Positions 1 to 35,244 of a stretch of DNA of 35,244 nucleotides are shown here, in pieces. How positions within the stretch are numbered: the first letter of the stretch is position 1; each line of letters begins with the position of its first letter. Source of the DNA: Verrucomicrobiota bacterium (lineage in GTDB: Bacteria > Verrucomicrobiota > Verrucomicrobiia > Chthoniobacterales > UBA10450). Below the pieces are notes generated by a model that was not told the DNA's origin, did not search any database, and was given only the letters and a program-made list of their open reading frames with translations. The position numbers and the translations under genes were made by a program. Where the stretch lies: assembly GCA_003221195.1 (NCBI GenBank), contig QHQO01000047.1:1-35244 (forward strand). The letters are read 5' to 3'.

Positions 1-2
1 CA

Positions 3-806
3 AATGGCGCCGCTTACAAATCGACGCCGTGCATTCTGCGCGAACTCGGCGCGGACCTTGCCGTGGCGCACAACCAACCAAACGGTATGAACATCAACGA
101 TGGATGCGGCAGCATTCATCCGGATGAAATCCAGCGAATCGTAAAGATGAGCGGGGCGGACGTTGGCATTACGCATGACGGCGACGCCGATCGCGTGCTG
201 TTGTGTGACGAAAATGGAGAGATTGTTGATGGCGATGAGATCCTGGCCATCGCTGCGCTGGATCTTTTGAACGCTGGCCGGTTGGAACAAAACACGGTTG
301 TGGCCACCGTCATGAGCAACTTCGGCCTCGATGAAACTCTCTCAGCTCACGGCGGAAAAGTAGTGCGGACAAAGGTCGGCGATCGCTATGTGATTGAAGA
401 GATGACGCAGAAAAAACTCAATCTCGGTGGCGAACAAAGCGGGCACGTGATCTTCCGCGATTTCACCACCACGGGCGATGGCATTATCAGCGCGCTCCAG
501 ATTCTCTGCATCATGCACAAGAGCGGTGAGCCGTTAAGTAAATTGAAGGCGTGTTTGGAAAAATATCCGCAGGCCCAGCGGAATTTGCGGGTGAAAGAAA
601 AGCGGCCGCTGGCTGAGTTGAACACAGTGATGAAACTGGTAAGCGAAGCCGAGAAAGAGCTCTCCGGGAAGGGTCGCGTGCTCCTGCGTTATTCCGGTAC
701 CGAGCCCAAAATTCGTTTACTTATTGAAGGCCGCGAGCTTGAGAAGATCGACAAGCAAGCGGACCGAATTGCCGATGCAATACAAAGCGCGATTGGAGCC
801 GATTAA
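3..806 (+). CDS. glmM: Phosphoglucosamine mutase, C-terminal part (5' truncated by window edge)
   Basis: Open frame extends to the window start (NGAAYKSTPCILRELGADLAVAHNQPNG...); GDADRVLLCDENG metal-binding loop, GGEQSGHVIF sugar-binding loop, RYSGTEPKIRLLIEG phosphate-binding loop. Confidence 0.93.
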   Translation, partial: NGAAYKSTPCILRELGADLAVAHNQPNGMNINDGCGSIHPDEIQRIVKMSGADVGITHDGDADRVLLCDENGEIVDGDEILAIAALDLLNAGRLEQNTVVATVMSNFGLDETLSAHGGKVVRTKVGDRYVIEEMTQKKLNLGGEQSGHVIFRDFTTTGDGIISALQILCIMHKSGEPLSKLKACLEKYPQAQRNLRVKEKRPLAELNTVMKLVSEAEKELSGKGRVLLRYSGTEPKIRLLIEGRELEKIDKQADRIADAIQSAIGAD

Positions 807-825
807 ACACGATGTTTGAACGCGC

Positions 826-935
826 TGTCATGCCGAACGAAGTGAGGGACTTCACAAATGGTAATGGATCACACAATCAAATCTGTGTATCGAAAGCTTC
901 GAGCGGGGGGTCCTTCGCTTCGCTCAGGATGACAG
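826..935. repeat. REP-like imperfect inverted repeat (family A: TGTCATnCnGAnCGAAG ... CTTCGCTCAGGATGACA)
   Basis: tgtcatgccgaacgaagtgagggac ... ggtccttcgcttcgctcaggatgacag; related copies near 9291, 17543 and 28341. Confidence 0.75.
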
Positions 936-945
936 CTGGTACCTT

Positions 946-1596
946 ATGACTTTGTCCCGGGTAATCGAAGCGCTTTTATTTACCGCGCAGAAGCCGCTTT
1001 CAATCCGTGAACTGAAGGAAGCTATCAGAGGAGCCGGCGCAGAGGATGAATTCTCGCCTAACGAGTTCGCGCGGGTGAGCGAAGCAGAGATTGCCGCCGT
1101 CCTCGAACAATTGAAAATCGAGTGTATCGAACAACAGAGCGCATTTCAGCTTAACGAAAAGGCGGACGGTTGGCAGCTGGCTACCGATCCGAAATACGCC
1201 CCGTGGGTGCGCCAGCTTTTTCCCGCGCCAAAACCGGCTCGGTTAAGTGCGCCTGCGCTGGAGACCCTCGCGATTATTGCTTATCGCCAACCTATCACGC
1301 GGGCAGATGTCGAAGCAGTTCGAGGGGTGAACATTGATGGCGTGCTTCAAACGTTGATGGAGCGCGGCCTGGTTAAGATTGCGGGTCGCGCCGAAATCCC
1401 CGGGCGCCCGCTGCTGTATGAAACTACGCAGTTTTTTCTGGATCATTTTGGGCTTCGGAATCTGGGCGAATTGCCGAATGTGGAAGAGTTGCGCACCCGC
1501 CATTTGCCAAAAGCGCGTCCCGTAGCCGGTGCCAGCGATGCCGGGTCACAGGAGTTGCCAACCCCGGCTACAACGCCTGAAGGTACGGGCGATTGA
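946..1596 (+). CDS. scpB: Segregation and condensation protein B
   Basis: MTLSRVIEALLFTAQKPLSIRELKEA..., ETLAIIAYRQPITRADVEAVRGVNIDGVLQTLMERGLVKIAGRAEIPGRPLLYETTQFFLDHFGL is the ScpB winged-helix signature. Confidence 0.93.
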   Translation: MTLSRVIEALLFTAQKPLSIRELKEAIRGAGAEDEFSPNEFARVSEAEIAAVLEQLKIECIEQQSAFQLNEKADGWQLATDPKYAPWVRQLFPAPKPARLSAPALETLAIIAYRQPITRADVEAVRGVNIDGVLQTLMERGLVKIAGRAEIPGRPLLYETTQFFLDHFGLRNLGELPNVEELRTRHLPKARPVAGASDAGSQELPTPATTPEGTGD

Positions 1597-2705
1597 CCTC
1601 AATCGCCGCGATGCGCGTGGTCACGTTTGCACCGGGCGGATCGGGTGAACCGCTATCTTTTTTGGGTCGGCTCACTCGCAATCGATGGGCATCGCCGATT
1701 TTTGCTTTGCTCGTCTTAACATCCGCATCTGCCGTTGCAGAAATTTTGCCCGCTGATTGTGCACGAGCTGCAAAGTATTCTGAAAGCAAACGCGGTGTCG
1801 CCATGCTGGTCTTGCAAAATGGGCGAACTATTTTCGAGCACTATGCCAACGGCGGATCGGCGCGCGGAAGATGGCCAATCTTCAGCGGAACAAAAAGTTT
1901 CTGGGGGGTCGCGGCGCTGGCTGCGGCGCGCGATGGTTTGTTCAAACTTGACGATCCTGTTTCCGACACGATCACGGAATGGAAGAGCGACCCGCGCAAA
2001 TCGCAGATCACCATCGGGCAGCTACTCAGCCAGACCGATGGTATCGAAGGCGCGTCGCGGCTGCAGCGCGCGTCGGTCCGAGATCGTAATGCGATGGCGA
2101 TTCGATTGCCTGTGGTGGCTGCGCCAGGCTCGGCTTTCGTTTATGGGCCTAGCCATCTTCAGATTTTTTCGGAACTGCTGCGCCGAAAACTAAGGGGCCG
2201 GAGTACGATCGGTTATTTTGAAGGACGTGTCTCCAATCGGCTTGGACTGGGTCGTCTCAACTATAAAAAAGATGCACGCGGAAATCCGCTGCCCGCAACA
2301 GGATTTGAATTGACTGCTCGCGAATGGGCGTGCCTGGGAGAGTTGGTCCTCGGCCAAGGTAGTTATCACGGGCGACAAATTGTTCCTGCGGCCTTCTTGC
2401 GAGAAGCGTTTGCCGGCTCGGCGGCTAACCCGTCATACGGACTCACTTTTTGGTTAAATCGACAGGCACCAAATGGGCGCGAAGCAGACATGGAACGGAT
2501 GATCGATCTACCATGGCAAAGTGCGGAGTGGACCGGTGTGTGCATCTGCAAGGACGCGCCGTCAGACATGATCGTAGCGCTTGGCTCGCACTATCAGCGG
2601 CTCTTTATTATCCCATCGCTAAAAGCCATCATCGTGCGGCAAGGATTGGAAGCACGGTTTTCCGACGCGCACTTTCTGCGGCTGGTTCTGGGCCGCATTC
2701 AGTAA
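1593..2705 (+). CDS. Serine hydrolase (class C beta-lactamase / penicillin-binding-like), probably exported
   Basis: Hydrophobic N-terminus; SxxK-type motif in FSGTKSFWGVAALAAARDGLFKLDDPVSD; ITIGQLLSQTDGIEG. TTG start overlaps the scpB stop; ATG at 1611 is an alternative. Confidence 0.75.
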   Translation: MTSIAAMRVVTFAPGGSGEPLSFLGRLTRNRWASPIFALLVLTSASAVAEILPADCARAAKYSESKRGVAMLVLQNGRTIFEHYANGGSARGRWPIFSGTKSFWGVAALAAARDGLFKLDDPVSDTITEWKSDPRKSQITIGQLLSQTDGIEGASRLQRASVRDRNAMAIRLPVVAAPGSAFVYGPSHLQIFSELLRRKLRGRSTIGYFEGRVSNRLGLGRLNYKKDARGNPLPATGFELTAREWACLGELVLGQGSYHGRQIVPAAFLREAFAGSAANPSYGLTFWLNRQAPNGREADMERMIDLPWQSAEWTGVCICKDAPSDMIVALGSHYQRLFIIPSLKAIIVRQGLEARFSDAHFLRLVLGRIQ

Positions 2706-2762
2706 ATCAGCATGCGGGATTGACTTACTCGTTCCTCTGGCAAACGGTCCTCGATAGTCCTT

Positions 2763-3449
2763 ATGAACAAATTCACGATGGGTTGCGGAGTGCTACTCGC
2801 AATCCTGCTTTTCATTGTCGTTATTGCGGCCATCGCATTGGGCGGCAGTTATAATGGTCTCGTTCGTTTGCAGCAGACTGTCGATCAAAGCTGGGCGCAG
2901 GTGCAAAACGTTTATCAGCGGCGCGCAGATTTGATTCCGAATCTGGTGAACACGGTTTCAGGCGCGGCGAATTTCGAGAAATCGACGCTAACTGAAGTGA
3001 CCAATGCGCGGGCCAGTGTTGGCCGTGTGCAACTTGACCCAAACAAGGCGCCTACCGATGCAGCGCAACTTGAACAATTCCAGGCTGCGCAAGGACAGTT
3101 GAGCAATGCGCTCTCGCGCCTGCTGGTGGTCGTGGAACGGTATCCGGAGTTAAAAGCTAATCAGAATTTTCTTGGCCTGCAGGCGCAACTGGAAGGCACA
3201 GAGAACCGAATCTCGGTCGAGCGCGGGAACTTCAACACCGCTGTGCAGAACTACAACGTGGCAGTGCGCAGTTTTCCGACAAACTTGATTGCGGGAATGC
3301 TCGGATTTCCGCCGCGACCATTTTTCACTGCGCAAGCCGGCGCGGAGAAACCGCCGCCTGTGCAATTTAATTTTGGCCCTGCGCCGACGCCGGCCGCGAA
3401 TTTGAATCAAGGCGCCGCGCCGACGCCAGCGACTGCCGCATCGCCATAA
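2763..3449 (+). CDS. lemA: LemA family protein
   Basis: N-terminal TM then YNGLVRLQQTVDQSWAQVQNVYQRRADLIPNLVNTVSGAANFEKSTLTEVTNARASV; NFNTAVQNYNVAVRSFPTNLIAGMLGF. Confidence 0.93.
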   Translation: MNKFTMGCGVLLAILLFIVVIAAIALGGSYNGLVRLQQTVDQSWAQVQNVYQRRADLIPNLVNTVSGAANFEKSTLTEVTNARASVGRVQLDPNKAPTDAAQLEQFQAAQGQLSNALSRLLVVVERYPELKANQNFLGLQAQLEGTENRISVERGNFNTAVQNYNVAVRSFPTNLIAGMLGFPPRPFFTAQAGAEKPPPVQFNFGPAPTPAANLNQGAAPTPATAASP

Positions 3450-3479
3450 GGTGATTCTCAATCTTGCGGTAGTAGCGGG

Positions 3480-3520
3480 CGAGCCTGCCACGCCGAAGCA
3501 TGGCAAAGGCGGGTGGCCCG
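3480..3520. repeat. REP-like inverted repeat in the lemA/TPM intergenic region (family C)
   Basis: gcctgccacgccgaagcatggcaaaggcgggtggc forms an imperfect hairpin immediately upstream of the likely ATG at 3523. Confidence 0.5.
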
Positions 3521-3522
3521 CG

Positions 3523-4329
3523 ATGCAGCAGCCGACACGGCTGCCGCTGCAAATCTTTCGCGCGAAGCAACCCGCTCTGTTAGTCGCAGCATTCTTTGCA
3601 TTGCTAGCAACAAAGTCACAAGCCGCGGAAGTCATTCCGCCGAAACCAGACCGGTATTTCAACGATTACGCCGGCATTGTCTCCAAATCCGCAGCACTGC
3701 GTTTCAATGAAGAACTTGCGCAATTTGAGCGGGAAACGTCGGATCAGGTAGTGGTTGCAATCTTCCCGAAAATGCAGAGCGACTCCGACGTCGCAGATTA
3801 CACGCAGCGCGTCGCCCAGGCGTGGGGCGTCGGCCAAAAGGAACGTCGCAATGGCGTTGTTCTATTTGTTTTCGTTCAGGATCGCAAAATGTTTATCCAA
3901 GTCGGTTACGGCTTGGAAGGCGCACTGCCCGACATCACCGCATTCGACATCACTGAATACAGAATCAAACCGCATTTTCGCACTGGCGATTACGAAGGCG
4001 GGGTCGCCACCGGAATCGATTCCATCTTTAAGGCGATTCGCGGCGAGTACAAGGGATCAGGCAAAACTGTTGCCGAAGAACATCGTGGTGGTGGCGCTTC
4101 GAACATCTGGTTCTTCATCATTTTTACGATCGTGCTGATCATCATTTCGAGGGTGCTGCGGCGACTTGGCGGATGGGGTTATTCCTCTCGCGGTGGCGGT
4201 CCCATGTTCTTCCCGGTCGGTGGCGACGGTGGCGGCTGGTCTTCGGGGGGTGGCGGTGGCGGCGGGTTTAGCGGATTCAGCGGCGGAGGCGGTAGCTTTG
4301 GTGGAGGCGGCGCGGGATCGAGTTGGTAG
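3523..4329 (+). CDS. TPM-domain (YgcG-like) membrane protein with Gly-rich C-terminus
   Basis: Signal peptide, RYFNDYAGIVSKSAALRFNEELAQFERETSDQVVVAIFPKM, VGYGLEGALPDITA, TM, tail GGGGGGGFSGFSGGGGSFGGGGAGSSW. ORF track begins at 3451; ATG 3523 preferred. Confidence 0.88.
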   Translation: MQQPTRLPLQIFRAKQPALLVAAFFALLATKSQAAEVIPPKPDRYFNDYAGIVSKSAALRFNEELAQFERETSDQVVVAIFPKMQSDSDVADYTQRVAQAWGVGQKERRNGVVLFVFVQDRKMFIQVGYGLEGALPDITAFDITEYRIKPHFRTGDYEGGVATGIDSIFKAIRGEYKGSGKTVAEEHRGGGASNIWFFIIFTIVLIIISRVLRRLGGWGYSSRGGGPMFFPVGGDGGGWSSGGGGGGGFSGFSGGGGSFGGGGAGSSW

Positions 4330-4333
4330 CACG

Positions 4334-4771
4334 ATGCGAACCAGAGAGTTTCTCAGCAAGCTTGAGCATGATCGGATTCTAAGCGCGATCCGTGAGGCCG
4401 AATCGAAAACTTCCGGCGAGATTCGCGTCTTTATTCAGCGCGGCAAATTGAATTCCGATCCGCTGATCGTTGCGCAGAAAAAATTCCAGCGGCTTGGAAT
4501 GTACAAGACCCGGGAACGCAATGCGGTGCTGATTTTCGTAGCGCCGCGAGCGCACAAATTCGCCGTCGTCGGCGATCAAGCGATTCATGAAAAATGCGGC
4601 GAAGAATTCTGGCGGCGCGTTGTGGACGCCATGCGTGTCCATTTTCAAAATGAAAAATTCAGCCACGCGCTAATCGAAGCGGTCAACGAAGTCGGCAAAG
4701 TGCTGGCCGCGCATTTTCCGAGAACGTCGGCAAACGCAAATGAGTTATCGGATGAGATCGTCGAGAGCTGA
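4334..4771 (+). CDS. Second TPM-domain protein, no Gly tail, probably cytoplasmic
   Basis: MRTREFLSKLEHDRILSAIREAESKTSGEIRVFIQRG...ERNAVLIFVAPRAHKFAVVGDQAIHEKCGEEFWRRVVDAMRVHFQNEKFSHALIEAVNEVG. Confidence 0.8.
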   Translation: MRTREFLSKLEHDRILSAIREAESKTSGEIRVFIQRGKLNSDPLIVAQKKFQRLGMYKTRERNAVLIFVAPRAHKFAVVGDQAIHEKCGEEFWRRVVDAMRVHFQNEKFSHALIEAVNEVGKVLAAHFPRTSANANELSDEIVES

Positions 4772-4788
4772 GTAAGCCGGCTGCGACT

Positions 4789-5268
4789 TCAGCCGGGCTG
4801 CTGAGAAGGAACAATGTTGGCGTGGCGCGCGATCTCCTGCCACTTTCCAGCTTGTTTCATCCAGACTGCTGTAAAGCGGAGGTATTCGGTTTTCCCAGCG
4901 TTCGGCATCTTCCCGCCCCAGACGACAGTCTCGCCTCCCGCGACGATCACGATGTCGCCATAAACCCGGAGATATTCAATTTGTCGATCAAAAGAGGTGA
5001 TTACTAGAAAGCCCGACTCGACCATTCGCAGAACCTGTTGCTTGGTCACGAACTTGTTCAGTGGATTGGTGACGACAAAATCATCCGACCAGATTCGCGC
5101 CATCACTTGTGCATCTTTGTGAAGGAAGGCGTCGACTTCTTCGCCGTTTAGTTGGCGAATCTCTTCTTCCACGTGCTTGTCGTCTGGCGTAGCCGTAGCT
5201 GCAGCTTGCGCGAAATCGAGAGCCGACGTCAGAATTAGTAGCACCGCCAAAAGGATGGGGTTTTTCAT
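4789..5268 (-). CDS. Exported NTF2-like / SnoaL-like (DUF4440) protein
   Basis: Signal peptide MKNPILLAVLLILTSALDFAQAAA; EEIRQLNGEEVDAFLHKDAQVMARIWSDDFVVTNPLNKFVTKQQVL; RFTAVWMKQAGKWQEIARHAN. Confidence 0.8.
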   Translation of the reverse strand: MKNPILLAVLLILTSALDFAQAAATATPDDKHVEEEIRQLNGEEVDAFLHKDAQVMARIWSDDFVVTNPLNKFVTKQQVLRMVESGFLVITSFDRQIEYLRVYGDIVIVAGGETVVWGGKMPNAGKTEYLRFTAVWMKQAGKWQEIARHANIVPSQQPG

Positions 5269-5546
5269 GAATTTATCGTCCTCGCCGATTGTTTTGGTGT
5301 CGAGTGCAAAACCCCCAATTGCACTTGCAAAATTGGCGATTCCGCTTTTATTGACGACTCCGCAGCGAGTTTTTTAATTACGCCGTTGGTCCCTGGGTCT
5401 CCGTCGCTGGACGTGAAGCCGCACTCGCCAGGGGGAACCCGGCGAAGAGATGGAGGAATGGAGTATCAGAGTGATGAAGTAACGGACTTTGTGTCTTTGC
5501 TCATTACTCGAATATTCCACGACTTCGTCACTCCAGAAGAAAAATT

Positions 5547-6590
5547 ATGCCAATCCGTTACGGTCGCTTTGAGATGCCGAAAGCTCTCGCCAAAGATGAG
5601 AGCACAGCCACAGATACTTACGCCAAATTCACCGCCGAGCCGTTTGAGGCCGGTTATGGGCACACCGTAGGAAATTCGCTCCGGCGCGTCCTGCTTTCCT
5701 CTTTGGAAGGCGCTGCCATCACTGCAGCAAAAATCACGGGCGCCCAACATGAATTCGCCACTCTTCCGGGCGTAGTGGAGGACGTGACCGACATCGTCCT
5801 CAACCTCAAAAAGGTAAAATTCAAGCTCGATGGCCAGGATCACGAGCCGAAGAAACTCTCCCTTGTTGTAAACAAAGAAGGCCAAGTCACTGCCGGCGAC
5901 ATCCAAACGATTCAGGGTTTTGAAGTGCTCAATCCCAAGCAGCTCATTTGCACTCTGGACAAGAAACACAAGTTCGACGCCGAGCTCGATGTGCGCGTCG
6001 GTCGCGGTTTTGCCACTGGCGAGGAAAATAAGCGCCCAGACCAGCCGATCGGCCTGATTCCAATCGATTCCATCTTTTCTCCGGTCACGCGCGTCAAGTA
6101 CGCGGTCGAAAATACTCGGGTCGGGCAGCGAACCGATTACGACAAGCTCATCCTTGAAATCTGGACCGACGGACGCTTGTCGCCGGACGAGGCGTTGCTC
6201 CAGGCCTCAGCCATTTTGCGGCACCACCTCGATGTGTTCGTGAACTTTAACGAAGAAGTGATCGAGTTCGACCAGACGCCGGCCGGCGTCAGCGAAGAAA
6301 ACCTGAAGCTCAAGAAACTGCTCAACATGAGCGTCAACGAAATCGAGCTCAGCGTGCGTGCAGCCAATTGCTTGAATAATGCGAACATCACTTCAGTAGG
6401 CCAGCTTGCTCAAAAGACTGAAGCCGAAATGCTGAAGTATCGTAATTTCGGCAAGAAATCGTTGAATGAAATTAAGGACAAACTGCAACAGCTCGGCCTG
6501 GGCCTGGGCATGAAATTTGAGCCCGGCCTCCTGGACGCCCCCGTGAGCAGCGATGGTGCCGTCCCAAGTGCAGCGGCTGGCGAAGAGTAA
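5547..6590 (+). CDS. rpoA: DNA-directed RNA polymerase subunit alpha
   Basis: FEAGYGHTVGNSLRRVLLSSLEGAAITAAKITGAQHEFATLPGVVEDVTDIVLNLK; C-terminal domain ELSVRAANCLNNANITSVGQLAQKTEAEMLKYRNFGKKSLNEIKDKL. Confidence 0.97.
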   Translation: MPIRYGRFEMPKALAKDESTATDTYAKFTAEPFEAGYGHTVGNSLRRVLLSSLEGAAITAAKITGAQHEFATLPGVVEDVTDIVLNLKKVKFKLDGQDHEPKKLSLVVNKEGQVTAGDIQTIQGFEVLNPKQLICTLDKKHKFDAELDVRVGRGFATGEENKRPDQPIGLIPIDSIFSPVTRVKYAVENTRVGQRTDYDKLILEIWTDGRLSPDEALLQASAILRHHLDVFVNFNEEVIEFDQTPAGVSEENLKLKKLLNMSVNEIELSVRAANCLNNANITSVGQLAQKTEAEMLKYRNFGKKSLNEIKDKLQQLGLGLGMKFEPGLLDAPVSSDGAVPSAAAGEE

Positions 6591-6621
6591 GCGTCAGATC
6601 GAGGATCACGTTCGCCGCGTT

Positions 6622-7191
6622 ATGAGACATCAGAAAAAGACGGTCAAATTGGGTCGCACGGCTGAGCATCGCAAAGCGTTGCTAGCTAATCAGGTTTGCT
6701 CCTTGATCGAGCATCAACGCATCAAGACCACCCTGGCCAAAGCGAAAGCAGTTCGTCCGCTCGCGGAACGGATGATCACGCTCGGAAAAAATGGCTCGAT
6801 TCACGCGCGCCGCACCGCCTTGGCGACGCTGCGCCAAAAGAACGCCGTAAAAAAATTGTTCGACGACATTGCGCCAAGATCTGCGGAGCGCAACGGCGGA
6901 TACACGCGTATCGTGAAGCTTGGCCAGCGCAAAAGCGATTCCGCTCCCATGGCATTCATCGAGTGGGTTGATGTAGAAAAGGTGGTGGAGGGAAAACCAG
7001 CGGCAGAGAAGAAGTCGAAGCGTAAAGAAGCTGAAATTAAGTCAACGGAAACAGAAGCCATGCGCGAAGAGCCGGCAGCCGAGGAGCCGGCAATGAAGGA
7101 AGAAAAGCCTGCTGAAGCGCCGGCACCGCCCGAGGAGCCGCAGCCGAAGAAAAGGCGCTGGTTTGGCCGCAAATCGGATGCCGAAAAGTAA
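6622..7191 (+). CDS. rplQ: 50S ribosomal protein L17 (bL17) with long charged C-terminal extension
   Basis: MRHQKKTVKLGRTAEHRKALLANQVCSLIEHQRIKTTLAKAKAVRPLAERMITLGKN. ATG at 6622 is in frame in the 6553 ORF. Confidence 0.95.
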   Translation: MRHQKKTVKLGRTAEHRKALLANQVCSLIEHQRIKTTLAKAKAVRPLAERMITLGKNGSIHARRTALATLRQKNAVKKLFDDIAPRSAERNGGYTRIVKLGQRKSDSAPMAFIEWVDVEKVVEGKPAAEKKSKRKEAEIKSTETEAMREEPAAEEPAMKEEKPAEAPAPPEEPQPKKRRWFGRKSDAEK

Positions 7192-7199
7192 TCCGCGAA

Positions 7200-7530
7200 G
7201 CCCGAATCCCAGCTTGTCAACGTGTCGAAATCGGCCAGATCCTGAGCTCGACCGACTGCACGCTTGTTTCGGAACAAAGCCTCTTTCCCTGGAACAAAAC
7301 GGGAATCCCATCGAGTTCTGCTGAAACTTTGCAAGGCGAGACTCTGTGCCCCGACGATGACGTAATCAACGCCGCGGGAGTTGAGTAATTCGAGAAACTC
7401 TCTCCAGTCTGTGCTCAGGCCTATGGTTTAGGAGCTCCACCGGAATGCGGAGACGTTCGTTGCCGGTAAGCTTTTTGTAGAAATCGCGGTCCGCTTTTTC
7501 AGCCTCGGCGAAACTGCGAAATTTCTTTGC
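7200..7530 (-). pseudogene. Decayed two-gene module: small partner ORF remnant plus internally deleted, frameshifted nucleotidyltransferase
   Basis: Minus strand reads FRSFAEAEKADRDFYKKLTGNERLRIPVELLNHRPEHRLERVSRITQLPRR* overlapping DWREFLELLNSRGVDYVIVGAQSLA, which jumps directly to a C-terminal-type segment PGKEALFRNKRAVGRAQDLADFDTL. The central catalytic part is absent. Confidence 0.6.
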
Positions 7531-7596
7531 CGCCTTTCCACAACAAGAATGTAGACTTGGCAGCCACGCTTTCCGAGCGAATTTGATCGAAACTGA

Positions 7597-7971
7597 ATGA
7601 CTCCCAATCCCTACCTGTTCATCGTCATTTTCATTGGCGTAGCGTTGGTTTTTCCATTGATTCCGCTTGCCCTGGCCTGGCTATGGCGGCGAGTTTTTCA
7701 ACCTCCAAAACCAGGCCCACAAAAAAATGCAATTTACGAATGCGGCGTCGAATCGCTCGGCGAAGCGCAAATCCAGTTTCGCTCACAGTACTATTTATAC
7801 GCGATCATCTTCCTTATATTTGATGTGGAAGCGATCTTTCTAGTGCCATTCGCAGTGGCTTTCACCGGTTTGCCTGTTGGCGCATTCATCGCGATATTGG
7901 TTTTTCTGTTGCTCCTGATTGAAGGGCTCATTTGGGCTTGGAGTAAGGGATGTTTGCAATGGGAACGATAA
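7597..7971 (+). CDS. nuoA: NADH-quinone oxidoreductase subunit A
   Basis: PGPQKNAIYECGVESLGEAQIQFRSQYYLYAIIFLIFDVEAIFLVPFAVAF. Confidence 0.95.
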   Translation: MTPNPYLFIVIFIGVALVFPLIPLALAWLWRRVFQPPKPGPQKNAIYECGVESLGEAQIQFRSQYYLYAIIFLIFDVEAIFLVPFAVAFTGLPVGAFIAILVFLLLLIEGLIWAWSKGCLQWER

Positions 7972-8005
7972 AGCGTTTGAAGCATCAAGGCGTTAGAGTG
8001 GAGAA

Positions 8006-8629
8006 ATGAGCGAAGGAATCGACGAAGGCTTGCGTAGCAAACTGCAGCAACAAGGGGTCTGGGTGACTTCGGTGCAGGAGCTTTACAACTGGGGGCGCAA
8101 AAACTCGATTTGGCCGCTCCAATTCGGACTCGCTTGTTGCGCGATAGAGATGATCGCGACAGCGGCGTCGCGGTATGATATCGCGCGTTTTGGCGGCGAG
8201 GTTTTCCGCCCATCGCCGCGTCAGGCGGACCTGATGATTGTCGCAGGCACGGTGACCAAAAAAATGGCGCCACAAATCGTGCGCCTGTACAATCAAATGG
8301 CCGATCCAAAATACGTGATTGCGATGGGTGCGTGCGCCATTTCCGGCGGCCCATTTAAGCAAGGCTACAACGTCCTCAAAGGAATCGACCGTTACATTCC
8401 GGTAGATGTTTATATTCCCGGTTGTCCGCCGCGTCCCGAAGCGCTTTTGCACGCATTCATGGAGTTACAGAGCAAGATTGACGAGCAAAAGTTGAGCGGC
8501 GCGAACAAGGCGGCTCATCTCGAGCCAGAAGAGCCGAGCGAGTTTCCCGTGCCCGAATTCGGTAAGCACGATCTCGAGCCACCGGCGAATCCAAACGTGT
8601 TTCGCCCGCCGGCGATCGAACGCGCCTAA
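8006..8629 (+). CDS. nuoB: NADH-quinone oxidoreductase subunit B
   Basis: [57 protein letters not shown]...[11 protein letters not shown]...[23 protein letters not shown]. Confidence 0.97.
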
Positions 8630-8632
8630 CGA

Positions 8633-9286
8633 ATGGAAGGTTTGGAGCAAATCAAAGCGCGAATCAAAGCAGCCGTTCCCGGCGCCAAGATCGATATTGT
8701 GCCGAATCCGAGCCCGGCGAATCAACCTTCGCTCGTGATCGACAATGAACATGCTCGCGATGTGGCGAGGTTTCTGTGTGATGATCCTGCGCTGCGTCTG
8801 GATTATTGCTCAAACGTCACCGGTATCGATTGGCTAGATCGCAGCGTAAAAAAAACGGTGAAGGTGAAAAAAGTCGTCGATGGAGAAGAAAAAGAAGTCG
8901 TTGAAACGACCGAGGAAAAACTCCCCGGCTACCTCGAAGCTGTTTATCACCTTTACTCGATGGCCCACAAACATGGACCGGTCATTATTCGAATGCGGAC
9001 GGCAGACCGCGCAGAGAATGCTTGTCTACCCTCGCTCACGCCGGTCTGGCGGAGCGCAGAATTTCAGGAGCGCGAGATTTTCGATCTCTACGGAGTCCGA
9101 TTCGACGGCCATCCCGATTTGCGCCGGATCTTGATGTGGGACGAGTTCGAGGATCATCCGATGCGCAAAGATTATCGGGAACCGAATGATTACGAATACG
9201 AACCGACACCGCACGACGATGTGCTGGAGAAAGCGAAGGGACATTACACTTCGCGACCGGCGGAAGAGGAATTGAAACCGTCCTGA
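8633..9286 (+). CDS. nuoC: NADH-quinone oxidoreductase subunit C
   Basis: [49 protein letters not shown]. Confidence 0.95.
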
Positions 9287-9290
9287 GCCT

Positions 9291-9413
9291 TCATGTTGAG
9301 CCCTTCGACTTCGCTCAGGACAAGCTCCGCGAAACATCTCTGGCGATCTCCAAATTCCAAGATATCGGCAACAAATCAGAGATCCGTCGTCGTCTTCGCG
9401 GCTCAGGATGACA
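9291..9413. repeat. Family A REP-like repeat between nuoC and nuoD
   Basis: tcatgttgagcccttcgacttcgctcaggacaagc ... cgtcttcgcggctcaggatgaca. Confidence 0.7.
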
Positions 9414-9420
9414 ATTTGAA

Positions 9421-10587
9421 ATGACTGCGACCGTTCAAACACTCGAAGCGATGGAGCGACCGCCGGTCAGCATGGGTTCGCGACTTGAAGGCGAGCTACT
9501 CGAAGTTTCGATGGGGCCGCAGCATCCGTCCACGCACGGCGTTTTCCGTATGAACGTCGCGCTGGAAGGCGAGATCGTGCGCAAGCTCAAGCCGGTCTTC
9601 GGATATCTGCATCGCAATCACGAAAAAATTGGGGAGAACGCGAGCTATCTCGGCTCGATGCCGTATACCGACCGGCTCGATTATTTCTGTTCGATGACCA
9701 ATAACTGGGCCTATGCGCTCAGCGTGGAAAAACTGGCAGGCATCGAAGTTCCCGAGCGCGCTGAATATCTTCGCGTCATTCTTGCGGAGCTGACGCGGCT
9801 TCAAAATCACGTGTCGCTGCTGGGATTTTTGCTAAACGACATGGGCGCATGGGGAACGCCGCTCATGTACGCGTTCCGTGACCGCGAGAAAATTCTCGAT
9901 CTGTTCGAATCTCTTTCCGGTTCCCGGATGATGTGCGACTACATGCGCTTTGGCGGCTGCCGGGTCGATGCCAGTCCCGAGTGGCTCGCGCGTGCGAAGA
10001 AAATTGCCGATATTTTTCCGCGTTTCGTTGACGAGCTGGAACAATTGATCGTCGGCAATGAAGTGGTGATCGCCCGTACGCAGAACGTCGGCAAACTTTC
10101 ATCGGAGCTTGCGGTTAGCGCGGGTATCACCGGCCCCATGCTTCGCGCATGTGGCGTGAATTATGATGTGCGAAAAGTGGACGGTTATGGATTCTATCCG
10201 CGCTTCAAGTTCCGGATTCCATTAGGCGAACACGGTGACACCTACGATCGACTGATGATGCGCATTTTGGAAATGCACGAGAGCGTCGTGATTTTGAAGC
10301 AGGCATTCGAACAAATTCCTCCGGGACCGATCATCAACCCGAAGGTGAAAATCCGGGCTTTTCGTCCGCCGATCGGCGAAGCTTATGGCCGCATCGAAGG
10401 GCCCAAAGGCGAGCTCGGCTTCTACTTGATCAGTGACGGTGGACCAAACCCGTACCGCTACCGGGTGCGCCCACCGAGTTTCATCAATCTGACCGTGCTT
10501 GAAGACCTCTGCCTCGGCCACACCGTGGCCGATGTAATGGTAATTCTCGGCAGCGTCGATATTGTGATGGGAGAAGTGGATCGTTGA
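9421..10587 (+). CDS. nuoD: NADH-quinone oxidoreductase subunit D
   Basis: [42 protein letters not shown]...[25 protein letters not shown]...[17 protein letters not shown]. Confidence 0.97.
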
Positions 10588-10672
10588 CAATTTAACGGGT
10601 CAGTGAAGGCATAACTCTGATCGATCGCGGTGGCGCTCTGTGACGACACGTCCACGCTGACTAGGAAGCCGA

Positions 10673-11900
10673 TTGGCCGAACGCACCACAACGCGCTCTG
10701 GTTTTTGCTTTCGCGAAGGCCTGCTAGACTCTGGCATTCATAAGCTCACGACCCAGGCAGAGACGCCTCTCCGGCAGCTCGGAGTCGACCCCCGCTTCAC
10801 GGATCGCCAACGTCACCCGGGTCTCGATCTTCTCCGCGCGCTCGCAATTGTGGTAGTGGTCATTTATCACGCCGGCATCATGGGTTTTCCGCTGACTGGT
10901 CGTGTGCATCGTTTTGGCTGGATCGGTGTCGATCTTTTCTTCTTGCTCAGCGGTTATCTGATTGGCGGCCAATTGCTCGCGCCTCTCATGCGCGGTCAAC
11001 GCCTCAATTTTGGAACTTTCTTTGCCCGGCGCGTCTTGCGAATTATGCCAGCATATTTCGTCGTGTTAGCGATCTATTTTCTATTGCCGTCGTGGCGTGA
11101 ATATCCCGAAATGTCGCAGCCGCTCTGGAAATTTCTGTTGTCTGGTGCAAAACATCGCACTTCATGGCGGCACGGCATTTTCACACGCATGGTCGCTCGC
11201 GGTTGAAGACCAATTTTACCTCGTGCTTCCTTTGCTCTTACTTGTCCTATATCCCCGCCCGCGCGCGTCCGTGACCATTGCCTGCATCATCATTTTGAGC
11301 GGAATCGCGCTTCGCACGATCCTTGCGTTTCAGAATCTCACCGAGATGGGAGTTTCCTTTCGCGGTTTTCAGGCCTGGATTTATTATCCAACCTGGACGC
11401 GGCTCGATCCTCTTGTGCTTGGTGTTGCTCTTGCCGCGATCGAAAAATTCAGACCAAGCTGGTGGCAAGGCCTCACAAACCTTGCGCCGTGGATCTGGTT
11501 GCCCGCGCTCGGGCTGATCAGTTACGCGCTTTGGTTGGGCGAAGGCGAACACCTCACAATTGCTGCCTGCGTCTGGCAATTTCCATTGGTTGCAGTTGGG
11601 ATGGCGGCGTTGCTCATTTGCGCTGTAAGTCCACGACTGTCGCTTCGGCGGATCGCAATTCCCGGAGCAGCCTTCCTTGCCAGCATCGCATACAGCGCCT
11701 ATTTGATTCAGAAATTCGTCATCCATGCGGCAGGCGCATTCTGCGCAACTCATAACATAAATCCCGTGTCGGCACCCGCGCTCATTGGAGTCAAGGTATG
11801 CGTGTACGCCGCGGCGACGATTCTCTTCTTCGCGGTGGAACGACCTTTCCTTCAACTCCGCAGGCGCCTTGCGCCAAGAAAGTACGGGAATCCAATTTGA
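10673..11900 (+). pseudogene. Acyltransferase 3 family membrane protein split by a single-base-type frameshift near 11140
   Basis: Frame 2 HPGLDLLRALAIVVVVIYHAG...GWIGVDLFFLLSGYLIGG...WREYPEMSQPLWKFLLS continues in frame 3 as VQNIALHGGTAFSHAWSLAVEDQFYLVLPLLLLVL...AVERPFLQLRRR. Could be a sequencing/assembly error. Confidence 0.8.
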
Positions 11901-11954
11901 GGCCGAGTTTGCGCTATTATCCGGGAGGGTTGAAATTTAATCTAACGATTCCAA

Positions 11955-12545
11955 ATGATCGGCAAAGGCATACTCAAAGGAATGGCGGTTACCGCGCATA
12001 ACTTCGTCGGGAGTTATTTTGACAAGGAGCGGCTGATTACCGTCCAGTATCCGGAAGAGCGAAATCCTCTTCCGGAGAATTACCGGAATTTTCCGTTTCT
12101 CGTTTATGACGGCAAGGATCCGAACGCAGGCTTGCGTTGTGTCGCATGTAAGATTTGTGAGAAGGAATGCCCACCGCAATGCATTTACATCATTAAGAGC
12201 GAAGACAAGAAGCCCGATTACATGGGCAAACCACAATTTTACCCAAAAGTCTTCGACATTGATATCTCCGTTTGCATGAGCTGCCAGATTTGCGTCGAGG
12301 TTTGCCCGTTCGAAGCGATCAAGATGGACAAGGAATTCGAGCTCAGCCGCAGGGAACGTTTCGACGCGCTGCTGATGCGAAAAGACGATCTGGCGAAGTC
12401 TAACGACTATTATCGTCGCATCTCGCCAACCGATGCGGCTGAAGTCGATGCAAAACTGACGGCTGCAGCTGAAGCTGCTGCGAAAAAGAAGGCTCCTGCC
12501 CCTGTTGCGGCGAAGCCTGCTAGCCCGGCCACGTCTTCCACCTGA
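11955..12545 (+). CDS. nuoI: NADH-quinone oxidoreductase subunit I (2x[4Fe-4S])
   Basis: RCVACKICEKECPPQCIYI and CMSCQICVEVCPFEAIKMDKEFELS; Ala/Lys/Pro-rich C-terminal tail. Confidence 0.94.
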   Translation: MIGKGILKGMAVTAHNFVGSYFDKERLITVQYPEERNPLPENYRNFPFLVYDGKDPNAGLRCVACKICEKECPPQCIYIIKSEDKKPDYMGKPQFYPKVFDIDISVCMSCQICVEVCPFEAIKMDKEFELSRRERFDALLMRKDDLAKSNDYYRRISPTDAAEVDAKLTAAAEAAAKKKAPAPVAAKPASPATSST

Positions 12546-12650
12546 GCCAGGCCTGCGCCATCCGGCGCTTCATCCGCGATTATCAACCCACGCCGGGAGC
12601 CGCCGTCATTTGCAATCGCTAATTGGGAATTTACACTCCGGAATCGGATT

Positions 12651-12732
12651 GCCAGGGTGGCGAAATTGGCAGACGCGCCAGACTTAGGATCTGGTGGAGA
12701 AATCCTTAGGGGTTCGAGTCCCCTCCCTGGCA
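12651..12732 (+). tRNA. tRNA-Leu, anticodon UAG
   Basis: Acceptor stem gccaggg/ccctggc; class II layout; anticodon arm ccaga-cttagga-tctgg; T-arm ggggttcgagtcccc. Confidence 0.93.
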
Positions 12733-12745
12733 TTTGAACTCGGTA

Positions 12746-12836
12746 ATCAACGCCCAATTCTCAACGCCGAATGTTCAATTCAGGGGATCGCTAGATTCGA
12801 TGTTGGGTGCTGGACGTTGAGTGTTCGGTGTTGAAA
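12746..12836. repeat. Short-word quasi-repeat / imperfect inverted repeat (TTGAGTGTTSGGTGTTGAA and complement)
   Basis: aatcaacgcccaattctcaacgccgaatgttcaattc ... gatgttgggtgctggacgttgagtgttcggtgttgaa. Confidence 0.55.
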
Positions 12837-12841
12837 AATCA

Positions 12842-13531
12842 TCACAGCACAAGCCATTTTAGCTCGCGGGAATGTTTCTTGGTTTCCCATAGACGGATTC
12901 CGCCTAGAAACGCATTCTCATTTTGTCCGCGTTCTGTTCCTGCCGGCAAGCGACTCAAACGGTGCACGAGACCGCCACCAAGAACGACGTAATCGGCAAT
13001 GAAAGATTTTCTTAACTGACCGACCGCGTAAGCTACTTCGCGCTTCCATTTTTTTTCGCCCAAGAGCGCCAGGCCTCGAATACCAAGGTAATCTTCAATG
13101 ATGTGCCCATGGCGATATGGTAAGTCGCCTAGCTCAAGCGGTATCAAAGTTTTGTCCCACACCAACGCGGACCCCAGGCCGGTCCCGAGCCCCAGAAAGA
13201 GCATGCGTCCACCGCGGTAACTGCCGAGCGCCTGCAGGGCAGCATCGTTGACAACACGCACGGGGATGCCCAGTGCTCTGGCAAAATTGAAACCAACCCA
13301 TCCCTTGGCCAAATGCTTCGGGTCTTTGGCGATTCGTCCCCTGCGCACCGGCGCCGGGAAACCGATGGAGGCGTAGTCGAACTTCCATCCCCGCGCGGTT
13401 TCTTTGAGTTTGGCAACTAGTTGTTGTGGTTTGAGTCGCGGGCCGGAAGGAAATTCACGCTCATCGCGAGAGGACCTCAGCAGTTTTACGTATGTGCCGC
13501 CGACGTCGACGACCAGAACTTTTCTCTTCAT
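12842..13531 (-). CDS. ROK-type sugar kinase, polyphosphate glucokinase-like
   Basis: MKRKVLVVDVGGTYVKLLRSS...ASIGFPAPVRRGRI...VNDAALQALGSYRGGRMLFLGLGTGLGSALVWDKTLIPLELGDLPY; start at 13531 within a longer ORF. Confidence 0.78.
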   Translation of the reverse strand: MKRKVLVVDVGGTYVKLLRSSRDEREFPSGPRLKPQQLVAKLKETARGWKFDYASIGFPAPVRRGRIAKDPKHLAKGWVGFNFARALGIPVRVVNDAALQALGSYRGGRMLFLGLGTGLGSALVWDKTLIPLELGDLPYRHGHIIEDYLGIRGLALLGEKKWKREVAYAVGQLRKSFIADYVVLGGGLVHRLSRLPAGTERGQNENAFLGGIRLWETKKHSRELKWLVL

Positions 13532-13554
13532 GGCCCCCGGCGCGTTCGGGAGTA

Positions 13555-14589
13555 TTAGCGGTCGCGTCGCGCCGTCCGCCCAAAACGCTGGAAGATGCTC
13601 TGCTGTTCTGGTTTGGCCGCCGTGCTGGCTGGCCAGCATTCCACTATCTCAAGAGCGACAAAGCGGAAGAGCATCTGTCGCGCAGATTTCAAATCGAGTC
13701 GTAGATTCTTCGCAATCTGCTGCACCGAGCGAGCGCCATTGAATTGCGACGCGAACTGCGCTTCATCGGGAGTCAACTTCAACTTTTGGACACGCTCGAA
13801 GCCGTCTCTTGTATAAGCCGGAATCGACGCTGGTTCGAAATGGGCCGTCTCGTCGATATGCTCAACAAGGCGCAACGTATCCAAGGCCCAGTCGCGAACG
13901 TTCGGCTCCCCGGGCACATCCGCAGCATCCGCTAACAGATTGGCCTTCTTTTCAAACATGATCCATACCTTGGGCGCCATCCAAAGTTGCGAGAAAAGCT
14001 TTTGGCCAAATTGCTGCATTTGTTCCATTGCTGCCTCGCGGCCCATCGATTCCTCGCGGGCAAGGGTAAGAAAGAACGGTGTTCCAGTCTCTCTCTGTTG
14101 ATCGCGCGCCCTGGCCAGCACAACGACATCGAGATCGCTAAGAAGCGCTGGCGTCTCGGGGCAATAAAGCTCCGGATCCCTGGTAGTAACAAAGATGATC
14201 TCGCCATCACGCGCCAAAAGGTCGATTGGTTCCTGCTCCCAAAATGATCGCAGCAAGCCTGTGAGCTTTTCCTTTGAGATCGCTTGCAGGGCGCGGTTTA
14301 ATGGAAAGAACGTCGTGTGACCGCAGAAATAAACATCGGCGGTGCGGGGCTCGTTTGTAGTGCTAACGTCTTCGGTCGGATCGACCGGGGCGGGTTCTGC
14401 CCAATCGGCAGTTTGTTGCGACATGCTCCACCAATCCTCGGACTGGGCAGGTTCCGCATCGGTAGCAGCGTCTTGTGCCGGGGTATCCGCTTGCGGGACG
14501 TCTGAATCGTCCGTTTGGTCTCGCTCTTCGCTATTCGAAGACTCGATTTCAGCTTCTATTGATTTGGGTTCGCCGGATGATTTCCGCAT
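13555..14589 (-). CDS. DUF4388-like (PATAN-type) domain protein with acidic N-terminus
   Basis: FPLNRALQAISKEKLTGLLRSFWEQEPIDLLARDGEIIFVTTRDPELY resembles DUF4388; C-terminal helical part FASQFNGARSVQQIAKNLRLDLKSARQMLFRFVALEIVE. Confidence 0.6.
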   Translation of the reverse strand: MRKSSGEPKSIEAEIESSNSEERDQTDDSDVPQADTPAQDAATDAEPAQSEDWWSMSQQTADWAEPAPVDPTEDVSTTNEPRTADVYFCGHTTFFPLNRALQAISKEKLTGLLRSFWEQEPIDLLARDGEIIFVTTRDPELYCPETPALLSDLDVVVLARARDQQRETGTPFFLTLAREESMGREAAMEQMQQFGQKLFSQLWMAPKVWIMFEKKANLLADAADVPGEPNVRDWALDTLRLVEHIDETAHFEPASIPAYTRDGFERVQKLKLTPDEAQFASQFNGARSVQQIAKNLRLDLKSARQMLFRFVALEIVECWPASTAAKPEQQSIFQRFGRTARRDR

Positions 14590-14643
14590 AATACACCTCT
14601 CGTTCTAAGCAAATCCCATGTAAAGGCTTTATCAAGGACCCAA

Positions 14644-16065
14644 TCATGGCAATGGTGGCGTCTTGCGCCTCGTTGAGAACCGTTGCGAGAGCCCGCGCCG
14701 GCTGATTTTTCCTCGCTCATTCGCAGGGATTGCGTCCACGATGAAGATCCGCTTCGGCACCTGCCAGCTGCTTAGCGTGCCACGGCAAAACTGCAGGAGA
14801 TCGGTCTCGCTTACGTCTGGCGCAGCCACCACGCAGGCGGCTACTTCTTCATTGCGTAACACCGATTCTCGACCGAAGGCGACTGCCCGTCGCACGCCGG
14901 GAAAGCGCAGCAAATGTGCTTCCACTTCTGCGGGGTTCACCTTTTTGCCTGCAACGTTGATTACGTCGGAGATCCTACCGACGATTTTGAACCCGGAACC
15001 GGCACGGATCATCAAGTCGTCGGGAACAAAAATTCCATTGCCCAATTTTTCTTCATCTGCCTCTGGGAAATAGCCATCGCCTACAGCGCCGCTGCGCACG
15101 TGAATCTGACTCGCTGACCCCTGTGGATCTACGAGTTCGAGATTGACGCCATTCATCGCTTCGCCAACGAACCCTTCGTCCCGGTCTGCTGCCTGGAGAT
15201 CGTAGCAAATCCCGCCACATTCGGACGCACCGTAAAATGAGTGGATTGGCAGATTAAACTTTTTCTGAAATCCCTTCGCGGTTGCGAGCGGCAGAGGGGC
15301 GCCGGCTGAAATACAGAGCCTAAGCTTTGGCAGCTTGGGAACATGTTCCATTTCACAAAATGCCTGATAGAAGACGGGCATCCCTGGGAAAACTGTCGCG
15401 TTGCTGCGGGCAAGATCCCCGAGGATGGCGCGCGGTGTTCTGTCACGACTAATGAACATAGGCACACCGCGGGCAATCAGCGGCGTCAGAAGATTGCTGA
15501 AACCGTAGGAGTGCGAGACTGGGACGACGCCGAAATTCAGATCAATATCGGAAATCCCCATCGTGTCGCAAATCTGATTGCAATCGGCCAGTAGCTGCTT
15601 GCTGCGAAAGCGGATTGCGCGGGGCGTGGCTGTTGTGCCAGAGGTAAGCTTCAGGAGATTTGGCGGATGCCCGTGCCAATCTGGTGTGCAGTCGGCTATC
15701 TCAAGTCGAATGATCTCTGGTGAGCCTCCGGTGGGAACAGCGGACACTACAGCCTTAACCTTGCAAATTTCTAAGGCTTCGCCGCGCTGACGCTCGCTCA
15801 TCGACTGTTCCAGAGGGAGAACAACCAAATGCCTGCGCAAGCAACCGATCAAAATCGATGGCCAATCTTCATGGTTGCCGATCTGGACAGCGAGAACGCT
15901 GCCTTCGTGGAAAACATCGGTGCTTCGCATCAAGTCGCGAGCGCGTTGTTCAACGTCGCCGAATGTTCGGAGCACTTCGCCGCTCGTCGCAAAAATAGCT
16001 GGCGTATCCCGCTTTCGCGCGAGCGTTTTCTCCCAGCTTTGCAGCAATGGATCGGAGGATTTCAT
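14644..16065 (-). CDS. AMP-binding acyl-CoA synthetase/ligase
   Basis: LLKLTSGTTATPRAIRF (P-loop-like), SFYGASECGGICYD, DDLMIRAGSGFKIVGRISDVINVAGKKVNPAEVEAHLLRFPGVRRAVAFG, GKISRRGLSQ. Start at 16065 preferred over 16188. Confidence 0.85.
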   Translation of the reverse strand: MKSSDPLLQSWEKTLARKRDTPAIFATSGEVLRTFGDVEQRARDLMRSTDVFHEGSVLAVQIGNHEDWPSILIGCLRRHLVVLPLEQSMSERQRGEALEICKVKAVVSAVPTGGSPEIIRLEIADCTPDWHGHPPNLLKLTSGTTATPRAIRFRSKQLLADCNQICDTMGISDIDLNFGVVPVSHSYGFSNLLTPLIARGVPMFISRDRTPRAILGDLARSNATVFPGMPVFYQAFCEMEHVPKLPKLRLCISAGAPLPLATAKGFQKKFNLPIHSFYGASECGGICYDLQAADRDEGFVGEAMNGVNLELVDPQGSASQIHVRSGAVGDGYFPEADEEKLGNGIFVPDDLMIRAGSGFKIVGRISDVINVAGKKVNPAEVEAHLLRFPGVRRAVAFGRESVLRNEEVAACVVAAPDVSETDLLQFCRGTLSSWQVPKRIFIVDAIPANERGKISRRGLSQRFSTRRKTPPLP

Positions 16066-16115
16066 CGCTTGCGCAGAGCTCGTTGCGCGAGTAGATTCCG
16101 CGCTCCTTTCCAAAG

Positions 16116-16343
16116 ATGAAAACCGGTATTCATCCAGAGTATTACGAGACCGATATGGTGTGCGCATGCGGTGCGGTGTACCACACACGCTCCACGCGCC
16201 GCGATATTAAGATCGGTATTTGCGCTGCTTGTCACCCCTTTTTCACCGGCGAGCAGAAGTTCGTGGATACGGCCGGGCGCGTCGAGAAATTTGCCAGGCG
16301 TTACGGCAGCACCAAAGCCGCGCGGGCTGAAAAGAAAGCTTAG
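16116..16343 (+). CDS. rpmE: 50S ribosomal protein L31 (Cys-containing, zinc-type)
   Basis: [64 protein letters not shown]. Confidence 0.95.
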
Positions 16344-16348
16344 CTGAG

Positions 16349-16378
16349 CTGTAGCTGGGGCGGCGGCCCCGGCTGTAC
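16349..16378. repeat. GC-rich hairpin (family B-like) between rpmE and prfA
   Basis: ctgtagctggggcggcggccccggctgtac; agctggggc/ggccccggct stem. Confidence 0.5.
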
Positions 16379-16408
16379 CGAACCCCGAATGCTTTCGGAG
16401 TTACAGAT

Positions 16409-17494
16409 ATGGACCTTAACTCCCTAATTCAATTCAAACGCGAACGCTTCGATCAACTAGAGCGCGATATCACCGACCCGGCGCTTTTTTCCAATCGTCA
16501 GCGCGCCAAGGAAATTATGCGCGAACATGCGAGCATTAAACAACTGCTGGCGAAATGGGATGAGCTCGAAGCCGCGCGAAAGCAATTGGACGACAATCGG
16601 GAGCTGGCAATGTCAGGCGATGTTGAAATCGCCGCGATCGCTGATGACGAGATTCCGGACCTCGAAAAACGAGTGGCCGATTTCGAACGCGAAGTTCAGA
16701 TTGCGTTGCTGCCGCCGGACGAAAATGAAGACCGCGATGCGATCGTGGAAATCCGAGCCGGAACCGGCGGAAGTGAAGCGGCCATTTTCGCGGCTGATCT
16801 TTACCGGATGTACCATCGCTATGCGGAATCTGCCGGCCTAAAAACCGAAGACCTCGAATCGAGTCCGTCGGAGCTCGGTGGATTCAAGGAAGCGATCTTC
16901 CGCGTTTCGGGAGAATCAGTTTTTCGAAAACTGCGTTACGAAAGCGGCGTTCACCGGGTGCAACGCGTACCTGCGACCGAGGCGCAGGGTCGCATTCATA
17001 CATCGACTGCGACGGTCGCGGTGTTGCCTAAGGCGGAAGATGTAGATCTTGAACTGAAACCGGAAGATTTGCGAATTGAAGTGTCCCGCTCCGGCGGTCC
17101 GGGTGGGCAAGGCGTGAACACAACCGATTCGGCTGTGCAAGTGTTGCATATTCCGACAGGCACAATCGTGCGTTGTCAGGATGGTCGCAGTCAGATCAAG
17201 AACAAGGAACGAGCGCTCTCGATCTTGCGCGCTCGCTTGCTGGAGCGAAAGCAGCGCGAGGAAGCGGAAAAATACAGCGCGCAGCGCCGCGGCCAGATCG
17301 GCACTGGTGGGCGAGAAGAAAAAATTCGCACTTACAACTTTCCACAGAACCGCGTCACCGATCATCGCACCGGTCTGACGCTTCATAATCTTGATCGCGT
17401 GATGGACGGCGATCTCGACGAATTGATCAGCGCGTTGCAAGCCGCGGATGTAGCGGAACGCTTGAAAGACTCAGCGGTGGCGGCTGGCGCTTGA
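16409..17494 (+). CDS. prfA: Peptide chain release factor 1
   Basis: VEIRAGTGGSEAAIFAADLYRMY; SRSGGPGGQGVNTTDSAVQVLHIPTG (GGQ motif); RTYNFPQNRVTDHR. A PVT-type specificity loop (VPATEAQGRIHTSTATVAVLP) favours RF1. Confidence 0.96.
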   Translation: MDLNSLIQFKRERFDQLERDITDPALFSNRQRAKEIMREHASIKQLLAKWDELEAARKQLDDNRELAMSGDVEIAAIADDEIPDLEKRVADFEREVQIALLPPDENEDRDAIVEIRAGTGGSEAAIFAADLYRMYHRYAESAGLKTEDLESSPSELGGFKEAIFRVSGESVFRKLRYESGVHRVQRVPATEAQGRIHTSTATVAVLPKAEDVDLELKPEDLRIEVSRSGGPGGQGVNTTDSAVQVLHIPTGTIVRCQDGRSQIKNKERALSILRARLLERKQREEAEKYSAQRRGQIGTGGREEKIRTYNFPQNRVTDHRTGLTLHNLDRVMDGDLDELISALQAADVAERLKDSAVAAGA

Positions 17495-17542
17495 TCGCCT
17501 GACTTGCTTGAAATTTATTAACACTGCTCGATCTGCCATTTA

Positions 17543-17570
17543 GAGATTCTTCGACTTCGCTTGGAATGAC
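17543..17570. repeat. Partial (half) family A REP-like element
   Basis: gagattcttcgacttcgcttggaatgac resembles the right arm of the other family A copies. Confidence 0.45.
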
Positions 17571-17581
17571 ACCGAACGCGT

Positions 17582-18418
17582 ATGACTGTCCTGGAAGTGT
17601 TACAAGCCACGACCGCGTTTTTTAAAAAACATGACATTGAGAATCCGCGACTGAATGCGGAACACTTGTTGGCGCATGTTCTTGGGCGGAAACGAATAGA
17701 GCTTTATCTGGATTTCGAGCGGAAGTTAACTGAAACAGAACTCGGGCCATTGCGCGACCTGGTGAAACGTCGCAGCGAAGGCGAGCCTCTCCAGCATCTT
17801 CTCGGCACGGTAGAATTTTGCGGACACGTTTTTCTTTGTGACAAACGCGCCATGGTTCCGCGGCCGGAGACGGAAGAACTCGTCGAGTTATTAAAATCCG
17901 AAATCCAAGATCCAAAATCCCAGATTGTGGATGTTGGTACTGGCAGCGGCGTGATCGCGCTCAGTCTCGCTGCGGAATTTCCTGAGGCACGGATTTTCGC
18001 CGTTGACGTTTCGGATGATGCGCTCGCGCTCGCGCAAGAAAACGCTATCAGGCTGGACTTGAGCGGCCGGGTCCAGTTTCTGAAGAGTCGTTTGCTCGAA
18101 ACCACCGAGGGACCTTTCGATCTAATTGTTGCGAATCTTCCTTACATCTCAACGCAAGACCGGCGAACTCTTTCGCGCGAAGTGTTGCGTGATCCGGAAA
18201 TTGCGCTGTTCGCCGGTGCGCGGGGCGATGAGCTGGTGCGTGAGCTGATCAATCAAGCCCCAACCCGACTCGGGCCCGGTGGAACGTTGGCTCTGGAAAT
18301 AGGCCTCGGCCAGAGAGATGCGCTTCTTTCGGCTCTGGCGGAAAAAAATTACCGCGACATTTGTTCGAAGAACGATTATAACGGCGTGACACGATTCCTT
18401 TTTGCCAGGTATGGATAA
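17582..18418 (+). CDS. prmC: Peptide chain release factor N5-glutamine methyltransferase
   Basis: NPRLNAEHLLAHVLGRKRIELYL, VPRPETEELVE, IVDVGTGSGVIALSLAAEFPEARIFAVDVS, IVANLPYIS (NPPY variant NLPY). Confidence 0.94.
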   Translation: MTVLEVLQATTAFFKKHDIENPRLNAEHLLAHVLGRKRIELYLDFERKLTETELGPLRDLVKRRSEGEPLQHLLGTVEFCGHVFLCDKRAMVPRPETEELVELLKSEIQDPKSQIVDVGTGSGVIALSLAAEFPEARIFAVDVSDDALALAQENAIRLDLSGRVQFLKSRLLETTEGPFDLIVANLPYISTQDRRTLSREVLRDPEIALFAGARGDELVRELINQAPTRLGPGGTLALEIGLGQRDALLSALAEKNYRDICSKNDYNGVTRFLFARYG

Positions 18419-19673
18419 GATCCTCGTTCACGGCGGTCATCCGCTTTCAGGTTCTATCAAGGTCAGCGGCTCAAAAAATTCTTCGCTGCCGATCCTGGCC
18501 GCGACGTTGCTCACTCGGGAGCCTTGCATTGTTCACGGCGTGCCAGACCTGAGCGACACGCATTATATGCTGCAAATCTTAACCCATCTGGGCGCGCAGG
18601 TGGAACGCGCCAGCGGAACCGTCAGCGTCACGGCAGAAAAGACCCACTCCGTTGCGCCTTACGATGTCGTCCGCAAAATGCGCGCTTCGGTTTGCGTGCT
18701 TGGGCCGTCATTGGGCCGTTGCAAGGAAGCGACTGTTGCTCTGCCCGGTGGTTGCGTCATTGGCGACCGGCCAATTGACTTGCATCTCAAAGGTTTCGAA
18801 GCGCTCGGCGCAGCGGTACGCGTGGAGGGCGGCGATATCAAGGTTTTTGCACCGAAATTGAGCGGAGCAGTCGTCAACATGCAGAGCAAATTCGGTCCGA
18901 CTGTCCTCGGCACCGATAACGTGATGATGGCGGCCGTACTGGCCGATGGCGTGACCGTTATTGAAGGAGCAGCCCAGGAGCCCGAGGTGGTGGACCTGGC
19001 AACGTTCCTAAACAAGATGGGCGCGAAGATCGAAGGCGCGGGAACGCGCCGGATCATCATCGAAGGAGTGCCTGCGTTGCATGGAGCCGAACACAGGGTA
19101 ATCCCGGACCGGATTGAGGCTGGAACATTTCTGGTGGCGGGTGCAATTGCGGGAAAGGGAGTCACTGTCAAGCGGCTCGAACCGGAGCATGTTCGCGCAA
19201 CCACGGATGCGCTGGCGAGTTGCGGCTATCACATCGATATCGGCGACCATGAGATTTCGATTTTTCCGAATGGCGCCGCGAGCGCGCTGGAGCTGACAAC
19301 AGCGCCATATCCCGGTTTCCCCACTGATATGCAGGCCCAGATGTGTGCGCTACTCTCCATTAGCAATGGCATCAGTTGCGTAACCGAAAACGTTTTTCCG
19401 CAGCGTTATATGCATGTGGCGGAGCTAAAACGCATGGGCGCGCAGGTGCAATTGGAGGGAGCTACTGCAGTGATCGATGGTGTCGATTGTCTTCTCGGGG
19501 CACCGGTGATGGCCAGTGACTTACGCGCGTCGGCTGCGTTGGTGCTTGCAGGACTAAAGGCAGACGGAATTACCGAAGTAAGCCGCGTCTACCACATCGA
19601 CCGCGGATACGAGCATCTCGATGAAAAATTGAGCGAACTCGGCGCACACATCGAGCGGGCAAAAGCAGCGTAG
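18411..19673 (+). CDS. murA: UDP-N-acetylglucosamine 1-carboxyvinyltransferase
   Basis: [35 protein letters not shown]...[22 protein letters not shown]...[14 protein letters not shown]...[26 protein letters not shown] at 18411 overlaps the prmC stop. Confidence 0.96.
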   Translation: [420 protein letters not shown]

Positions 19674-19741
19674 TCCAATCTTTTTTCTTGCTCTCGTGTC
19701 GGCCAGGGGGGAGTCGTTGTGATACGCAACGAAAGAATAAT

Positions 19742-20104
19742 ATGGATCAAACACCTCCATCAACTTCATCCGATGTCCGAACGTGGTGTGTTCTCTGCCA
19801 CGCCGCCGCATTACTCGGATTGTTTTTTCATTTCCTGGGCCACATCTTGGGACCGCTTATCGTTTGGCTCATGAAACGTGGCGATTCTCCCGAGATCGAC
19901 GCCTACGGAAAAGAATCTCTCAATTTCCAAATCTCGATGCTGGTCTATGACGCCATCGCCGCGATTCTTTGCATCGTGCTCATAGGCGTTCCGATTTTGA
20001 TCGCGCTCTGGGTGTTGAATACGGTACTTGTCATCATCGCATCAGTGAAAGCCGGCCAGGGAGAGTTCTATCGCTACCCATTTACGATTCGGTTGATCAA
20101 TTGA
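19742..20104 (+). CDS. DUF4870-like membrane protein
   Basis: CVLCHAAALLGLFFHFLGHILGPLIVWLMKRGDSPEIDAYGKESLNFQISMLVYDAIAAIL matches the DUF4870 pattern. Confidence 0.85.
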   Translation: MDQTPPSTSSDVRTWCVLCHAAALLGLFFHFLGHILGPLIVWLMKRGDSPEIDAYGKESLNFQISMLVYDAIAAILCIVLIGVPILIALWVLNTVLVIIASVKAGQGEFYRYPFTIRLIN

Positions 20105-21056
20105 TTAGTCTTTCACGTCGACCGGTTCTCATCAATCGGCGCAACGTCTTTAGATTGATCACATCTTCTCGTAAGTCTTTGCCCTTTGGCGTTTCCAACA
20201 CTTTCGGGATTTTGCGGAACCGGCGCTCGCCCATGATGAAGCGGAAAGCGGGAAGCCCGATTCTGCCCCTGCCGATATGTTCATGTCGATCGACCCGCGA
20301 ACCGCAGGCAGTTTTGGAATCGTTTAGATGGATTCCCACGAGACGATCCAAGCCAACCACGCGACCGAATTCGCGGAATGTCTTCCGAACCGAGGCTTCG
20401 GTGCCGATGTCATAACCGGAAGCGAAAACATGCGCGGTATCGAGGCAGACACACAATCGCTCTGGTTCACACACGCGGCTGATAATGTACGCAAGGTGCT
20501 CGAATTCGTTCCCCAGGCATGAGCCCTGGCCAGCGGTCGTTTCGAGCGCGATCCGTGTTTTGATTTTCGGAAGACCGGAAAACACGCAATCAATCGATTC
20601 CACAACTTTTTCGAGTCCCGCTTCTTCACCCGCACCGAGGTGCGCACCGGGGTGCAACACCAAGAATGGGAGTTCCAGCTGATCGGCGCGAACTAATTCT
20701 TCCGACAGCGAACGGATCGAATTTGCGTGAAACTGCCCGTTCGTAGCGGCGAGATTGATGAGATAATTGGCATGGGCGAAGATCGATAATAATTCGCTGC
20801 GTTGCTGATGTTCCAAGAAGGTCCGGATTTCGTCGCGGGTAAGCGGACGGGAGAACCACTGCATGTTGTTCTTCACGAATATTTGCATGGCGGTACAGCC
20901 GATCGAGCGCGCGCGCCCAATCGCCATGTTCACGCCACCGGCAATCGACATGTGCGCGCCAATGAGGATTGGATGAATCGGCGATTCGGCGAGTGGGCGA
21001 ATCGGCGAAGGCCCCGTTTCGCCGCTTCTCCGTTTCGCCGTTTCGTTTCTTTTCAC
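20097..21056 (-). CDS. nfo: Deoxyribonuclease IV (AP endonuclease, Nfo); start uncertain
   Basis: ILIGAHMSIAGGVNMAIGRARSIGCTAMQIFVKNNMQWFSRPL...FLVLHPGAHLGAGEEAGLE...CVCLDTAHVFASGYDI...GIHLNDSKTACGSRVDRHEHIGRGRIG. GTG at 21056 overlaps the upstream gene's TAG; ORF track starts at 21086. Confidence 0.92.
   Translation of the reverse strand: MKRNETAKRRSGETGPSPIRPLAESPIHPILIGAHMSIAGGVNMAIGRARSIGCTAMQIFVKNNMQWFSRPLTRDEIRTFLEHQQRSELLSIFAHANYLINLAATNGQFHANSIRSLSEELVRADQLELPFLVLHPGAHLGAGEEAGLEKVVESIDCVFSGLPKIKTRIALETTAGQGSCLGNEFEHLAYIISRVCEPERLCVCLDTAHVFASGYDIGTEASVRKTFREFGRVVGLDRLVGIHLNDSKTACGSRVDRHEHIGRGRIGLPAFRFIMGERRFRKIPKVLETPKGKDLREDVINLKTLRRLMRTGRRERLIN
20985..21052. repeat. Short-word quasi-repeat (GGCGAATCGGCGA / TCGCCGTTTCG) inside the nfo 5' end
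   Basis: gcgattcggcgagtgggcgaatcggcgaaggccccgtttcgccgcttctccgtttcgccgtttcg. Confidence 0.6.
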
Positions 21057-23452
21057 TATTGGGTCTTCAAAACGGCTGGGCGCCAATCAGGCTTCTTCAG
21101 GCTCCCGGTGCCGGCGTATTCCAAAAGTTTATACACGGGTGTGAGCAGCACGCCGGGTCCCTTCATGTTGAGCCGCAGACTGAAATCGAGCTTATCATCG
21201 AGAAAATGGACATCGCCATGACCCAGCATGCTAAAGAGGGTGCCGTCTGCGTCGAAATCGTCGGTATGAATGGTTCCCTCATCGATCTTGAAGTCTGCAC
21301 TCGCTTTGTGCGCGATGCTGTATCCGCTGCCGGGAAGAATCCGGTTCAGAATTCCTGAGAGCGGCCCGAAAATAGGTATGGCGAAGACATCGCCGTTGGT
21401 GACTTCGACTTTTCCGCGGCCCCGCATGGTGCGCGGATCGCTGCCCAGCCCGGTAAAATCGTACGTGCCGCTTAACAGGCCGAGCGCTGTCTTGTAGTTG
21501 TAGTACAAGTTAGTCAGCAGCGGGAAATTGATCTGGCTTACCGAAATATTTGCCCGGTAACGCGGATCATTTCTCGCCAGTGAAATGTCGGCGTTTCCGC
21601 GCAATGTGCCCGCGAGAAGCGCGCCACGGAGATCGATGATTTGCAATCGGTCGTTGGTGAATAGCAGTCGCGCGGAGATCCGATCAAAGGGCAATGTTTT
21701 CCCAAGAAAGACATAATCCATTCCGTTCGCGCCCTCTACTTTGATCTCCAGACGCGTATTCTTGCCGCCGCGAAATTGATACAAACCGTTCGCAGTGACG
21801 GAGGGCGGCCGCCGAAATTTATATGGCGCCACTGTGTTCGAAACTTTTGGATCAATCCAGAAAATGACCTCGGCAGGATTCAATGAACTTTTAATATTTG
21901 AGATGCGCACCTCGTGTTTTTTAAAGTCGTAGATGAAACTGCCCGTTCCAGTGCCTTCATTGCGCGCGACGTGTAAATCCTCACAGGCAAGCGCACCGTC
22001 GGCGAAATGGATTTTAGTATCTGCACTGTTCATCCATGTGCCGCGGAACCGGGTTCGACCCAAAATGAGGGTCCCATCCCCTTTCCAGGTTCCGGGATTG
22101 TGGTCCTGGCCCCGGATCGAGAGGCGAATGACAGGTGGACGTTGCCATTCCCACTGCCGTAGAAATTCATTCAGTTCCGGGGGAGCGATCGTACGTAGCG
22201 GCTCCGGGACTATTGTGCTCACGATGTTCAAGCGAAAATCCGCGGGTGCTTCAAAAAGGTCAGCCCGGACCTGGCCCGTCTGATGTCGCAGACGCAGGTC
22301 TCTGATCAATGTGCGCTCGCCGTCCCACGAAAAATCAGCTGTGAGATCGGAAAACGGAACTTTCTTGTACGTGAACTGTCCAAAAGCAACGTGTCCGATA
22401 ATAGTTGGCTTGAAGCGATCTGATCCAAATTTTACGGAGCCGGAAATCTCGACCGCGGGCGGCGCTTGAAATTCAACGCTGACAAATGGCTCGCCCAGTC
22501 CGAACGCATCGAGAAAAGCTTTCAAATCCAGACTGCTGCGGGTTTGGAAACTCGCGCTGCTGCCTTGCACATTCCAATTCACGCGCCCGGCAAAACTGCC
22601 CATGTCATCGCTCCATTCGCAATGAGCGATGGTCAGCTGTTGATTGTTCCATTCTGCAACTGCGGAGAGGTCTCTCATTTCGTAGTTGCCCCGTTGCAGT
22701 CGATCGCCTCGAAGGGTTGCCTCGACATGTGCCTTCTCGAGCTCAGCGACGTCCCCGCTAAATTTTATCTGTAGTGAGGGACGCGTAGCGGGAAACCTGA
22801 ACTTTTGCAGTTCGTTCACCGCGCGTTGCGCAATCAACAATCGGCTTTGCCATTCTTCGGCTGAAAGCGCAGCCGACGGTTGATAATTCTCGCGCTTGAT
22901 TAGCTGTCCAGTGGCCGAAATTCGAATCCCGCAAAAGATCCCCTCCGCCTGACTGACGTAAATTTGTTCTGGCGGAAAATAAACATGGGCGCGCAAATTG
23001 GTCAGCGCAGCTCTGTCGCCTTTTTCATCCGCCGTCTTGAATGGAAGAATAATTTGCGCATCCCGCACGTCGAGTGCGTTGAGAAATGGCTCATGATGGA
23101 TGAGCGCCGCGTAATTGATATCGAGCGAGACCTCGCTAATCAGAGCCAGAATGTTCTCGTGATTCTTGTAATCAAAAATCCGTACATTTTTTGCGATGAG
23201 ACCGCGAAACGGATCCAGCGTCAGGCGCCCGATGTTGGCTTCGACTCCGTGCTTGCGCAATTCCTCCACTACCCGGTCGCGCCATTGACGGCCAAAGCCT
23301 CTCTTGGCGAGGTAATATCCTCCGCCGCCAACCCCAAGAATTACGCCAAGAATCACGAGGCGCATGAAGGTCACGACGATTCGATGTGTCCAAGTTGGTT
23401 TTCGACGCTGTCGAGGCGGCCGAAGCTGCGGGGCTTCGAGGACGGGCGGCAT
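21056..23452 (-). CDS. Large AsmA-like / DUF3971-like membrane-anchored protein
   Basis: N-terminal TM (VVTFMRLVILGVILGVGGGGYYLAKRGF), extended beta-rich body, C-terminal RGRGKVEVTNGDVFAIPIFGPLSGILNRILPGSGYSIAHKASADFKIDEGTIHTDDF typical of AsmA-like C-terminal regions. Confidence 0.75.
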   Translation of the reverse strand: MPPVLEAPQLRPPRQRRKPTWTHRIVVTFMRLVILGVILGVGGGGYYLAKRGFGRQWRDRVVEELRKHGVEANIGRLTLDPFRGLIAKNVRIFDYKNHENILALISEVSLDINYAALIHHEPFLNALDVRDAQIILPFKTADEKGDRAALTNLRAHVYFPPEQIYVSQAEGIFCGIRISATGQLIKRENYQPSAALSAEEWQSRLLIAQRAVNELQKFRFPATRPSLQIKFSGDVAELEKAHVEATLRGDRLQRGNYEMRDLSAVAEWNNQQLTIAHCEWSDDMGSFAGRVNWNVQGSSASFQTRSSLDLKAFLDAFGLGEPFVSVEFQAPPAVEISGSVKFGSDRFKPTIIGHVAFGQFTYKKVPFSDLTADFSWDGERTLIRDLRLRHQTGQVRADLFEAPADFRLNIVSTIVPEPLRTIAPPELNEFLRQWEWQRPPVIRLSIRGQDHNPGTWKGDGTLILGRTRFRGTWMNSADTKIHFADGALACEDLHVARNEGTGTGSFIYDFKKHEVRISNIKSSLNPAEVIFWIDPKVSNTVAPYKFRRPPSVTANGLYQFRGGKNTRLEIKVEGANGMDYVFLGKTLPFDRISARLLFTNDRLQIIDLRGALLAGTLRGNADISLARNDPRYRANISVSQINFPLLTNLYYNYKTALGLLSGTYDFTGLGSDPRTMRGRGKVEVTNGDVFAIPIFGPLSGILNRILPGSGYSIAHKASADFKIDEGTIHTDDFDADGTLFSMLGHGDVHFLDDKLDFSLRLNMKGPGVLLTPVYKLLEYAGTGSLKKPDWRPAVLKTQ

Positions 23453-23465
23453 AGTCTTGGCAGTC

Positions 23466-23528
23466 GTTAAGTCGTTGCGTCGAAGCGATGGGTCAATGTA
23501 GCGTTCTAACAGTTCAACGCTTCAACGT
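23466..23528. repeat. Short-word quasi-repeat (CGTTRAGTCGTTG / GTTCAACGCTTCAACG)
   Basis: gttaagtcgttgcgtcgaagcg ... gcgttctaacagttcaacgcttcaacg. Confidence 0.4.
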
Positions 23529-23958
23529 GATTTCAATCTCCGATCTCCCTGCTCTTAACGCGTCGTTTAATTTGTTCAGCACAGTCTTCATTTCAATGGG
23601 CTGGTACTTCATCCGGCGTGGCGCGTGGCGCCGCCACATGGCGTGCATGATCACGGCCGTGGTTTCCTCGGCTTGTTTTCTAACGGGCTACATCATTTAT
23701 CACGCGAACGTCGGCGAAAAATCTTCGGGATACACCGGATGGATTGCCGCTATTTATTTTCCGATGCTGGCTACGCATGTCCTGCTTGCTTTTGTGACGC
23801 TGCCTCTGGTGGTTATTACCCTGATCCAGGTGTTTCGTCGCCGCTGGGATCGCCACAAGCGAATCGCGCGTTGGACGGTCCCGATCTGGCTCTATGTGTC
23901 AGCCACAGGCGTGCTTGTGTATTTAATGCTCTACAAATGGTTTCCTCCGGGTACCTGA
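23488..23958 (+). CDS. DUF420-family membrane protein
   Basis: FISMGWYFIRRGAWRRHMACMITAVVSSACFLTGYIIYHA...YFPMLATHVLLAFVTLPLVVITL...RWDRHKRIARWTVPIWLYVSATGVLVYLMLY. Exact start not certain. Confidence 0.88.
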   Translation: MGQCSVLTVQRFNVISISDLPALNASFNLFSTVFISMGWYFIRRGAWRRHMACMITAVVSSACFLTGYIIYHANVGEKSSGYTGWIAAIYFPMLATHVLLAFVTLPLVVITLIQVFRRRWDRHKRIARWTVPIWLYVSATGVLVYLMLYKWFPPGT

Positions 23959-24025
23959 CACCAAATCTTGCACTTGGCCATTAGTTGATGTTTGATCACA
24001 CGGTGCCGCGAATGCGACAAGATTT

Positions 24026-24484
24026 ATGGTGACAATTGCCACGTTCAATGATCCGGCCAAGGCGAGGCAACTAAAACGGCGCTTCCACGATGCAGGGTTA
24101 CGGGTCGATGTTCACAACGAGGCGCCGTTGCAGCAGGTTGGCTTCATGTCGCGCCCGCTGGCGAATGCGAAAGTAATGGTGGAAGACACCGATTTCGAAA
24201 AGGCCCAAAACATGATGGTCGAGTGGGAGGCGACGGATCCCGATATCTCCGCGGCCCTTGTCCGTTGCCCGCAATGCAGCTCTTCGAATATTGAATATCC
24301 ACAGATGACTCGAAAATTCATGACTCCTGCGCTGGTTGGCCTGCTTTGCGCGATCAAAATCATTCCCAAGGAGTTTTATTGCCAGGATTGCCATTTTACC
24401 TGGAGCAATCGGGAAGAGCGCACGATTGGACGCCTCTGGCATCGCTTCTTTCCAGGGAGTGAATCTGGGACCGGTGCCTCGTAG
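24026..24484 (+). CDS. DUF2007-like protein with C-terminal zinc-ribbon-like CxxC pair
   Basis: MVTIATFNDPAKARQLKRRFHDAGLRVDVHNE...VMVEDTDFEKAQNMM; CPQCSSSNIEYPQM...YCQDCHFTW. Confidence 0.72.
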   Translation: MVTIATFNDPAKARQLKRRFHDAGLRVDVHNEAPLQQVGFMSRPLANAKVMVEDTDFEKAQNMMVEWEATDPDISAALVRCPQCSSSNIEYPQMTRKFMTPALVGLLCAIKIIPKEFYCQDCHFTWSNREERTIGRLWHRFFPGSESGTGAS

Positions 24485-24621
24485 GCAGAACCGATTTCAG
24501 TGGCGGCGATTGATTCCTCGCAAACGATTCTTCTTGTGATGAATCCTGGGTTGCCTTGGCGTCTTCTGGTTCGGCCCGACTGTCGCATTCCGCTCGAAGT
24601 TTCGACGGCATTTTACCAGCC

Positions 24622-25464
24622 ATGAAGTGGCTTTTCGTCTTGTTGCTTGCGTTGGTTATTTTCGGCGGTGCGGCCTGGTTTGGTTACAACACCTTTATAA
24701 AAGAAGATATCGCAGTAAAAAAAGAGCAGCGTGGGGAAGTTACGCCAGCGCCGGTGCCAGATATTAGTCTTCCGGAGTTTCAGGCGGCGACCCAACTACG
24801 ACAGGAAGGAAAACTGACTGAAACTCGCGATGCGCTTATCGGATTTATCCAAAAATATCCCACCGGGAAACATCTCGATGAAGCGAAGGATCTCCTCGGG
24901 GAAACAAATGTTGCCATTCTCCTATCGCGTTATCCGTCTCCAGAAAAAACAGAATACCTTGTGAAATCCGGAGACGTGCTAGCCAAGATTGCGCGGAAAT
25001 TGAAGACGACTCCCGAGTTGATCATGCGCATGAACAACATGAGCGGCACCATGCTACGCATTGGCGATCATTTGCTCATCTCACACCCCGATTTCTCCAT
25101 GGTTATTCAACGGAAGGCGAACTCGGTTGTGCTCCTGAATCACGGCGCATTTTTTAAGCAATATCATGTTCGCGAAGCAAAGTTACCGGGCAAACAGCCG
25201 GCCAAAATCTCGGCAAAAGTGGCCGAAACCATGGCTTGGAAAGACGGAAAACGCGTCGGCGTCGGCAGCAAGGAGTACCTCAGCAGCACGCGATGGGTTC
25301 GGCTGGCCGGCGCGGCGGGTTATACTTTGTATTCGGTACCCGATTCTGCGCATCCGAATCTTGATCAGCCGCCGCCGCCGGTGGGTCTTGGCCTCGCGGC
25401 TTCGGACCTTGAGGAACTCAGCAGCCTTGTAAAGAACGGCATGGCTGTCACGATTACGGACTGA
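24622..25464 (+). CDS. LysM-domain protein with degenerate YkuD (L,D-transpeptidase)-like C-terminus
   Basis: MKWLFVLLLALVIFGGAAWFG TM; YLVKSGDVLAKIARKLKTTPELIMRMNNMSGTMLRIGDHLLI (LysM); GVGSKEYLSSTRWVRLAGAAGYTLYSVPD...AASDLEELSSLVKNGMAVTI. Confidence 0.75.
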   Translation: MKWLFVLLLALVIFGGAAWFGYNTFIKEDIAVKKEQRGEVTPAPVPDISLPEFQAATQLRQEGKLTETRDALIGFIQKYPTGKHLDEAKDLLGETNVAILLSRYPSPEKTEYLVKSGDVLAKIARKLKTTPELIMRMNNMSGTMLRIGDHLLISHPDFSMVIQRKANSVVLLNHGAFFKQYHVREAKLPGKQPAKISAKVAETMAWKDGKRVGVGSKEYLSSTRWVRLAGAAGYTLYSVPDSAHPNLDQPPPPVGLGLAASDLEELSSLVKNGMAVTITD

Positions 25465-25466
25465 GT

Positions 25467-25553
25467 CACAAGGTTAAAACGGATGGGGACGAACACGCTG
25501 GCACGAGTTGCTTGACCTTGTAACCTTTCTAACCTTTCACTTTTTAACTTTCC
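25467..25553. repeat. Short-word quasi-repeat (AACCTTTC / GGTTAAAA) upstream of accA
   Basis: cacaaggttaaaacgg ... gaccttgtaacctttctaacctttcactttttaactttcccc. Confidence 0.5.
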
Positions 25554-25555
25554 CC

Positions 25556-26542
25556 ATGGATTGGCAACCGCTCGATTTTGAAAAACCGATCTTCGAACTG
25601 GAACGGCGTTTACAGGACTTAAAGAATCACTCCAACGCGCACGATGTCGACCTTGATTCCGCTGTTAAGGCCCTTGAGGGAAAACTTCGTGAAACACGAC
25701 GGGAAATTTATGGCAAGCTCACTGCGTGGCAGCGGGTGCAAATCGCGCGGCACACGCAGCGGCCCTTCGCCATGGACTACATCGAACGGTGCTTTACGAA
25801 TTGGATTGAGCTGCATGGAGATCGCCGCTTTGCCGACGATCGAGCCATGCCTTGCGGCCTGGCCACACTTGGCACGCAACGTTGTGTCATCATCACCCAT
25901 CAAAAGGGCCGCAACACAAAAGAAAATGTGATGCGCAATTTCGGTTGCGCCCATCCTGAAGGTTATCGCAAAGCGCTGCGATTAATGCGACTTGCTGAAA
26001 AATTTCGCGTGCCGGTCATTTCATTGATCGACACGCCAGGCGCTTTTCCCGGGATCGGATCCGAGGAACGTCATATTTCAGAAGCAATTGCAGTAAATCT
26101 CTTCGAAATGATGAGGCTTCGCGTGCCAATCGTTGCCGCGGTCATTGGCGAGGGTGGCTCAGGGGGCGCGCTGGGGATTGGCGTGGCGGACCATGTAATG
26201 ATTCTGGAAAACGCGTATTATTCCGTGATCAGCCCCGAAGCCTGTTCCGCGATTTTGTGGAGAGACCGCCGGCACGCCGCTGAAGCAGCCGAGGCGCTCA
26301 AATTGACCGCGCAGGATTTGTTGAAACTGGAGGTAGTGGACCAAATCATTTCTGAACCGGTAGGCGGCGCGCATCGAGACTATGATTCTGTTGCGGTCAA
26401 TCTTGGCGCGGCACTGCGCCGGGCGCTGGAGGAGATTTCTAAAATTCCAGCCGACGAACTGCTGGAAAAACGATATCGAAAGTTTCGCCGCCTGGGTATC
26501 TTTTCCGAAAGCAAAACCGTCACCGCCTCGCCTCGCTCTTAA
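25556..26542 (+). CDS. accA: Acetyl-CoA carboxylase carboxyltransferase subunit alpha
   Basis: MDWQPLDFEKPIFELERRLQDL...HTQRPFAMDYIERCFTNWIELHGDRRFADD...GCAHPEGYRKALRLMRLAEKFRVPVISLIDTPGAFPGIGSEERHISEAIAVNL...VISPEACSAILWRD. Confidence 0.97.
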   Translation: MDWQPLDFEKPIFELERRLQDLKNHSNAHDVDLDSAVKALEGKLRETRREIYGKLTAWQRVQIARHTQRPFAMDYIERCFTNWIELHGDRRFADDRAMPCGLATLGTQRCVIITHQKGRNTKENVMRNFGCAHPEGYRKALRLMRLAEKFRVPVISLIDTPGAFPGIGSEERHISEAIAVNLFEMMRLRVPIVAAVIGEGGSGGALGIGVADHVMILENAYYSVISPEACSAILWRDRRHAAEAAEALKLTAQDLLKLEVVDQIISEPVGGAHRDYDSVAVNLGAALRRALEEISKIPADELLEKRYRKFRRLGIFSESKTVTASPRS

Positions 26543-26547
26543 TTCTG

Positions 26548-27351
26548 ATGTTTGGGACTTGGGGTAAATTAGCGGGTGTTTGGCTCAGTGCGCTTGCTGC
26601 TGTCGCCTTACCGCGGGGCAGCGCGGCGGCCGTAGAGTTCCGTTTCGATCGCGACACCTTCGCGTTTCAAAACGCCACCGTGCTGAAATACCACGACGGG
26701 ATTTCGTTTTTCCGACCGAAGTCGGAAGTGAGTGATCCTGCCAATAGCTATACTCGCCGCTGCTTCGTCATGACCCGCACGGCGATGCAGTTCCGCAAAT
26801 TCGCCCGTTTCAATACACACGGCGTTCCATTAAACGATCAGGAACTCGCACGGCGCATTCGTGCTGTCGCGCGCCGGAAGCCTTGGCTCGAAGTATTGCC
26901 GGAAAATCAGCGAATCGTCTTCCCAAGCTACCCGAATCTACGTGAGATAAGCAAATCCCACACTCAAGTCTTCGAGAACAATATCGGCAGCGGCTTCATG
27001 AGTTATTTTCGGCCGAGCAATATCCGCATGGTCTTCCTGGACAGTAAAGGATATCAGGAGAAAACGCACCAGAACCTCGATGCCTCCCTCGCGCGTGGTG
27101 ACACGTTCGTGGCTTTTCTTACCACTTATCCAAAAATGAGTATAAACCACGCGGTGCTCATTTATGGCCGGAAAAAAAGTCGCCCCGGAGACGAACTCGA
27201 ACATTATTTGGTTTATGATCCAAACCATGCCGAAGCGCCGCGTGAGCTAACATGGTCGCCTCGCGAATGTGCCTTTGCTTATCAGAAAGACATAGACTTC
27301 ATCGGTGGATTCGTTCGGGTTTACCAGGCTTACGACAAGCCGTTGCAGTGA
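26548..27351 (+). CDS. Secreted protein of unknown function, tandem paralog 1; possible papain-like fold
   Basis: Signal peptide; TRRCFVMTRTAMQFRKFARF, SINHAVLIYGRK, HYLVYDPNHAEAPRELTWS, AYQKDIDFIGGFVRVYQAY; aligns end to end with 27374..28180. Confidence 0.85.
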   Translation: MFGTWGKLAGVWLSALAAVALPRGSAAAVEFRFDRDTFAFQNATVLKYHDGISFFRPKSEVSDPANSYTRRCFVMTRTAMQFRKFARFNTHGVPLNDQELARRIRAVARRKPWLEVLPENQRIVFPSYPNLREISKSHTQVFENNIGSGFMSYFRPSNIRMVFLDSKGYQEKTHQNLDASLARGDTFVAFLTTYPKMSINHAVLIYGRKKSRPGDELEHYLVYDPNHAEAPRELTWSPRECAFAYQKDIDFIGGFVRVYQAYDKPLQ

Positions 27352-27373
27352 AAACGATGGACGCGTTCTTGAT

Positions 27374-28180
27374 ATGATTCCCGGTAATTCGCGTACAGCG
27401 GCAGGTTTTTGGCAGCTCGGCGCTTTCCTAGCTCTCGTCCTTCTACGAAGCAGCGCGGCAGCGTCCGATTTTCGCTTCGGCCGCGATACGGTCGGCTTTG
27501 CCAACGCAACCGTCTTCGAGTATCGCGAAGGTCATCCCTCTTTGCGGCGGCAAAGAGAGAAGGGAGAGCCGAAAAGGTACACTCGCCGCTGTTTTGTCCT
27601 ATGCCGTACGACGATGCAGTTTCACAAGTTCGCTCGCTTCGATCCGCACGCCCCTCCGTTGGACGACAACGCGTTGGCCGCTCGCATTCGAAATGTCACC
27701 CACCGGGCGGCTTGGGAAAAGCCGTTGCCGACAAATCAGCGCGTCGTCTTCCCGGGCTACGCTAACTTGCGCGCAATGAGCGATGCGCGCCGCGAAGTTC
27801 TGCGAAGAAATATCGGCCTTGGCTGGCCGACTTACTTTCGGTTCGGGAATTTCCGGATGCTTTTCGAGCACGACTCTAATTACCACAAGGAAACCCAAGC
27901 CAACCTCGATGCAGCTTTGGCGCGCGGCGAGTTATTTGTCGGTTTTCTCACAACCTATCCTCGTCTCAGCATCAATCACGCGGTCTTGGTCTACAAACGA
28001 AAATCAGCCTCTCTGAATGACGGAATTGATCACTATCTCGTTTACGACCCCAATCATCCGGAATCACCGCGTGAGCTCAGCTGGTCCTCCCGCGACCGTG
28101 CTTTCGCATATCAAAAAGATTGGGATTTCATCGGCGGCTTCGTTCGCGTTTATCAAATTTACGGCAAGTGGCTGCAGTAA
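27374..28180 (+). CDS. Secreted protein of unknown function, tandem paralog 2; possible papain-like fold
   Basis: ATG at 27374 followed by a signal peptide (QLGAFLALVLLRSSAAASDF); TRRCFVLCRTTMQFHKFARF, SINHAVLVYKRK, HYLVYDPNHPESPRELSWS, AYQKDWDFIGGFVRVYQIY. Confidence 0.85.
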   Translation: MIPGNSRTAAGFWQLGAFLALVLLRSSAAASDFRFGRDTVGFANATVFEYREGHPSLRRQREKGEPKRYTRRCFVLCRTTMQFHKFARFDPHAPPLDDNALAARIRNVTHRAAWEKPLPTNQRVVFPGYANLRAMSDARREVLRRNIGLGWPTYFRFGNFRMLFEHDSNYHKETQANLDAALARGELFVGFLTTYPRLSINHAVLVYKRKSASLNDGIDHYLVYDPNHPESPRELSWSSRDRAFAYQKDWDFIGGFVRVYQIYGKWLQ

Positions 28181-28204
28181 AGACGATTCTCTAGAGGGAT
28201 GCCA

Positions 28205-28309
28205 ATGCCAGAGACTCCGTCACCACCGAAACCGACTCCACCAACTCCCAAGCCGCCTCCTGAGCCATTGCCGCCGAATCCGCCGCCAGTTCCGCCGGTA
28301 GGAAGGTGA
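28205..28309 (+). CDS. Proline-rich micro-ORF (34 aa), MPETPSPPKPTPPTPKPPPEPLPPNPPPVPPVGR
   Basis: ATG at 28205 (alternative ATG 28199) with gaggg at 28194-28198; stop TGA at 28307-28309; lies directly after paralog 2. Confidence 0.45.
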   Translation: MPETPSPPKPTPPTPKPPPEPLPPNPPPVPPVGR

Positions 28310-28340
28310 TGTAACGATCGGCGCCATCCGCTCCTTCGCC

Positions 28341-28434
28341 TGTCATGTTGAGCGAAGCGAAACATCTCTGATTGTCGCTTTCTGTTACGGCCAATCAAAA
28401 AAAATCCGAGATTCTTCGCTGCGCTCAGAATGAC
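28341..28434. repeat. Family A REP-like inverted repeat
   Basis: tgtcatgttgagcgaagcgaaacatctctgatt ... aaatccgagattcttcgctgcgctcagaatgac. Confidence 0.75.
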
Positions 28435-28453
28435 GTTTCTTGATGCCGGGATT

Positions 28454-29257
28454 TTATTTCCCTGGCGGAAACAAAAACCGCAGCGCGGGTTCGACGCGCG
28501 CGGCCCAGGCCGCTTCGCTGTGATCGCCGGACTGAGCTTCCATGTATTGAAGATCCTTCTGGAGTTTCCAGCCTTTCTCAACAAGACGATTGAGTAATTC
28601 GCGTGCTTGTTCCCAACCCGGTTCGGCTGTGCCGCTGTCGAGCCAGATTTTCAATGGTGGCTTCTGCTCGATCGAATCGACGAGTCGATAAATTGCGAAA
28701 TCATCCCACCAAATTGATGGCGACATCACCATGAGTCGGCGGAACGCGTGAGGGTACAAAATTCCAATCGCAAGGGTAACGAGACCGCCCAGAGAGGAAC
28801 CGCCTAACCCGGTGAATTCGGCACGCGGCTTGGTCCGATATTTTCGGTCGATGTAAGGTTTGAGTTCGTCCATCAGAAACTGCCCATATTTTCGAGCCAG
28901 ACCTTTGCTGCGCTTCTTGCGTTTCGCCTTGGCATCGATCACTCCCCGCGTGGGAGCGTACTCGTGAATCCGTTCCTCGCCCGTGTTCGCAACTGCCACA
29001 ACGATGAGCGGTTCGACTAGGTCCTCTTTGATCAAGCGTTCAGCTGTTTCGTCAACGCCCCATTCCACGCCTGAAAATGACGTCGCCGCATCGAAAACGT
29101 TTTGGCCGTCGTGTAAATAGAGCACTGGGTAACGCCGTCGGGAGAGCAGCCGGTAGCCGCGCGGCAAATAAACCAGGACGTCGCGTCGGTTTCCGAGAAT
29201 CTTCGACGGAAATCCGGGGTGCCGTTTAATGTTTCCAGTAAGCGTATGCTTGGGCAT
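28454..29257 (-). CDS. Esterase (Esterase D/Fes-like alpha/beta hydrolase)
   Basis: RRDVLVYLPRGYRLLSRRRYPVLYLHDGQNVFDAATSFSGVEWGVDETAERL; nucleophile elbow GLGGSSLGGLVTL. ATG at 29257 within the ORF to 29368. Confidence 0.83.
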   Translation of the reverse strand: MPKHTLTGNIKRHPGFPSKILGNRRDVLVYLPRGYRLLSRRRYPVLYLHDGQNVFDAATSFSGVEWGVDETAERLIKEDLVEPLIVVAVANTGEERIHEYAPTRGVIDAKAKRKKRSKGLARKYGQFLMDELKPYIDRKYRTKPRAEFTGLGGSSLGGLVTLAIGILYPHAFRRLMVMSPSIWWDDFAIYRLVDSIEQKPPLKIWLDSGTAEPGWEQARELLNRLVEKGWKLQKDLQYMEAQSGDHSEAAWAARVEPALRFLFPPGK

Positions 29258-29386
29258 CGAAAAACGAGACGCTTCGCCGAAGATCAAACGTAGCGCAAGC
29301 CCCTCAACTCCACCGATAGGGCGGATTCGTCTTTTGGCGAGCTTGCGATTTGGCCCTCCCGCAACCAAGATGGACGGGCTATTTCA

Positions 29387-30097
29387 ATGAACGAACGTTA
29401 CATTAAATGGTACACGCCGTGGTTGAACCGCGAATTTGAAATGCTTGTGTTCGGAAACGGTGGCGGGCTGCCACTAATTCTCTTCCCGACCTCGTTTGGA
29501 CGTTATTATCAAAACAAGGATTTTGGCCTGGTCGGCTCTATGAGCGGCTATGTCGAGGCGGGCAGAGTGACGGTCTACTGCCCGGACGCCATCGACTTGG
29601 AAAGTTTTTACAATAAATCGATCCATCCAGCCGATCGGATGCGCACACATAATGCGTATGAAAATGTAATCGTGCGCGACGTGTTCGATCTCGCGCGACG
29701 CGAATGCAACTCTCATCCTGTGGCAGTCTGCGGAGCCAGTCTTGGTGCCTATCACGCTGCCAATATTGCTTTTCGTCATCCGGACGCCGTCAGTCGTCTC
29801 ATCAGCTTGAGCGGCTCGTTCGACATCAGCTCATTTTTCGACGGATATCATGACGACAACATTTATTTCAACAGTCCCTACGAATATCTGCCGAACGTGC
29901 CTGACCCATGGAAATACAATCACATGGGCATCATCCTCGGCACTGGCGAATGGGACAACACGCGCCACGAATCCTATCGCTTGTCTGAGATCTTGAATTC
30001 AAAAGGCGTCAAGCACTGGCTCGATGAGGGAAAGTGGCGCGGCCACGACTGGAATTATTGGCGCGACATGCTGCCGCATTATTTGTCGGTCTTATGA
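29387..30097 (+). CDS. Esterase family alpha/beta hydrolase
   Basis: MNERYIKWYTPWLNREFEMLVFGNGGGLPLILFPTSFGRYYQNKDFG; VAVCGASLGAYHAANIAFRHPDAVSRLISLSGSFD; GHDWNYWRDMLPHYL. Confidence 0.83.
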   Translation: MNERYIKWYTPWLNREFEMLVFGNGGGLPLILFPTSFGRYYQNKDFGLVGSMSGYVEAGRVTVYCPDAIDLESFYNKSIHPADRMRTHNAYENVIVRDVFDLARRECNSHPVAVCGASLGAYHAANIAFRHPDAVSRLISLSGSFDISSFFDGYHDDNIYFNSPYEYLPNVPDPWKYNHMGIILGTGEWDNTRHESYRLSEILNSKGVKHWLDEGKWRGHDWNYWRDMLPHYLSVL

Positions 30098-30110
30098 TCT
30101 CTTTGTTTCA

Positions 30111-30686
30111 ATGAAACTTGTGATTGCCGCGACTGGCGCCAGCGGAACGATCTATCTGCAAAGGTTACTGGCACAAATCGATTGTTCCGCTCACGAAGTT
30201 CATCTGGTCATGAGCGCCTCCGCAAGGGACGTTGCGAAGCAAGAGATCGATGACTTCAAGACTCCCTCAAATGTTTCGCAGCATGCTGAAAATGACATGA
30301 ACGTGCCATTCGTCAGCGGCTCCGCGCGTTTTGACGCGATGGTGATCGTCCCGTGTTCGATGGCGACGCTGGGTCGAATCGCTTCGGGTTCCAGCGACAG
30401 CGCGCTGTTGCGGGCAGCCGACGTTTTTTTGAAGGAGCGGCGGAAATTAATCCTCGTTCCCAGGGAGACACCTTGGAATTTGGTTCACGCACGCAATGTG
30501 GTGACGCTGCTCGAAGCCGGCGCGATTGTAATGCCGGCGATTCCCTCGTTCTACAGCCGTCCCGATTCCGTAGCCGCAGTCGTGGACACGGTCGTCTGGC
30601 GTATTCTCGACCAAATTGGGCTGCCGAACCCGCACACATATCGTTGGGGACAGCAAAGCGCGTCGGCCAGGCGCAAGAAACATTGA
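30111..30686 (+). CDS. ubiX: Flavin prenyltransferase UbiX
   Basis: MKLVIAATGASGTIYLQRLLAQI; VPCSMATLGRIASGSSDSALLRAADVFLKERRKLILVPRETPWNLVHARNVVTLLEAGAIVMPAIPSFYSRP. Confidence 0.95.
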   Translation: MKLVIAATGASGTIYLQRLLAQIDCSAHEVHLVMSASARDVAKQEIDDFKTPSNVSQHAENDMNVPFVSGSARFDAMVIVPCSMATLGRIASGSSDSALLRAADVFLKERRKLILVPRETPWNLVHARNVVTLLEAGAIVMPAIPSFYSRPDSVAAVVDTVVWRILDQIGLPNPHTYRWGQQSASARRKKH

Positions 30687-31327
30687 AAATCGAAGGTTGG
30701 CTTGCGCGATGGTTGATCGCGTTTGGCTTTTACTTGTTGCAGGTTTGGGCGCGCACTCTGCGCTACGAAGTCGATGACCGGGCGGGTGTCATCGGTAGGC
30801 CGGTGACTGAAAATTATATCGGAGCGCTTTGGCACAATCGCTTGCTCATCTTTCCATTCGTTTTGCGGCGCTTTTTCTCCAACCGAGATGGTGCAGCCCT
30901 CATTAGCGCCAGTCGTGATGGAGATTTGCTTGCCGACGCGATTCAACGATTTGGCTACGGTGTGGTGCGCGGCTCGAGCTCTCGGCTGGGGGCGAGTGCC
31001 GTACGTCAGCTCACCGAAGTGCTTGCCGCCGGTCGCGATGTCGTGATCACTCCCGATGGTCCACGGGGCCCGGCTTACGAACTTGGTCCAGGGATTATTT
31101 TTCTCGCCCAGAAATCAGGCGCCGCAGTGTTGCCGATGAATCTGGAATATTCGCATTGCTGGCGGCTGGGAAGTTGGGATCGGTTCATTGTGCCCCGACC
31201 GTTTGCCAAAGTGCGTATACTGATCAATCCACCGCATCGCATAAGAGCGACCGCTACATCGGAAGAGTTTGAATCTGAACGCCTCTCATTGCAGCGGATC
31301 ATGATGGCGCTGGTCGAAATGCGCTGA
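30683..31327 (+). CDS. Lysophospholipid acyltransferase-like protein (DUF374)
   Basis: LKIEGWLARWLIAFGFYLLQVWARTLRYEV...ALWHNRLLIFPF...LISASRDGDLLADAIQRFGYGVVRGSSSRLGASAVRQLTEVLAAGRDVVITPDGPRGPAYELGPGIIFLAQKSGAAVLPM. TTG start overlaps the ubiX TGA (TTGA). Confidence 0.87.
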   Translation: MKIEGWLARWLIAFGFYLLQVWARTLRYEVDDRAGVIGRPVTENYIGALWHNRLLIFPFVLRRFFSNRDGAALISASRDGDLLADAIQRFGYGVVRGSSSRLGASAVRQLTEVLAAGRDVVITPDGPRGPAYELGPGIIFLAQKSGAAVLPMNLEYSHCWRLGSWDRFIVPRPFAKVRILINPPHRIRATATSEEFESERLSLQRIMMALVEMR

Positions 31328-31337
31328 CGCCGGGTTC

Positions 31338-31455
31338 TGTAGCCGCTTGGGTGCGGCAAGCGCAGCGCTGAGGTGTTGCCAATTCGCGCGTTGCGCGTCC
31401 CACAGGGACGCGGCTACAGCAATGCTCGCTTGCGTAGCGAGCACTCGCAGGCAGG
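31338..31455. repeat. Family B REP-like element cluster with nested hairpins
   Basis: tgtagccgc (31338-31346) pairs with gcggctaca (31410-31418), 9 bp perfect; gctcgct-tgcgt-agcgagc (31424-31442); aggca-ggat-tgcct. Confidence 0.7.
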
Positions 31456-31470
31456 ATTGCCTCCATCATT

Positions 31471-32361
31471 ATGGCGAAATTGATCGATGGACGCGTGATC
31501 GCGGAGAAAGTTTATGTCGATCTTCGTCGGGAGATCGCGGAACTAAAGGAAAAAGACGTTACGCCAGGCCTAGCCGTGGTTCTCGTAGGCGACGACCCGG
31601 CATCGCGCGCTTATGTGCGCTCGAAAGACAAAATGTGTCGCGAGCTTGGACTGCACTCACTGAAATTGGAATTACCAGCTTCGACCACTCAGACTGAGCT
31701 TCTCAACCGTGTCGAAGAATTGAACGCCGACTCCGCCATTCATGGGATTCTTGTTCAATCACCACCGCCGGCACACATCGACGAAACAGCAATCGTTCGA
31801 GCCCTTGATCCACGCAAAGACGTGGATGGATTTCATCCGGAAAACGTCGCAAGGCTCGTGCTGGATGATCCCTGCGGCTTTGTCCCGTGCACGCCGCTGG
31901 GCGTCCAGCGTCTGCTAATAGAAAGCAAGATCAACATTAATGGCGCGCACGTTGTCGTTCTTGGCCGCAGCATGATCGTGGGGAAGCCGCTGGCCCTGCT
32001 TCTCATGCAGAAAAACGAGAAGGCTAACGCCACAGTTACTGTGGTGCATTCGCGCAGCCGCGATCTCGCGGACATTACCCGCTCCGCCGACATTATCATT
32101 GCGGCAATTGGTCGCGCTGGATTTGTCAAAGCCGATCATGTGCGCGAAGGCGCCATCGTTGTTGATGTTGGAATTAATCGCGTCGAAGACGCAGCAAGTC
32201 AGCGTGGTTATCGCCTGGCGGGCGATGTCGCATTTGACGAAGTATCAAAAAAAGCGAGCGCGATCACGCCAGTTCCGGGCGGTGTTGGGCCGATGACCAT
32301 TGCGATGCTGATGTCAAATACGGTCAAAGCAGCTCGGCAAGCGCTGGGCAAGGCGACGTGA
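31471..32361 (+). CDS. folD: Bifunctional methylenetetrahydrofolate dehydrogenase/methenyltetrahydrofolate cyclohydrolase
   Basis: [93 protein letters not shown]. Confidence 0.96.
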
Positions 32362-32366
32362 TTCGC

Positions 32367-33455
32367 TCAACCTACCGGTGAAGAGCGAACAATTTTCATG
32401 GTGAGCAATTTCAAGATTGAGGGATTAATTCGCGCTGCGCGGACAAAGAGCGAACCGATGCGAGGAGATAAAACCGCAGCGCGCGCCAGTCGATTGATCC
32501 AGAGTCTTCCCCAATACATTTCGGCAGAGGCACGAGCGAATTCGCGGAGTGCCAATTGTCGATCCTTGCCGCTGATGATTTTCGCAATCGCACCCGAAGC
32601 GAGCTCTCCTGAGCGAAGCGCGTAATAGATTCCTTCGCCAGTAAACGGCTCCACGACGCGGGCAGCGTCGCCGATAAAAAGAAGATTTTCGTGAGCGCAG
32701 GGAACAGACGCACGAGTGAGCGGTGTGATGGTGCGCCAGGGTTGGTCGGTGGGGATTTCAAACTGGCGTTGTGCCCATTGCCTCAGTCTGGAAATAGTGG
32801 ATGGCCTGCCCACGAGGCAAAGATTGAGCTCGGTTTCGTTCACCGGAGCCTGACCGGAGTAACCTTCTTGAAGAAATTGCAGCACGATCCGCGCGCCGAA
32901 ATTTAGTGGAAGTGGAATGTGCGCCTGCAATGCGACGCGTTTGCGCGCGGGACGCGGCAACAAATTCCTCAGCCGCGCTACGGTGGAATTTCGTCCATCC
33001 GCGCCGATTAATATTCGCGCACGAAAAGTTTCGCCAGATGCAGTCACAATTTTCCAAGCCTCTTCGTGAGCCACTGCCGTGACGGTCGTTTCCCCACGAA
33101 CCTGCGCGCCAAGTTCGCGAGCGCGTCTCAGCAGGAGCTCATCGAAGAGGCTGCGTTTTATCGACAACTCGCAATCGTCTCCGCTTGGAAGAGGGACAAT
33201 GACTTTGTGACCGTCGATGGCGACAAACTCGACTGAGGTGAGTTTGGAATGCTGCAAATCCCAAACGCGCTTCGTGAGGCCGAGACACTCCAATACGGGC
33301 CAGCACGATGGGTTCAAACAATCGCCACAGACTTTTTCTCGTGGAAATCTTTCCCGCTCTAGAACAAGCGTGCGCAAACCAGCCAGGGCACAAAACGCTG
33401 CACAGCTCGATCCGGCCGGGCCGCCGCCCACGATCGCCACGTCAAAGATTTCCAT
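32367..33455 (-). CDS. FAD-dependent oxidoreductase, geranylgeranyl reductase-like
   Basis: MEIFDVAIVGGGPAGSSCAAFCALAGLRTLVLERERFPREKVCGDCLNPSCWPVLECLGL; LIGADGRNSTVARL; LLFIGDAARVVEPFTGEGIYYALRSGELA. Confidence 0.85.
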   Translation of the reverse strand: MEIFDVAIVGGGPAGSSCAAFCALAGLRTLVLERERFPREKVCGDCLNPSCWPVLECLGLTKRVWDLQHSKLTSVEFVAIDGHKVIVPLPSGDDCELSIKRSLFDELLLRRARELGAQVRGETTVTAVAHEEAWKIVTASGETFRARILIGADGRNSTVARLRNLLPRPARKRVALQAHIPLPLNFGARIVLQFLQEGYSGQAPVNETELNLCLVGRPSTISRLRQWAQRQFEIPTDQPWRTITPLTRASVPCAHENLLFIGDAARVVEPFTGEGIYYALRSGELASGAIAKIISGKDRQLALREFARASAEMYWGRLWINRLARAAVLSPRIGSLFVRAARINPSILKLLTMKIVRSSPVG

Positions 33456-33468
33456 CTTGGATCGACTA

Positions 33469-33550
33469 GTGATCAGTGAACGGTGATCGGTGATCAGTGA
33501 TCAGTATGTGTCGGTTCACCGATCACCCATCACTGATCACATGTATCACT
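33469..33550. repeat. GATC-rich short-word quasi-repeat / inverted repeat (GTGATCAGTGATC...)
   Basis: gtgatcagtgaacggtgatcggtgatcagtgatcag ... ttcaccgatcacccatcactgatcac; the arms are near reverse complements. Confidence 0.75.
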
Positions 33551-33613
33551 GCGATGTCCATGCCGTCCGAATCCTGCTGGCGCGCGATCTAATCACAGAG
33601 GACAGTAATTTAA

Positions 33614-34696
33614 ATGAGCTGGTCTCTCCCAATTTTCCGCATCGCGGGCATTCAATTACGGATTCACATTACGTTCTTACTGCTGATTGCCTGGCTGGCT
33701 TTCGGCTATTACGCGCAGGGCGGTTCCGCGGTAGCGGCCGGCCGCGTGATATTTGTTTTGCTTCTTTTCCTTTGCGTGGTGCTGCACGAATTCGGCCACG
33801 CATTCGCTGCGAAGGCGTTCGGGATCAATACGCCTGACATCACATTGCTGCCGATCGGCGGAGTGGCGCGCCTTGAACGAATGCCGGAGGAACCGGTTCA
33901 GGAATTGATCATCGCAGTGGCGGGGCCCTTGGTGAATGTGGTGATCGCGCTCGGCTTGTTTGTGGCAGGCGGATTCCATGCGTTGCTCAATCCCTCAAAC
34001 GTTGAAGGCGGGGGTCTCGTTGCGCAGTTGCTTACGATTAACATCATGCTGGTGCTTTTTAATTTGTTGCCGGCATTTCCAATGGATGGGGGGCGCGTCT
34101 TGCGAGCCTTGCTTGCCACACGACTAAGTTATGCGCGTGCTACACAAGTCGCTGCGAACGTCGGCCAGGGTTTTGCCTTCATTTTCGGATTCATCGGATT
34201 GCTTTGGAATCCATTTCTGCTCTTCATCGCGCTTTTTGTTTATATCGGTGCGTCTCAAGAAGCGGCCCTGGCGCAGATGAAAGATGTCTCGCGCAGGTTC
34301 CCGGTTTCCAGCGCGATGGTACGCGAATTTCGCACTCTCTCGGAAGATGCCACCTTGCAGGAAGCAGTGGATGCTTTGCTTGCGACTTCGCAGCACGATT
34401 TTCCGGTCGTTGATGACAGTGGCAACGTCGCCGGCTTGTTGACGCGTCAAGATCTGATCGGTGCGTTGCGCAAGAACGATCCCGCGCTTCGTGTGGGCGA
34501 CGTGATGCGCCGAGATATTCCCACGGTGACCACCGGAACGCGTTTCGAAGAAGCGTTCCGCATCATGCAAGAGTGCAATTGCCCGGCAGTGCCGGTTCTG
34601 GATCGGATGAAGCGCCTGGTCGGTTTACTCACGCCGGAGAACGTGACCGAACTGATGATGGTGCAATCGGCCATGCCGCAACGGCGGGTATGGTAG
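33614..34696 (+). CDS. Site-2 protease family (M50) membrane metalloprotease with C-terminal CBS pair
   Basis: VVLHEFGHAFAAKAFGINTPDITLLPIGGVARL (HExxH); NLLPAFPMDGGRVLRALLA; CBS repeats LSEDATLQEAVDALLATSQHDFPVVDDSGNVAGLLTRQDL and RFEEAFRIMQECNCPAVPVLDRMKRLVGLLTPENV. Confidence 0.95.
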   Translation: MSWSLPIFRIAGIQLRIHITFLLLIAWLAFGYYAQGGSAVAAGRVIFVLLLFLCVVLHEFGHAFAAKAFGINTPDITLLPIGGVARLERMPEEPVQELIIAVAGPLVNVVIALGLFVAGGFHALLNPSNVEGGGLVAQLLTINIMLVLFNLLPAFPMDGGRVLRALLATRLSYARATQVAANVGQGFAFIFGFIGLLWNPFLLFIALFVYIGASQEAALAQMKDVSRRFPVSSAMVREFRTLSEDATLQEAVDALLATSQHDFPVVDDSGNVAGLLTRQDLIGALRKNDPALRVGDVMRRDIPTVTTGTRFEEAFRIMQECNCPAVPVLDRMKRLVGLLTPENVTELMMVQSAMPQRRVW

Positions 34697-34725
34697 ACTG
34701 GGGCGAATCAATAAACCCCAGCCGC

Positions 34726-34804
34726 TGTAGCCACGGCGCTGTGGGCCGTCTTCCTGATGTGAAAAGCAACGCCGACGCAGACCGGCCACAGGCCGGTGGC
34801 TACA
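34726..34804. repeat. Family B REP-like inverted repeat
   Basis: tgtagccac (34726-34734) / gtggctaca (34796-34804), 9 bp perfect; internal hairpin accggcc-aca-ggccggt. Confidence 0.72.
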
Positions 34805-34822
34805 AAATTTAACAGATTGTTC

Positions 34823-35242
34823 TCACGAGCTGATGCGCATCGGCATCAGGACGTAGAGAAATGGCGTCTGAATTTTTAAAACGCCTGGGCTCATTTCGTC
34901 GATGAGATCGAGAAAGACTTCGTCTTCTGTCAGAGCGCGCAGCGGCGCCATGAGAAATTCGGGATTAAACGCGATGGAAAAATCGCGGCCTTTGTAAGCG
35001 ACGGCGATTGATTCCTTCGCTTCGCCCACCTCCGGCGTGGTGGCAGTAATGTCGATATTGTTCTTACTAAAGTTCAGCTTAATCGAGTGCGTTTTATCGC
35101 TGGCGAGAAGGGAAACGCGCCGAAGCGAATTTAGAAATGTTTCGCGCTCGAGTTTTATCCGCTCTTTTGCCTCTGATGGAATGACCTGGCGATAGTTTGG
35201 GTAATTGCCTTCGATCAATTTCGAGACGAGCAGCGTTTTATT
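34823..35242 (-). CDS. dnaN: DNA polymerase III subunit beta, C-terminal part (5' end beyond window)
   Basis: Minus strand reads NKTLLVSKLIEGNYPNYRQVIPSEAKERIKLERETFLNSLRRVSLLASDKTHSIKLNF...PFLYVLMPMRIS, the C-terminal clamp signature. Confidence 0.93.
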   Translation of the reverse strand, partial: NKTLLVSKLIEGNYPNYRQVIPSEAKERIKLERETFLNSLRRVSLLASDKTHSIKLNFSKNNIDITATTPEVGEAKESIAVAYKGRDFSIAFNPEFLMAPLRALTEDEVFLDLIDEMSPGVLKIQTPFLYVLMPMRISS

Positions 35243-35244
35243 GA

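Follow-up and report, generated by a model that had tools for sequence, protein, structure and literature searches.

A tandem pair of exported proteins, very probably of an undescribed papain-like family linked to aryl-polyene-like lipid clusters

Two adjacent genes in the window, the whole 35,244-nt stretch of DNA that was analysed, very probably encode members of an undescribed exported enzyme family with a papain-type Cys-His-Asp site. The family is new within a known superfamily, and its association with lipid clusters is also new: outside Candidatus Udaeobacter, the nearest named relatives of the genome that holds the pair (G000), the family gene lies in aryl-polyene-like ketosynthase (KS) clusters. 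Export-type N-termini, an invariant triad, a papain-like predicted fold, and linkage to and co-occurrence with KS and chain-length-factor (CLF) genes are directly supported. The preferred reading, given about an even chance of being right, is that Cys72, His201 and Asp224 of this papain fold serve extracytoplasmic acyl transfer or hydrolysis in aryl-polyene-like lipid clusters. Because its genes sit inside fatty or polyene lipid clusters elsewhere in soil bacteria, the family probably carries out a step that has been overlooked in the synthesis or anchoring of envelope lipids.

An exported, triad-bearing family linked to polyene-type clusters in Verrucomicrobiota and Rokubacteria offers a concrete gene for deletion or assay. 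For the protein of Udaeobacter and its relatives, so far unannotated, it is a first clue to function; in Udaeobacter-type genomes the ketosynthase pair of the pathway is kept and its genes are scattered. The open-access literature searched yielded no paper that connects aryl polyene clusters with a papain-like enzyme, which is not proof that none exists.

The gene pair and its family

Copies 1 and 2 align end to end (58% identity over 260 aa, E = 1e-106), and both open reading frames and the 22-bp gap between them were confirmed as first described in a sequence-only reading. The mechanical ORF list starts copy 2 at a GTG (27305); the ATG was used instead (Table 1). All the sequence blocks quoted in that reading were found in copies 1 and 2, and the sole Cys aligned between the mature proteins is C72/C73. 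The signal peptides it had assigned were borne out by eye, both N-termini being type I-like (basic residue, hydrophobic core, A-x-A). Using a simple script, a strong hydrophobic N-terminal stretch was found in 144/155 family members and a lipobox-like motif in 23/155. These features of the sequence point to a protein that is exported or lipid-anchored.

Table 1. Features of the gene pair and its neighbours (positions in the window)
Feature	Position	Strand	Remarks
accA, acetyl-CoA carboxylase carboxyltransferase alpha	25508..26542	+	Pfam ACCA E 3e-140; directly upstream of copy 1
Copy 1, exported papain-like protein	26548..27351	+	267 aa; ATG start, 5 bp past accA stop codon
Cys72 codon, copy 1	26761..26763	+	Predicted nucleophile at start of helix 72-85; 155/155 relatives; model
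His201 codon, copy 1	27148..27150	+	On strand 200-209; 153/153; aligned with C39_2 catalytic His
Asp224 codon (YDPN), copy 1	27217..27219	+	Just past strand 218-223; 153/153; aligned with C39_2 catalytic Asp
Copy 2, exported paralog	27374..28180	+	268 aa; ATG at 27374; 58% identical to copy 1
Cys73 codon, copy 2	27590..27592	+	Equivalent to Cys72; copy 1/copy 2 alignment
His202 codon, copy 2	27977..27979	+	Equivalent to His201; copy 1/copy 2 alignment
Asp225 codon, copy 2	28046..28048	+	Equivalent to Asp224; copy 1/copy 2 alignment
Proline-rich microprotein	28205-28309	+	34 aa, MPETPSPPKPTPPTPKPPPEPLPPNPPPVPPVGR; downstream of copy 2

Among orthologs of copies 1 and 2, dN/dS was 0.19-0.37, indicating purifying selection; since relatives are also present in well over 100 genomes, both copies were taken to be real genes. 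Between the copies dS was about 1.9, near saturation. In a maximum-likelihood tree, several forks of which are weakly supported, the copy-1-like and copy-2-like clades split before the Udaeobacter radiation, and one of the two copies was lost in many Udaeobacter species. The early split and the near-saturated dS agree with the older duplication that had been proposed.

Single-sequence and profile searches of Pfam, NCBIfam, PHROGs and PDB sequences returned nothing relevant. Foldseek comparison with viral models gave nothing useful, and phage, plasmid and viral collections contained no family member, so that nothing pointed to a mobile or phage origin. The family was found in 63/384 genomes of the class (soil Verrucomicrobiota) and in 44/95 genomes of a phylum centred on a Rokubacteria genome; Nevskia has it too, as do almost all of the Udaeobacter genomes searched and the cultured Chthoniobacter flavus Ellin428 (L119).

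Predicted fold and active site

Cys72, His201 and Asp224 are invariant in the rows that cover them (counts in Table 1) among 157 distinct relatives, and this invariance spans Verrucomicrobiota, Rokubacteria and Nevskia. Homologs without the Cys, which the sequence-only reading had named as evidence against itself, were absent from the 155 relatives covering the position. N42, F82, F243 and G254 are likewise invariant across the 157. D36 and N42 are the only invariant positions before Cys72, and no conserved oxyanion Gln was found there in the family alignment. The putative catalytic residues follow one another in the order Cys, His, Asp, which is typical of the papain-like (clan CA-like) superfamily.

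AlphaFold models of copy 1 (pLDDT 85.5, pTM 0.82) and of a Chthoniobacter flavus homolog 28% identical to it (pLDDT 90.0, pTM 0.84) both place the Cys at the start of a helix, the His near the start of a strand and the Asp right after the next strand. The predicted secondary structure around the three residues is papain-like in both models. Against the PDB, neither model gave a Foldseek match at E<=0.001, and papain-fold matches had E above 0.1. The best neighbours were nevertheless largely papain-fold proteins. Mac-1/IdeS, IdeC and staphopain were near the top for copy 1, below the BtaeB effector domain (prob 0.96). With the C. flavus model, IdeS, Josephin BpJOS, IdeC, Tse1/Tae1, staphopain, SERA5, ananain and EP-B2 recurred among unrelated matches. 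For Mac-1/IdeS, IdeC and staphopain, among the best Foldseek matches of both models, TM-scores are about 0.2, there is no sequence match and the resemblance is one of fold only.

The family profile was compared using hhalign with Peptidase_C39_2 (PF13529) members drawn from the same class. The His/Asp segments aligned in register (prob 39, E 3e-4): His201 falls on the C39_2 catalytic His and Asp224 on its catalytic Asp. As controls, 18 neighbour families gave E>=0.17 and 40 column-shuffled C39_2 profiles gave prob <=0.3. An alignment extended with low-confidence columns put Cys72 on the C39_2 catalytic Cys, this half not being significant alone. Forced global alignment of the whole protein was poor (prob 2.7), and homology to C39_2 is therefore claimed for the His/Asp half only. 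Both share the order Cys, His, Asp. In the family, Cys and His are about 129 residues apart with an extra helical insertion, the oxyanion Gln is missing, and the N-terminal half gives no significant alignment. Pfam C39_2 did not match the pair even at E<=10, nor any of 62 relatives. The conclusion is that these proteins very probably form a separate family of papain-like enzymes, related to C39 but outside C39_2 by Pfam's criterion.

The papain- or C39-like resemblance noticed at the outset was supported by the invariant triad, the two models, the Foldseek lists and the C39_2 profile match. The proposal had been of a papain-like peptidase; the first word stood, and the second was left as one option beside acyltransferase and amidase. 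Papain folds are also used by acyltransferases and amidases, and peptidase activity is for this reason a candidate only.

Lipid clusters and the chain-length factor

In loci of the Rokubacteria phylum, a KS lay within 9 kb of the family gene on the same strand in 19/20 and an ACP in 17/20. Among 40 Verrucomicrobiota loci, a sample including close relatives of the pair, there were a KS within 9 kb in 14, a CLF in 12, an ACP in 11 and a FabA-like dehydratase in 15, together with LolA-like (12), AMP ligase (19), radical SAM (11), glycosyltransferase (11) and YdjC (8) genes. A ketoreductase was also among the cluster genes in many loci. The neighbours were confirmed using Pfam (PP-binding, MMPL, LolA, FabA, AMP-binding, Radical_SAM, Epimerase, Trp_halogenase, GT21, SDR, ketosynthase and YdjC). 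At locus L225 the order is family gene, KS, CLF, ACP, MMPL, LolA and dehydratase, and the AMP ligase is encoded on the opposite strand. A hopanoid (HpnJ/HpnK) cluster, considered from the YdjC and radical SAM neighbours, was set aside, the same loci having KS, CLF, ACP, MMPL and LolA genes.

The family loci were compared with the aryl polyene (ape) cluster of E. coli CFT073. Homologs of the ape KS, KR, MMPL, LolA and glycosyltransferase were found in them, as were homologs of the dehydratase, AMP ligase, ACP and acyltransferase, whereas the 18 ape proteins include no relative of the family. Identity with ApeA, the E. coli APE lipoprotein, was ruled out (ApeA is 129 aa long, and the family matches no protein of the ape cluster).

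Co-occurrence was scored using a profile of the CLF clade that adjoins the family in Verrucomicrobiota, which separated this clade (>=249 bits, the G000 CLF being held out) from other ketosynthases (<=71). A CLF of the clade was found in 56/63 family carriers versus 65/321 non-carriers among the 384 genomes of the class (Fisher p 1.5e-25) and, by genus, in 41/47 carriers versus 27/124 non-carriers (p 3e-15), in tests that handled ancestry up to genus level and scored few candidates per genome. The CLF lay within 12 kb of the family gene in 21 genomes. With 7/63 carriers lacking a CLF and 65 CLF genomes lacking the family, the two do not strictly need each other.

The pair's own copies lie outside any lipid cluster and follow accA. 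In the same genome, a KS-CLF pair of the clade that adjoins the family elsewhere was found away from them among unrelated genes (contig C174, L260:9103-11453, - strand), and MMPL-type proteins, of whatever pathway, are encoded. Most Udaeobacter genomes searched retain the CLF, and several of those without it are incomplete. The aryl-polyene-like pathway is apparently dispersed in Udaeobacter.

Several features of the clusters were noted separately. Rokubacteria loci, L204, L206 and L203 among them, contain operon-like runs of the family gene, several ketosynthases, an ACP and an FAD-dependent oxidoreductase, the last related to a tryptophan-halogenase-type cluster; these runs are apparently an undescribed type II polyketide or fatty-acid cluster. 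At L227:12279-14531 and L229:11916-14165 (both +), a single ORF (about 750 aa) spans both KS and CLF, pointing to a natural fusion. Radical SAM genes recur beside lipid clusters in L101, L219 and L225 (e.g. L225:94-1098, -), and their products carry a CxxxCxxC motif and look BioB/HydE-like by eye.

Candidate role, alternatives and the Udaeobacter neighbourhood

Export, the Cys-His-Asp triad and an acyl-lipid pathway with its own exporter and periplasmic carrier together suggest a Cys-thioester enzyme acting on exported lipid. In the proposed scheme an acyl thioester would be formed on Cys72 outside the cytoplasm, and the acyl group would then be passed to an envelope acceptor, or an amide or ester hydrolysed. 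This would take place during processing or anchoring of the exported lipid, the order of steps being conjectural. In Udaeobacter, with the cluster dispersed and the family gene after accA, the same role may have been retained. A narrower version, offered tentatively and considered fairly doubtful, is an extracytoplasmic papain-fold acyltransferase or deacylase that would use the Cys thioester to move a polyene or fatty acyl group, once exported, off its carrier and onto an acceptor in the envelope. To our knowledge, such passing of acyl groups by a papain fold is known in no aryl-polyene-like cluster. For E. coli aryl polyene, the outer-membrane anchoring molecule and the attachment step have been described as unknown or inferred (PMC8253772).

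By analogy, a precedent for ACP-linked acyl transfer is provided by BtrH, a papain-fold ACP-dependent acyltransferase described as closely related to C39 (PMC10318531). The family resembles BtrH_N (PF14399, butirosin ACP:aminoglycoside acyltransferase) in having a papain fold near C39 and in being linked to ACP genes, but neither the pair nor its relatives match BtrH_N in Pfam. BtrH_N members were sought as a comparison profile in the Rokubacteria-phylum genomes and none was found. Direct contact with ACP, a cytoplasmic protein, is doubtful because the family looks exported. This difference in compartment counts against the preferred reading, as do the lack of an individually significant Foldseek match, homology to C39_2 confined to the His/Asp half, the missing oxyanion Gln, the position of the pair outside a lipid cluster, the carriers without a CLF and CLF genomes without the family, the partial correction for ancestry in the co-occurrence tests, and the E. 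coli APE cluster, which works without a family homolog.

The main alternative, a secreted peptidase or cell-wall amidase that trims protein or peptidoglycan, would account for the lipid neighbourhood by envelope co-regulation or by processing of a partner protein. It agrees with the nearest folds and profile (Mac-1/IdeS, staphopain, Tse1/Tae1, C39_2) and with the export-type N-termini, but recurrent linkage to KS, ACP and CLF in two phyla and the co-occurrence with CLF are unexpected of a general peptidase, and it was regarded as rather unlikely. That the protein is non-catalytic, binds a lipid or cofactor and only looks like a papain fold was judged very improbable. Non-catalytic papain-fold relatives usually lose the Cys, and here Cys, His and Asp are invariant in papain order, with the Cys opening a helix; in favour of such a protein are the lack of an individually significant structure match and the conservation of N42, F82, F243 and G254, which equals that of the triad.

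A further alternative concerns the Udaeobacter pair itself, which may have left the lipid pathway for another role, e.g. with the proline-rich microprotein, its proximity to accA being incidental. The order accA, family gene, microprotein is fixed in the genus, the KS-CLF pair is on another contig among unrelated genes, and related genomes such as L237-L239 also have no KS nearby. Such a departure was nevertheless considered unlikely, given the CLF kept in most Udaeobacter genomes searched, the incompleteness of several without it, and a triad fully kept in both copies.

In close relatives the family gene is preceded by accA, whose product makes malonyl-CoA, and followed by the microprotein and a convergent esterase. 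Co-occurrence with accA, raised in the sequence-only reading, accordingly held in close relatives but not elsewhere, where the contexts differ. The downstream micro-ORF mentioned with it proved to be a real gene, as indicated by a dN/dS of 0.05-0.18, and is kept near the family gene across Udaeobacter. Its core pattern has a single occurrence in each of 26 genomes of the genus, 25 of which have it no more than about 400 bp past the family gene; the other genera searched do not have it. An ORF related to the microprotein was seen in a sister genus (L238). The microprotein has no signal peptide and is possibly a partner or substrate of the family enzyme. Just past it, at 28340-28440, is an imperfect inverted repeat (TGAGCGAAGCGAAACATCT ... 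AGATTCTTCGCTGCGCTCA) that by eye looks like a dispersed REP/MITE-like element.
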